DNA from: an uncultured Gammaproteobacteria bacterium
GTDB taxonomy: Bacteria > Pseudomonadota > Gammaproteobacteria > Pseudomonadales > Pseudohongiellaceae
Direction of reading: 5' to 3'
DNA: 46,456 bases
NCBI GenBank assembly: GCA_913058135.1
Contig: CAJXPR010000017.1
Location: 1-46,456, forward strand
The stretch's first letter is position 1; each line of letters starts with the position of its first letter. The translations under genes were made by a program, and so were the position numbers. The notes below the pieces were generated by a model. The model had not been told where the DNA came from, made no database searches, and was given only the letters and a program-made list of their open reading frames with translations. Shown here piece after piece: positions 1 to 46,456 of this stretch.

Positions 1-170
1 AGTGAAATGGCAGCCAGCAGCGCGCCGCCACCAAAATACGTCACAAAACTGTCCAGCTCACGTTGTGTGCAGAAGGTTGCCCAGGAAGATCTGGAAGAGA
101 TCAGCGCGCCCAGGGGTATGGAGAGACCCGCCAGCAGCGCCAGTACCAGAGCTATTTCCAGCGATATCAT
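1..170 (-). CDS. ZIP-family metal transporter, N-terminal fragment (cut by window edge)
   Basis: This is the first 56 residues of a membrane protein that runs off the left edge. Residues 1-25 form one hydrophobic helix containing GLSIPLGALI, and residues 44-56 contain TYFGGGALLAAIS. ZIP-family zinc/iron permeases commonly start this way, with a small-residue-rich first helix and a GGGALLAA-type second helix. Family members move divalent metals across the inner membrane. The metal-binding helices IV and V lie outside the window, so substrate cannot be judged. The ATG at 168-170 lies about 15 bases after the stop of a GGDEF relic on the same strand. A different small polytopic membrane protein is possible, because only two helices are visible. 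Confidence 0.6.
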   Translation of the reverse strand, partial: MISLEIALVLALLAGLSIPLGALISSRSSWATFCTQRELDSFVTYFGGGALLAAIS

Positions 171-185
171 CCGTGTGCCACCTCG

Positions 186-300
186 TTACTGTTGCGTGCT
201 CAATTGACCGTAACACTCGACGCGGTTGCGGCCGGCCGCTTTGGCTGCATACAAAGCCTGATCAGCGTGATCGAATCCGATAAAGCTGTCTATGCGCTGA
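186..300 (-). pseudogene. Relic of the C-terminal end of a GGDEF (diguanylate cyclase) domain
   Basis: On the minus strand about 35 codons end at a TAA (186-188) and read ADQALYAAKAAGRNRV-like (here HADQALYAAKAAGRNRVECY). This is the characteristic last helix of GGDEF domains. Upstream of it the frame loses any resemblance to the family: there is no GGDEF signature and no metal-binding core. It is therefore best read as the 3' stump of a deleted or degraded cyclase gene. It is a different sequence from the intact cyclase at 21851-23365. The ZIP-like gene starts just downstream, so the stump may mark an old deletion junction. Confidence 0.55.
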
Positions 301-462
301 AAAACATGGCTACTACAATAATATCATAATGCCCATTCGCGATTTGACAAGCCATTCTATATTTGGCAGCATTTTTACTCACGAAGCTGATCAAAGGGCT
401 TTGTTCATCCCTTCGTCGGCTTCTGACATATTCACACATACACTCGAATTAAGGAGCCGACC
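301..462. other. Intergenic leader of the 463 gene
   Basis: This A+T-rich stretch lies between the GGDEF relic and the next gene. A perfect TTGACA hexamer sits at 344-349, but the hexamer 17 bases further on (CAGCAT) is a poor -10, so promoter assignment is weak. A clear ribosome site AAGGAG precedes the ATG at 463. Nothing else is recognisable. Confidence 0.3.
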
Positions 463-1113
463 ATGACTAGCATGAAGCTACTGGCGTCCTTAGGCGCCGC
501 AATTTTTTCTGTATCCACCGTTGCACAGACACAGTCTCCATATCTGCAACCCGACGACACCTGGATCAGTCTCAGTGGCACGGTCGAGTCAGTCCATGAG
601 GACGCATTCCTGCTGGATTACGGACGCGGGTCCGTCACGGTGGAAATGGACGACGGTGATCGTGACGCAGATGCTTACGCGCTTCTCAAAGGCGACAACG
701 TGGTTGTCAATGGCTTAATTGACGATGATTTTTTCGAAATGACTACCATTGAAGCCAGCAGTGTCTATGTGGAATCCATCAGCGCCTATTTCTACGCCAG
801 CGCAATGGATGAAGAGTCCATGCCGATAGTCTATGACCCGATTGTTACCGTGCATGGCCCACTTGTAGTGGGCAATACTACGCTGCAGGGTACGATCACC
901 TCGGTCGACCCTGATGCGCAGGAGCTCACACTGAATACCGGTGCGACAATGCTGACCGTCGAGGTGGACGACCTGGGATATAACCCGCTGGACAATGAAG
1001 GCTATCTGCAGCTGGACCCTCAGGATGTGGTCACCTTGCGCGGTTCAATATCACAGGACCTGTTTGACGGTCGTGTGTTTGAGGCCGACGATATTATCAG
1101 CGTCAATTCATAA
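463..1113 (+). CDS. Exported protein with two tandem OB-like domains
   Basis: This 216-residue protein has a typical Sec signal peptide (MKLLASLGAAIFSVSTVAQT at residues 4-23, probable cleavage after VAQ or AQT), so it is periplasmic or secreted. Two related halves follow. Residues about 34-105 begin ISLSGTVESVHEDAF and residues about 140-213 begin TTLQGTITSVDPDAQ. Each half runs through a V-V-dyad segment (DNVVVNGLIDDDFFE and DVVTLRGSISQDLFD) into a strand containing an acidic pair. This layout resembles the small beta-barrel OB folds of periplasmic YgiW/YdeI- or DUF5666-type proteins, but I cannot assign a family. The start is supported by AAGGAG six bases upstream. The protein is very acidic, which may suit divalent-cation binding (inference). 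A rho-independent-like hairpin follows the gene. Confidence 0.75.
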   Translation: MTSMKLLASLGAAIFSVSTVAQTQSPYLQPDDTWISLSGTVESVHEDAFLLDYGRGSVTVEMDDGDRDADAYALLKGDNVVVNGLIDDDFFEMTTIEASSVYVESISAYFYASAMDEESMPIVYDPIVTVHGPLVVGNTTLQGTITSVDPDAQELTLNTGATMLTVEVDDLGYNPLDNEGYLQLDPQDVVTLRGSISQDLFDGRVFEADDIISVNS

Positions 1114-1128
1114 TCCTGAGCGAGGTCA

Positions 1129-1153
1129 ACCCGGTGCTTTATCTGCACCGGGT
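1129..1153 (+). terminator. Hairpin terminator after the OB-domain gene
   Basis: A perfect 9-bp stem (ACCCGGTGC, loop 1138-1144, GCACCGGGT) starts 15 bases after the TAA at 1111-1113. Only a short T tract follows (TTT), so it may be a modest intrinsic terminator. It could also limit read-through towards the convergent permease gene. Confidence 0.6.
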
Positions 1154-1207
1154 TTGGCTCGGGGACTTGCTGAGTTTCGCTTTTTGGTGCGGCGTCGCAA
1201 AGTCAGA

Positions 1208-3661
1208 TTATTCCGAACGCAGCGACTTGACCGGATCTGAGGTCGCCGTTCTGACGCACTGCGCCGCCACCGTCAGGATGGACAGTATGATGGTACCGGC
1301 AATAACCAGCACAAAAACCCAGAGGCTCAAATTCGCTGGTGCTGAGAACTGTTGGAAGTAGTAGGAGGTTGCCAGGTACGCCAGACCACTGGCCAACACA
1401 CAGGCAAGCAAAACTGGCTTGATGAAATCGAGCGTCAGCAGTTCAACAATCGAGCGCGCCGACGCACCCAGCACTTTGCGTACACCAATTTCCTTGGTGC
1501 GGCGTTCGGTTGAATAGAAGGCTAAGGCGTATAAACCCAGTGCCGCAATCACAATCGTTATAAATGCAGCAAACTGGGCCGCGCGATTGATGCTGTTGGT
1601 CTCCTCATAAATCTGCTGATTGAACGTCTGCTCATAGAACTCACGATTGATGGGCGCGTCGGGACGGTGTCTGGCCCAGACCGTGTCGATGTGATTTAGC
1701 GCGCTGGCGCGCTGTAACGGGTCAATTCTCACCAGCAAAGCATTCATTGGCTGGCGAGTAGCACGCAGAATCGCGGTCGACCGCATGGTGTCTTCCATGC
1801 CGCCGGACAGCCTGAAGTCGTTGACAACACCCACCACCCGGAAATTCAGATCGTTAATGATCAACACTTCGTCGATGGCCTCGTCAACACTGCCGAGTCC
1901 AAATTTTTCCACCGCTGCCGGTGTCACCAGAATCCCAAACGTCTGCTCATTCTCAGGCTGGCCATTGGGCAGATAGTCTGCCGGAAAGTCCTGTGAAAAG
2001 TTGCGGCCCGCCAGGATCTGTAGTTGCAGAGCATCAACGTAATTCTCGTCCACGCCCAGATGACTGACCGCCTGCGCTTGCTCAATGGGCTGGCTTGAGT
2101 GCCGCCAGGGATTAAACCCACCATTGTAGGGAGGTGCACTCTGGGCCTTGCCCAGGGTCGTGATACCCGGATGTTGTCGCAGTTCGTCGACCAGGGCATC
2201 GTAGTTGAACTGCTCGGGATTTCTCGGGTTATACATGGCGTCGAGCACCACCAGATTACCGCGGTTGAACCCAATATCAATTTCATTCAGGTATCGCACC
2301 TGCACGCTAATACCGATGGCGAGAATGACCAGTATCACGGCAAAGGTGAACTGAATCACCGTCAGCCCCGAACGCACCAGTCGACTGCCTCTACCGCCGT
2401 CCCGTTTGCCGCTTATCGCATCTGTTGGTGCAAATCGGGACATGCGCAACGCCGGTACCAGGCCTGACAGAAAACCGGTCAACAAAACGAACAGCATAAT
2501 GATGAATGCCTGCGAAGAGCTAAACATGCTTGAGAAAGTGAAGGCCGTGCCAGTCAGCGCGTTATAGGGACCTATGGCCAGATAGATTACCGGCAATGCG
2601 ACAACCAGCGCCAGTAGGGTCAACAGCATGGACTCCACCAGAAATTGCGTCAGCAGGTCGGTCCGGGTCGCTCCCAGGGTTTTACGCACGCCGGTCTCTT
2701 TACCCCGCTGCTGCATTTGCGCCAGTGACAGGTTGGCAAAGTTGATACAGGAGCTCAACAGGATCAGTGCGGCAAAGGTGACCAGACCGCCTAGCACCAG
2801 CGTGCGACTATAGTCGGCAACCGCGAAGCCCTGGCGCGGCGACAACTGCAGGTCCGCCAGCGGCTCAAGGTCCAGCGTAATATCAACACGTTGTACAAAG
2901 TCCCGCTGCGTATCGGGGACATTGCGTTCGACAAAATTTGGGAAGTCGGCACGTATGGCCTCAACTGAAGCGGGATCCGGTATGACTACATACGCCATGG
3001 TGCCACCGAAAGCAGCCCAGGCCGAGCTGTTCATAAAGCTTTCCCCGGCAATCTGTTGGCCGGTCGGACTGCCTATCATGATTTCGATATCGATATGGGT
3101 ATTAGGGGGCAGGTCTCTTATCACACCCGTCACCCGTAGATCAGCCAGATTGTCGATGGTCAATACTTTGCCCATCGGGTCTTCCTGGCCAAAGTACTTA
3201 CGCGCAGTGCTTTGCGTCATAACAATCGTATTAGGCTCGAGCAGTGCCGTCTCTGAATCGCCCTGAATAAATTCGAACGTCAGAACCTTCAGAAATTCTG
3301 GCGTTACCCACCAGTACTCGTTGGTTGCCGACACATCGCCATAGGAAAACAGGCCACTGCCTTGATTTATCTTCGCCGCCTCTTCTATCTGGCCGTAATC
3401 CTGTACCAGCGGATTAAATATACCCTCGGCGATCAAACTGGAATCAATGCGCTGACCTGAGGTCGAGGTCAGGCTGGTCACCACCCGATAGATATTTTCA
3501 TAGTCGTCAAAATGTTTGTCATAGCTGTTGGTGTACTGCACATGCATCAGCACCAGTATGCTGCAGATCAGCCCCAGGCTGAGGCTGAGTACCTTGATGG
3601 CAGTAAAGCCGGGCTGCTTGCGCAGATTGCGTAACGCAATGATCAGATAGTTCAGGAACAC
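1208..3661 (-). CDS. MacB/FtsX-type ABC transporter permease
   Basis: This 817-residue inner-membrane protein has the duplicated MacB_PCD plus FtsX plan. An N-terminal helix (about 18-40) is followed by a large periplasmic domain to about residue 280. The first FtsX core contains the coupling-helix signature KETGVRKTLGA. A further helix and a second periplasmic domain follow. The last FtsX core contains TKEIGVRKVLGA, near residues 725-745, and ends in DPVKSLRSE. Family members are mechanotransmitting permeases that use cytosolic ATP hydrolysis to drive periplasmic or outer-membrane export rather than classical transport. It is the last gene of a three-gene operon with the ATPase and adaptor upstream. 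The start codon is GTG (3659-3661), 42 bases after the ATPase stop. Substrate is unknown; a peptide, macrolide or siderophore-like molecule is possible. Confidence 0.9.
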   Translation of the reverse strand: MFLNYLIIALRNLRKQPGFTAIKVLSLSLGLICSILVLMHVQYTNSYDKHFDDYENIYRVVTSLTSTSGQRIDSSLIAEGIFNPLVQDYGQIEEAAKINQGSGLFSYGDVSATNEYWWVTPEFLKVLTFEFIQGDSETALLEPNTIVMTQSTARKYFGQEDPMGKVLTIDNLADLRVTGVIRDLPPNTHIDIEIMIGSPTGQQIAGESFMNSSAWAAFGGTMAYVVIPDPASVEAIRADFPNFVERNVPDTQRDFVQRVDITLDLEPLADLQLSPRQGFAVADYSRTLVLGGLVTFAALILLSSCINFANLSLAQMQQRGKETGVRKTLGATRTDLLTQFLVESMLLTLLALVVALPVIYLAIGPYNALTGTAFTFSSMFSSSQAFIIMLFVLLTGFLSGLVPALRMSRFAPTDAISGKRDGGRGSRLVRSGLTVIQFTFAVILVILAIGISVQVRYLNEIDIGFNRGNLVVLDAMYNPRNPEQFNYDALVDELRQHPGITTLGKAQSAPPYNGGFNPWRHSSQPIEQAQAVSHLGVDENYVDALQLQILAGRNFSQDFPADYLPNGQPENEQTFGILVTPAAVEKFGLGSVDEAIDEVLIINDLNFRVVGVVNDFRLSGGMEDTMRSTAILRATRQPMNALLVRIDPLQRASALNHIDTVWARHRPDAPINREFYEQTFNQQIYEETNSINRAAQFAAFITIVIAALGLYALAFYSTERRTKEIGVRKVLGASARSIVELLTLDFIKPVLLACVLASGLAYLATSYYFQQFSAPANLSLWVFVLVIAGTIILSILTVAAQCVRTATSDPVKSLRSE

Positions 3662-3703
3662 GGTGGATACCCCGCTGGGAGAATGGAACCGGCTGCTTGC
3701 AGA

Positions 3704-4399
3704 TTACAGAACGGCGTCTGCATCGGCTTTTGCATTGGCGTCGACAATCTGGCCGTCGAGCAAACGTACCACACGTGTGCCATAGGCGGCGTAGTGCTCC
3801 GAGTGTGTGACCATGATGACGGTGGCGCCTTCCTGGTTCAGCTCCTTGAGCAGCGCCATGACTTCGTCGCCATTTTTGGTATCCAGGTTACCGGTCGGTT
3901 CGTCAGCCAGCAGCACCTTGGGATTACTGACGATGGCGCGGGCGATTGCCACCCGCTGCTGTTGTCCGCCGGACAGTTGCTGAGGGTAGTGTTTACTGCG
4001 GTGATCGATAGCCACACGCTTGAGCACGGTGTCCACACGCGCCTTGCGCTCGGCGGCCGGCACCTTCTGATATAACAGCGCCAGGTCTACGTTTTGCGCC
4101 ACAGTGAGCTCATCGATCAGGTTGAAACTCTGAAAGATCACGCCGATATTGGCTTTACGAATACTGGCACGTTGCGATTCGTTGTAACCGGCCAGGTCTT
4201 CGCCGTTAAAGTAATAGTGTCCGCTGCTAGGGGTATCAAGCAACCCGAGCACATTCAACAGGGTGGACTTGCCACAGCCGGACGGGCCCATGATGGAGAC
4301 AAACTCGCCTTTTTCCACCGTCAGGCTGATGTCATCCAGTGCTGCGGTTTCAATGTCTTCGGTTCGATGTACCTTGCAAATGTTCTCGAGTTTTATCAT
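3704..4399 (-). CDS. ABC transporter ATP-binding protein (LolD/MacB-like)
   Basis: This cytosolic ATPase subunit of 231 residues energises the FtsX-type permease encoded next. All nucleotide-binding motifs are intact: Walker [11 protein letters not shown]-loop IFQSFNL, signature [14 protein letters not shown], Walker B VLLADEP followed by the D-loop TGNLDT, and the switch His in VTHS. The QSFNL and TGNLD wording is typical of the LolD/MacB/FtsE subfamily. I place the start at the ATG of 4397-4399 (MIKLEN), about nine bases after AGGGA. A second ATG nine bases earlier lies too close to that ribosome site. It is the middle gene of the operon, 29 bases after the adaptor stop. Confidence 0.9.
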
Positions 4400-4428
4400 T
4401 GTCTGCATTCCCTGGTGTCACGCTTTAG

Positions 4429-5688
4429 TTATTGACTTAGCTGCACACGGTCGGCGTCGGCAATGCTGCCATAGCCGGAGGTAATTACCCGCTCGCCCGC
4501 GCTCAGGCCGTCCCTTACTTCGATAAATCGATTATTGCGTCGACCTACACTGATGTCCCGGCGATAGGCGTTCTCTCCGGTGTTGTCCAGCACAAAGACC
4601 CAGTTGCCACCGGTCTCCTGCACAAAGCTGCCAACCGGGAGCAACAGAGTTTCTTCCGGGCTGCCCAGCACCAGCTCCAGCGGCAGGGTCTGACCACGGC
4701 GCAGATTCTCTGGAACATCGGCATCAAAAATCAGATCAATCGTGAACAGGCCAGTGGTAATCTCCGGGTAGACCTTGTCAATCACCACGCTGTAATTATT
4801 GTCGGCCAGGGAGAAACGCGCACTTTGTCCAGGCGCCACACGTGACACGTAGAACTCATCCACCTGCGCCGCGATCTTATACTGGTTGACCACATCAATC
4901 TGACCAAGACGTTCACCAGTGGTTTTACTTTCACCAATCTGCACGGGCATCGATGTCAGTTGCCCGGTGATGGGCGCGCGCACCAGCAGGCTTTCAAAGC
5001 TGCTTTGAGCGAGGGTCAGGTTTTCTTCCAGCTTCTCGATCTGCCGGGCTATCCGCAACTGGCGATCCTGACGAATGCGCTCCTCCAGTGCCTGACGAGC
5101 TTCGGAGTTAGCGAGCAGGCGCCTGTTAAACTCAAGGTCATCAACAATGACATCAAACTCTTCCTGCGAAATCAGCCGATCATTCACCAACTCCTGCTGC
5201 CGGCGCATCTGGCGCTCCAGGGTGACGATACGGTATTCCAGATTAATGATCTCCCGCTCGGTGTTGAGCTGGGTGGTCTCGAGGCCGTTGGCAATATTGG
5301 TGAGGTTATTAAGCTGTTCGGTGATGGCAGTGTCGTTTCTGGCGACATCCAGACGTAGGGAGGTGTTGCTTAGCTGCAGCAAAGGCTGCCCGGCCTCCAC
5401 GAACGCCCCTTCCTCGACAAAGATGCGTTCTACGACCCCGCCGTTGACGGCGTCCAGAAACACGCTGTTCAGTGGTTGAACGGTACCTCGAACGGACACC
5501 ACATCTTCCAACGTGCCCATTTGCACATTGCTGATGATCAACTGATTAAGGGGAACACGTGCGGTGCGGATTGAAGCATTGCTAATCGCCTGGTACACAA
5601 ACCAGATCACGGCGCAGACAACAACAAACGCTATTGCCCACTGCCACCATGGTCGGCCCTGCTTCTGGATAACCTTATCCATCGCCAT
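4429..5688 (-). CDS. HlyD/MacA-family periplasmic adaptor subunit
   Basis: This 419-residue membrane-fusion protein heads the export operon. It has one N-terminal transmembrane anchor (about residues 15-33). The first half of a lipoyl-like domain follows (VSVRGTVQPLNSVFLDAVNG, about 62-100, including GVVERIFVEEGAFVEAGQPLL), then a long alpha-helical hairpin rich in Q, E and R (about 105-230), the second lipoyl half (VRAPITGQL), and beta-barrel and membrane-proximal domains. Such adaptors link the inner-membrane ABC permease to a TolC-type channel across the periplasm. No outer-membrane channel gene is adjacent, so a shared TolC is likely (inference). The ATG at 5686-5688 has only a weak ribosome site; the ATG six bases later is an alternative. 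Confidence 0.88.
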   Translation of the reverse strand: MAMDKVIQKQGRPWWQWAIAFVVVCAVIWFVYQAISNASIRTARVPLNQLIISNVQMGTLEDVVSVRGTVQPLNSVFLDAVNGGVVERIFVEEGAFVEAGQPLLQLSNTSLRLDVARNDTAITEQLNNLTNIANGLETTQLNTEREIINLEYRIVTLERQMRRQQELVNDRLISQEEFDVIVDDLEFNRRLLANSEARQALEERIRQDRQLRIARQIEKLEENLTLAQSSFESLLVRAPITGQLTSMPVQIGESKTTGERLGQIDVVNQYKIAAQVDEFYVSRVAPGQSARFSLADNNYSVVIDKVYPEITTGLFTIDLIFDADVPENLRRGQTLPLELVLGSPEETLLLPVGSFVQETGGNWVFVLDNTGENAYRRDISVGRRNNRFIEVRDGLSAGERVITSGYGSIADADRVQLSQ

Positions 5689-5713
5689 ATTGCTATTCCA
5701 TTATTCTTGTTTT

Positions 5714-5789
5714 GTGCTGTCTGTTACAGCACGGCTAACGATAATTCAATTATCAGGCGAGCTCAACCTTGAGTGTTAAATTTTTAACA
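5714..5789 (-). promoter_or_regulatory. Three dyads upstream of the adaptor-ABC operon
   Basis: Three separate perfect inverted repeats lie 26-101 bases upstream of the adaptor start. They are GTGCTGT-5 nt-ACAGCAC (5714-5732), GATAATT-C-AATTATC (5740-5754) and TGTTAAA-TT-TTTAACA (5774-5789). The first could form a small leader hairpin; the other two look like operator dyads. No regulator gene is adjacent, so the binding protein is unknown. Confidence 0.45.
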
Positions 5790-5988
5790 TTTCTGAACAG
5801 CCCATTTACCTGTCAATTGTCCGAGCAATTTCCAGGCCAACGACTCACAGCCATATAAATCAACATGTTAGGGAAAGATAAAAAAAATAAGGGAATAAGA
5901 TTAACAAAAGCGCACAACTAGTAGCGAAAATGGAAATGTATCAACGTCGGGCAACACTGCGGGCAGAAGTCGGGGACCGCCGGCTACC
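5790..5988. other. A+T-rich intergenic stretch
   Basis: Between the export operon promoter and the end of the GNAT gene there is purine-rich sequence (around 5875-5915, runs of A with GGG). No open frame, clear hairpin or repeat is recognisable. Confidence 0.3.
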
Positions 5989-6252
5989 TCAGCGCAAAAA
6001 CTTCTGCACATACCAGCAGCTGGCCTGAATCCTCATACCTTCTGCCCTGGCCCATGTCAGACCCTGACGCACCAGTGCCTCGGCAATGCCCTGGCCGCGC
6101 AGTTCACCGGGCACATAGGTGCGGGTGAAATCCACGCCCGGATTGTCCGATTCGGGTGCCAGCAAGCGATACTGCAGGATAGACTCCCTGCCATCTGTGT
6201 CGACGGTAAAACAGTGGCGCTGCGGATGGTGTTCAACGGGGCTGGTAGACAT
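5989..6252 (-). CDS. Small GNAT-fold N-acetyltransferase (YjdJ-like)
   Basis: This 87-residue protein matches the compact COG2388/YjdJ type of GNAT. A beta strand containing LQYRLLAP is followed by DFTRTYVPGELRGQGIAEAL. There the strand leads into R-G-Q-G-I-A, the pyrophosphate-binding loop for acetyl-CoA, and then ALVRQGLTWARAEGMRIQASCWYV. The length is usual for this subfamily, which lacks the first GNAT helices. The acceptor is unknown for the family. The gene follows the YbiI-like gene by 22 bases on the same strand and is probably co-transcribed with it. Confidence 0.82.
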   Translation of the reverse strand: MSTSPVEHHPQRHCFTVDTDGRESILQYRLLAPESDNPGVDFTRTYVPGELRGQGIAEALVRQGLTWARAEGMRIQASCWYVQKFLR

Positions 6253-6274
6253 GGTGCACTCCTGTCATAACGGG

Positions 6275-6541
6275 TTATCTGAGCTGGCTGTCTTTGCTGC
6301 CACGACGGTTTATGCCCGGCTTGTCGGCTTCCTCTTTTTCAAGCGCCGACTGGCAGCTGATGCACAATTGCACACCGGGGATGGCCTTGCGCCGGGCCTC
6401 GGGGATTTTTTCACCACACTCCTCGCAAACCCTGGCGCTATTGCCGTGCGCCAGCCCTCTTCGAGCGCGCTCGACGGCCTCTTCAACACTGGCGTCTATC
6501 TGATCCTGTACAGCGCCATCGCGCGACCAACCGCCTGCCAT
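6275..6541 (-). CDS. ybiI: DksA/TraR-type C4 zinc-finger protein, YbiI-like
   Basis: This 88-residue protein has the length of Escherichia coli YbiI and ends in the same NRRGSKDSQLR. The zinc finger is intact: CEEC, 17 residues, then CISC. The start MAGGWSRDGAVQDQI parallels YbiI and is supported by GGAGGA four bases upstream of the ATG (6539-6541); an ATG 15 bases earlier is less likely. DksA/TraR relatives with this finger can contact RNA polymerase, but YbiI has no settled function and lacks the long DksA coiled coil. It sits between the FkbM gene and the GNAT gene on the same strand. Confidence 0.9.
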   Translation of the reverse strand: MAGGWSRDGAVQDQIDASVEEAVERARRGLAHGNSARVCEECGEKIPEARRKAIPGVQLCISCQSALEKEEADKPGINRRGSKDSQLR

Positions 6542-6603
6542 GACTTCCTCCAACACAACTACGGATAGTATTAGACCACGCCGGGGCGATTTTGTTTGTC
6601 AGT

Positions 6604-7368
6604 TTAGCCGGTGCCTGTGCCTTGAACAGCCAGGCGGGCATATACATCACCACTGCCCTCACGCACCTGGCCAAGGTGCCTGCTCATTTCAGCGGCTGAC
6701 AGCCACGTTGCAAACTGCAGTCGATGGGTTTCCCCCGGCGCCAGGTTGTATTGATATTTACCCAACTCTTCCAGCCGCTTGATGCAGTCCAGTGCCATGT
6801 CGATGGCGGCGGGTATGTATTCAAATGATAGCGCCGCCAGTGGCCGCGACAGCCCCTGCAGCACGGCGAGCTCAAAACCCTCTACGTCGATTTTGCAGAA
6901 ACGGGGCTCACCCCAGGTCTCAATCAGGGCGTCCAGCGTGGTGACCGGCACAGTGACCTGCCGGTCCCACTGCACCTTGCTGAACGACGCATCCTGTTGC
7001 ACGCGGGTAATCCAGTCCTGCGACAGGGTGGTGACTGTCGGAGTACGCGTACTGATGTGCAAGGTCGCTTCGCCTGGTTCGGCGCCGACGGCTTTTTCTT
7101 CCAGGATAATGGCGGCATCATGGCCATAACGGCGCTGCAGGGTCTGCATGAACAGCGGCTGGGGTTCCATGGCCACGACGCGGGCGCCCAGAGTACGCCA
7201 GGCCATCAGGCGGTTGCCCACATGCGCGCCGACCTCAAAACACAGGTCACCGCGCTGAATAAACTGACCGTACAGACGGCGCATGCGTGCCTGCCGGCCG
7301 GGAATGCCGTAGTACATGATCAACGATCGCCAAAGCCCGAAGCGTTCGCGCCATCCTGTTGTTGTCAT
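6604..7368 (-). CDS. FkbM-family SAM-dependent methyltransferase
   Basis: This 254-residue cytosolic methyltransferase has SAM motif I in CFEVGAHVGN, an acidic second strand VVAMEPQP, and the FkbM hallmark FCKIDVEGFELAVLQGL, followed by LSFEYIPA. FkbM proteins O-methylate sugars or other small metabolites and are often found in surface-glycan loci. The start ATG (7366-7368) overlaps the stop of the sulfatase-like gene (ATGA), with GGGAGG just upstream, so translation is coupled. This argues for a shared role, for example modification of a glycan or lipid head group (inference). Confidence 0.88.
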   Translation of the reverse strand: MTTTGWRERFGLWRSLIMYYGIPGRQARMRRLYGQFIQRGDLCFEVGAHVGNRLMAWRTLGARVVAMEPQPLFMQTLQRRYGHDAAIILEEKAVGAEPGEATLHISTRTPTVTTLSQDWITRVQQDASFSKVQWDRQVTVPVTTLDALIETWGEPRFCKIDVEGFELAVLQGLSRPLAALSFEYIPAAIDMALDCIKRLEELGKYQYNLAPGETHRLQFATWLSAAEMSRHLGQVREGSGDVYARLAVQGTGTG

Positions 7369-8990
7369 TGCAATCCCTCCCGTCGTGTCACGGAAAACGC
7401 GTCTATAAACCGATCGCGCAACCGGTCCATCCGCCATATCGGCGCATCACCGTCGGGCAACAGGCCCGGCTGCCATTGCCAGTCGGCGATGGCGTCGATC
7501 ACTGACGGATCATGCGCTATAAGATGCACAGGCACCTGTCTGCTTTCCGAATCACCGGTGATGAACGGCGCTGCCGGGTGGTCGCCGAGCACCAATATCA
7601 CCAGATCTTCGTCTCCGTATTCCTGAACATAGGAGACCAGAGTCTTCAACATGTATTCGATGGATTGGCGGTAGTGCTCACGAATGCTGTCGACATCCTG
7701 CCACACCTCTTCCGGGCTGGGTCCTGCCTCTGCCTGATCGTTAAAGATGCGCCCGTCGCCAACCTCTTCCCAGGGCACTACCTCTGCAACCGGCGTCCAC
7801 GGCGCGTGCGAGGAGATCAGCGCCAGCTCCGCCATCACCGGGCGGCGGTCCTGTGCAGCGCGTTCACGCGCATGCAACGCCGACCATACATACTGATCGG
7901 GCATGGTGACCCAGTTGAACGGCAGGCCCTGGTAACCAAAATTGTGCGCATCGTAGATGTGGTCATAACCGTAGTAACGGCCTTCGGGCCATGCCAGGCT
8001 GATGGCAGGCATCGCGGCCACAGTGCGCCAGCCGGCATCCCGAAACAGGCGGTTCAGTGTTGCCCGGCGGCTGATGACCAGACTTTCGTAGCGGGTCTCA
8101 CTATCGATCCAGGCGCCGGACAACGCCGAGGCATGCGCCAGCCAGCTCAGTCCGCCGACCGTCGGCGCGGTCAGAAATGCACTGCGCATATGCGCGCCGT
8201 CGGCTTCCAGTGTTGCCTGAGCCTGAGTCAGCGTGGCTCGTACTGAATCAGCAAACGGTTCGCGCTCCAGCAGCGCCCGCCCGTAGGATTCGGCGAACAC
8301 AATATATACATCCTTGCCCTGCAGGCGACTGAACAGCCCGTCTCCGGAACGGTTGGCCCAGACATCATCGTTCACCACCTCGGCAAATTCACGAATGTCG
8401 CGAATGCTGGCAATGGTGTCCTGCCCGTGCAGCACAAGCTGATCCCAGGCAAAGGTACCGGTGCGCGGCCAGCCCGAACTGTTGAGGAACATGCCGCCCA
8501 GCAGCAACGCCGTCAACACCGCCGCCGAGCTGCGCGGCGCCGCTCGCAACGCGCCCTGTATACGCCGCAGCATCAGGTAGGCCAGCCCGCTCAGCAACAG
8601 GGCAGCCAGCGCCAGCAATACCCCCACGCCGACCGCCGCCAGATCACCCAGCACGCCGGTCAGCAGACGGCTGCCATCAGCCAGCAAATGGCTGTCGAAC
8701 ACCAGATTGAACGGACGGGCGAAGATCTCATGGGTGACCAGATCCGATCCACGCAGCAGGATGGCCAGCCCCAGCAATAGCGTAAGCACCCAGCGAGACA
8801 GGTCACCGGCGCGCCCCGGCAACAGCAACAGCAGGCCGATGACCATAAACTCCAACGGCAGGAAAAAGAACGCCTGGGGACCGATCCATGCCAACCGGTT
8901 GGGCAGCGTTAACGCCACAAACAGGCCAAGGAAGGCAACAACCGTGAAGAGGCGGTGGACGGCAGGGCGATAGCGCAAAGTGGAAACCAT
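7365..8990 (-). CDS. Membrane-anchored sulfatase-like hydrolase / phosphotransferase
   Basis: This protein of about 541 residues belongs to the alkaline-phosphatase superfamily. The first 170 residues hold about five transmembrane helices, and the rest is a periplasmic catalytic domain. Likely catalytic residues are Glu234 in VFAES, Thr277 in APTVGG as nucleophile, a HAPW motif, and the metal pair in LGDHPAA. Using Thr rather than Cys/formylglycine resembles LTA synthase and phosphoethanolamine or phosphoglycerol transferases more than true sulfatases. The N-terminus is uncertain: I take the ATG at 8988-8990, and an ATG at 9030-9032 is possible. Longer readings would overlap the host-attachment gene. 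It is coupled to the FkbM gene downstream. Confidence 0.8.
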   Translation of the reverse strand: MVSTLRYRPAVHRLFTVVAFLGLFVALTLPNRLAWIGPQAFFFLPLEFMVIGLLLLLPGRAGDLSRWVLTLLLGLAILLRGSDLVTHEIFARPFNLVFDSHLLADGSRLLTGVLGDLAAVGVGVLLALAALLLSGLAYLMLRRIQGALRAAPRSSAAVLTALLLGGMFLNSSGWPRTGTFAWDQLVLHGQDTIASIRDIREFAEVVNDDVWANRSGDGLFSRLQGKDVYIVFAESYGRALLEREPFADSVRATLTQAQATLEADGAHMRSAFLTAPTVGGLSWLAHASALSGAWIDSETRYESLVISRRATLNRLFRDAGWRTVAAMPAISLAWPEGRYYGYDHIYDAHNFGYQGLPFNWVTMPDQYVWSALHARERAAQDRRPVMAELALISSHAPWTPVAEVVPWEEVGDGRIFNDQAEAGPSPEEVWQDVDSIREHYRQSIEYMLKTLVSYVQEYGDEDLVILVLGDHPAAPFITGDSESRQVPVHLIAHDPSVIDAIADWQWQPGLLPDGDAPIWRMDRLRDRFIDAFSVTRREGLQ

Positions 8991-9078
8991 GGTTTTAGGT
9001 GGCTGGACTACTGAATACGCAGTGTACCGCATGCCAGACCAGGAAACCTGACACTCAGACGCTATCGCAGCCGCGGAA

Positions 9079-9519
9079 CTAGACCGGCAGCACCTCGGGC
9101 AAATACTTGCGAATACTGTCGGTTGATTCCTGGACCAGGTTCTTGCTGACCTCCTGCAAGACAGCTTTCTCCAGTTCAGGCGGCATCTCGTCACGCAACT
9201 GGCCGAGAAACTCCGGCGCCGCCACGATAACCACGCGCTCGTATTCTTGACGACTTCGGCTGCGGTCCAGCAAGGCTATCAGCTCCTTGGCAAAGGTTTC
9301 CGACTCGTGTTGCCTGGCCCTGTTTTGCTCCTGATGCGCATGGCGACCTTCGCCCGCGCTGTCGAACGCCCGGCCGCGTTTGTCGGTAACCAGATCCTGC
9401 TCGTGCAGGCGACTTTCGGGGTGGGAGAAGGTTTTTATTTCGTTCAGCACATCGCGTGACTGCCAGTCAAACAACCGCGCCCGGCTCTTTTCCGCGACCA
9501 GTACCCATGTGGTTTTCAT
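9079..9519 (-). CDS. Host-attachment-family protein
   Basis: This 146-residue soluble protein has the proteobacterial host-attachment family pattern: WVLVAEKSRARLF at the N-terminus, a central basic stretch with DKRGRAFDS, and a C-terminal half with VVIVAAPEFLGQLRD and LVQESTDSIRKYLPE. The fold resembles the Rossmann-like eRF1/Pelota domain family. The family was named from plant-associated bacteria and its molecular role is not established. The start at 9517-9519 is preferred because GGAG lies seven bases upstream; the ATG six bases earlier is too close. It stands alone. Confidence 0.85.
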   Translation of the reverse strand: MKTTWVLVAEKSRARLFDWQSRDVLNEIKTFSHPESRLHEQDLVTDKRGRAFDSAGEGRHAHQEQNRARQHESETFAKELIALLDRSRSRQEYERVVIVAAPEFLGQLRDEMPPELEKAVLQEVSKNLVQESTDSIRKYLPEVLPV

Positions 9520-9576
9520 AGACATGCTCCATTAACTGCCGATGGAGTGTTCATGGTAACGAACCCCGATTACAAA

Positions 9577-10317
9577 TCAAGTAAGCCGCACGGCTGTGGT
9601 GAGTTGCTGCCGGCGATACTTGTCCGTCAATGAACCCTCCAGCAGAATGCTGATCAGCGTGTCGGCATACTCTTCGATTCGCGCCGCGTCGTCGCTGCTG
9701 GCATCAGCCAGGGCATCGCGCAGCGCGCTATTGGCAAACGGGGCAGTGGCGGCGTGAGTGGCGATCAGAAACACAAAGTCAGGGTTCATGTTGCGCATCA
9801 GGCCCAGTTCCACAGCCTTGCGATAGGGCACCAGCGACAGGGCCTGCAACGGCTTCACATATGTCTTGATGACATAATCAAAATGCTCGCCGCCGTCCAG
9901 CCCCGCGTGCATCAGGAAGCCCGCCATATACGGCAGGCGCGCAGACATGCGCACGTAGGCGCGCACCTGCACGGTCAACTGTTCCACTGGGTCATCCGTG
10001 TCGGCCTGCGCAGCTGCCTGGCTCAGTGGCTTGGCCATTTCGCCAAACAGATAGTCGGCCGCCGAGTGGAACAGCTCTTCCTTGCCCTGAAAATAATGCC
10101 GGATCAGGCCGTGCGCCACGCCCGCCTGCTCGGCAATCCGGCGCAGCGAGGTGCCGGCAAATCCGGTTTGCGAGAACGCGGCCAATGCTGCCAGGATGAT
10201 GTTCTGGCGCTGCTGTTCCGGATTCGCATTCAGCGGACGACCCGGTTTCGCCCTGACCGTGGAACGGCTCATGACATCGGATTTGGGGGCGCTTTTGGGG
10301 CTGTTTTTGGCTTTCAT
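9577..10317 (-). CDS. TetR/AcrR-family transcriptional regulator
   Basis: This 246-residue repressor has a basic N-terminal tail, then the TetR DNA-binding domain. ILAALAAFSQTGFAGTSLRRIAEQAGVAHGLIRHYFQGKEELF (about residues 40-83) carries the helix-turn-helix IAEQAGVAHGLIRHYF. The rest is a helical ligand-binding domain with no recognisable specificity. It is transcribed away from the FGE-sulfatase-dehalogenase-dehydrogenase cassette. The 71-base gap holds a dyad overlapping a perfect TATAAT for tetR. Autoregulation and repression of the cassette are therefore likely (inference). Confidence 0.88.
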   Translation of the reverse strand: MKAKNSPKSAPKSDVMSRSTVRAKPGRPLNANPEQQRQNIILAALAAFSQTGFAGTSLRRIAEQAGVAHGLIRHYFQGKEELFHSAADYLFGEMAKPLSQAAAQADTDDPVEQLTVQVRAYVRMSARLPYMAGFLMHAGLDGGEHFDYVIKTYVKPLQALSLVPYRKAVELGLMRNMNPDFVFLIATHAATAPFANSALRDALADASSDDAARIEEYADTLISILLEGSLTDKYRRQQLTTAVRLT

Positions 10318-10343
10318 ACTTGTCTGGGCAGCTGAAATCTGAT

Positions 10344-10365
10344 TAATTATACTAATGGATAATTA
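10344..10365. promoter_or_regulatory. Probable TetR operator and promoter region
   Basis: A perfect dyad, TAATTAT (10344-10350), 8-nt spacer, ATAATTA (10359-10365), is centred between the divergent tetR gene and the cassette start at 10389. On the minus strand it overlaps TATAAT (10346-10351), a perfect -10 for tetR, although the matching -35 is weak. Size and position fit a TetR-type operator. Confidence 0.55.
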
Positions 10366-10388
10366 TTATACACCAGGTCGGGCGCGCC

Positions 10389-11294
10389 ATGTTTATGCAC
10401 AGATACATTAGTCCCCGCACCGTCTGTTCCGGGCTGATGCTGGGCATTGTAGCATCGGTCGCAACGAACGTTTCTGCAGATGCCGCTGTGCCCGCAGAGA
10501 TGGTGCTGATTCCCGCAGGCACCAGCCCTATCGGTTCCGCCACTGGTGCCACCGATGAGCAGCCGGTGTTCCGGGCACAGGTTGACGCCTTCTATCTGGA
10601 CCGCAGCCCGGTCACCGTCAAAGCGTTCGCAGATTTTGTCACCACACACAACTACGTCACCGACGCAGAAACCGCCGGCAGCGCCGCTGTCATGGAATTC
10701 GGCAGCGGTCACTGGTATCTGTTGCCGGGCGCCAGCTGGCAACATCCCGTTGGTGCACACAACACTCCTGCGCTACCTGACCACCCGGTCACGCAGGTCT
10801 CCTGGCACGATGCGGTGGCCTATTGTGATGCTCAGAGCAAACGCCTGCCCAGCGAAGTGGAATGGGAACATGCCGCACGCTCGGGTCACGATGGCGAGGT
10901 CGCCTATGCCTTTGGTGACGCGCTATTGCATGAAGGGGACTACCTGGCCAATGTATGGACCGGGGCTTTTCCGGTGCTCAATACCGGTGACGACGGATTC
11001 AAGGCGACGTCACCGGTCGGCCATTTCGGGCTGACGCCGGCGGGCCTGACCGACATGGCTGGCAATGTCTGGGAGTGGACCGCCGACTGGTACGGAAACT
11101 ACACCACCCGCCGCAGCGCCGGGGGCGCGCCGGCAACCGGTACTCACAAGGTACAACGCGGTGGTTCGTTTTTATGTGAAGCCTCGGTTTGCCACGGCTT
11201 CCGGGTGTCTGCCCGCAGCCCGGCCACTCCGGACAGCGCGTCCATGCATGTCGGTTTTCGCTGTGCGCGTTCGGTAGAGGAGGCAGCCCTGTGA
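10389..11294 (+). CDS. Formylglycine-generating enzyme with signal peptide
   Basis: This 301-residue FGE-sulfatase-family oxidase converts the Cys of a sulfatase C-x-P-x-R motif to formylglycine with oxygen. The catalytic pair Cys263/Cys268 lies in GGSFLCEASVCHGFRVSAR, and the next segment, SPATPDSASMHVGFRC, follows the authentic FGE C-terminus closely. This distinguishes it from FGE-like enzymes such as EgtB or PvdO. WHDAVAYCDAQSKRLPSEVEWEHAAR and NVWEWTADWY are family landmarks. Unusually for a bacterial FGE, an N-terminal signal (SGLMLGIVASVATNVSADA) predicts export. Its GTGA overlap with the sulfatase gene implies coupled expression and makes that protein the probable substrate. Confidence 0.9.
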   Translation: MFMHRYISPRTVCSGLMLGIVASVATNVSADAAVPAEMVLIPAGTSPIGSATGATDEQPVFRAQVDAFYLDRSPVTVKAFADFVTTHNYVTDAETAGSAAVMEFGSGHWYLLPGASWQHPVGAHNTPALPDHPVTQVSWHDAVAYCDAQSKRLPSEVEWEHAARSGHDGEVAYAFGDALLHEGDYLANVWTGAFPVLNTGDDGFKATSPVGHFGLTPAGLTDMAGNVWEWTADWYGNYTTRRSAGGAPATGTHKVQRGGSFLCEASVCHGFRVSARSPATPDSASMHVGFRCARSVEEAAL

Positions 11295-12955
11295 GCATAC
11301 GTAGTAAAGTCGGTGTCGTATTCGCCATTATATTGAGCATCCCGCTGGTCGGGTGGCTGACCCTGGATCGCTGGATCGTCTACCTCCCCGGGCTGATGAT
11401 TGACCTGACTTCACCGACCGGCCCCAATCAGCCGGTCAACTGGCAGGCTGGTCCGGACGGCCCGCGACGCAGCGACCAGCCCAATATTGTGCTGATCGTG
11501 GCCGACGACCTGGGCTGGAACGACATCAGTTTTTACGGCGGCGGCGTCGCCGGTGGCAGTGTGCCCACCCCGCATATCGACAGCATCGCCCGCAACGGCG
11601 TGGCGCTCAATCAGGCCATGTCCGCCAGTGCCATCTGCGCACCGTCCCGCGCCGCCTTGATGACTGGCCGTTACCCGACCCGCTTTGGTTTTGAGTTCAC
11701 ACCACTGCCCAACGGCATGGCCGATATCAACCTGAGACTGGACCGCAGTATCGAGGCGGACTATCGGCGCCCGTTGGTCAGCCACCTGGGCCAGCCCGGC
11801 ATCTTTCAGGCTGACTTCGCCGACATGGGTATGCCAGGCAGTGAAGTTACCATTGCCGAGATGTTAAAGGCGCAGGACTACAAAACCGTGCATATCGGCA
11901 AATGGCACCTGGGCAGCAATAATGGCTCGCAAGCCACTGCGCAGGGATTTGATGAAAGCCTGAACCTGGCCGGCCTGCTCTACCTGCCTGTGGATCACCC
12001 GGACGTGGTCAATGCCCGGCAGGACTTTGACCCCATCGACCGTTTCTTCTGGTCCGTCGGGCGTTACTCGATGGACTACAACGGCGGCGAGCGTTTTGCC
12101 GCCGATGGTTACCTGACCGACTACCTGACACGGGAAGCGATCGAGGTAATCGAGACCAACAGGCATCAGCCCTTCTTTCTGTATCTGGCACACTGGGCGC
12201 CGCACTCACCCCTGCAGGCTCTGAAATCAGATTACGATGCGCTGGCGCATATTGAAGATCACACCTTGCGTACCTATGCGGCGATGATCAGGGCGCTGGA
12301 TCGCGGTGTTGGCCAGGTGCTGGATGCACTTAAAGCCAACGGCCTGGATGACAATACCATCGTCATTTTCACCTCCGACAATGGCGGCGCACACTACCTG
12401 GGACTGCCCGATGTCAACCAGCCCTATCGCGGCTGGAAAACCACCTTCTTTGGGGGTGGTATCCGCGTGCCCCTGTTTATCAAATGGCCCGACGGTATTG
12501 ACCCGGGCACTCAGTTTGATCCCTACACCCATCACACCGATCTGCTGCCGACACTGGCGCGATTGACCGGCGCCACCGTGCCGAGTGACAGAGTCATCGA
12601 CGGTGTCAACCTGATGCCCTTTATTGAGGGTGATGCCAGCGGCGAGCCCCATGACACCCTGTTCTGGCGCAGCGGCCATTATGAGGTGGTGATCGCCGAT
12701 GGCTGGAAACTACAGCAGGCCGAACGGCCCGACACGGTCTGGTTGTATCACTTGAGCAATGATCCCACCGAGCAGAACAATCTGGCCGCACAGAACCCGG
12801 CCAAGGTGGCGGAACTGCAGGCGCTGCTGGCGCAGCATAACAACGAACTGCCGCCGCCCATGTGGCCCTCGGTCATAGAAATGCCGGTCACCATCGACAA
12901 ACCACTGGGCGAGCCTGACCGGCCCGACGACGAATATATCTACTGGCCCAATTGA
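11291..12955 (+). CDS. Type I sulfatase (formylglycine-dependent), N-terminally anchored
   Basis: This 554-residue arylsulfatase-like enzyme has a transmembrane or signal-anchor segment at residues 7-24, so the catalytic domain faces the periplasm. Metal-binding ADDLGW (71-76) is followed by the formylglycine site CAPSR with Cys116, then AALMTGRYPTRFG, HIGKWHLG and TSDNGG, all classical type I sulfatase motifs. It hydrolyses a sulfate ester of unknown identity. The start is GTG at 11291 with GAGGAGG upstream, overlapping the FGE stop. With FGE immediately before it this is a self-contained sulfatase plus maturase. The dehalogenase-like gene follows within 12 bases. Confidence 0.92.
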   Translation: MSIRSKVGVVFAIILSIPLVGWLTLDRWIVYLPGLMIDLTSPTGPNQPVNWQAGPDGPRRSDQPNIVLIVADDLGWNDISFYGGGVAGGSVPTPHIDSIARNGVALNQAMSASAICAPSRAALMTGRYPTRFGFEFTPLPNGMADINLRLDRSIEADYRRPLVSHLGQPGIFQADFADMGMPGSEVTIAEMLKAQDYKTVHIGKWHLGSNNGSQATAQGFDESLNLAGLLYLPVDHPDVVNARQDFDPIDRFFWSVGRYSMDYNGGERFAADGYLTDYLTREAIEVIETNRHQPFFLYLAHWAPHSPLQALKSDYDALAHIEDHTLRTYAAMIRALDRGVGQVLDALKANGLDDNTIVIFTSDNGGAHYLGLPDVNQPYRGWKTTFFGGGIRVPLFIKWPDGIDPGTQFDPYTHHTDLLPTLARLTGATVPSDRVIDGVNLMPFIEGDASGEPHDTLFWRSGHYEVVIADGWKLQQAERPDTVWLYHLSNDPTEQNNLAAQNPAKVAELQALLAQHNNELPPPMWPSVIEMPVTIDKPLGEPDRPDDEYIYWPN

Positions 12956-12966
12956 GGAAGACGCCC

Positions 12967-14019
12967 ATGCCTGCCTGCCATCGACTGCTGAGCACGCTGC
13001 TGCTTGCCTGCAGCACTACTTTTATCGCTGCTGAGGCTCTGTCCGATGAAATAGAACCTGGCATTTTCAGAACGCCCGATGCGCGTTTTGCGGACCTGCC
13101 CGACTATCCCTTCCAGCCCAACTATGTGATGGTCGACGGTCTGCGCATGCATTATGTCGATGAAGGTCCGCGTGATGGCCAGGTGGTGCTGTTGCTGCAC
13201 GGCGAACCGTCCTGGAGTTACCTGTACCGCCACATGATCCCGGTGCTCGCACAGGAAGGGTACCGCGTGGTTGCGCCCGATCTGATCGGCTTCGGTCGCT
13301 CCGACAAGCCTGCGGACACTGGCGCGCACACTCACAGTGGCCATGTCGCCCAGATCAGTCAGTTATTGCAGACGCTCGACCTGCAGCGCGTCACCCTGTT
13401 CATCCAGGACTGGGGCGGCCTGATCGGGCTGCGCGTGCTGGCCGACATGCCCGAGCGCTTCGTCGGTGTCGTGGCTGCCAATACCGGCCTGCCTGCCGCC
13501 GAAGGCATTCAGGCGCTGATTGGTTACCCGATGTTCCGTCTGTCGCTATGGTGGCAAGGCAAGGTCAGCTGGGAGGAGCTGCAGGCTGAACCCGGCTTCC
13601 TGCGCTGGGCCGCTTACTCGCGCTCCGTGGACGACATGCCTGTGGGTCAGGTCGTTGCCGTCGATATCAGCGAGGACGATCCCGCGCGCGACGCCATCAT
13701 CCGCGCCTACGACGCCCCCTTCCCCAGCGCCGAATACAAGGCAGGACCCGCGATCATGCCGTCACTGGTGCCTTCGGAACTGGCGTTGAACGCCGCGGCC
13801 TGGCGGGTGCTGGAGCAATGGCAAAACCCTTTTCTGACCACCTTCAGTGACGGTGACCCGATCACCGCTGGCGGCGACCTCGAGTTTCAGCAGCGTATTC
13901 CCGGCGCAGCCAGACAGAACCACACCATCATCGAGGGCGCGGGGCATTTTCTGCAGGAGACTCACGGGGAAGAATTGGCCAGACTGATGCTGGAATTTAT
14001 GGCACAGCCTGGGTACTAG
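12967..14019 (+). CDS. Exported haloalkane dehalogenase-like alpha/beta hydrolase (HLD-I)
   Basis: This 350-residue alpha/beta hydrolase has the haloalkane dehalogenase pattern: oxyanion/halide segment HGEPSWSYLYR, GFGRSDKP, nucleophile Asp148 followed by Trp (FIQDWGG), an acid candidate in FSDGDPIT, and catalytic His in GAGHFLQE. HLD-I enzymes cleave carbon-halogen bonds to alcohol plus halide, although related epoxide hydrolases share much of this pattern. It has an N-terminal export signal with Leu-Leu-Ala-Cys at residues 12-15 (possible lipobox), which is uncommon for dehalogenases. The start ATG at 12967 has GAGGAA seven bases upstream, 11 bases after the sulfatase stop. It is part of the TetR-linked cassette. 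Confidence 0.82.
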   Translation: MPACHRLLSTLLLACSTTFIAAEALSDEIEPGIFRTPDARFADLPDYPFQPNYVMVDGLRMHYVDEGPRDGQVVLLLHGEPSWSYLYRHMIPVLAQEGYRVVAPDLIGFGRSDKPADTGAHTHSGHVAQISQLLQTLDLQRVTLFIQDWGGLIGLRVLADMPERFVGVVAANTGLPAAEGIQALIGYPMFRLSLWWQGKVSWEELQAEPGFLRWAAYSRSVDDMPVGQVVAVDISEDDPARDAIIRAYDAPFPSAEYKAGPAIMPSLVPSELALNAAAWRVLEQWQNPFLTTFSDGDPITAGGDLEFQQRIPGAARQNHTIIEGAGHFLQETHGEELARLMLEFMAQPGY

Positions 14020-14083
14020 AGCCTGAGTACTGACGGCACCATTGCCAGGGCAGCCACTGATCCGGTCGCACGCTGTCAGCGTA

Positions 14084-14103
14084 TTAAACAGCTTACTGTT
14101 TAA
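14084..14103. promoter_or_regulatory. Perfect 8-bp dyad before the PQQ dehydrogenase gene
   Basis: TTAAACAG, 4-nt loop, CTGTTTAA ends 16 bases before the ATG at 14120, in the 100-base gap after the dehalogenase gene. It may be an operator for an internal promoter or an RNA hairpin influencing translation. It differs from the dyad at 10344. Confidence 0.4.
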
Positions 14104-14119
14104 AATCGAGACCTGATCC

Positions 14120-15334
14120 ATGTACCGACACCTCATTTCTGCTATCGCCGCTGTCGCGCTCCACGCCAGTATAGCGGCGCCCATTCACGCGCAGGGCCGT
14201 CCGACGCCCTACCCCTTGCCCGACGAGCCGGTAATGCTGCAAACCGTCAATGCAGATATCAAGGCCACCGTGGTCGCCGAGGGTATTCCCCGCCCGTTTG
14301 GCTTTGCCATACTGCCCGATGGCGACATGCTGATCACCGATCGTTACACGCCGGCACTGCGCGTCATCCGCAACGATGTCCTGGACACCGAGCCGCTGCA
14401 GGGGCTGCCGACGATCCGCACCGGCTTTCACTCCGGCCTGCTCGATGTTGAAGCTCACCCGGATTACGCAGACAACCAACTGATTTACCTGAGCTACCAC
14501 ACCGCGCTGCCTGACGACGGTGAATACGCCATCACCGTAGGCCGCGCGCGTTACGATGGCAGCGACACACTCAAGGATTTTGAGCAGCTGTTTGTCGGCA
14601 CAGGAATGACCATCTCCGGCGGCTCACGCATGGTGTTTGCGCCCGACGGCAAACTGTTTGTCACCGTGGGTGGCGCCATGGACAGACGTCCGCTGGCGCA
14701 GGATCTGACCCGACTGGAGGGCAAAGTACTGCGTCTGAATGACGATGGCAATGTGCCCGCCGACAACCCTTTTGTCGATCAGGCCGATGTGCACCCGGCC
14801 ATCTATTCCTACGGCCATCGCGACCAGTACGCCGTGACCATTCACCCGCAGACCGGTGAGCTGTTTCATGCCGAGCTTGGCCCGTTGGGCGGCGACAAGC
14901 TCAACATCATCAAGGCCGGCGGCAACTATGGCTGGCCGCTGTACGGTTACGGCAGCTACAACGACGGTGAGCCGATGGCCAAGCTGCCCCGCGAAGGCTT
15001 TGAATCTGCGCTGCTGATCTGGCAGCCGGGCATTGTGCCGTCCGGCCTGTTGTTCTACACCGGGAATGCCTTTCCCCAATGGCAGGGCAATCTGTTTGCC
15101 GGCAGCATTCAGCGCGGACGCCTGCCCGGCACCGGCGGCCTGGAACGCGTGGTGTTCAATGACAACATGTGGGAGCTGCAGCGCGAGACTCTCGTTACCG
15201 AGCTGCACCAACGCATCAGGGATGTTGCACAGGGGCCGGATGGCTTTATTTATCTGCTGACCGAAGAAGATAACGGCGCGGTCATCAGATTGGAACCGGC
15301 CCGGACAGCGGCATATCAAAACGGAACGGACTGA
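14120..15334 (+). CDS. PQQ-dependent sugar dehydrogenase-like protein, exported
   Basis: This 404-residue six-bladed beta-propeller has a signal peptide (cleavage near PIHAQG). Family landmarks are GLLDVEAHPDYADN, FAPDGKLFVTVG, YGHRDQYAVTIHPQTGELFHAELGPLGGDKLNIIKAGGNYGWP and a closing VAQGPDGFIYLLTEE. Soluble aldose dehydrogenases of the GdhB/YliI type bind PQQ and calcium in the periplasm and oxidise sugars. The segment that in those enzymes holds the catalytic His (HQSGR or HFGSR) here reads ISGGSR, so the His position is Ser. The activity may therefore be altered or lost (inference from recalled motifs). It is the last gene of the cassette. The ribosome site is weak. Confidence 0.8.
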   Translation: MYRHLISAIAAVALHASIAAPIHAQGRPTPYPLPDEPVMLQTVNADIKATVVAEGIPRPFGFAILPDGDMLITDRYTPALRVIRNDVLDTEPLQGLPTIRTGFHSGLLDVEAHPDYADNQLIYLSYHTALPDDGEYAITVGRARYDGSDTLKDFEQLFVGTGMTISGGSRMVFAPDGKLFVTVGGAMDRRPLAQDLTRLEGKVLRLNDDGNVPADNPFVDQADVHPAIYSYGHRDQYAVTIHPQTGELFHAELGPLGGDKLNIIKAGGNYGWPLYGYGSYNDGEPMAKLPREGFESALLIWQPGIVPSGLLFYTGNAFPQWQGNLFAGSIQRGRLPGTGGLERVVFNDNMWELQRETLVTELHQRIRDVAQGPDGFIYLLTEEDNGAVIRLEPARTAAYQNGTD

Positions 15335-15502
15335 TTCGTAGACGGGTGTTCGTTTGCGTACAGACTCTCGTTCGGGTCAACGCTTACGCTCATCCAACTA
15401 GTGCATTGTCTATCACTTACCCTCGTGTCAGTATAGGGAACCTTCCCATGCGATAGTCCCTCGACGATGTATGTCGGTGCCTGACCAAAAGGAGGAAAGA
15501 TT
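15335..15502. other. Leader of the dynamin-like gene
   Basis: This 168-base gap may contain a promoter (TTGTCT at 15406-15411, then CAGTAT after 17 bases), which is a weak match. It ends with a very strong ribosome site, AAAGGAGG, seven bases before the GTG start at 15503. No repeat or hairpin stands out. Confidence 0.3.
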
Positions 15503-17581
15503 GTGAAGACAGATATGCAGGCTTTTTGCCAGGAACTCTCCAAAGAACTTGAGCCTTTCGGTGAAGAGCTGCGACAGGCGCTGGCGGACCTGCCCTCGCG
15601 CAAAGAATTCGCGAAGATTGATGCACACGTTCTCGGGCTGCAGGAAGTGCAGCAGCGCTTATCAACGCTGCGAGAAAAAGTGAGCAAGCAGAGTACGTTC
15701 CTGCTCATCTTTGGTCCGCTCAAAAGTGGCAAATCCACCCTGATGAATGCCCTGAGTGGCGCCTACGTGAGCGAAGTCTCCAGTCTGCCTGCGTACCCCG
15801 CATTGGTCTACGTTAAAAACGGCGAACAGCGCCGCTTCGAGGCAACCGACTACGAGGGGCACAGACGTGATTTCCCTGACAACGTTTCGATGGCCGAGGC
15901 TGTGCAGAGAGATCACGCACACCTGGCCGATGCCATCGTGGCCGCTGAAAACAACGGCGATACATTTGACCCGCAAAAACATTATCCACAGGCCATACGG
16001 CGAATGGATATTGAAGTACCCGCCGCGAGCCTTGCCGAGTCCGGATCTGTTCTGGTTGACACGCCCGGGCTATACAGCCGCATGAGATTCGGTTACGACC
16101 AGATGACCCGGGACTTCCGCGATACGGCAACCTGCGCCATTTTTGTGGTCAAGACTGACAATCTGTTTTTTGAAAAAGTATTTGAGGAGTTTGAGGAGCT
16201 GCTGAACTGCTTCAGCCGTATATTTCTGGTGGCCAACATCGACTCGTCGAAACAGGACCTGAGTCCGGATGGCACACTCAAGCCCAGCCTGGAAAGCCTT
16301 GATCCTGACAAAATCATCGATTCTTTCCGCTCGCTGTCCATGAGTGCGACCCTGAGCAGTGCCATCGAGAACGGGCAACTGAAGATTTATCCGATCGATT
16401 TGCAGAAAGCGGCAACCCGGATGCTGAGCAAGCGTGCTGATGCCGCGTCGGAAACTGTCGACGACGAAGTTTCTGTGAGCGGACATCGCGACGATGGCTT
16501 CGATGCGTTCGTCGACGATCTGACTGGTTATCTCAACAGCAGCGACTACTTCCAGGATTTTAAGCGGGACAGCGTGCGTCTGGCGCGCGATTTGTCAGAG
16601 GAGGCTGGCCAGCTGGTGGCCGGCGATGACGTGGCAGAGCTGCGTCAGGACACCCGGGAGGAGCTGGAACGTGAACGCACGCGACTGGCGGCGCTTCAGA
16701 AACTGGAGCAGCAGAACTGGGAGCATGCCTTTAATAAGCTCCACGCCAACAGAGGCCGGTTGCTCGAAGAGCTGAATGAGGACAACGCAGAGCAACTGGA
16801 AAAATCCTGTCAGGAGCAGCTCTCGGCCTGGATGGACAGCGATGAAAGCTGGAATGAACTGTTGGCGCGTCTCAACCCGGAGATCGAGCAGGAGAGCCTA
16901 CGTCAATCCGGGCTGCTGCTGGAGCACCTGAGGGAACAGTTAAAAGACGAGCATGCCGGCGCGGAGTTTTCCGAGGCACAGCTGACCGCATTCCGCGACG
17001 CCGGATTACAGGTAGACAAGATACTGGACGGTTGTCTGCAGGACCTCGGCAAAGGCACCCATGCCGTCACTCCGCAACTTGAAGTGGCCACCGAGGACAT
17101 TCCCGTCAAGCGCACGATGGGCGATTATTTAAAGTTCCGCGGTCGCAGTCGTGTATGGCAGCGCGTCTTCGGCGACGACGGCAATCGCAACGTACCGTCG
17201 GATGTCAAAAAAGCACGTCTGGGCAACGACAGTGTGGAGCAATTGCACGCCATTGCGCGCGACGCCGTGAGCCGACAGATGCCGGAGTTGCTGCAACGCT
17301 ACGCTGATGAATTGGCGGATGCGCACGTGAGCAGATGTGTTGCGGCGATCAGGCAAAAAATCTCCGAGCTCAGGTCTGCGACCGAGAAGTCGATCACACC
17401 ACTGGAGTCGACCATGCAGTCATGTGTGCGTGCGCAGGAAGTTTTCGATCGTATCAAGGCCAGCAGTGCGCGCTTCAGTCAGGAGCTCAGTGAGCTTCAG
17501 AGCCAGGTGGAGCTTGACCATGAAGCGACCAGTGAAGTTGAGGTCGAGCCCCGAGTCCGGGAAGCGGTCGCGGAGGGGTGA
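15503..17581 (+). CDS. Dynamin-like large GTPase
   Basis: This 692-residue protein starts with GTG. The GTPase domain has P-loop GPLKSGKST (71-79), switch II DTPGL (186-190) and a probable G4 VANIDSSKQD (about 243-252). Long amphipathic helices fill residues about 370-500, and the C-terminal 100 residues are again helical, as in the neck and trunk of dynamin-like proteins. The region where dynamins usually carry the G2 Thr (P-x-T) reads SSLPAYPALVYV and lacks an obvious Thr, so hydrolysis may be atypical. There is no clear transmembrane paddle. Bacterial dynamins remodel membranes and some act in phage or stress defence; many occur in pairs, but this one is alone. It is convergent with the HipB/HipA remnant. 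Confidence 0.78.
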   Translation: MKTDMQAFCQELSKELEPFGEELRQALADLPSRKEFAKIDAHVLGLQEVQQRLSTLREKVSKQSTFLLIFGPLKSGKSTLMNALSGAYVSEVSSLPAYPALVYVKNGEQRRFEATDYEGHRRDFPDNVSMAEAVQRDHAHLADAIVAAENNGDTFDPQKHYPQAIRRMDIEVPAASLAESGSVLVDTPGLYSRMRFGYDQMTRDFRDTATCAIFVVKTDNLFFEKVFEEFEELLNCFSRIFLVANIDSSKQDLSPDGTLKPSLESLDPDKIIDSFRSLSMSATLSSAIENGQLKIYPIDLQKAATRMLSKRADAASETVDDEVSVSGHRDDGFDAFVDDLTGYLNSSDYFQDFKRDSVRLARDLSEEAGQLVAGDDVAELRQDTREELERERTRLAALQKLEQQNWEHAFNKLHANRGRLLEELNEDNAEQLEKSCQEQLSAWMDSDESWNELLARLNPEIEQESLRQSGLLLEHLREQLKDEHAGAEFSEAQLTAFRDAGLQVDKILDGCLQDLGKGTHAVTPQLEVATEDIPVKRTMGDYLKFRGRSRVWQRVFGDDGNRNVPSDVKKARLGNDSVEQLHAIARDAVSRQMPELLQRYADELADAHVSRCVAAIRQKISELRSATEKSITPLESTMQSCVRAQEVFDRIKASSARFSQELSELQSQVELDHEATSEVEVEPRVREAVAEG

Positions 17582-17587
17582 ATGGCC

Positions 17588-17623
17588 GCGTCCTGCCGGG
17601 CTCAATGTAGTCCGGCAGGACGC
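17588..17623. terminator. 12-bp stem-loop between convergent genes
   Basis: A perfect 12-bp inverted repeat (GCGTCCTGCCGG, 12-nt loop, CCGGCAGGACGC) begins seven bases after the dynamin-like stop and ends 12 bases before the stop of the facing small gene. There is no T tract on either side. It is a very stable hairpin that may end transcription with factor help, or protect both mRNA 3' ends. Confidence 0.55.
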
Positions 17624-17635
17624 CAGGCTGCACGG

Positions 17636-17890
17636 CTACTTTACCTGAAAGTCGTCCTGCAAGGTTTGCCAGTGAATCCTGAGTGATCGCTTGTGCGCCG
17701 GGTTCATAGGCAAACTATCCAACGCCTGTAGCCATTGCGTTCTGGCCTTATCCATTACGTCGACCAGGTGTGGTTTTATCGCTCGCCATGGATTCCGGCC
17801 GCCCTGAAACCCGGCCAAATAGCCGACCAACTGTCCATGCAAGGTCAGTTTCAGCACACGGACCTGTTCAACCTGCGCCGTCTGCGTCAT
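17636..17890 (-). pseudogene. Mini-HipA: N- and C-terminal ends of a HipA kinase with the core missing
   Basis: This 84-residue frame is coupled (ATGA overlap) to a HipB-type regulator, the usual place of hipA. Residues 11-32 (VLKLTLHGQLVGYLAGFQGG) look like the N-terminal beta segment of HipA. From about residue 34 onward the sequence (DVMDKARTQWLQALDSLPM, then HKRSLRIHWQTL) looks like the extreme C-terminus of HipA-family kinases. The roughly 300-residue Ser/Thr kinase core with ATP loop and catalytic Asp is absent, and the reading frame stays open across the junction. I infer an in-frame internal deletion. It could instead be an unrelated small partner protein. It cannot be a kinase. Confidence 0.5.
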
Positions 17891-18192
17891 TCATCATTCC
17901 CGAGCATACCCTGCCACGGATCGTCTGCCAGAACCTTGGGGCCTGACGAGGCTGACGTCTTGTTTAATCCCTCCAATACGGCCTGGACCGCTAGCAGCTT
18001 GTCCTGCGGCACAAGTACCAGTTCGCTATTCAGCCCTTTAGCGACCAGCTCCAGAGTATCCAGCCTAGGGTTCCCCTTGGACTCCAATTGCTGATATTGC
18101 TGCCGGGATATGCCTGCCCGCAGCAACATGTCGGCCTGCTTCAGTCCAAGTTGTTTCCTGCGGGCTTTAAGTTGCGCCAGTACTTTGCTCAC
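17887..18192 (-). CDS. HipB-like XRE-family regulator
   Basis: This protein of about 101 residues has a lambda-repressor-type helix-turn-helix, LGLKQADMLLRAGISRQQYQQLESKGNPRLDTLELVAKGL, in the style of HipB/antitoxin regulators. I start it at GTG (18190-18192), which has AGGA about seven bases upstream. The upstream in-frame ATG at 18229-18231 falls inside the -10 of the best promoter and would not be transcribed from it. The short tail after the domain (NKTSASSGPKVLADDPWQGMLG) resembles a partner-binding extension. It is coupled to the kinase-less HipA remnant. Its promoter is covered by three 19-base repeats, so autorepression is very likely. Confidence 0.8.
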   Translation of the reverse strand: MSKVLAQLKARRKQLGLKQADMLLRAGISRQQYQQLESKGNPRLDTLELVAKGLNSELVLVPQDKLLAVQAVLEGLNKTSASSGPKVLADDPWQGMLGNDE

Positions 18193-18224
18193 AAAGCGTC
18201 CTATATGTTGCTTTTTTGATATTT

Positions 18225-18322
18225 GCAACATATTAGTTTCTTACACTGACAATAGCAACAGCTATGTTTCTTTTATGTGGCTTATAATCACGACTCACGA
18301 AAAGCAACATATCGGTTTCTTT
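18225..18322 (-). promoter_or_regulatory. hipB-like promoter overlapped by three 19-base operator repeats
   Basis: On the minus strand TTGCTA (18253-18258) and TAATAT (18230-18235) are separated by exactly 17 bases, a good sigma-70 promoter giving a start near 18223 and a leader of about 30 bases. Three direct repeats of the plus-strand form GCAACATATnnGTTTCTTw lie at 18225-18243, 18255-18273 (divergent middle, GCTAT) and 18304-18322. Repeats 1 and 2 cover the -10 and -35. A fourth partial copy, inverted (ATATGTTGC, 18203-18211), forms a 9-bp dyad with repeat 1. Confidence 0.65.
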
Positions 18323-18355
18323 CAGAATTCAGGTCTGGCGCGGAAATGGCAAATT

Positions 18356-19273
18356 TCATCGGCCCGCAAGCCAGTCACCGTTGTCATCGACAAACCCTTT
18401 GGCTCGTGCAGTTTGTATGGTCTGATTGTAGTTTGCGGTGTCGCCCTCTGCGCCGTACACCTCAGACAGGATTCTCCAGTTTTCGGGACGATCAAACTGC
18501 TCTACCAATCTCTCGGCAACAAGCACCGCGCTCTGACGATCGGACATGCTCAGAGGAATCGAATCGATATCTCCGTACAGTCGTTCGTACTGCTCGCTGC
18601 TACCATCGTATTGCGGAAAAAGGCCGGTATCGAAATGTATTAGCAGTGCTTCACCGGCCGCGTCATAGTTTTCAAGCTGCCGGAACGCTCTCATTAAATG
18701 CCCGGTCACGATCCAGTTGTAGCCGCCACCTACGTCAAAGTACTGGTCATTGTACGCCAGGAACCCCTGCCAGTCCTCGGCCGCCATCGCTATTCGTGCC
18801 AGCATCTGCAGCACGGCCAACCTGTTGGTGTGCTCCAGGCCGGGTAGTTGCAGCACCTGCTCGTAGAAGTACCTGGCATCCTCATATTGTCTATTGCGGA
18901 GAAAGTGTGTGGCATAGTCAGTGAGAAGTGCCCGCTTCTCCTCATGGGACATGTTGTCATAATGTGCGACTAACGCATCCAGTTCGTTCAGTGCAGTGTC
19001 TGTTTGATCGTTTCCCGGGCGACTGCGAATTTCTGTGAGCGCCCGTTCAAGCTGGCTTTGATTTGTCTGGCTGACATTAGGCACCGCGTTGTTTTGCCCA
19101 TCTGTCGTGGCGGGCTCAGCGGTGTCAAGTTCATTGCTTTGCAACGCTTCAGTGTCAGTGGGCTGGGCGCCGGCGATATCGTTGCTCGTGGAGCCCGGGT
19201 CACGGAAGAAGACCAAGCTCGCGATAACAGCGATTGTTGTGACTCCGAGAATGGCCAGATGCTTATTATTCAT
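18356..19273 (-). CDS. Membrane-anchored TPR-like periplasmic protein
   Basis: This 305-residue protein has an N-terminal signal or anchor helix (HLAILGVTTIAVIASLVFF) and a low-complexity Thr/Glu/Gln-rich linker (about 25-70). The rest is helical repeats resembling TPRs: LLTDYATHFLRNRQYEDARYFYEQVLQL, LAVLQMLARIAMAAEDWQGFLAYND, then GHLMRAFRQLENYDAAGEALLIHFD and NWRILSEVYGAEGDTANYNQTIQTA. No enzymatic motif is visible. TPR proteins of this layout scaffold protein complexes, and the partner is unknown. The ATG at 19271-19273 is preceded by AAGGG. Genes on both sides point the same way but the spacing gives no clear operon. Confidence 0.65.
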   Translation of the reverse strand: MNNKHLAILGVTTIAVIASLVFFRDPGSTSNDIAGAQPTDTEALQSNELDTAEPATTDGQNNAVPNVSQTNQSQLERALTEIRSRPGNDQTDTALNELDALVAHYDNMSHEEKRALLTDYATHFLRNRQYEDARYFYEQVLQLPGLEHTNRLAVLQMLARIAMAAEDWQGFLAYNDQYFDVGGGYNWIVTGHLMRAFRQLENYDAAGEALLIHFDTGLFPQYDGSSEQYERLYGDIDSIPLSMSDRQSAVLVAERLVEQFDRPENWRILSEVYGAEGDTANYNQTIQTARAKGFVDDNGDWLAGR

Positions 19274-19307
19274 TGTCGACCCTTCAGCGTATACGTTTGG
19301 ATTTACC

Positions 19308-19457
19308 CTAATCCATCAACTTCTTCAGGATACCGACGAGAACTTTGTCGTTCTCCGCTTTCCTGAACATAAACTGAGTCCAGTATCCTCCGATCAGCAG
19401 CACCATCCCAACCAGAATACCCGGCACCAAAACCAGATTGACACTGCCAGCGCTCAA
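19308..19457 (-). CDS. Possible small single-pass membrane protein
   Basis: This short frame of about 49 residues starts at TTG directly after the stop of the lipoprotein gene; a GTG at 19493 would overlap that gene by 35 bases. It contains one convincing transmembrane helix (VNLVLVPGILVGMVLLIGGYW) followed by a basic cytosolic tail FRKAENDKVLVGILKKLMD. The hydrophobic helix with positive tail and the tight position after the lipoprotein gene favour a real coupled small protein. There is no good ribosome site and no family is recognised. Confidence 0.4.
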   Translation of the reverse strand: MSAGSVNLVLVPGILVGMVLLIGGYWTQFMFRKAENDKVLVGILKKLMD

Positions 19458-19458
19458 A

Positions 19459-19953
19459 TTAGTAACCGTAAAACTCCGCGAACGGCTGACCACAAAGCTC
19501 CGAAAGTACTGAAATCACGCTCATGTCCTGCCCAAGGTAGAGGGCAATAATGCGGTCACACTGATAAAAATGCGGTGGCGCGACCCAGTCGGCCAGCCCC
19601 ATGCCAGCATCTGCAGGGATCCGATCTGCGTTTGCTTTGGCGGCGGCAGTATCTGCATACAAGTGGATATGCAACCATTCGGGGCCGACACGATAGCCAA
19701 GCCCCGGCGCATCGCTCAACCACGCTACGCGGCTTTTTTCAGGTAAGGTGAGCTCAATATTACGTTGCTGTAAATCTGCAAGAAACTGCTGGACGAGCGG
19801 ATCACCTTCTCGCGCTTCTGATGAGTTGCCCGTGGGCTGAACAGCAGGCCCTGGAGGCGAAGATGGGCCTGATTGGGAGTTTAGCCCTGCCTGGCTGGCA
19901 CACGCAGACAAAAGAAACAGCCATACGTTCAGAACTGACGGGGGGCGAAGCAT
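19459..19953 (-). CDS. Small lipoprotein of unknown function
   Basis: This 164-residue protein starts MLRPPSVLNVWLFLLSAC, a lipoprotein signal with lipobox LSAC (Cys18). A Ser/Pro/Gly-rich linker follows, then a compact domain from about residue 55. That domain contains WLSDAPGLGYRVGPEWLHIHLYAD and two Cys (YQCDRIIALYLG and LSELCGQPF) that could form a disulfide. The start is set by AAGGAG six bases upstream of the ATG at 19951-19953; an ATG six bases earlier overlaps that site. WLHIHLYADTAAA followed by ADRIPADAG recalls small periplasmic proteins of unknown function. No enzymatic signature is visible. Confidence 0.6.
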   Translation of the reverse strand: MLRPPSVLNVWLFLLSACASQAGLNSQSGPSSPPGPAVQPTGNSSEAREGDPLVQQFLADLQQRNIELTLPEKSRVAWLSDAPGLGYRVGPEWLHIHLYADTAAAKANADRIPADAGMGLADWVAPPHFYQCDRIIALYLGQDMSVISVLSELCGQPFAEFYGY

Positions 19954-20101
19954 AAGCATCTCCTTTGTCGATCGCGTGGCTATTCTGGTATGTCGAAAGC
20001 GCCAGGCCAAGATATTTTTTATCTGGCGCTAAGCATCTTATCGGTCATCACGGTCGGCGTAAAAACACAGTTTCTGACATTAATAATTCCATCGTTTGAC
20101 G

Positions 20102-20524
20102 TTACTTGCCTGCAAACTTATCAAAAACCTCTTGTCCGGTCAGGTTCTTTGTTTGATTGGCAAATGCATAATAAGGCGGCTTATGGTCGATGAAAATTTG
20201 CTCAACAAAATTCCATTCATCGTTCCTGTCAAAGAGCCCGACCGGGATCGCATAATGGTCGCCTCCTTTTAAACGATAGAACAAATGTGTACCGCACTGT
20301 CGGCAAAAGCCGCGCTCTGCCCACTCCGACGAGTCGAAAACAGATATATTGTCGGCGCCTTCAAACTCCGTGTCATTTTCGCACTCTACCGCCAAAAGCG
20401 GCCCGCCACCCCATTTTTGACACATGGCGCAATGACAGGCGTCAAAGTTCATACTCCTGGGCGTCGCGGTGACGCGGACAGCGCCACAAAGACAATTGCC
20501 ATGGAGTTTGGAATCAGATGTCAT
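20102..20524 (-). CDS. GFA-family (CENP-V/GFA) zinc protein
   Basis: This 140-residue protein has the cysteine pattern of the glutathione-dependent formaldehyde-activating (GFA/Mss4-like) fold: GNCLCGAV, then ACHCAMCQKWGG, then FCRQCGTHLFYR. These Cys bind one structural and one catalytic zinc in characterised members. The family includes S-(hydroxymethyl)glutathione synthase, but most relatives are of unknown specificity. Here it is a single free-standing gene with no formaldehyde or glutathione genes around it. GGAG seven bases upstream supports the ATG at 20522-20524. Confidence 0.88.
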   Translation of the reverse strand: MTSDSKLHGNCLCGAVRVTATPRSMNFDACHCAMCQKWGGGPLLAVECENDTEFEGADNISVFDSSEWAERGFCRQCGTHLFYRLKGGDHYAIPVGLFDRNDEWNFVEQIFIDHKPPYYAFANQTKNLTGQEVFDKFAGK

Positions 20525-20556
20525 GACTTTTCTCCCTGGTTTACGCCTGCCCGATG

Positions 20557-20913
20557 CTACTCCTGGACAAGTTTGAAGTCAGGAAACTCGTTCCCGAACT
20601 GAGTGAAGGTCCCCGTCATCTCGTTCCCGCTTACCTCCGCCTGATAGTGGATATCGAACTGGCTATTGGTAAACACAACGGCGTTGTCATTCACGTTGAT
20701 ATCCACGGGAATAACTGCACCGCCCTGGTCTACGCTTACTATACTCGCACTGTATGCGTCGGCAGTTTGCTCTATCTGAAAGATGAGACGCAGAGAGGCA
20801 TTGCCATTACTGAGCGTGCCGTGCCAGGAACCTGCAAGGTCATCGGTTTGGGCAACGGCAAGGGTGGCCATCGTGAGCACGGTGGCGATAATTACTGGAA
20901 TTAGTCTAAGCAT
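20557..20913 (-). CDS. Exported small beta-domain protein (hydrolase N-domain without hydrolase)
   Basis: This 118-residue protein has a signal peptide (LIPVIIATVLTMATLAVAQ). Its mature part reads LAGSWHGTLSNGNASLRLIFQIEQTADAYSASIVSVDQGG and ends GNEMTGTFTQFGNEFPDFKLVQE. This is the pattern of the N-terminal beta-barrel module often fused in front of secreted alpha/beta hydrolases, which opens LxGxWxGxL and contains a SxDQGA-type segment. Here the hydrolase part is missing and the protein stops after the module. It may be a free-standing domain protein or the remnant of a larger gene. A good ribosome site (GGAG) precedes the ATG. It lies downstream of an alpha/beta hydrolase gene on the same strand, which may be its partner (inference). 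Confidence 0.6.
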   Translation of the reverse strand: MLRLIPVIIATVLTMATLAVAQTDDLAGSWHGTLSNGNASLRLIFQIEQTADAYSASIVSVDQGGAVIPVDINVNDNAVVFTNSQFDIHYQAEVSGNEMTGTFTQFGNEFPDFKLVQE

Positions 20914-21015
20914 TACTCTATCTCCCTGTTTTTCCGTTCGTTACTTATTTGACCCACGCACTATTCTCGATTTAAAAAATGCCACACTCAGCTGGCAAGT
21001 CAATAACCCATCAGT

Positions 21016-21858
21016 CTAATTCGAGCGAAGCGTCCACCTTTCGTCCTGACACAGCACGCATTCGTCGCCCTCGAACACGCGGGCGGCTTCGTCATCGCCG
21101 CGCAGCTGCATTCTTAACCAGGCGGTCATCACCCCACGATAGCTGCCGCCGGTCTGCATGGGAGCCAGGTGAGTGGCGCCGCGCAGAGTGAGCCAGGTGA
21201 CCGGGACGTCGGTGTTGTCATAGATCGGTTGCTGGTGGGTGTCGGGCGGTGCGGTGACGTCGTCAGCGCCGGAGAGCAGCAGCATCGGGCCATGCAGGCC
21301 GCGCACGGCGGTGGGATTAAAGCGTATACCCTGAATGTAGGGTTGCAGAGCAACGACGGTGGTAATGCGCATATCACGCGCGAGCATGATGGCGCCACCG
21401 CCACCCTGAGAGTGGCCGGCTGTGGCGATGCGGGCCGGGTCGAGCCGACCCTGAAAGGGCCCGGGTTCGCTGTTCAGGTTGAGGACATAATCAAGGCAGC
21501 GGGCCATCTCGCGACCAGTGCCGGGATTGGGACTCATGGCGGCGACCACCACAAAACCATGGCTGGCCCAGTGCTCAAGCAGTTGGCGATAGGCGGCGGG
21601 ACTGGTGCCAGTGCCATTGCCCCAGACAATGATGGGATGGCGACCGTAATCCATATTGATGGGATGGAATATGCGGCAGTGCGGACCGCCGCGGGAAGAG
21701 TCGACGCCAGCGTAAGGGCCGATGTCAAAATAGGATTGATGCAGAGCCTGGTTATCGAGACTGGGGCCGGGAGCAGCCACGCAGGCGTTGAGCATCAGGG
21801 TAACAAGCACTGTGAAAAGGCTGTGTTGTGCAACGCGAGCACACCGGCACTCAGGCAT
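21016..21858 (-). CDS. Alpha/beta hydrolase lipoprotein (dienelactone hydrolase/cutinase-like)
   Basis: This 280-residue hydrolase has a signal with lipobox near VLVTLMLNAC, so it is probably an outer-membrane or periplasmic lipoprotein. The nucleophile Ser lies in AGHSQGGGG, an oxyanion-hole candidate in VWGNGTG, the acid in LSGADDVTAPP, and the His in GATHLAPM. The layout resembles chlorophyllase-, dienelactone-hydrolase- and PET-hydrolase-like esterases. The substrate is not predictable. The ATG at 21856-21858 overlaps the last eight bases of the diguanylate cyclase gene, so the two are translationally coupled. Four extra Cys, two of them in the C-terminal CVLC motif, may form disulfides. 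Confidence 0.8.
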   Translation of the reverse strand: MPECRCARVAQHSLFTVLVTLMLNACVAAPGPSLDNQALHQSYFDIGPYAGVDSSRGGPHCRIFHPINMDYGRHPIIVWGNGTGTSPAAYRQLLEHWASHGFVVVAAMSPNPGTGREMARCLDYVLNLNSEPGPFQGRLDPARIATAGHSQGGGGAIMLARDMRITTVVALQPYIQGIRFNPTAVRGLHGPMLLLSGADDVTAPPDTHQQPIYDNTDVPVTWLTLRGATHLAPMQTGGSYRGVMTAWLRMQLRGDDEAARVFEGDECVLCQDERWTLRSN

Positions 21859-23365
21859 GACGATTCCGGCGCTGTTGTTTAACGACATACATGGCCTTGT
21901 CGGCGCTGGCCAGCAACTCATCGGCATCGGGCGCTTCGCTGCCCCGCCAGCTGATGACACCTACACTGGGGCCACCATACTCAAGGGTCATGGTGGGTAA
22001 TTCAAAGGTTCCGGTCAGCGCCGGTCCCAGCCGACCGGCGATGGCGGATTCGGCATTGTCGACCTGATCACCGTGGTTGACTGCGACCAGAATAAACTCA
22101 TCACCACCATAGCGCGCGGTCAGATCGCCGGTACGTGCCGTGCGATGCAGACGAACGGCAATTTCCTGTAGAAAATCGTCACCCACGTCGTGACCATAAG
22201 TGTCATTGATTACTTTGAAACCGTCCAGGTCGATAAAGGCCACATAGACCGTTTCGCCAGTGCGCGCGGCATGGCCCAACAGCCGCTTCATCTCCTCCAC
22301 CAGATAACGCCGATTGGGCAGTTCAGTTAACGGGTCATGACGGGCGTGCAGGGTGAGCATGGCATTGGCCGTTTCCAGTAACTCATGCTCGTGGTGACGT
22401 TCAGCGAACAGAGTAAGCGTCTGCCAGCAACTTTGCACCAAGGCCTGTTCGGAATCGCTGATGTTACCTTCGCCGCCGATCAGCAGCACACCACCAAGCA
22501 ATTCGTCGCCACTGGCGGCGGCCATCATGAACAGCAGACTTTTGTCTGACTGGCCGGTTGTTGCCAGCGCCTGCCGAACATCGTCATCCGCATAGTTGGC
22601 CTTGGTAAACAGGGGCTGGAAACCAATACTGGCACGGGCGTCGTCAAGCATGGTTTTGATCAGCACCTCATAATCATTCTGCTCCGCATGAAGAACATGC
22701 GGCACGCCCTGCTCTGCCACGAATGGTACTGCGTCCAGCCAAAAACTGCGCGTCGTAAAACTCTGGGCCACGCGGCTCAGCAACTGAGACAGCTCGGACG
22801 ACGACAGACACATGGCGCCTATCTCAGCAACAAACTGCATTTCGTTGGCCCGCGCCTCAGCCGCCAGGGCGCGGTCTGTCGCTTCCCGGGCCACCTTTTC
22901 CCGGGATGCCTGCTGCGAGATCAAACGGGAAAACAGATCCAGAACCTTGCTGACATCGGGGTTCACATCGACGGCATGTGTGCTGGCGCCGCAAAGAGTG
23001 CCATAGAGGTCACCGTCGTCGGTGTACACTGCGCTGCTAAGGTAGGTTCGCAGCCCCAGCGCAGCGGCTGCTTCCGAATCCCCCCACACTGATGGCACGT
23101 CCTGGGTGAGGAAACTTTTTTCCTGCAGCGCACGTTTGCACAGGGTATCACTCCAGGGCACGGCGAGCCCTTCGGGAATATTCAGATCACCGACATTACG
23201 GGCATACAGTATGCGCTGCACGCCTCCCGCCTCATCGATGGTGGTCAGATAGGTGCTTTCAAGATGCGTGATCTTTTCCAGCAACTCGAGCATGGGACGC
23301 GTCAGCTCTTCCAGATTTCTGGCCTGCGACACCGAGTGCGCGAGATCTTCCAGCGTGTCTTCCAT
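21851..23365 (-). CDS. GAF-domain diguanylate cyclase
   Basis: This 504-residue soluble signalling enzyme makes cyclic di-GMP. An N-terminal GAF-like sensor domain (about 1-160) and a second, less typical sensor region (about 170-320) precede a GGDEF domain. The domain has DPLTELPNRR, FIDLDGFKVINDTYGHDVGD, an intact GGDEF active site (420-424) and the inhibitory I-site RTGD (411-414) at the canonical distance, so it is predicted active and product-inhibited. There is no transmembrane helix. It is the middle gene of an operon: a TPR lipoprotein lies upstream with a 27-base gap, and a hydrolase lipoprotein overlaps downstream. The ATG has a close GGAGG. Confidence 0.92.
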   Translation of the reverse strand: MEDTLEDLAHSVSQARNLEELTRPMLELLEKITHLESTYLTTIDEAGGVQRILYARNVGDLNIPEGLAVPWSDTLCKRALQEKSFLTQDVPSVWGDSEAAAALGLRTYLSSAVYTDDGDLYGTLCGASTHAVDVNPDVSKVLDLFSRLISQQASREKVAREATDRALAAEARANEMQFVAEIGAMCLSSSELSQLLSRVAQSFTTRSFWLDAVPFVAEQGVPHVLHAEQNDYEVLIKTMLDDARASIGFQPLFTKANYADDDVRQALATTGQSDKSLLFMMAAASGDELLGGVLLIGGEGNISDSEQALVQSCWQTLTLFAERHHEHELLETANAMLTLHARHDPLTELPNRRYLVEEMKRLLGHAARTGETVYVAFIDLDGFKVINDTYGHDVGDDFLQEIAVRLHRTARTGDLTARYGGDEFILVAVNHGDQVDNAESAIAGRLGPALTGTFELPTMTLEYGGPSVGVISWRGSEAPDADELLASADKAMYVVKQQRRNRHA

Positions 23366-23392
23366 AACCTCCCCTGACTGCTTGGCTAATCC

Positions 23393-25174
23393 CTAAAAAT
23401 GGGCGCGGCCATCTAACATCACATCCGAATCGCTCCAGGCCTGGATCAGCCGCAGACGCGCCAGATCGGCTTCCTCAGTTTCACCCATCTGCTCCAGTGC
23501 TTCAGTCAAACCGTACAACGCCCAGCCGTTGTTCTGCAACAGTACCAGGTCTCTTTCAAAAACGTTCATGGCCTGAATGTATTCTCCGGCGTCCAGATGG
23601 GCCTGGCCCAGGAAAAGGCGCATGGACTGCAGCCAATCTGGTGGCTCCATATAGCGCAGCGCATCCTGCAGGGCAACCGCCTGCCGGAATGCATTGATGG
23701 CCTCCTGGTGATTGCCGCGGGCACTGGCGATTTCACCGGCCAGGGCATGGGACGCGATGGCCAGCATGTCGCCGGTGGTGTTGACGGCGGCGCGCTGGTT
23801 GTCGAGGACCGGGTTATTGCGCACCTCCTGCAGGGCATCGTATTCGGCCTGCGCTGCATCGATATCACCTTGGCGCAGATACGCTGAGCCGTGCATATAG
23901 TTGAGCATGCCGGTCAGATAGGGCTGATCAGGGGCGGGATTTTCCAGCGCCAGCAGCTCGTCGAAGCGGCCAAAAGCTTTCAGGGTCATCCAGTGCGACA
24001 CCACGTTACGCAGGCCACGACCTTCGGTGAGTGCCTGCGGGTCGGCCATCGCGGCCATGGGTCCGGAGACTTCCAGCGCGCGTTGGCTGTTGCCCTGCAG
24101 CACGCCCGCCCAGTGAATGAACATGGTGGCATGACCGCCGTGGTTGGTGGCGGACAGGAAGTAGGTACCGGTGCGTGGCAATTCGCGATTGCCCCATTCA
24201 GCGACCACAGCATCGTCAGCACTGAGCGAGCGCTGGTTGGTCGTGATGGCATCGTCATATCGACCCACACGCATATAGATGTGGCCTGGCATGTGCACCA
24301 TGTGACCGGCCATGGGTGTCAGCGACTCCAGACGATCGGCCGATTCTTCGGCGCGGGCCGGTTCAAATGACGCTTCCAGCAGGTGAATGTGCAGGTGCGT
24401 CAGGCCTGGGTGCCCAGGATTCTGTGCCATGCCGTCCTCCATGACCTGCAGGGCGCGCTCAACACCGGGCAGCGGGCTGCCGTCTTCGGGGTCGTAATAG
24501 GTCCAGGGCGTAGACATCATAATACCGTGCGATACCAGAAATGCGGCTTCCAGGTCGTCGGGATGTTCGGCGTAATTGGCTTCTGCAGCCTCGATAAAGG
24601 CCTGGGTGCGGGCTGCAACCTCGGGATAGGTCTCGGTATCAAACAGCGGCGCCAGTGCTTCAATCAGTCCCCGCTCTGCGTCCGAGCGTGTGTCGCGGGT
24701 TGCCATGGCGGCGTTGATGGCACTGCGGCCGGCGCCCATGGGATCATCCGGAGCGCTGCCGTAGCGGCTGTTGGGGTTGGGACCAATGGCCAGCGCCTTG
24801 CCCCAGTGGATCATGGGATTGGCGGGCTCAAAGCAGAGTGCGGCGTTAAATGAGGCAATGGCTTCGGGGAAATAGTAGCTGTAGGCCAGACGCAGGCCCT
24901 GATCAAAGTAGGCCTGGGTGGTCTCCATGGCCGTACCGATGCCTCGGCTATAGGTGCCCGAATCACTGAGAATTGGCGCCAGTTCGTCGGCGCAGGCCGC
25001 CATGTCCTGCAGGGCAATCTGGCTGATGGCAGGCGCAGGGGCACGCACGGCGGTAGTTTCCGGTTGTTCCGGCTCGTCGCTGCTACAGGCGGCAAGGCCG
25101 ATCAGAGCGATCGCGCTCAGCACCAGAGGGTAGCGACTGACTGGTGACTTTTTGATGGATTTTGGGTGCGTCAC
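23393..25174 (-). CDS. TPR lipoprotein with His-rich motifs
   Basis: This 593-residue lipoprotein starts at GTG, with a signal peptide and lipobox (IGLAACSS). TPR helices occur in the first third (AYFDQGLRLAYSYYFPEAIASFNAALCFEPANPMIHWGKALA) and again after about residue 430. The middle holds dense His motifs: GLTHLHIHLLEAS, then MAGHMVHMPGHIYMRVGRYDDAI, and later NHGGHATMFIH. Their spacing suggests metal binding within the superhelix (inference); the family is widespread but I know no assigned function. The gene is the first of an operon with the diguanylate cyclase and a hydrolase lipoprotein. Confidence 0.78.
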   Translation of the reverse strand: MTHPKSIKKSPVSRYPLVLSAIALIGLAACSSDEPEQPETTAVRAPAPAISQIALQDMAACADELAPILSDSGTYSRGIGTAMETTQAYFDQGLRLAYSYYFPEAIASFNAALCFEPANPMIHWGKALAIGPNPNSRYGSAPDDPMGAGRSAINAAMATRDTRSDAERGLIEALAPLFDTETYPEVAARTQAFIEAAEANYAEHPDDLEAAFLVSHGIMMSTPWTYYDPEDGSPLPGVERALQVMEDGMAQNPGHPGLTHLHIHLLEASFEPARAEESADRLESLTPMAGHMVHMPGHIYMRVGRYDDAITTNQRSLSADDAVVAEWGNRELPRTGTYFLSATNHGGHATMFIHWAGVLQGNSQRALEVSGPMAAMADPQALTEGRGLRNVVSHWMTLKAFGRFDELLALENPAPDQPYLTGMLNYMHGSAYLRQGDIDAAQAEYDALQEVRNNPVLDNQRAAVNTTGDMLAIASHALAGEIASARGNHQEAINAFRQAVALQDALRYMEPPDWLQSMRLFLGQAHLDAGEYIQAMNVFERDLVLLQNNGWALYGLTEALEQMGETEEADLARLRLIQAWSDSDVMLDGRAHF

Positions 25175-25277
25175 GGGCGTATCGTCCTCGATATTATTGG
25201 TCGGAAACCAGGTAGTTGGTATTTTTGACTATACGCCTGTCAGGGCATTGCGCCAAGCGCACCCCGTGCCATTGCGA

Positions 25278-25739
25278 TCAGTCAAAATCGATCGACATGA
25301 TGGTGACAGGCGTACCGTTATAGGGTTCTTCACTGTAGACCTGCCAGCCCAGTTTGGCATAGAGCTGGGCCTGGTCGGGGGTATACAGATACAGGCGTTT
25401 GACGCCGCTTTCCTGCGCATGCTGCATGACGCGCCTGACCAGCACGGAACCGATACCCTTGTTACGGTGCTGCTCGGCGACATAGACACTGGCCAGCCAG
25501 GGGCTGAGTTCGGGATGGCTGCTCATGTCGTCAGCCAGTATGCAGGCCGACCCCAGCAGTTCGCCGTCATCTTCTGCCACAAAGGTGGTGGGTATGGCCT
25601 TGCCTTGCAGGTCTTCCTGCATCTCTTCAATGCGCTCGTCCAGCGTGCGTGCCGGATTAAGGTAGGACCACTCGGCGTGATGCCATACGGCCAGTGGCAA
25701 CAGGTGCTGGGGTTTGTCCTTGAGTGAACTGATCTGCAT
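25278..25739 (-). CDS. GNAT-family N-acetyltransferase
   Basis: This 153-residue enzyme has a complete GNAT fold. The N-terminal strand-helix region has the usual donor-side segment EDDGELLGSACILADD. A strand leads into VYVAEQHRNKGIGSVLVRRVM, where Q-H-R-N-K-G-I-G is the acetyl-CoA pyrophosphate loop. The C-terminus LYLYTPDQAQLYAKLGWQVYSEE is typical of motif B. The acceptor is unknown. The gene lies 45 bases after the HxlR regulator on the same strand and may be co-transcribed with it. Confidence 0.88.
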   Translation of the reverse strand: MQISSLKDKPQHLLPLAVWHHAEWSYLNPARTLDERIEEMQEDLQGKAIPTTFVAEDDGELLGSACILADDMSSHPELSPWLASVYVAEQHRNKGIGSVLVRRVMQHAQESGVKRLYLYTPDQAQLYAKLGWQVYSEEPYNGTPVTIMSIDFD

Positions 25740-25784
25740 GGCGAAAAATTACCCGAGTATCCGAGGAAGTTAACGGGTGGTCTT

Positions 25785-26189
25785 TCACCAGCCCGCGCGT
25801 ATGGCGGCAATCAGTTTATCCCTGTCCTGTTCGAGGCGCATCAGAAAAGACCGGGAGGCGTAAGTGTCGGCATCGTACTTGCCACTCCACCTGGTGATTT
25901 CGAGCATTATCGGCAGCAGGTCACGCCCTTTTTGGGTGAGGGAGTACGCTACTTTGGAACGATTGGGGGCTTGCGCGCCCTTGGTAACGATACCCAGCTC
26001 TTCCAGCCGTTTCAATCGATCAGCGAGTATATTGGTGGAGATCTTTTCGCCGGATGCCAGGAAATCACCATACGACTGTTTGTCGTTGAACATGAGGTCG
26101 CGGATGATCAGCAAGGTCCATTTGTCGCCAAACGATTCAAGCGCGTAATTAATCGGACAATGTGATCGTTGCGGGAATTTGTTGGTCAT
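25785..26189 (-). CDS. HxlR-family (MarR-like) transcriptional regulator
   Basis: This 134-residue winged-helix regulator has the conserved HxlR opening CPINYALESFGDKWTLLIIRDLMF with the N-terminal Cys (about residue 10), which in HypR/YodB relatives senses oxidants or quinones. LADRLKRLEELGIVTK, followed by VAYSLTQKGRDLLPIM, completes the wing. The ATG at 26187-26189 has no ribosome site. A -10-like TAAATA at 26194-26199 would start the message at or beside the ATG, so a leaderless transcript is possible. Three identical palindromes lie just upstream. The GNAT gene follows 45 bases downstream. Confidence 0.85.
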   Translation of the reverse strand: MTNKFPQRSHCPINYALESFGDKWTLLIIRDLMFNDKQSYGDFLASGEKISTNILADRLKRLEELGIVTKGAQAPNRSKVAYSLTQKGRDLLPIMLEITRWSGKYDADTYASRSFLMRLEQDRDKLIAAIRAGW

Positions 26190-26208
26190 GCTGTATTTAG
26201 GCACATGT

Positions 26209-26291
26209 ACTTGTTTTTTGCAAGTATGCGCCCTTACATACACTTGCAAAATGCAAGTATCGTGCTGAGCGCATACTTGCAGAACGCAAGT
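26209..26291. promoter_or_regulatory. Three phased ACTTGC-N5-GCAAGT operators
   Basis: Three 17-bp palindromes lie at 26209-26225 (ACTTGT-N5-GCAAGT, one mismatch), 26242-26258 and 26275-26291 (both perfect ACTTGC-N5-GCAAGT). Their centres are exactly 33 bp apart, close to three helical turns, so bound dimers would face the same side. The first overlaps a candidate -35 (TTGCAA, 26218-26223) for the HxlR gene at 18 bases from TAAATA (26194-26199). Most likely these are HxlR operators that also control the divergent gene at 26421. Confidence 0.7.
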
Positions 26292-26420
26292 GTCTGCCCT
26301 ATCGATTGTGAAGCCCAGTAGTCACGCCGCTTTCGGCGGCACATCATAATCGGCGGTTAGCAGTCCAGGGGCAGATGTATTAGCATTGCTCTCCCGTTTT
26401 CAAGCCGAGAGCCACCGTTC

Positions 26421-27017
26421 ATGCGACCCCGCAAAATCCACCGTCTTGTTGGTATTCTGTTGCTGCTGCCCTTTGTTGCCTGGGCGAGCACGGCGATCTT
26501 TTTTCTGGTGCGCCCGGCGTATACCGATGCCTACGAGCAGTTGCAGGTTCGACAGCTGCCCATGGGCAATATCATCCAGTTTGTGCCAGACCCGGCCTGG
26601 CTGGAGGCACGCTTTTCCCGCACCATATTGGGTGAACACCTGCTGGTGCGCGATGCGCAGGGCTGGCAGCATCTGGACAGTTTTACGCTGGACCCGCGCC
26701 CGGGCCCCACGGGCGATGAGTTGCGATTGCTGATCGATGACGCCACTCGCCATAACCGGGAGCGCTACGGTACCGTGGCGAGTCTGTCGGGCATGAACGC
26801 GGTCACCGACACCGGTGTGGAGATCAGCGTGGATTGGGATTCGCTGAGCATGAGCCAGCGCGGACCGGATACACGCTGGATTGACCGGGTTTATGACATA
26901 CATTATCTGCGCTGGACGGGTTTTGAGATTTTTGATCGCATTTTGGGTCTGTTTGGCTTATTTTTGCTGATGTACATGACCTATAGCGGCGCGCGCATGG
27001 CCCTGGGCCGCAGATAA
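26421..27017 (+). CDS. PepSY-associated-type membrane protein
   Basis: This 198-residue protein starts MRPRKIHRLVGILLLLPFVAWASTAIFFLV, the Arg-Lys-Ile-His plus helix pattern of PepSY-associated transmembrane proteins. The periplasmic middle part (about 40-165) resembles PepSY-like modules. It ends with WIDRVYDIHYLRWTGFEIFDRILGLFGLFLLMYMTYSGARMAL, a second helix preceded by the HYLRW motif typical of the family. Such proteins are often linked to iron or flavin-type reductases, and here no such partner is adjacent. It is divergent from the HxlR regulator with the three palindromes between them, so HxlR control is plausible (inference). Confidence 0.72.
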   Translation: MRPRKIHRLVGILLLLPFVAWASTAIFFLVRPAYTDAYEQLQVRQLPMGNIIQFVPDPAWLEARFSRTILGEHLLVRDAQGWQHLDSFTLDPRPGPTGDELRLLIDDATRHNRERYGTVASLSGMNAVTDTGVEISVDWDSLSMSQRGPDTRWIDRVYDIHYLRWTGFEIFDRILGLFGLFLLMYMTYSGARMALGRR

Positions 27018-27060
27018 CGTCAGACAGCAGATAACTGAACACCGAGAGGGGAGAGAGCGG

Positions 27061-27792
27061 ATGTTACATAACAACAAGATGATTCGAACGTTGGGCACAG
27101 CGCTGGCGGCCGCCTGGATGATGGGAAGTGCGGCTGCGGTGCTGGCCCAGAACGGCGGGGGCTATGAGCTGCCCGACCCGGCCCGGTATGAGGAGGCCAT
27201 CCAGCGCTTCGAGGCGATGGACGAACAGTCACTGCCGCCGGAAGATGCCATTGTGCTGACCGGCAGCTCCAGCATCATGTTCTGGAATGAGGAAGCCCCG
27301 GCCGACCTGGCGCCGCTGACGGTGATCCCCAGAGGTTTTGGCGGCAGCGTAATGAACGACGTGCTGCATTTTCTGGATCGCGTGGCACTGACCTACAAAC
27401 CGCGCGCGGTATTGATCTATGAGGGCGACAACGACACCGGTCGCAACAATATTCCCAATGACGTCATTATTGAGCAGCTGGAGACCATCATTGACCGCAT
27501 TCATGCCGAGCTGCCTGAAGCGCGCGTCTATGTACTGTCGGTTAAACCCAGCGTCGCGCGCCAGGCCACCTGGCCGATTGCACAGGATCTGAATGAACGC
27601 TACCAGCAGATAGCTGCGGCGGATCCGCTGGTACATTACATCGATGTCGCCACGCCTTTCCTGCAAGCCGATGGTACCGTGATGACGGACATATTTGTTG
27701 ACGACAATCTGCATCTGAACGAAAAGGGTTACGACATCTGGGCCGCGAGCATCCGCGAAGTGCTAATGGAGCATGAAGCGCAGCACGAATAG
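27061..27792 (+). CDS. Exported SGNH/GDSL hydrolase
   Basis: This 243-residue hydrolase has a signal peptide (IRTLGTALAAAWMMGSAAAVLAQ). SGNH blocks are visible: block I VLTGSSSIMFW (nucleophile Ser), block II Gly in RGFGGSVMNDV, block III Asn in EGDNDTGRNNIP, and block V DDNLHLNEKGY with the catalytic Asp-His. These enzymes hydrolyse esters such as acetyl or acyl groups in the periplasm. A purine-rich ribosome site precedes the ATG at 27061; MIRT at 27079 is an alternative start. It lies 43 bases after the PepSY-like gene and 35 bases before the prolyl oligopeptidase gene, forming a likely operon. Confidence 0.85.
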   Translation: MLHNNKMIRTLGTALAAAWMMGSAAAVLAQNGGGYELPDPARYEEAIQRFEAMDEQSLPPEDAIVLTGSSSIMFWNEEAPADLAPLTVIPRGFGGSVMNDVLHFLDRVALTYKPRAVLIYEGDNDTGRNNIPNDVIIEQLETIIDRIHAELPEARVYVLSVKPSVARQATWPIAQDLNERYQQIAAADPLVHYIDVATPFLQADGTVMTDIFVDDNLHLNEKGYDIWAASIREVLMEHEAQHE

Positions 27793-27827
27793 TGGTGTAA
27801 AGCCCTACACCCCACAGGAGCATACCG

Positions 27828-29915
27828 ATGAAGCAACGTTTGACGGCAACAACTCATAGCTTTGCCCTGGCGGTTGCCATCGGGCTGGGCAGCCCGACTC
27901 AGGCGCAGACCCAGTCGGACGATTTTATGTGGCTTGAGGAAGTGGAAGGTGAGGCGGCACTGGCCTGGGTTGAGGAGCAGAATGCCCGCTCGCTGCCACA
28001 GATCCAGTCACATCCAGCCTATCCGCAGTTGTACGAGAACTCACTGGAAGTGCTGAACAGTGATGCCCGTATTCCGGATTTCTCGCGACGCGGGGATTAT
28101 CTTTACAACCTGTGGCGCGATGCCGAACATGTCCGGGGGCTTTACCGACGCACAACGCTGGACGAGTACCGCAAGGCTGATCCGCAATGGGAAACCGTGC
28201 TGGACCTGGACAAGCTGGCGGCCGACGAAGGTGAAAACTGGACCTGGGGTGGTATCAATTGCCTGTATCCGAACTTTGATCGTTGTCTGCTGAGCCTGTC
28301 CATCGCCGGCTCTGATGCGGCAGTGGTACGTGAGTTCAGCATCTCGGACCAGGCGTTTGTAGAGGATGGCTTCCAGTTGCCGGAAGCCAAGTCACGTGTT
28401 AACTGGCTGGATGAAAATACCATCATTGTAGGTACGGACACTGGCGCGGGCAGCATGACTGATTCCGGTTATCCGGCGCAGCTGCGAGTGTGGCAACGCG
28501 GACAGGCGCTGGAAGCATCGGACCCGCTTTATTCGGCACCAGCCGACTCGGTGTCGGTATATTCCTATACCCTGCGTGATGGCAATAACACCTATCCGAT
28601 TGTTCAGGAAGGCCTGACTTTCTATACGTCGGATCGTTATGTGCTGAATGCGGGCGAGCTGACGCTATTGCCGATTCCAAACGATACTGTGGTAGCGGGT
28701 CTGTTCAGGGATGATCTCTATCTTGACCTGAAAAGCGACTGGCAGGGCTTTGCCCAGGGCGCCATCGTTTACGCGCCCATGGATGAGGTCCTGGCGGGTG
28801 ATGTACAATTCCAGCTGTTTGTGCAGCCGGATGAACGCAGTGCGATTGTTGACCTGCAGATAACGGCTGACGCCATACTGGTCAACTGGCTGGACAATGT
28901 ACGTGGTCGGCTGGATCGTTATACACCGCAAGCCAATGGCGATTGGCATCGCGAAACGGTGGCATTTGACCCGAATGGCTCGATCAATGTCCAGAATGCC
29001 TCACATCTGAACGATGACTTTTTTGTCAGCTATAACAGCTTTCTGGAGCCAACCACGCTCTATCATGTGAGCAATGATCTGGCGACGACAGCAATCAAGC
29101 AACTCCCCGCCATGTTTGATGCCAGCCCGTTTGAAACCCGGCAGTACATGGCTACCTCCGCAGACGGCACGCAGATTCCTTACTTTGTGGTGATGGCACG
29201 CGACGCCGAACTTGATGGCAGCCACCCAACCCAGTTGTATGCATATGGCGGCTTCGAGATTTCCTATCGCCCTACGTATTCGGCCAGTATCGGCCGCAAC
29301 TGGCTGCATCAGGGCGGCGTCTATGTCCTGGCCAACATCCGTGGTGGTGGCGAGTTCGGCCCGCGCTGGCACCAGGCCGCATTGCTGAAGAATCGTCACA
29401 AGGCCTATGAGGACTTTGAAGCAGTGGCGGAAGATCTGATTGCCCGCGGTATCACCTCGCCCGAGCACCTGGGCATCCGCGGCGGAAGCAATGGCGGTTT
29501 GCTGGTGGGTGCGGCGGTGACACGTCGCCCTGATTTGTACAATGCGGTAGTCAGCCAGGTGCCGCTGCTGGACATGCAGCGATACAACAAACTATTGGCC
29601 GGTGCCAGCTGGATGGGGGAATACGGCAACCCGGACGAGGAAGATATGTGGGCCTACATCCGCAGCTATTCGCCCTATCACAATGTGCATGAGGGCGTGG
29701 ACTACCCGAAGATATTCTTCACCACCTCAACCCGTGATGACCGCGTACACCCCGGACATGCCCGCAAGATGGTGGCGAAGATGACCGACATGGGCCACGA
29801 CGTGCTGTACTACGAAAACACCGAAGGCGGCCACGCCGGCGCCGCCAACAACGAGCAGCGCGCCCAGCTTGATGCGCTGATATACGCCTATCTGCTGGAT
29901 CGGTTGCGGCCTTAG
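27828..29915 (+). CDS. Prolyl oligopeptidase family (S9A) peptidase, exported
   Basis: This 695-residue peptidase has a signal peptide cleaved near PTQAQ. Residues about 30-440 hold an N-terminal segment (DDFMWLEEVEGEAALAWVEEQN) typical of S9A, followed by a beta-propeller. The C-terminal alpha/beta hydrolase domain carries the triad Ser554 in RGGSNGG, Asp638 in DDRVHPGH and His669 in GGHAGA. S9A enzymes cut short peptides after proline or basic residues; specificity here is unknown. The gene has CAGGAG before the ATG. Its stop overlaps the stop of the convergent dehalogenase gene, leaving no terminator between them. Confidence 0.92.
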   Translation: MKQRLTATTHSFALAVAIGLGSPTQAQTQSDDFMWLEEVEGEAALAWVEEQNARSLPQIQSHPAYPQLYENSLEVLNSDARIPDFSRRGDYLYNLWRDAEHVRGLYRRTTLDEYRKADPQWETVLDLDKLAADEGENWTWGGINCLYPNFDRCLLSLSIAGSDAAVVREFSISDQAFVEDGFQLPEAKSRVNWLDENTIIVGTDTGAGSMTDSGYPAQLRVWQRGQALEASDPLYSAPADSVSVYSYTLRDGNNTYPIVQEGLTFYTSDRYVLNAGELTLLPIPNDTVVAGLFRDDLYLDLKSDWQGFAQGAIVYAPMDEVLAGDVQFQLFVQPDERSAIVDLQITADAILVNWLDNVRGRLDRYTPQANGDWHRETVAFDPNGSINVQNASHLNDDFFVSYNSFLEPTTLYHVSNDLATTAIKQLPAMFDASPFETRQYMATSADGTQIPYFVVMARDAELDGSHPTQLYAYGGFEISYRPTYSASIGRNWLHQGGVYVLANIRGGGEFGPRWHQAALLKNRHKAYEDFEAVAEDLIARGITSPEHLGIRGGSNGGLLVGAAVTRRPDLYNAVVSQVPLLDMQRYNKLLAGASWMGEYGNPDEEDMWAYIRSYSPYHNVHEGVDYPKIFFTTSTRDDRVHPGHARKMVAKMTDMGHDVLYYENTEGGHAGAANNEQRAQLDALIYAYLLDRLRP

Positions 29916-30835
29916 CGCGGAAACAACACCTTCAGTGCTTCACGTGCCACCAGCTCGCCGTGCTCCTGCACAAAGTGACCGGCATCGTGGACTTCCAGCG
30001 GCTCCGGACAGCCGCGTATCAGTTTGCGCACGTTTTTCATCACCGGCGGACCCAGCACCGGGTCTTTCATGCCGATGGCCATGAAACTGCGGCCCTGCCA
30101 CTGTTCGCGCCACCAGTCGCGGGCACGTCGGGAGATTTCGGCGCCATCGGCGTTCAGATGATCAGGTACCAGGTTGGGGAACTGACGCACGCCAGCCTTG
30201 TAGCGCAGATTGGGGTACGGGGCCGCATAGGCCTGAGCTTCAGCATCACTCAGCGCAGGCTCGGCACGTTTCATCAGCGCAGCAATGTCCATGTCCGGAC
30301 GGCTGTTGCAATACGCCCGCCAGTCCTCAAAACCCTTGCCCAGCGGCACATCACCGGTGCCAAGGCTGGTGTTCATGATCAGCAAATGCGTAAACAGACC
30401 ATCAAACTCCATAGGCAACGTCAGCCCCAGCAAACCGCCCCAATCCTGCACCACCAGTGTGACCAGCTGATCCTTGCGCTGGGTATCGATAACCGCGCGC
30501 ACAAAGGCCAGCAGCATCTCGCGGTGTCGTGTGAAAGTATAGATGGCGTCATCCACCGGTTTGTCGGAGCGGCCAAATCCCAGCAGATCAGGTGCAATCA
30601 CCCGTTGACCGGCTTCTACAAACACCGGAATCATTTTGCGGTACAGGTAACTCCAGGTCGGCTGCCCGTGCAGGCACAGCACAATGGAACTGGCATCAGC
30701 CGGGCCCTCGTCCAGGTAATGCACACGCATACCCTCGAAACCCGGCAGATCGTCGATGTAATGAGGCTGGTAATCGTAGCCCGGCAGTCCAGTGAAACAC
30801 TCATCGGGTGTGCGTAGTACGTTTTCATTGAGCAT
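29912..30835 (-). CDS. Haloalkane dehalogenase (HLD-I type), cytosolic
   Basis: This 307-residue alpha/beta hydrolase opens NVLRTPDECFTGLPGYDYQPHYIDDLPGF, which is the DhlA-type start. Catalytic elements are HGQPTWSYLYR, GFGRSDKP, the nucleophile Asp131 with halide-binding Trp132 in VVQDWGG, the second acid in AIGMKDPVLG, and the His in DAGHFVQE. It converts haloalkanes to alcohols and halide with water. There is no signal peptide, unlike the relative at 12967. A cupin gene lies 11 bases upstream on the same strand, so the two probably form an operon. Confidence 0.88.
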   Translation of the reverse strand: MLNENVLRTPDECFTGLPGYDYQPHYIDDLPGFEGMRVHYLDEGPADASSIVLCLHGQPTWSYLYRKMIPVFVEAGQRVIAPDLLGFGRSDKPVDDAIYTFTRHREMLLAFVRAVIDTQRKDQLVTLVVQDWGGLLGLTLPMEFDGLFTHLLIMNTSLGTGDVPLGKGFEDWRAYCNSRPDMDIAALMKRAEPALSDAEAQAYAAPYPNLRYKAGVRQFPNLVPDHLNADGAEISRRARDWWREQWQGRSFMAIGMKDPVLGPPVMKNVRKLIRGCPEPLEVHDAGHFVQEHGELVAREALKVLFPR

Positions 30836-30845
30836 GTTGACCTCT

Positions 30846-31184
30846 TTAGAAAAACACAGCGAGCCAGACGGTATGGGTGTCGGGCGGGGTCCAGGCTACG
30901 CGGTGACGGCAATGGGCAGGAATGTTGATGTAGTCTCCGGGGCGCAGATGGATGTCGCTGCGCCCGTCATCGAAGGCAACGATGGCCTCACCCTGCAGCA
31001 CCAGCACCCATTCGTGTTGGGTCTGATCGTACCATTCATTGTCCGGCGTAGCATGACCGTGCGAGACGATGCGCTCAATCTTCACCCCATTACCCAGATT
31101 GCCGGCCAACATGTCAGACAGCTCCTGCGCCGGCGGCGACGCCGGCAAGCCACTGTAAATATTACCGCTGTTGAATGCTGTCAT
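30846..31184 (-). CDS. Cupin-domain protein
   Basis: This 112-residue single-domain cupin has motif 1 around EWYDQTQHEWVLVLQGEAIVAFDD and motif 2 LRPGDYINIPAHCRHRVAWT. His residues of both motifs and the Glu (HEW) are positioned to bind a metal. The start ATG at 31182-31184 has GGGAGG five bases upstream and is preferred over longer readings. Small cupins of this kind can be dioxygenases, isomerases or sensors, and no choice is possible here. It is the first gene of a two-gene unit with the dehalogenase, so a role in the same catabolic step is possible (inference). The divergent MFS gene starts at 31265. Confidence 0.82.
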   Translation of the reverse strand: MTAFNSGNIYSGLPASPPAQELSDMLAGNLGNGVKIERIVSHGHATPDNEWYDQTQHEWVLVLQGEAIVAFDDGRSDIHLRPGDYINIPAHCRHRVAWTPPDTHTVWLAVFF

Positions 31185-31264
31185 CACAGCCTCCCTGTTC
31201 GCCATAGCTGTTATCATACCCGTGCGGGCCGCACTCGCCCAGCCATCAGCCAGCAGGAACCGTT

Positions 31265-32677
31265 TTGTCTTTATCACCGCCGAGCACAGACACCTCACCT
31301 GAAGCAGCCGCGCGACAGCGCGTCCTGCTGCTGATGATTCTGCTCAACGCTTTTGCCACGCCCTTGATGCTGTCCTCAGCCAATGTTGCCCTGCCCTCCA
31401 TTGCCCGCGACCTGAGTCTGGATGCGGTGATCCTGGCCTGGGTGCCGATGGTCTACCTGATGGCCAGCACCATTTTTGTGCTGATTTTTGGCCGTGTTGC
31501 TGACACCGTGGGCCGCAAGCGCATCTTCCTGATCGGCACCGCCGCGGTCATTGTCAGCTCCGTTTACGCCGCGCTGTCGGTCAACAGCACCATGCTGCTC
31601 AGCGCCCGTTTTGCCCAGGGCGTCAGCGCCGCGATGCTGTATGCCACGCAGATGGCCCTGGTCACTTCGGCGTTTCCGGCCAAGGTGCGCGGCAAGATGA
31701 TCGGCCTGGTGGTCGGTTGTATTTATGTCGGTCTGTCCGCCGGGCCGCTACTGGGCGGCTACGTGATCGATGTGCTGGGCTGGCGCGCCGCCTTTCTGCT
31801 GCAGGTGCCACTGGCCCTGGTGGTCCTGCTGCTGGGGATATTTCGGGTCGAGGGCGAATGGCACGGCCACACACGCGTGCCCTTTGATGTACCCGGCGCG
31901 ATCGGCTGGGCGATCAGCATCACCTTGTTCTGCCTGGGGGTATCTGCCCTGCCCGGGACCAACGGCCTGCTGATACTGGGCGCCAGCGTGGTCAGCATGA
32001 CCCTGTTCCTGCGCCATGTGCGACGCAGTGACCATCCGATCTGGGACGTTAACCTGTTTTTCAACAACCGGGTCTTCACCGTCTCCAGTCTGGTGTCGCT
32101 GCTGATGTACAGTGCTACCTACGCCATCGTGGTGCTGATGAGTCTGTATCTGCAGACACTGCAGGGCCTCTCCGCCACCAGCGCGGGTATGGTGATGATG
32201 ATTCAGCCGGTGATCATGGCCCTGCTGGCACCGGTGACCGGCCGGCTGTCAGACTGGGTAGAACCCCGCATCCTGGCCACCGCAGGCATTACCATCACCA
32301 CCCTCGGGCTGATGCTATTATCGCGGCTGGATGCCGACACCAGCCTGCTGTATGTGATCGGCTCGCTGGTGCTGACCGGCAGCGGCTTCAGCCTGTTCTC
32401 ACCGCCCAACGTCAACGCCATCATGAGTTCGGTTAGCGAGGCGCATGCCGGCAGCGCCTCTGGGGCGGTCGCCACCACCCGCCTGATCGGCCAGCTTAAC
32501 AGCATGGTGCTGGTAACCCTGGCGCTGGCGCTGATGATGGGCAATACGCCGATAAGCCCGGAGACCTACCCGGAACTGGCGCGCGCCGTGGAACTGAGCT
32601 TCAGTATCGGCGTGGCCCTTTGTATACCGGCCATTTTTCTGTCGCTGCTGCGTGGACGTGTGCACCCCAGACGCTGA
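31265..32677 (+). CDS. MFS drug/metabolite exporter, DHA2-like
   Basis: This 470-residue polytopic inner-membrane transporter starts at TTG, with AGGA seven bases upstream. TM1 carries NAFATPLMLSSANVALPSIARDL, and the loop 2-3 motif A is FGRVADTVGRKRIF. Motif C of antiporters is GLSAGPLLGGYVIDVLGWRAAFLLQVP. About fourteen hydrophobic segments follow in the DHA2/EmrB style. The protein probably exports hydrophobic compounds by proton antiport. It is divergent from the cupin-dehalogenase unit, sharing the 80-base gap, which would fit export of a substrate or product of that unit (inference). Confidence 0.88.
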   Translation: MSLSPPSTDTSPEAAARQRVLLLMILLNAFATPLMLSSANVALPSIARDLSLDAVILAWVPMVYLMASTIFVLIFGRVADTVGRKRIFLIGTAAVIVSSVYAALSVNSTMLLSARFAQGVSAAMLYATQMALVTSAFPAKVRGKMIGLVVGCIYVGLSAGPLLGGYVIDVLGWRAAFLLQVPLALVVLLLGIFRVEGEWHGHTRVPFDVPGAIGWAISITLFCLGVSALPGTNGLLILGASVVSMTLFLRHVRRSDHPIWDVNLFFNNRVFTVSSLVSLLMYSATYAIVVLMSLYLQTLQGLSATSAGMVMMIQPVIMALLAPVTGRLSDWVEPRILATAGITITTLGLMLLSRLDADTSLLYVIGSLVLTGSGFSLFSPPNVNAIMSSVSEAHAGSASGAVATTRLIGQLNSMVLVTLALALMMGNTPISPETYPELARAVELSFSIGVALCIPAIFLSLLRGRVHPRR

Positions 32678-32683
32678 GCACTT

Positions 32684-32719
32684 ACACTGGCTCCTGACAC
32701 TGGCTCTTTACACTGGCCC
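32684..32719. repeat. Three 13-base tandem repeats after the MFS gene
   Basis: The core ACACTGGCTC occurs at 32684, 32697 and 32710 (last copy ACACTGGCCC), an exact 13-base period. The array begins seven bases after the MFS stop and lies before homoserine kinase. No function is evident; it may come from replication slippage. Confidence 0.6.
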
Positions 32720-32795
32720 AGCCAAGGTGGCCGACACCGCTGCCTTCAGGCTATCATGCTGACTGACCCGCTCTTTTGTCTGGTGACCTGTCCGT

Positions 32796-33770
32796 ATGTC
32801 CGTTTTCACGCCGCTCAGCCACAAGGAAATCGCCGATTTTGTCAGCCGCTTTGATGTCGGCGAGTTTATCGGCGCCCAGGGAGTCAGTGGTGGCAGCGAG
32901 AACACCAATTATTTTGTCGACTGCGGCGCCGGCAGTTATGTACTGACCCTGGTGGAACGCGGCCCCCGTGCAGACCTGCCGTTTTTTATTGAACTGCTCG
33001 ACTGCCTGCACCATGCCGATCTGCCGGTGCCCTACGCCATCACCGACCGGGATGGCGTGGCGCTGCACACCCTCAAGGGCAAACCGGCGCTGCTGCAACC
33101 CAAACTCAGCGGCGAGCATGTCGACCAGGTCAACGCCACTCAGTGTGCGGCCCTGGGCGACATGCTGGCCCGCCTGCACCTGTCCGCGTGCAGTCTCGCC
33201 CGGACCAGTGACCGGGGCCCGAGCTGGACCGTCAATACGGCACTGAGTCTGATGAGCGGCCCGTGGAAAGAGCACCAGTCCTGGCTGGAACCGGCGCTGT
33301 TGCACCTGCGCGAGTGGCTGGAGAATTCCGGCGACGATGCGCCAGCGCAGACGCTGCCCACCACCATTATTCATGGCGATCTGTTCCGCGACAATGTGCT
33401 GTTCCAGGGCAATACCATCAGCGGGGTCATCGATTTCTACAACGCCGCCAGCGGCTGGATACTGTTTGACGTTGCCGTGTGTGTGAACGACTGGTGTGTT
33501 GATGCTGCCGATCCGGTTTATACCCTGAACACTGAACGCGCCCGGGCACTGCTCGGTGCTTACCTCGATCAACGCCCCTTCAGCACAGCCGAGCAACATG
33601 ACTGGCCACGGATGCTGCAGCTGGCGGCGCTGCGCTTCTGGGTCTCGCGGCAGCAGTACGCGCTGGAGCACAAGGGCCAGTCGGGCATACTGATCAAGGA
33701 TCCCACCTATTTCTACCGCGTGATGAAGATGCATGTGCTTAACCCGGAGATGGCGTCAGGCCTTCTTTGA
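32796..33770 (+). CDS. thrB: Homoserine kinase, APH-fold (Pseudomonas type)
   Basis: This 324-residue cytosolic kinase phosphorylates homoserine with ATP in threonine biosynthesis. The APH-type catalytic loop is TTIIHGDLFRDNVLF, followed by the metal-binding VIDFYNAASGWILFDVAVCVNDW. The N-terminus has FDVGEFIGAQGVSGGSENTNYFVDCGAGSYVLTLVER. Length and motifs match the ThrB of pseudomonads rather than the GHMP-family ThrB of enterics. Other threonine genes are not adjacent. The next gene starts 25 bases downstream on the same strand. Confidence 0.93.
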   Translation: MSVFTPLSHKEIADFVSRFDVGEFIGAQGVSGGSENTNYFVDCGAGSYVLTLVERGPRADLPFFIELLDCLHHADLPVPYAITDRDGVALHTLKGKPALLQPKLSGEHVDQVNATQCAALGDMLARLHLSACSLARTSDRGPSWTVNTALSLMSGPWKEHQSWLEPALLHLREWLENSGDDAPAQTLPTTIIHGDLFRDNVLFQGNTISGVIDFYNAASGWILFDVAVCVNDWCVDAADPVYTLNTERARALLGAYLDQRPFSTAEQHDWPRMLQLAALRFWVSRQQYALEHKGQSGILIKDPTYFYRVMKMHVLNPEMASGLL

Positions 33771-33795
33771 TACGAACCTGAACGGACAATAATAA

Positions 33796-35382
33796 ATGAC
33801 CCAGAACAACAAGCCCGTCCTCGCACCGTTTCCCCTGTTCCTGCTGGCCAGCCTGCTGCTTTATGCGACGCTGTTCCCGCTGTTGTCATGGACTGTTTTC
33901 TCCGAAGATGACTCGCACCTGATGCGGGTGGCCATTGACTATGCATGGTGGCAGCACTTTTTTGTGCCGGAGATTTATCGCGAGTTATCAGCTGCCAACT
34001 ACACACCGATCCCGCTGGTGGTCTATAAAACCCTGGTGACCTGGTTTGGCATGAGCACAAATGCATTTCTGGTGTTCATGATACTGGCGATGAGCCTGGT
34101 GTCGGCACTGGCAGCGACACTGACCGATCAGATCAGCCGCAACCGCATGGCGGCCTGGACGGCGATGCTGCTGATTTTCTCCAGCATGTCCATGCACACG
34201 CTGATCACCCGCTTCTATACTATGCATTACCTGATCGGCGGCATTTTTGCGCTGGCGGCGCTGGTAGTGATCTTTCGTCGCGACCCCAAAACCTGTTCAG
34301 CGTGGTTGCCGGCTCTGTTGTTGTTGCTGGCGCTGATCTCCAAAGAGGTATACCTGGTACTACCACCGCTGGTCGGACTGTATGCGCTGTACCACCGCAA
34401 TATCAGACTGGCCATAGGCGCCGGTGTCGCGCTGCTACTGTACCTGGTTTTGCGCACCTGGATGCTGGGCATGTCCGTGGACATCGGTGGTGAGAGCAGC
34501 TACTTCGCCGGTTTCTGGGGTATCAGCGGCGCGGCCTGGCTCAGCTTTATCGGCTGGTATGTGAAGACCCGTATCTTCATTCTGGCAGCGGTGGTGCTTG
34601 CCCTGTTCATGAACTTCCGGCGCACCGTCATGCTGTTGCTCCTGGCGCTGGTGTTTGCCGCACCGGGGCTGGCCGTCTCGCACGGGATCGTCGAACACAC
34701 CCTGCACGGCGACCGGATCTTTTTTGCCTTTGATTGTGCGCTGGCCATTGTCGCCGCGATTGCCATCGCGCAATCAGCCTGGTTCGGGCGTTTTGCCAAG
34801 CCTCTGCCACTGCTTGGTCTGGCAGCACTGGTGCTGATGGTGCATGTGTTCAACAATGCCAGCTACCGGGCACAGACCGAACAGATGGCGGACTTCCGTA
34901 TCACCCGCTTCCTGCTCGACAACCTGGCAGAACTGGAAGGTGCAACGCTGTTTGTGCCGATGAACTTTATTCAGGGCGACCTGATGCGCGTCAACGATGC
35001 GCTGGGGCAGCCACGCTTTTTGATTACGCAGAACTGCATTGTTGCGCTGGGCGCCGCCGAGGGTGAGCTGACCATGTTCAACGGTAACGGCGAGTTCATC
35101 ACCCGTGAAGATCTGACCGCCAACTGTGTACCGGCCAGCATCGACCCGGTGGTCGACATTGCACCGCGCTACAACAACGGTCTGCTGCAATGGCAGCTGC
35201 AATTCCCCGAAGGTTTCAATGGCGGCGTGCTGTTTGTCGACCGCGCGTTTGCCGTACCCATCCCGGCCTTCTCCCAGCAGCTGGTGAAACCGGCGCCCGG
35301 CGAACGCTACCAGCTGTTTGCCAACAACGGCGTCAACTGGTGGTTCTCGGAGATCGAACCGATGGCGATACTGATCGAATAA
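33796..35382 (+). CDS. Polytopic membrane protein, GT-C glycosyltransferase-like
   Basis: This 528-residue protein has about ten transmembrane helices (first about 11-35; dense block 90-360) and a C-terminal extracytoplasmic domain from about 370. The first periplasmic loop has FSEDDSHLMRVAIDYAWWQ, with the Asp pair right after TM1. That is where GT-C enzymes (ArnT, GT39/GT83, oligosaccharyltransferases) have their catalytic acid. The C-terminal domain ends PGERYQLFANNGVNWWFSEIEP. Such enzymes transfer sugars from polyprenyl-phosphate donors, but the family assignment here is tentative. It follows thrB closely yet has no obvious functional link. Confidence 0.55.
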   Translation: MTQNNKPVLAPFPLFLLASLLLYATLFPLLSWTVFSEDDSHLMRVAIDYAWWQHFFVPEIYRELSAANYTPIPLVVYKTLVTWFGMSTNAFLVFMILAMSLVSALAATLTDQISRNRMAAWTAMLLIFSSMSMHTLITRFYTMHYLIGGIFALAALVVIFRRDPKTCSAWLPALLLLLALISKEVYLVLPPLVGLYALYHRNIRLAIGAGVALLLYLVLRTWMLGMSVDIGGESSYFAGFWGISGAAWLSFIGWYVKTRIFILAAVVLALFMNFRRTVMLLLLALVFAAPGLAVSHGIVEHTLHGDRIFFAFDCALAIVAAIAIAQSAWFGRFAKPLPLLGLAALVLMVHVFNNASYRAQTEQMADFRITRFLLDNLAELEGATLFVPMNFIQGDLMRVNDALGQPRFLITQNCIVALGAAEGELTMFNGNGEFITREDLTANCVPASIDPVVDIAPRYNNGLLQWQLQFPEGFNGGVLFVDRAFAVPIPAFSQQLVKPAPGERYQLFANNGVNWWFSEIEPMAILIE

Positions 35383-35389
35383 TCAGGTC

Positions 35390-36898
35390 CTATTGCGCAT
35401 CCATCGCCGCCAGCACTGACTCGGCCAGCGTCCACACCGGGCGCGGGCCACGGGTGGTGACCCCCATGCGCATGACAATCAGGTCCTGGTCCGGGAACAT
35501 CAGAATGTTCTGACCTTCAAAGCCTGACAGGTAATACATATTGGCGGGCAGGTTGGGTAACGGGCGGCTGTCAGGATCACCAGACGCGCCGGCATTGAGC
35601 CACAGCTGAACACCGTACTGGCCATTTTCGGCAGCAGGTGCAGGTGTCACACTGTAATCAACCCAGCCTTCCGGCAGAATGCGCTCGCCGTTCCACATGC
35701 CGTCCTGCAAATACAGCAGACCGAATTTGGCCCAGTCACGCGGCGTCGCGTACATGTAGGACGAACCGACAAATGTGCCACTGGCATCAGGCTCGATCAC
35801 CGCCGAGTTCATACCCAGCTTGCCAAACAGTCGCTCCTGCGGAAAGTTGAAGTAATCCTGGTAGTTGTTGAACAGCTGTCGCTGGATACGCGCAATGATA
35901 TTGCTGGTGCCGCTGTTGTAATAAAATGTGCTACCCGGCTCGTGCGCCAGTGGTTTGTCGATGGTGAAGGCAGCGGTGTCGCCAGTGGTATACAGCATCA
36001 GGATGACGTCAGACATCGAGCCGGCGGTGTAGACTTCGGAATACTGCATACCGCTGGTCATGTGCAGCAGGTGTTCCAGCGTGATATTGCGGCGCTCGTC
36101 ACCGTCGCGGCGCCACTCGGGCACATTGGCGCTGGCATTGACGTGTAACAGGCCGTCGCCTCCCAGGATCCCGGTCAGTGCTGCCGTCACGGTTTTGGTC
36201 ATGGACCAGCCCAGTTGCGGCATGTCGGCAGTAAACGGCTCTGCGTACTGTTCGGCAATTATCTTCCCATCATGGATCACCAGCACGGCGCGGGTATCAA
36301 TATTCTGGCCAGGTTCCATATCTTCAAAGGCCTGATCGACGGCCGCGTGGACTGCTGTCATGTCAAACCCGGGCACCTCTTCCGGCAGGGTTACCTGGTT
36401 GCCGATCGGCCAGGGCTGATCGTCAACATCGGGCCTGGCCGGATACAGCGCCGGGTCAAACTGCGCGCGCAGACTGATCGGTGATACATCCTTCAATAAG
36501 GTGCAGCCAATCTGGTCTCGGTACAGAGCGCGCACCGTCATGGTACTGCCATTCACATCCATGGCACCGGTGACGATATCCTCATCGAAAGTAAAATCGG
36601 CGCTACTTAAAGCGGCGCTGTTCAGCTCACGGGACATCACATGGTCTACGGTACGGCCACCGACCAGCACTGAGGAGCACAGACGTTTCACGGCACTGCC
36701 CAGGGCAATCTCTGCAGCCAGTGCGGCTTGTGCGAGCTCCTCGGCATTCGGCGCTGCCTCCTGATCAGCAGCCTGCTCGGCCATGGCCTCCATGGCGGTT
36801 GGCGATGTCGGCACGGGCGCCTCCGGCTCGGCACAGGCGGCAATAAAGCCGCTCAGGGCGGCGGTCAGTGACAGCGTCACAAAACGGGTGTAGTTCAA
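35390..36898 (-). CDS. Beta-lactamase-fold serine hydrolase lipoprotein
   Basis: This 502-residue lipoprotein (lipobox FIAAC, about residues 18-22) has a class C beta-lactamase / 6-aminohexanoate-dimer-hydrolase-type domain from about residue 150. The catalytic S-x-x-K is in GWSMTKTVTAALTGI, and the Tyr motif is FYYNSGTSN, followed by YMYATPRDWAKFGLLYL and GYQLW-like YGVQLWLNAG. It probably hydrolyses esters or amides in the periplasm; no penicillin specificity can be inferred. The start is TTG, eight bases after GGAG, five bases after the stop of the SGNH gene, so the two form a tight operon. Confidence 0.85.
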   Translation of the reverse strand: MNYTRFVTLSLTAALSGFIAACAEPEAPVPTSPTAMEAMAEQAADQEAAPNAEELAQAALAAEIALGSAVKRLCSSVLVGGRTVDHVMSRELNSAALSSADFTFDEDIVTGAMDVNGSTMTVRALYRDQIGCTLLKDVSPISLRAQFDPALYPARPDVDDQPWPIGNQVTLPEEVPGFDMTAVHAAVDQAFEDMEPGQNIDTRAVLVIHDGKIIAEQYAEPFTADMPQLGWSMTKTVTAALTGILGGDGLLHVNASANVPEWRRDGDERRNITLEHLLHMTSGMQYSEVYTAGSMSDVILMLYTTGDTAAFTIDKPLAHEPGSTFYYNSGTSNIIARIQRQLFNNYQDYFNFPQERLFGKLGMNSAVIEPDASGTFVGSSYMYATPRDWAKFGLLYLQDGMWNGERILPEGWVDYSVTPAPAAENGQYGVQLWLNAGASGDPDSRPLPNLPANMYYLSGFEGQNILMFPDQDLIVMRMGVTTRGPRPVWTLAESVLAAMDAQ

Positions 36899-36903
36899 AA
36901 CAG

Positions 36904-38196
36904 TTACTCCTGGGCAAAGATGGATAAGTCGATACTGTTGGCCATGGCGGCATAACCGGCATCGTTGGGGTGCAGATTGTCTGAGGTAAAGGCGGCCGGC
37001 AGACGCGCCGGATTGTCCTGGTCGGCAATCGCCGCTTCAAAATCGATCACGGCATCAAAGAAATCACTGTCACGGATCCAGGCATTGACCTGCTGGCGCT
37101 TGGCTTCCCCCGCCTCACTGAAGTACCCGGCACCTTCAAACGGCGTCAGCGTTGCCCCGATCACCTTGATACCACGGGCGTGGGCGCGTTCCGCCACCTG
37201 CCGGTAACCGGCGATGACCTGCTCGGCGCTGACCTGTTGATCGGTGGCCATGCTCACTGACATGCCGAAGTCGTTGATACCTTCCAGCAACACAATGTGG
37301 CTCACGTTGCTTAGCGCCAGCACGTCGCGTTCGAAGCGCGCCAGCAGACTTTCGCCAAACATTGGCGAGCGCTCATGCAACACGCGGTTGCCGCTGAGGC
37401 CGGCGTTGGCTACCGCATAAACAGGCATATCGGCTTCGTTGCGCAAACGCAGCGCCAGCAGATTGGGCCAACGGTTGTTGGTGTCCACGGTGGAGCCGAC
37501 GCCGTCGGTGATGGAATCGCCGACCGTGACAATCGTGGACACCGCATCGCCGCCGCTGACGTCAATGGCGGTCAGATAATGCCAGAAGGAAATCTCATGC
37601 GCATCGTCCATGCTGACAGCGCGCGTGAGGTCGCCGGATTCACTGACAAACGAAGTCTGCATCGCCGCCCGATGGGTGGTGGGCAGGCCACTGGGCTCAG
37701 GCAGGTACAGGCTGATGCTCAGGTTGGTAAAGGCATCGACCGTAAACGGCAGCGGATCGCTGAAAACGGTAGCGCCGCGCGGAATGATGATGTCCGATTG
37801 CTCGCCAAAACTCAGGCTTTGCAGAGTGTCAACCTCAATCCCGGTTCCACTGCTCTGCTCGGCAACGCTGGCTGCAGCAATATGCAGGGGCCTGTTGCCA
37901 TGGGTGTTGGACAGACGTATGCGCAGGGTATCACCGCCGGCCGTGACATGGGCGATCAGGCGCAAAGTCTGCCCGTCAAATTCGTCATGCTCTGCCGCTT
38001 CGGCTGGCAGCATGCCCGGTGGCAGGGTGCTCGGACTCATGGCCCAGGCGGTGACCCAGTAATGGTCCTGTAGTCGGTTTGAGTCTTGAGAGGGGTTCGA
38101 GTCCTGGGCGCTGACGGCGTTCAGGCCCACACCACAGACCATGGTCAGGACCAGCAACCAGGTGGACAGTCGATACTTGCTACGGGGCAGTTTCAT
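36904..38196 (-). CDS. Exported GDSL/SGNH hydrolase with N-terminal beta-sandwich
   Basis: This 430-residue protein has a signal peptide (LSTWLLVLTMVCGVGLNAVSAQ). Residues about 45-200 form a beta-rich domain (DGQTLRLIAHVTAGGDTLRIRLSNTHGNRPLHI) common in front of secreted GDSL esterases. The catalytic domain has TVGDSITDGVGS (block I), NAGLSGNRVL (II), LLEGINDFG (III) and DNLHPNDAGYAAMA (V), so all four catalytic residues are present. It likely deacetylates or deacylates a polysaccharide or xenobiotic ester. It is the first gene of the unit with the serine hydrolase. The promoter region faces the DUF5916 gene. Confidence 0.9.
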   Translation of the reverse strand: MKLPRSKYRLSTWLLVLTMVCGVGLNAVSAQDSNPSQDSNRLQDHYWVTAWAMSPSTLPPGMLPAEAAEHDEFDGQTLRLIAHVTAGGDTLRIRLSNTHGNRPLHIAAASVAEQSSGTGIEVDTLQSLSFGEQSDIIIPRGATVFSDPLPFTVDAFTNLSISLYLPEPSGLPTTHRAAMQTSFVSESGDLTRAVSMDDAHEISFWHYLTAIDVSGGDAVSTIVTVGDSITDGVGSTVDTNNRWPNLLALRLRNEADMPVYAVANAGLSGNRVLHERSPMFGESLLARFERDVLALSNVSHIVLLEGINDFGMSVSMATDQQVSAEQVIAGYRQVAERAHARGIKVIGATLTPFEGAGYFSEAGEAKRQQVNAWIRDSDFFDAVIDFEAAIADQDNPARLPAAFTSDNLHPNDAGYAAMANSIDLSIFAQE

Positions 38197-38227
38197 GATG
38201 GACGGCTCCTGCTTGTTTTTGTTGTTC

Positions 38228-38247
38228 GCGTATCATCCATCATACGC
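38228..38247. promoter_or_regulatory. Dyad upstream of the GDSL operon
   Basis: GCGTAT (38228-38233), 8-nt spacer, ATACGC (38242-38247) lies 32 bases upstream of the GDSL hydrolase start, in the divergent gap 38197-38403. It is a plausible operator; no regulator is adjacent. The rest of the gap shows no strong promoter. Confidence 0.35.
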
Positions 38248-38403
38248 CAACACAGCCTGCCTGTCCCCGACCTGCGAACAGCCCGCCGCCTGTCGCAAAA
38301 CCATCCATTGCTGACCGGAATTGCTTACATTATCTGCGAAAGTGCATTAATATCATGCGCTTATTTTGCCATTGTGGTTTATGAAGTCGGGACGGTTTAA
38401 ATA

Positions 38404-40656
38404 ATGCCAATCAAAATCGCCGCTGTATCAGGCGCCTGCCTGTTGATCTGTGCCTCTGCTGTCAGTGTCTCTGCGTCGGCCCAGCCCCCGCAAGCCCCTG
38501 ACGACACGTCATCATTGCCAACCAACGCACCACGGCAATTCCGCGCGGTACGGGTCGATCAGCCACCGGTGATTGATGGCATCATTGACGATGCCGTGTG
38601 GCAACAGGCCAACGTCATCACCGACTTTCACCAGACCCGGCCGGGCAATGGCACGCCGACCTCCGAGCGCACGGAAGTCTATGTGGTTTATGACGATGAC
38701 GCCCTGTATGTGGCCGCGCGCATGTACGACAGCAATCCGGAACTGATTGCCGCGCCGGTGATACGCCATGGCCAGGGTATGCCCTCCGATGATCGGCTGG
38801 TGATAATCCTGGATCCGTTCAATACCGGTCGCGCCGGTTACCGCTTTGAAACCAACCTTAATGCGGCGCGCCATGACTCGTTATACACCAGCGTCACCAG
38901 CTTCTCACTGGACTGGAATACCATCTGGGACGTGGCCACCAGCGTTGATGGTCAGAGCTGGATCGCCGAGATAGAAATTCCGTTCAAATCCATCCCTTTT
39001 GACCCGGCCATTGAGACCTGGGGTTTCAATTTTGGCCGCGCAATCCGCCGCCGCGGTGAGGAAATGGCCTGGGTGTCGCAGAACCGTACCTACAACCCCA
39101 GCGTGTCCGGGCAGATGGTCGGCATCAGTGGCATCAGCAAGGGCGTGGGACTGGACCTGGTGCCGTCACTGTCAGTGAACCGCCGGCGTGAGTACGATCC
39201 GGCCACCAACGAAACCAATACTGAACCGTCACTGGATGCCTTTTATCGTATAACCCCGTCGCTGAACGCGGCGCTGACCATCAACACAGATTTTTCTGCC
39301 ACCGAGGTCGACAACCGCCAGGTCAACCTGACCCGTTTCAACCTGTTCTTTCCGGAGAAGCGCGACTTTTTCCTGAATGACTCGGACCTGTTCCAGTTCG
39401 GCAACATCGGCGGCATGGCCGGCGGCAACGAAGCTACCTCACTGGGCAGCCGCGAAAATGCCCGACCGTTTTTCTCCCGACGCCTGGGTCTGAGTGAAAC
39501 CGGCGCGCCGGTGGACATCAATTACGGCGGCCGCATCAGTGGCCGCGTGGGCCGCTGGAATATCGGCACCCTGGCCATTCGCCAGGATGAGTTTGGCGCG
39601 GTGGATGCCTCGGACCTGTTTGTCACCCGCATCTCTGCCAACGTGCTGGAAGACTCGGGTATCGGCTTTATCTATACCAACGGTGATCCTGCGTCCAATA
39701 TCGACAACAGTGTGGTCGGGGTCGACTTCAAATACCTGAACAATCGTCTGGCCAGCGGTCGCACCGTGGAAGCCGATGCCTGGTTCCAGCAATCCGACAC
39801 ACCCGGCCTGGACGGCGACGATGCGTCCTTTGGTTTTGGTGTGCGCATGCCCAATGCCACCGGCCTGAGGGGTCGCATGGCTTACAAAGAGGTGCAGCGC
39901 AACTTCAACCCGGCGATGGGTTACATCAACCGCGCCGATGTGCGCGATCTGACAGCAGATGTGGGTTACACACATTTCTTTGGCGGCGACGTCTGGCAGA
40001 CTGCCTTCGCCGGCATTGACGCCCAGCGCATCGAACGGCTTGAAGGCGGGCTGCAAAGTCAGGCGCTGGTGTATCGGCTGCTGGAACTGCAGACCAACAC
40101 CCGTGACGGTATCAACCTGTCCCACACGCGCAACGACGAGAATGTGCTGCGGCCGTTTACCATCTACTCGGACCAGAACCGGCAGGTCGCGATTCAGCCC
40201 GGGCGATATCAATTCTCCGAGAGCGAGCTCAGCCTTAACACCGGCGGCCAGCGGCGTCTGTCGGGCCGGTTAAGTTATTTGCAAGGCGACTTCTACAACG
40301 GCGAGCGCACCAATATCAGCGGCTCGGTGACCTGGAACCAGTCTCGCTTTTTTGTGCTGTCGGCAAATTACGACTGGAACGATATCAGCCTGCCGCAGGG
40401 CGATTTTGTGGCACGATTGACCTCGGTGTCGACTCAGGTTGCGTTCTCGTCGACCCTGTACTGGATCAGCCTGTTGCAGTACGACAACCTGTCCGAAGAG
40501 CTGGGTATCAATACCCGCGTGCAGTGGATTCCGCGCGCCGGTCAGGAAGGTTTTATCGTGCTGAACTACAACATGCAGGACCGTGACAAGGACAACACCT
40601 TTGAGTCGGCGTTTTCTGACCTGACGGTGAAGTTCCGCTACACGTTCCGGTTCTGA
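38404..40656 (+). CDS. DUF5916 outer-membrane protein with CBM9-like domain
   Basis: This 750-residue protein has a signal peptide ending near SASAQ. Residues about 45-230 form a CBM9-like fold (PVIDGIIDDAVWQQANVITDFHQTRP, YDDDALYVAARMYD, SWIAEIEIPFKSIPF). The DUF5916 part starts with FFPEKRDFFLNDSDLFQFG, and the protein closes as a beta-barrel ending KFRYTFRF, with the terminal Phe expected for an outer-membrane barrel. Family members sit in the outer membrane, often near TonB systems and peptidases, and may bind carbohydrate. Function here is unknown. It is divergent from the GDSL/serine-hydrolase operon, and its stop lies nine bases from the facing PPK2 gene. Confidence 0.88.
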   Translation: MPIKIAAVSGACLLICASAVSVSASAQPPQAPDDTSSLPTNAPRQFRAVRVDQPPVIDGIIDDAVWQQANVITDFHQTRPGNGTPTSERTEVYVVYDDDALYVAARMYDSNPELIAAPVIRHGQGMPSDDRLVIILDPFNTGRAGYRFETNLNAARHDSLYTSVTSFSLDWNTIWDVATSVDGQSWIAEIEIPFKSIPFDPAIETWGFNFGRAIRRRGEEMAWVSQNRTYNPSVSGQMVGISGISKGVGLDLVPSLSVNRRREYDPATNETNTEPSLDAFYRITPSLNAALTINTDFSATEVDNRQVNLTRFNLFFPEKRDFFLNDSDLFQFGNIGGMAGGNEATSLGSRENARPFFSRRLGLSETGAPVDINYGGRISGRVGRWNIGTLAIRQDEFGAVDASDLFVTRISANVLEDSGIGFIYTNGDPASNIDNSVVGVDFKYLNNRLASGRTVEADAWFQQSDTPGLDGDDASFGFGVRMPNATGLRGRMAYKEVQRNFNPAMGYINRADVRDLTADVGYTHFFGGDVWQTAFAGIDAQRIERLEGGLQSQALVYRLLELQTNTRDGINLSHTRNDENVLRPFTIYSDQNRQVAIQPGRYQFSESELSLNTGGQRRLSGRLSYLQGDFYNGERTNISGSVTWNQSRFFVLSANYDWNDISLPQGDFVARLTSVSTQVAFSSTLYWISLLQYDNLSEELGINTRVQWIPRAGQEGFIVLNYNMQDRDKDNTFESAFSDLTVKFRYTFRF

Positions 40657-40665
40657 GTCGGCACC

Positions 40666-41439
40666 TTATGGGGCCAGGTGATTGTTGCCGGGGTTTTCCC
40701 TGTCGTAGGCCAGCACGACATGGGTATCGGGCTCAACCAGGGCCGTATCCTTCCCGTCATAACGCAAACGGGTCAGGATGTCGCTGATCACGTTGAGGCG
40801 CACCTGGCGCTTGTCGTCAGCATGCACGACGGCCCAGGGCGCTGCGGCAGTGTGAGTGCGCGCCAGCATCTCGTCACGGGCCATTGAATAGTCTTCCCAG
40901 AAATCCAGCGCCTGTGCATCAATCGGGCTGATCTTCCACTGTTTCAGCGGATTGTCCCGGCGCGCCTGCAAGCGCTTTTCCTGTTCGGCGTAGGATATAT
41001 CCAGGTAGTACTTCATCATCTTGACGCCGGATCGTACGATCATGTTTTCAAATTCGACCACCGAGCTCATGAACTCTTCGTATTCGTGCAGCGAACAAAA
41101 GCCCATCACCCGCTCAACACCGGCACGGTTGTACCAGCTGCGGTTAAACACCACCATCTCGCTGGCGGCCGGCAGGTGCGGCACGTAACGTTGAAAATAC
41201 CAGGTGGACTGGTCACGATCGGAAGGTTTGCCCAGCGCCACCACACGGGTGTCCCGCGGACTCAGATGTTGGACAATGCGTTTGATCACGCCGTCCTTGC
41301 CGGCCGCATCGCGACCTTCCAGAATGATCAGAATCCTGTCGTTGCCGGCAATAAAATGCCGTTGCAGTTTCACCAGCTCAATCTGCAGGCTGCGCAGACG
41401 TTTTTTATACGCTTTTTTGGAAATGGCTGACGTTGACAT
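40666..41439 (-). CDS. ppk2: Polyphosphate kinase 2
   Basis: This 257-residue enzyme transfers phosphate between polyphosphate and nucleotides. The P-loop is LEGRDAAGKDG (about 40-50), Walker B region VVFNRSWYNRAG, the lid contains RVMGFCSLHEYEEF, and KQWKISPIDAQALDFWEDYSMARDEMLARTHT is strongly conserved. Length and a single PPK2 domain fit class I, which usually uses polyphosphate to phosphorylate ADP or GDP; class cannot be proven from sequence alone. AAAGGAG eight bases upstream supports the ATG at 41437-41439. The gene is divergent from the methyltransferase gene. Confidence 0.93.
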   Translation of the reverse strand: MSTSAISKKAYKKRLRSLQIELVKLQRHFIAGNDRILIILEGRDAAGKDGVIKRIVQHLSPRDTRVVALGKPSDRDQSTWYFQRYVPHLPAASEMVVFNRSWYNRAGVERVMGFCSLHEYEEFMSSVVEFENMIVRSGVKMMKYYLDISYAEQEKRLQARRDNPLKQWKISPIDAQALDFWEDYSMARDEMLARTHTAAAPWAVVHADDKRQVRLNVISDILTRLRYDGKDTALVEPDTHVVLAYDRENPGNNHLAP

Positions 41440-41522
41440 GGCCGACTCCTTTGGCTGTGATCGATGCTGACGGGGCATCAGTGTCTCCCTTGCCGCTGAG
41501 CTTCATGGTATCTTGCCCGACT

Positions 41523-42269
41523 ATGAGCGACAACAACATCATTCAGTCCTGGCACAGGAACGCATCGCCGTGGATCTCGGCTGTGCGAGAACAGCAGATC
41601 GAGTCCCGTAAAGCGGTGACCGATGCGGCGATTATCGAGGCTGTGACAGAACTCGCCCCTGCTTCGGTGCTTGATGTGGGGTGCGGTGAAGGCTGGTTGG
41701 CCCGCGCCCTGGCCATGCGGGGCATGCAGGTGACGGGGATTGATGTCGTGCCTGAGCTGATTGCCGCCGCACAACAGGCCGGCGACGGCGAGTTTCAGGT
41801 AATGGCCTATGACGCACTGATGCTGCATCCGTTCGAGCAGCGCTTCGATGCGATGGTGTGCAACTTTTCCCTGATCGGCGAGCAATCAACGGCCGCTTTG
41901 ATTCAGGCTGCACCCAGGCTGCTCCGTTCCGGCGGTAAATTGATTGTGCAGACGCTGCACCCGGTGACTGCCTGCGGTGACGAGGCATATCAGGACGGCT
42001 GGCGACAGGGTTCCTGGCAGGGTTTCAGCGGTGATCTGGCCGATCAATTCACAGATCCCGCGCCCTGGTACTTCCGCACGCTGGAGAGTTGGCAGGCACT
42101 GTTTGCCGATGCCGGCCTCACCCTTATCGGGATAAAAGAGCCCTCAGCGAATAAAGAGCCTTCAGCGAATAAAGAGCCCTCAGCGAGTAAAGAGCCCTCA
42201 GCCAGTAAAGAGCCCCGTCGTTCAGCTGACAGTCAGCCAGCATCGGTTATCTTCATCGCCACTGTTTAA
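41523..42269 (+). CDS. Class I SAM-dependent methyltransferase with in-frame repeat insertion
   Basis: This 248-residue protein has motif I VLDVGCGEGWLARALAMRGMQVTGIDVVPEL, motif II MVCNFSLIGEQ, and motif III LLRSGGKLIVQTLHP, so it is a complete class I methyltransferase. The last beta hairpin, normally a short loop between two strands, here carries five KEPSAN/KEPSAS-type units (codons at 42135-42220) before RRSADSQPASVIFIATV. I take the ATG at 41523; a longer in-frame start at 41433 would run across the divergent promoter. The ribosome site is weak. The substrate is unknown. It overlaps no gene and is followed 17 bases later by the SIMPL gene. Confidence 0.85.
   Translation: MSDNNIIQSWHRNASPWISAVREQQIESRKAVTDAAIIEAVTELAPASVLDVGCGEGWLARALAMRGMQVTGIDVVPELIAAAQQAGDGEFQVMAYDALMLHPFEQRFDAMVCNFSLIGEQSTAALIQAAPRLLRSGGKLIVQTLHPVTACGDEAYQDGWRQGSWQGFSGDLADQFTDPAPWYFRTLESWQALFADAGLTLIGIKEPSANKEPSANKEPSASKEPSASKEPRRSADSQPASVIFIATV
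42135..42220 (+). repeat. 18-base minisatellite coding for KEPSAN/S units
   Basis: The word AAAGAGCC recurs at 42135, 42153, 42171, 42189 and 42207, an exact 18-base period of five units, each coding Lys-Glu-Pro-Ser-Ala-Asn/Ser (last unit truncated to KEPRR). Point differences between units are few, implying recent slippage. Loss or gain of a unit keeps frame. Confidence 0.9.
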
Positions 42270-42286
42270 ACGATGAGGATGTACCT

Positions 42287-43006
42287 GTGAGATCTGTTTC
42301 CCGCTTCAGTGCCATGGTTCTGGGTTTGTCACTTGTGCTGGGCCTGAGCAGCCTGGGTTATCTGTTGGGCAGCTTTGCGGTGACTGTCAAGGAGTATGAA
42401 CGCACCGTTACGGTCAAGGGTCTGGCCGAACAGGAGCATGTCGCCGACATCGTGATCTGGCCGATTCAGTACACAGCGGCGGACAATGATCTGGGCGCAC
42501 TGTATGCCACCATAGACAGCAACAACGTCAGCATCCGTGAATTTCTGGAAAACAATGGCCTGCCGGCAGCTGCCGTCACCCTGGCACCGCCGGCGATTAC
42601 CGATCGGCTGGCACAATCCTATGGCGACGGTTCACGCGCCGAGTTTCGATACACGGCCACCCAGGCGCTGACCGTGTATTCGTCCGATATAGAGCTGGTG
42701 CGCGGACTGATGAGCTCGCTGTCGGACCTGGGCCGGGAAGGCATTGTGTTCTCCGGTGCCGAGTATCATCTGCAGCCCGAATATCTGTTCACCCGCCTGA
42801 ACGATATCAAGCCGGCGATGATCGAAGAAGCCACGCGTGAAGCGCGCGCTGCCGCGGTCAAATTCGCCGATGATTCCAACAGCGAACTGGGGAAAATCAG
42901 GAACGCCTCGCAGGGACAGTTCAGCATCAGCGACCGGGATCGCAACAACCCACATATCAAGAATGTGCGTGTGGTGGTGTCAGTGGAATACTATCTGTCG
43001 GATTGA
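42287..43006 (+). CDS. SIMPL-domain (DUF541) protein, exported or anchored
   Basis: This 239-residue protein starts at GTG (GAGGAT upstream). An N-terminal helix (VLGLSLVLGLSSLGYLLGSFAV) is a signal or anchor. The rest is the SIMPL fold: strand RTVTVKGLAEQEHVADIVIWPIQYTAAD, then EFLENNGLPAAAVTLAPPAITDRLA, FRYTATQALTVYSSDIELV, and EEATREARAAAVKFADDSNSELGKIRNASQGQFSISDRD. Bacterial members are periplasmic, and some are linked to oxidative-stress tolerance, but the mechanism is unknown. It is probably co-transcribed with the methyltransferase. A 9-bp dyad follows the stop. Confidence 0.85.
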   Translation: MRSVSRFSAMVLGLSLVLGLSSLGYLLGSFAVTVKEYERTVTVKGLAEQEHVADIVIWPIQYTAADNDLGALYATIDSNNVSIREFLENNGLPAAAVTLAPPAITDRLAQSYGDGSRAEFRYTATQALTVYSSDIELVRGLMSSLSDLGREGIVFSGAEYHLQPEYLFTRLNDIKPAMIEEATREARAAAVKFADDSNSELGKIRNASQGQFSISDRDRNNPHIKNVRVVVSVEYYLSD

Positions 43007-43008
43007 GG

Positions 43009-43037
43009 TATATGTACTGATAGGTACCGTACATATA
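43009..43037. promoter_or_regulatory. 9-bp dyad between the SIMPL gene and the voltage-sensor-like gene
   Basis: TATATGTAC (43009-43017), 11-nt spacer, GTACATATA (43029-43037) starts three bases after the SIMPL stop and ends 50 bases before the ATG at 43088. Without a T tract it is not a typical terminator; an operator is as likely. Confidence 0.4.
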
Positions 43038-43087
43038 GGTTAATCTGACGTAACGTCCGACAGCCCTTGTGTTACGCTTATGGCGTT

Positions 43088-44686
43088 ATGGCCCACTCAT
43101 CTGCGCACAACACTCGTCGACGCTTCAGGCTGCTGATCAAGCTGGAAGCTGCTCTCGAGACGCCCATGTTCGTTCTCGCGCTGCTGTGGCTGTGGCTTTT
43201 TATTATTGAACTGACGCGTGGCCTGACGGTCTTTCAGGAACGTCTGGGCATCGTCATCTGGGCACTGTTCATTATTGAATTCGCATTGAAGTTCGTCCTG
43301 GCGCCTGCCAAGCGCCGCTTCATGCGTCGCAACATCATCACCATGATCGCCCTGTTTGTACCGGCATTACGCGCATTCAGATTGTTGCGTGCGGTCAGGT
43401 TGCTGCGCGCCACTCGCGTGGTGACCAGCACCCGGTTTGTCCGTGCCCTCACCACCGGTCGACGTCTGCTGGCGGATCTTGATGAAGCTCAGGGCGGTCA
43501 ACCCGAAGCCCACATGCACGTTGGGATACTGATCGCGTGTGACCCGGCACAGGCAGATGATCATCGCACCTTTTCCCGGATCCTGGCGGCCGACGTCAAG
43601 CCAACGCTGGTATCGGCAAGTGGTATTCCGTGGACCTTTCACCAGCCACAGCTGTCCCGCACGAGCAGCGACGAGCCGCTTAAGCCTTCAGCGTTTCTCG
43701 AAGAGGCGGGCCAGCAGTTGGCTGAAGGGCCATTCGACATGGTCGTCGTGATCACCGATTCACCGCTGGTTTCGCGCCGCAAACTCGCCAGTGCCGGCCT
43801 GGCTTCTGATGTTTGCAGGATCGTGGTGATCTCCACGCGGCAACTGCGCAGCACGCCGCGCGGCAGTTCGGAATACAGCCTGGATGCGCCGGCCTTGAGC
43901 AGGAACGCGGCGTCACTGCTACTGCACCTGATTGGCCATGTCAGCCGCCTGCCTCACAGCGGGCCGGGCGAACAGGACGTGATGGCGCCCTTCGCATTCC
44001 GCGAGAATCGGGGACCTGAGATATTCTACAGCCAGGACCATCAGCAAAAGCTGAGAAAGCGCGCCGAAGATTTGCCGGAACGTGAACTGCGCGGCGGCAA
44101 CCTGCTGGACACCTTTGTGTTCCATCTCCTGATGCTGGGACGGCATCCACTGCAAGTGCTGCGCACGCTGCTGCGCAACCGGTCCATCCTGCTACCGCTG
44201 TCACTGCCCGGCCTGGCCACCGCAGCGGTGGCGCCCGGACTACTGCTGGTGTTCACCGCCGAGATCTGGGATGTCGGCCTGAACATGGGCAACCTGACGG
44301 CAACGCTGTATGCCATACTCAGCATCGCTGGCGCAAGTCTGTACCTGGTCAAGGTGCAATCGTTATTTCTGCCACGCAAGAACAAATTCACGGTGACCGA
44401 GCACCTCGCTGTTGCCAACAGTATTGTCTTTCTCAGTATCATGATGGCCTGCATCGGTCTGTTCCTGTTAGTGGGCGGGTTGATGCTGCTGATCCAGCTG
44501 TATATCTTCCCGGCCGATCTGATCCAGACCTGGCCGACCCTGGATCAGGCCGATGTCAGCCTGGGCGACCAGATCCGCCTGGCGAGTTTCATCAGCACCG
44601 TGGGGGTTACCACCGGCGCGCTGGCCGGCGGTCTGGAAAGCCGTACTGTCATCCAGCACCTGGCACTGTTCCTTGACGAAACATAA
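43088..44686 (+). CDS. Voltage-sensor-like / pseudo-metzincin / membrane fusion protein
   Basis: This 532-residue protein appears to be three modules. Residues about 20-120 are four helices like a voltage sensor: S2 has WALFIIEFALKFVLAP, and S4 has RAFRLLRAVRLLRATR (Arg every third residue). No pore helix or selectivity filter follows. The charge-transfer Asp expected in S3 reads Thr (NIITMIALF). Residues about 142-305 form a soluble domain with HVGILIACDP, FDMVVVITDSP, and HLIGHVSRLPH (280-290). The last is the metzincin H-x-x-x-H-x-x-x-x-x-H spacing with Leu at the catalytic Glu position, followed by a Met-turn-like DVMAP (Met299). Residues about 365-520 are again about four hydrophobic helices. 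The even number of sensor helices puts the middle domain in the cytosol. The ATG has no good ribosome site; a TTG at 43067 is an alternative. I recognise no named family. Confidence 0.7.
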   Translation: MAHSSAHNTRRRFRLLIKLEAALETPMFVLALLWLWLFIIELTRGLTVFQERLGIVIWALFIIEFALKFVLAPAKRRFMRRNIITMIALFVPALRAFRLLRAVRLLRATRVVTSTRFVRALTTGRRLLADLDEAQGGQPEAHMHVGILIACDPAQADDHRTFSRILAADVKPTLVSASGIPWTFHQPQLSRTSSDEPLKPSAFLEEAGQQLAEGPFDMVVVITDSPLVSRRKLASAGLASDVCRIVVISTRQLRSTPRGSSEYSLDAPALSRNAASLLLHLIGHVSRLPHSGPGEQDVMAPFAFRENRGPEIFYSQDHQQKLRKRAEDLPERELRGGNLLDTFVFHLLMLGRHPLQVLRTLLRNRSILLPLSLPGLATAAVAPGLLLVFTAEIWDVGLNMGNLTATLYAILSIAGASLYLVKVQSLFLPRKNKFTVTEHLAVANSIVFLSIMMACIGLFLLVGGLMLLIQLYIFPADLIQTWPTLDQADVSLGDQIRLASFISTVGVTTGALAGGLESRTVIQHLALFLDET

Positions 44687-44700
44687 AAAGGTGAGACATA

Positions 44701-44728
44701 AAAAAAGGGCCGCTTCCCAGCGACCCTT
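44701..44728 (-). terminator. Intrinsic terminator of the right-end gene
   Basis: Read on the minus strand, AAGGGTCGC, 6-nt loop, GCGGCCCTT (one mismatch) is followed by a run of T (A run at 44700-44706 on plus). It lies 20 bases after the stop at 44748-44750 and serves that gene. The facing plus-strand gene ends at 44686. Confidence 0.8.
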
Positions 44729-44747
44729 CAGACTTTCCTCTATTGCG

Positions 44748-46412
44748 CTATATCGACAGCAGCGCGCCACCGACTGACGTCGCGGCACTGACGACTGCGC
44801 CTACCACCAACCACCAGGCGGCTGTGATGGCATTTTTACGGACGTGCTCGGTATAGATCACCATTTTCCGTTTGCCCTGTTGATACCGTCGGGTTACCTC
44901 GTTTTCCACGGCGGTAAATGTTTCCAGTGCCCTGTCCCTCGCTTCGATCATCGTGTCCGCCGCTTTTTCAGCCTGCTCTTCGGATATTCTTGAGTTCGAT
45001 GACAGCAGGGCGACAACCGACTCCCGATCCATTTTGTGCAATCGATCCCGAACAATGTGTGGCGCTGCCCCGGGTTCTTCCATGATCGCCTGGACATCTC
45101 TTCTAAGTGAGGCATAGTTCAGTTCGGGTCTTTCCAGCCCGTTGAGATAGTCTGCCAGCTTTCTGTTCACCATCGACCTGGCGTCCGCGCTCCTGGCACT
45201 TGCGCCAGTGCCACCGTCACTGCTGGCATTTGCGCGGTCCATGTCAGCCTTACGTTTCTCCGCTTCTCCTTGCATGCGAGTGAATACATCAAAAACCTGT
45301 TCAACCACCTTGTCGGATTTTTCCGGGTCCAGGCCGCTGACATCCGCGACAATCCCCTTGATGGTAGGTTTATCAAACAGAGCCATTCGTGCCTTGAGGT
45401 TCTGCGCTCCCTGCCTGGGGTCGTCAAACAGTGTCATGATGTCCTGTTTGAACTCGTCTGCAGACAGCTCGGGATTATTGGTTCGTTCCAGTATTTGCGA
45501 CAGCTTTTTGCGCAGCTGGGCGGCTTCTTCGTCGGAAACTGGCGCCAGCGCATCAAACGCGGTGCCCGCGGGGTCGTCGCTGCTGCCCGCGCTATCAACT
45601 TTGCGTTTCAGGTTTTGCGCAGCACGCTTCAGCTTGCCGGCATTCTCAGTGTTCACGGTCGGATGATCGCGATAGTGGAGTTCCACCACCTCAACAAGGT
45701 CATCACCACTCACTGTCGTCTTATGCTCGGCCTCTACGGCCCGGATGATGCGCTTTAACTCCTTTTCCATGTCATCCATGGTCGGGAGCTGTGGCGTGAG
45801 TTTGTCTATGTAGTCGCCGAGTTTTTTATCAACATTGTCTTTACGGATGATATGGTCCACTTCCTCGTACACGGCGCGAACGGATTTTCGCGCCTGATCT
45901 TCTGCGTTGTCGGGATGGCTCAGCATGCCCGATGCCGCATTGGCAGTGCCGCGAACGCCCTTCACCGCTGAGTGCATCAGGCCACCCACGACAGAGGACA
46001 CTATTTTGTATTCCAGAAGTACTATCGACAGGAAAAAAAAAGCCCAAACAACCAGCCCGGCGACAATAGCGTATTCGGCGGTCAGCGGAATAATCGAGGC
46101 GCCTAAATAACTGCCGGCAAACACTGCGATACTCGACGTGATTAGCGCGGATACGCCCATGGCATTGGTGACGGCCATCATGGACAGTGATTTGTGATGC
46201 TCCTCCTCTTCATCGCGTTCGCGTGTTTTGTCGTCTTTGGCTAGAGAGTGAGCTTTTGCTTCTGCGGCCTTTTCCTTGAGGTCCGGGGTGAGTGATAGCC
46301 CTGTGGCTATCGAGAGCGAGGAAATCAGAAAGTGAACGCCGTAGGCGATAAGCACTGCTGAAATAATGCCTACGACAAACAGTCCAGCGATCCCGTCGGT
46401 CAAGAATATATT
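44748..46412 (-). CDS. Membrane protein with tandem helical repeats, N-terminus cut by contig end
   Basis: The visible 554 residues start after adapter sequence, so the N-terminus is missing. Three hydrophobic segments (GLFVVGIISAVLIAYGVHFLIS, then MGVSALITSSIAVFAGSYLGASII and YAIVAGLVVWAFFFLSIVLLEY) are followed by a long cytosolic or periplasmic helical region. A final helix (AITAAWWLVVGAVVSAATSVGGALL) closes the protein. The helical region contains two clearly related units: NPELSADEFKQDIMTLFDDP, leading to FDKPTIKGIVADVSGLDPEK, and RPELNYASLRRDVQAIMEEP, leading to MDRESVVALLSSNSRISEEQ. Each unit has the order PEL, D, acidic-Pro, Met/Phe-Asp, VAxLS/VSG, then a helix. An earlier, more diverged unit begins KKLGDYIDKL. 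No enzymatic motif is visible. It is convergent with the voltage-sensor-like gene. A terminator follows the stop. Confidence 0.75.
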   Translation of the reverse strand, partial: NIFLTDGIAGLFVVGIISAVLIAYGVHFLISSLSIATGLSLTPDLKEKAAEAKAHSLAKDDKTRERDEEEEHHKSLSMMAVTNAMGVSALITSSIAVFAGSYLGASIIPLTAEYAIVAGLVVWAFFFLSIVLLEYKIVSSVVGGLMHSAVKGVRGTANAASGMLSHPDNAEDQARKSVRAVYEEVDHIIRKDNVDKKLGDYIDKLTPQLPTMDDMEKELKRIIRAVEAEHKTTVSGDDLVEVVELHYRDHPTVNTENAGKLKRAAQNLKRKVDSAGSSDDPAGTAFDALAPVSDEEAAQLRKKLSQILERTNNPELSADEFKQDIMTLFDDPRQGAQNLKARMALFDKPTIKGIVADVSGLDPEKSDKVVEQVFDVFTRMQGEAEKRKADMDRANASSDGGTGASARSADARSMVNRKLADYLNGLERPELNYASLRRDVQAIMEEPGAAPHIVRDRLHKMDRESVVALLSSNSRISEEQAEKAADTMIEARDRALETFTAVENEVTRRYQQGKRKMVIYTEHVRKNAITAAWWLVVGAVVSAATSVGGALLSI

Positions 46413-46456
46413 CTGTCTCTTATACACATCTCCGAGCCCACGAGACAGGCAGAAAT
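46413..46456. other. Illumina Nextera adapter and index (not genomic)
   Basis: From 46413 the sequence is the Tn5 mosaic end (CTGTCTCTTATACACATCT), then the Nextera read-2 stem through CGAGAC (46446), then AGGCAGAA (46447-46454), which reads as an i7 index, and AT, the start of the flow-cell arm. On the minus strand the mosaic end translates as MYKRQ, a known artefact that creates a false start codon. Confidence 0.98.

Follow-up and report, generated by a model that had tools for sequence, protein, structure and literature searches.

The window, the whole 46,456-nucleotide stretch of DNA that was analysed, carries on its plus strand a gene of 532 codons plus stop (43088..44686). The ATG at 43088 was taken as the start from the translation and from full-length homologues; an in-frame TTG at 43067 is a possible alternative. 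The GC content around the gene is 0.56 to 0.59, which is ordinary for the window. The upstream neighbour on the same strand (42287-43006; 81 bases from the start codon) codes for a protein with a SIMPL (DUF541) domain. A terminator-like hairpin (44704..44729), a consensus match only and found on the minus strand, lies between our gene and a convergent one; the region has four such sites versus 1.4 expected. At the end of the contig stands what we take to be a Nextera-type adapter sequence (46413-46446), and the first residues of the minus-strand open reading frame 44748-46454 (..DVYKRQ..) are therefore regarded as an artefact.

Translation and homology agree on the anatomy that a previous, sequence-only reading had proposed for this open reading frame: a voltage-sensor-like domain (VSD) with helices S1-S4 (residues 1-135, 43088..43492), a metzincin-type domain (residues 143-305, 43514..44002) and four C-terminal helices (residues 366-532, 44183..44683), all on the plus strand. 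Homology and hydropathy were combined to assign the four N-terminal and four C-terminal helices; by itself, a 19-residue hydropathy scan did not separate S3 from S4 and returned residues 436-480 as one long segment. Judging from the sequence, the three parts are very probably a channel-derived S1-S4 domain, a dead archaemetzincin and a DUF2391-like four-helix domain.

Ten further distinct proteins have the same order of parts, so that 11 distinct fused proteins are at hand. In a scan of species genomes, Pontibacter yielded six full-length proteins with 54-56% identity (L004-L009), and an Armatimonadetes MAG yielded one with 51% identity that lacks the N-terminal part (L010). The window protein has one match in its own genome, and none was found in 14 genomes of the same genus. 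Its nearest relatives are those of Pontibacter, apparently another phylum than that of the window, which suggests horizontal transfer. A plasmid search with the window protein gave four records, all within query residues 3-87, two of which are annotated, as ion transporter or potassium channel; the relative L055, which lacks the VSD, had no match in the plasmids searched, and the window protein had none in the phages searched. The open reading frames around L004-L010, judged by eye, included no shared neighbour gene. Two Pontibacter genomes hold broken extra copies (L020/L121, G145:C28; L017/L120, G146:C30), of which one ends after about 226 model positions and one has an in-frame TAG.

Profile searches, in which some genomes enter more than one genome count, enlarged the family. 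With the full profile, 28 of 398 genomes of the window's phylum matched, 26 of these over the N-terminal part only; these 26 matches are presumably channels (L003, L023 and L050 were inspected). With a middle-plus-tail profile, five of 398 matched, namely through the window, L024/L099 (422 residues, no VSD), L100 and L101 (tail) and the DUF2391 protein L102. In the phylum of Pontibacter, 15 of 395 genomes matched (10 family members, 5 over the metzincin part only), and in that of the L010 MAG, 12 of 151 (2 family members, 10 over the metzincin part). Twenty of 119 relatives of genome G768 matched, one of them through a 79-residue frame only; among 99 relatives of genome G904, G904 alone matched; and eight matches among 148 relatives of one Pontibacter genome yielded three new fused proteins (L116-L118). 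A VSD profile built with 8 of the 11 fused loci (L116-L118 were not in it) and applied to every frame of the 42 family loci matched exactly the 11 fused loci, at E 5e-44 or better, and gave no match at E up to 0.01 in the other 31, short flanks covered. The family set has 39 rows, 8 fused and 31 others; L116-L118 stand only in the 11-row fused set and not in the tree. L017 enters only by the part after its in-frame stop, and L092, a 79-residue frame, was excluded. L051, L067, L081, L093, L098 and L099 duplicate places that the set contains, and L112, L114, L115, L119, L120 and L121 coincide with earlier places, as does L113, judged by open-frame length.

The N-terminal domain is 39-44% identical to S1-S4 of four six-transmembrane (6TM) channels (L018, L019, L021 and L023; 283-295 residues by open frame); three come from Pontibacter, each from a genome in which a fused protein is encoded too. 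Pfam Ion_trans was found in both channels scanned (L021 and L023; 1.9e-8 and 6.3e-12), and L023 matched the family profile with an E value of 1.3e-37. The window protein reached 10.2 bits against Ion_trans (PF00520), below the cut-off of 25, and a profile of the first eight relatives matched NavAb at E 0.046, weakly and in the right region. In S4 of the window protein, arginine occupies every third position (95, 98, 101, 104, 107 and 110; 43370..43417, plus strand); S2 is LFIIEFALKFVLAP. No S5-pore-S6 follows S4; a soluble domain stands there instead, whereas the four aligned channels have S5-pore-S6. The channels carry unusual filter-like stretches, SIGSDYFP and MGSEYWP, where the usual potassium filter would be expected. 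The VSD-like module with an S4 ladder and no pore, as previously claimed, was thus recovered by its homology to channels and by the absence of the pore half.

Eight residues of this domain (E41, E64, K68, N82, R95, R98, R104 and R110) do not vary among the 11 fused rows; they include four S4 arginines and an acid each in S1 and S2. Conservation of the S4 arginines, which the sequence-only reading had asked about, therefore holds for four of them and is partial for two, R101 being kept in 8 of 11 rows and R107 in 5 of 11. Classical voltage sensors have an acidic residue in S3. In the window protein S3 is NIITMIALFVPAL, and none of the 12 aligned rows, channels included, has an acidic residue there, which makes us less confident that voltage is sensed in the classical way. 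PMC13095418, in its accessible part, mentions an S3 countercharge. We rate true voltage sensing by the S1-S4 domain as possible, somewhat below even odds. Alternatively, S1-S4 may be a membrane anchor or assembly module only, with the protein working like its VSD-less relatives, by way of the pseudoprotease and the DUF2391-like domain, and sensing no voltage. This is a serious contender that we would still not call probable: the lack of an acid in S3 and the fact that the VSD-less form is the commoner one (31 of 39 family rows) speak for it, but a mere anchor needs neither the four invariant S4 arginines nor the invariant acids of S1 and S2.

The middle domain was borne out as a metzincin-type domain and is specifically archaemetzincin-like by profile library, profile-profile comparison and predicted fold. 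A 14-row family profile aligned with 11 soluble archaemetzincins over 129 columns (hhalign probability 98.5, E 2.5e-15), with HLIGHVSRLPH opposite HExxHxxGxxH and Met299 opposite the Met-turn; a profile of just the eight nearest rows gave a probability of 96.2 and an E value of 2.5e-9. The soluble set excludes L064, whose motif is matrixin-like, L069, whose match contains an in-frame stop, L074, which is nearly a copy of L073, and L077, in which the pattern did not find the full motif; L076, a match with a stop, enters by a stop-free part. NCBIfam archmetzin matched seven of eight rows at E up to 1, the best at 2.1e-7 and the window protein at 0.012, below the cut-off (15.6 versus 145). Six VSD-less relatives that possess a middle domain were scanned, and each matched archaemetzincin, at 7.5e-5 to 1.1e-13 and always under the curated cut-off; L100, scanned against NCBIfam archaemetzincin, gave no match. 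For the window protein by itself, Pfam listed neither M54 nor DUF2391 at E up to 1, and a PDB sequence search with this single protein returned nothing at that threshold. Pfam alone favours M10, with Peptidase_M10 in four of eight rows (best 1.8e-4) and M54 in one of eight at 0.046. In the relatives with ranges shown, Peptidase_M10 spans just 28-38 residues around HxxxH; archaemetzincin profiles extend over some 100 residues with better scores, and archaemetzincin structures top the lists. Matrixin (M10) was therefore rejected as the closest family.

The full-length AlphaFold model had a mean pLDDT of 54.1. Its ten-residue blocks from 141 to 290 reached 64-87, and residues 289-316 and 318-331 stayed under 50; thus, the models support the fold and do not prove the geometry of the site. 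Foldseek listed 3lmc and the archaemetzincin 2x7m first, followed mostly by metzincins and by some PIWI-complex rows, and 3lmc was the single match with E up to 0.001. A comparison of the region of residues 142-305 with metzincin structures, as proposed beforehand, gave with VIA on a low-confidence model a Z score of 13.5 to AmzA 2x7m (rmsd 3.7, 150 residues aligned) and about 10-12 to other metzincins. A domain-only model (pLDDT 64.8) also placed 2x7m first, at Z 10.4, tied with other metzincins and with unrelated folds close behind (lumazine synthase, 9.1; PIWI, 8.7), and therefore adds little. The PIWI and lumazine synthase matches were taken as general alpha/beta resemblance.

Glutamate is the general base of metzincins. 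In the degenerate active-site motif HLIGHVSRLPH (residues 280-290, 43925..43957, plus strand) it is replaced by Leu281, and Met299 of the Met-turn (43982..43984, plus strand) stands nine residues past His290. Over the 39 family rows, His280 was found in 36, His284 in 35, His290 in 34 and Met299 in 37, versus Glu281 in only 2; Gly287 was found in 20. The catalytic position holds Leu, Thr, Ser, Ala, Gln, Cys or Val in family rows; in the 11-row fused set it is always Leu, Met or Gln and never Glu. Loss of the catalytic glutamate, as claimed, is therefore a feature of nearly the whole family. The three histidines are present in 11, 11 and 8 of the 11 fused rows and Met299 in 11; conservation of the His/Met set thus holds for His280, His284 and Met299 and fails in part for His290, which is Arg in two rows and Thr in one, so the three-His site is not universal. 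Alone among the fused rows, the window protein has Arg at position 287, where the other 10 have the usual Gly. Among 393 columns of the 39 rows, the Jensen-Shannon score, which favours rare residues, ranked Met299 3rd, His280 4th, His284 15th, His290 16th and the Glu column 238th; by plain identity the ranks were 8, 14, 23, 27 and 111. Parsimony required two changes for His280, three for His284, four for His290 and two for presence or absence of Glu. A chance motif was ruled out by the hhalign homology, the column counts and the conservation ranks.

Homologues that retain HExxH, which the sequence-only reading had proposed to look for, do exist: two of the 39 rows, L059 and L083, both without a VSD, carry a complete HELGHLNGLGH. 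Both sit inside the Glu-less group on the tree, a position that would favour regain of the glutamate; independent losses are the alternative. They also show that activity is, or once was, attainable for the family, which favours the view that the middle domain has remained able to cleave peptides by means of a residue other than Glu. With Leu, Met or Gln at position 281 in every fused row, we consider this highly improbable and are confident that the middle domain works without proteolysis. Two distant relatives that belong to the order of the window, L100 and L101, have lost the HxxxH stretch and kept the domain start and the membrane tail; metal is thus not needed in every family member. Such losses would fit a middle domain that is a peptide- or ligand-binding receptor no longer using metal, in which the conserved histidines are structural remnants: His290 is lost in three of 11 fused rows, and the sites of L024, L060, L089, L100 and L101 are broken. 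We hold this to be unlikely, given the high ranks of the His columns in comparison with the Glu column and the few changes that parsimony requires at the three histidines. The family appears to keep the metal ligands and to let the catalytic position vary, as predicted for a metal-site pseudoprotease; the earlier suggestion of zinc is plausible and supported by the selective His/Met conservation, and on balance we expect the domain to bind metal.

The window protein resembles its fused relatives most closely in the C-terminal membrane domain. Tail identity to the window was 66-67% in the three fused rows compared (L005, L007 and L052), versus 43-46% for the middle domain in six fused rows and 48-54% for the VSD in seven, and the mean column score over 39 rows was 0.47 for the C-terminal domain versus 0.41 for the middle. 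Trp394 of the conserved Glu392-Ile393-Trp394 (44261..44269, plus strand) is present in 39 of 39 rows and Glu392 in 92%. On most measures the C-terminal domain is the best conserved part. Its relation to DUF2391/TIGR02587 is remote. The first helices of the tail aligned with a profile of the first half of DUF2391 and half-size DUF2391-like proteins over 54 columns (hhalign E 3.9e-6, probability 87), and there was no hhalign signal against the second half (probability 1.5). The search match L102 is a true DUF2391/TIGR02587 protein (5e-85), and the relative L055 scored 23.4 bits against Pfam PF09622 (DUF2391; cut-off, 22) and 20.9 against TIGR02587 (cut-off, 183.7); in the other VSD-less relatives scanned, DUF2391 did not come up at E up to 1. 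When the halves of DUF2391 were compared with each other, they aligned at hhalign E 6.1e-13. DUF2391 itself seems to consist of a four-helix unit repeated in tandem (L102-L111), and half-size versions occur as five open frames of 136-163 residues (L107-L111). The genome of the window also has a full-length DUF2391 protein, on another contig (L105, G000:C26). The tail of the window protein is probably one four-helix unit of the DUF2391 superfamily. Neither DUF2391 nor TIGR02587 was mentioned in the literature searched, to which most subscription journals did not belong.

The sequence-only reading had named the cytosolic domain as the output. Since it is in the tail that the window protein and the fused relatives resemble each other most, an output by the cytosolic domain only is probably incomplete, and the membrane unit is the likelier output. 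The same likeness argues against the view that S1-S4 itself conducts protons or ions, as Hv1 does, and is regulated by the rest. That view has in its favour that the S1-S4 domain lacks a pore domain, as do the proton channels described in the part of PMC6392501 available to us, but the tail is more alike than the VSD between the window and the fused relatives, although dN/dS agrees in only one of two pairs; we regard it as very unlikely.

Two pairs of fused relatives gave overall dN/dS values of 0.081 and 0.102. By part, the values were 0.044 and 0.020 for the membrane domain, 0.133 and 0.114 for the middle and 0.038 and 0.284 for the VSD; the tail is thus lowest of the three parts in one pair and near lowest in the other. 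The VSD was the highest of the three in the pair L004-L006 (0.284), as expected for a mere anchor, but the lowest in the other pair (0.038), which speaks against one. In a quick maximum-likelihood tree of 50 rows, run with no bootstrap, the eight fused rows formed one group (SH-aLRT 98) nested in the VSD-less family, with L010 and then L017 outside it, and the family that contains the VSD-less forms was separate from the soluble archaemetzincins (SH-aLRT 99); 20 of 47 inner branches were unresolved, including the order within the fused group. Among the eight fused proteins on the tree, the VSD looks to have been gained once. The simplest account is that an archaemetzincin and a membrane unit were joined, the glutamate was lost, the VSD was gained once and the gene was transferred between phyla. 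At the level of sequence, the order of parts is confirmed as conserved and beyond chance by the 10 further proteins, the VSD profile, dN/dS and the His/Met columns versus the Glu column.

By homology, the S1-S4 domain was very probably taken from a 6TM channel, the pore half being absent. In the mechanism that we propose, the middle domain would lie in the cytosol because S4 ends there. Metal, probably Zn, would be kept in the His site as a structural or ligand-binding element. S4 would move with the membrane potential and shift the metal-bound pseudoprotease, which would act as a relay and switch the C-terminal membrane domain or a partner. The VSD-less relatives would represent an older metal- or ligand-responsive form, to which the fused form would add potential as an input. 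The relay would be analogous to Ci-VSP, in which, according to the portion of PMC12332018 available to us, a VSD drives a cytosolic enzyme. We give this whole mechanism a probability of about 0.35. That the protein is a bacterial membrane-potential receptor in which a pore-less S1-S4 domain acts through a zinc-holding dead protease on a DUF2391-like transporter or channel is doubtful. The fused protein may link an electrical state or a metal to an output.

Among known proteins, archaemetzincins (M54; AmzA structures 2x7m, 4axq and 3zvs, and also 3lmc, which is titled a zinc-dependent peptidase) share with the middle domain the predicted fold, the sequence order of the domain, the HxxxHxxxxxH positions and the Met-turn. 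Unlike them, the window protein is without the catalytic Glu, membrane-embedded and fused, and it has no Cys at the places of the archaemetzincin consensus HCx4CxMx17CxxC (given in the accessible text of PMC3427221). The non-proteolytic archaemetzincin-like family NCBIfam NF033824 matched weakly, in three of eight rows with a best E of 0.028 and in L054 at 6.6e-6; the best score was 26 bits (L054) versus a cut-off of 250, and its 174-position model is too short for the membrane parts. A full DUF2391/TIGR02587 protein (PF09622) has two units and no metzincin domain, and the 6TM channels (L018, L019, L021 and L023) have S1-S4 in common with the fused protein and S5-pore-S6 to themselves. In the archaemetzincin literature searched, as far as its accessible parts went, nothing was found on voltage sensing or on such a fusion, nor was a paper on a non-proteolytic archaemetzincin. 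That no described family has this order of parts, as stated previously, agrees with our finding none with a VSD-archaemetzincin-DUF2391-like order in the literature searched, most subscription journals lying outside its scope.

The voltage-sensing phosphatase (VSP) and SLC9C1 are known from animals. Like the fused protein, they combine a channel-type VSD with a non-channel effector (PMC12332018, PMC6052114 and PMC4389355, in the parts available to us); the effector of VSP and of SLC9C1 is a phosphatase or an exchanger, whereas that of the fused protein would be a pseudoprotease plus a DUF2391-like domain. In the window protein, Pfam at E up to 1 listed no phosphatase, PTEN-type or other. In the accessible parts of the literature surveyed, VSP and SLC9C1 are the VSDs with a non-channel partner and Hv1 and TMEM266 those with S1-S4 and no pore, none of them bacterial. 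A bacterial channel-derived sensor on a pseudoprotease would show that VSDs were reused outside channels in bacteria too. Moreover, the family offers a natural series (Glu kept; Glu lost and His kept; site deleted) in which to study the path from protease to scaffold, and it places the uncharacterised DUF2391-like membrane unit next to a set of partner domains. If the protein is a membrane-potential receptor, it would be a bacterial counterpart of the voltage-sensing enzymes, with a pseudoenzyme as the relay.
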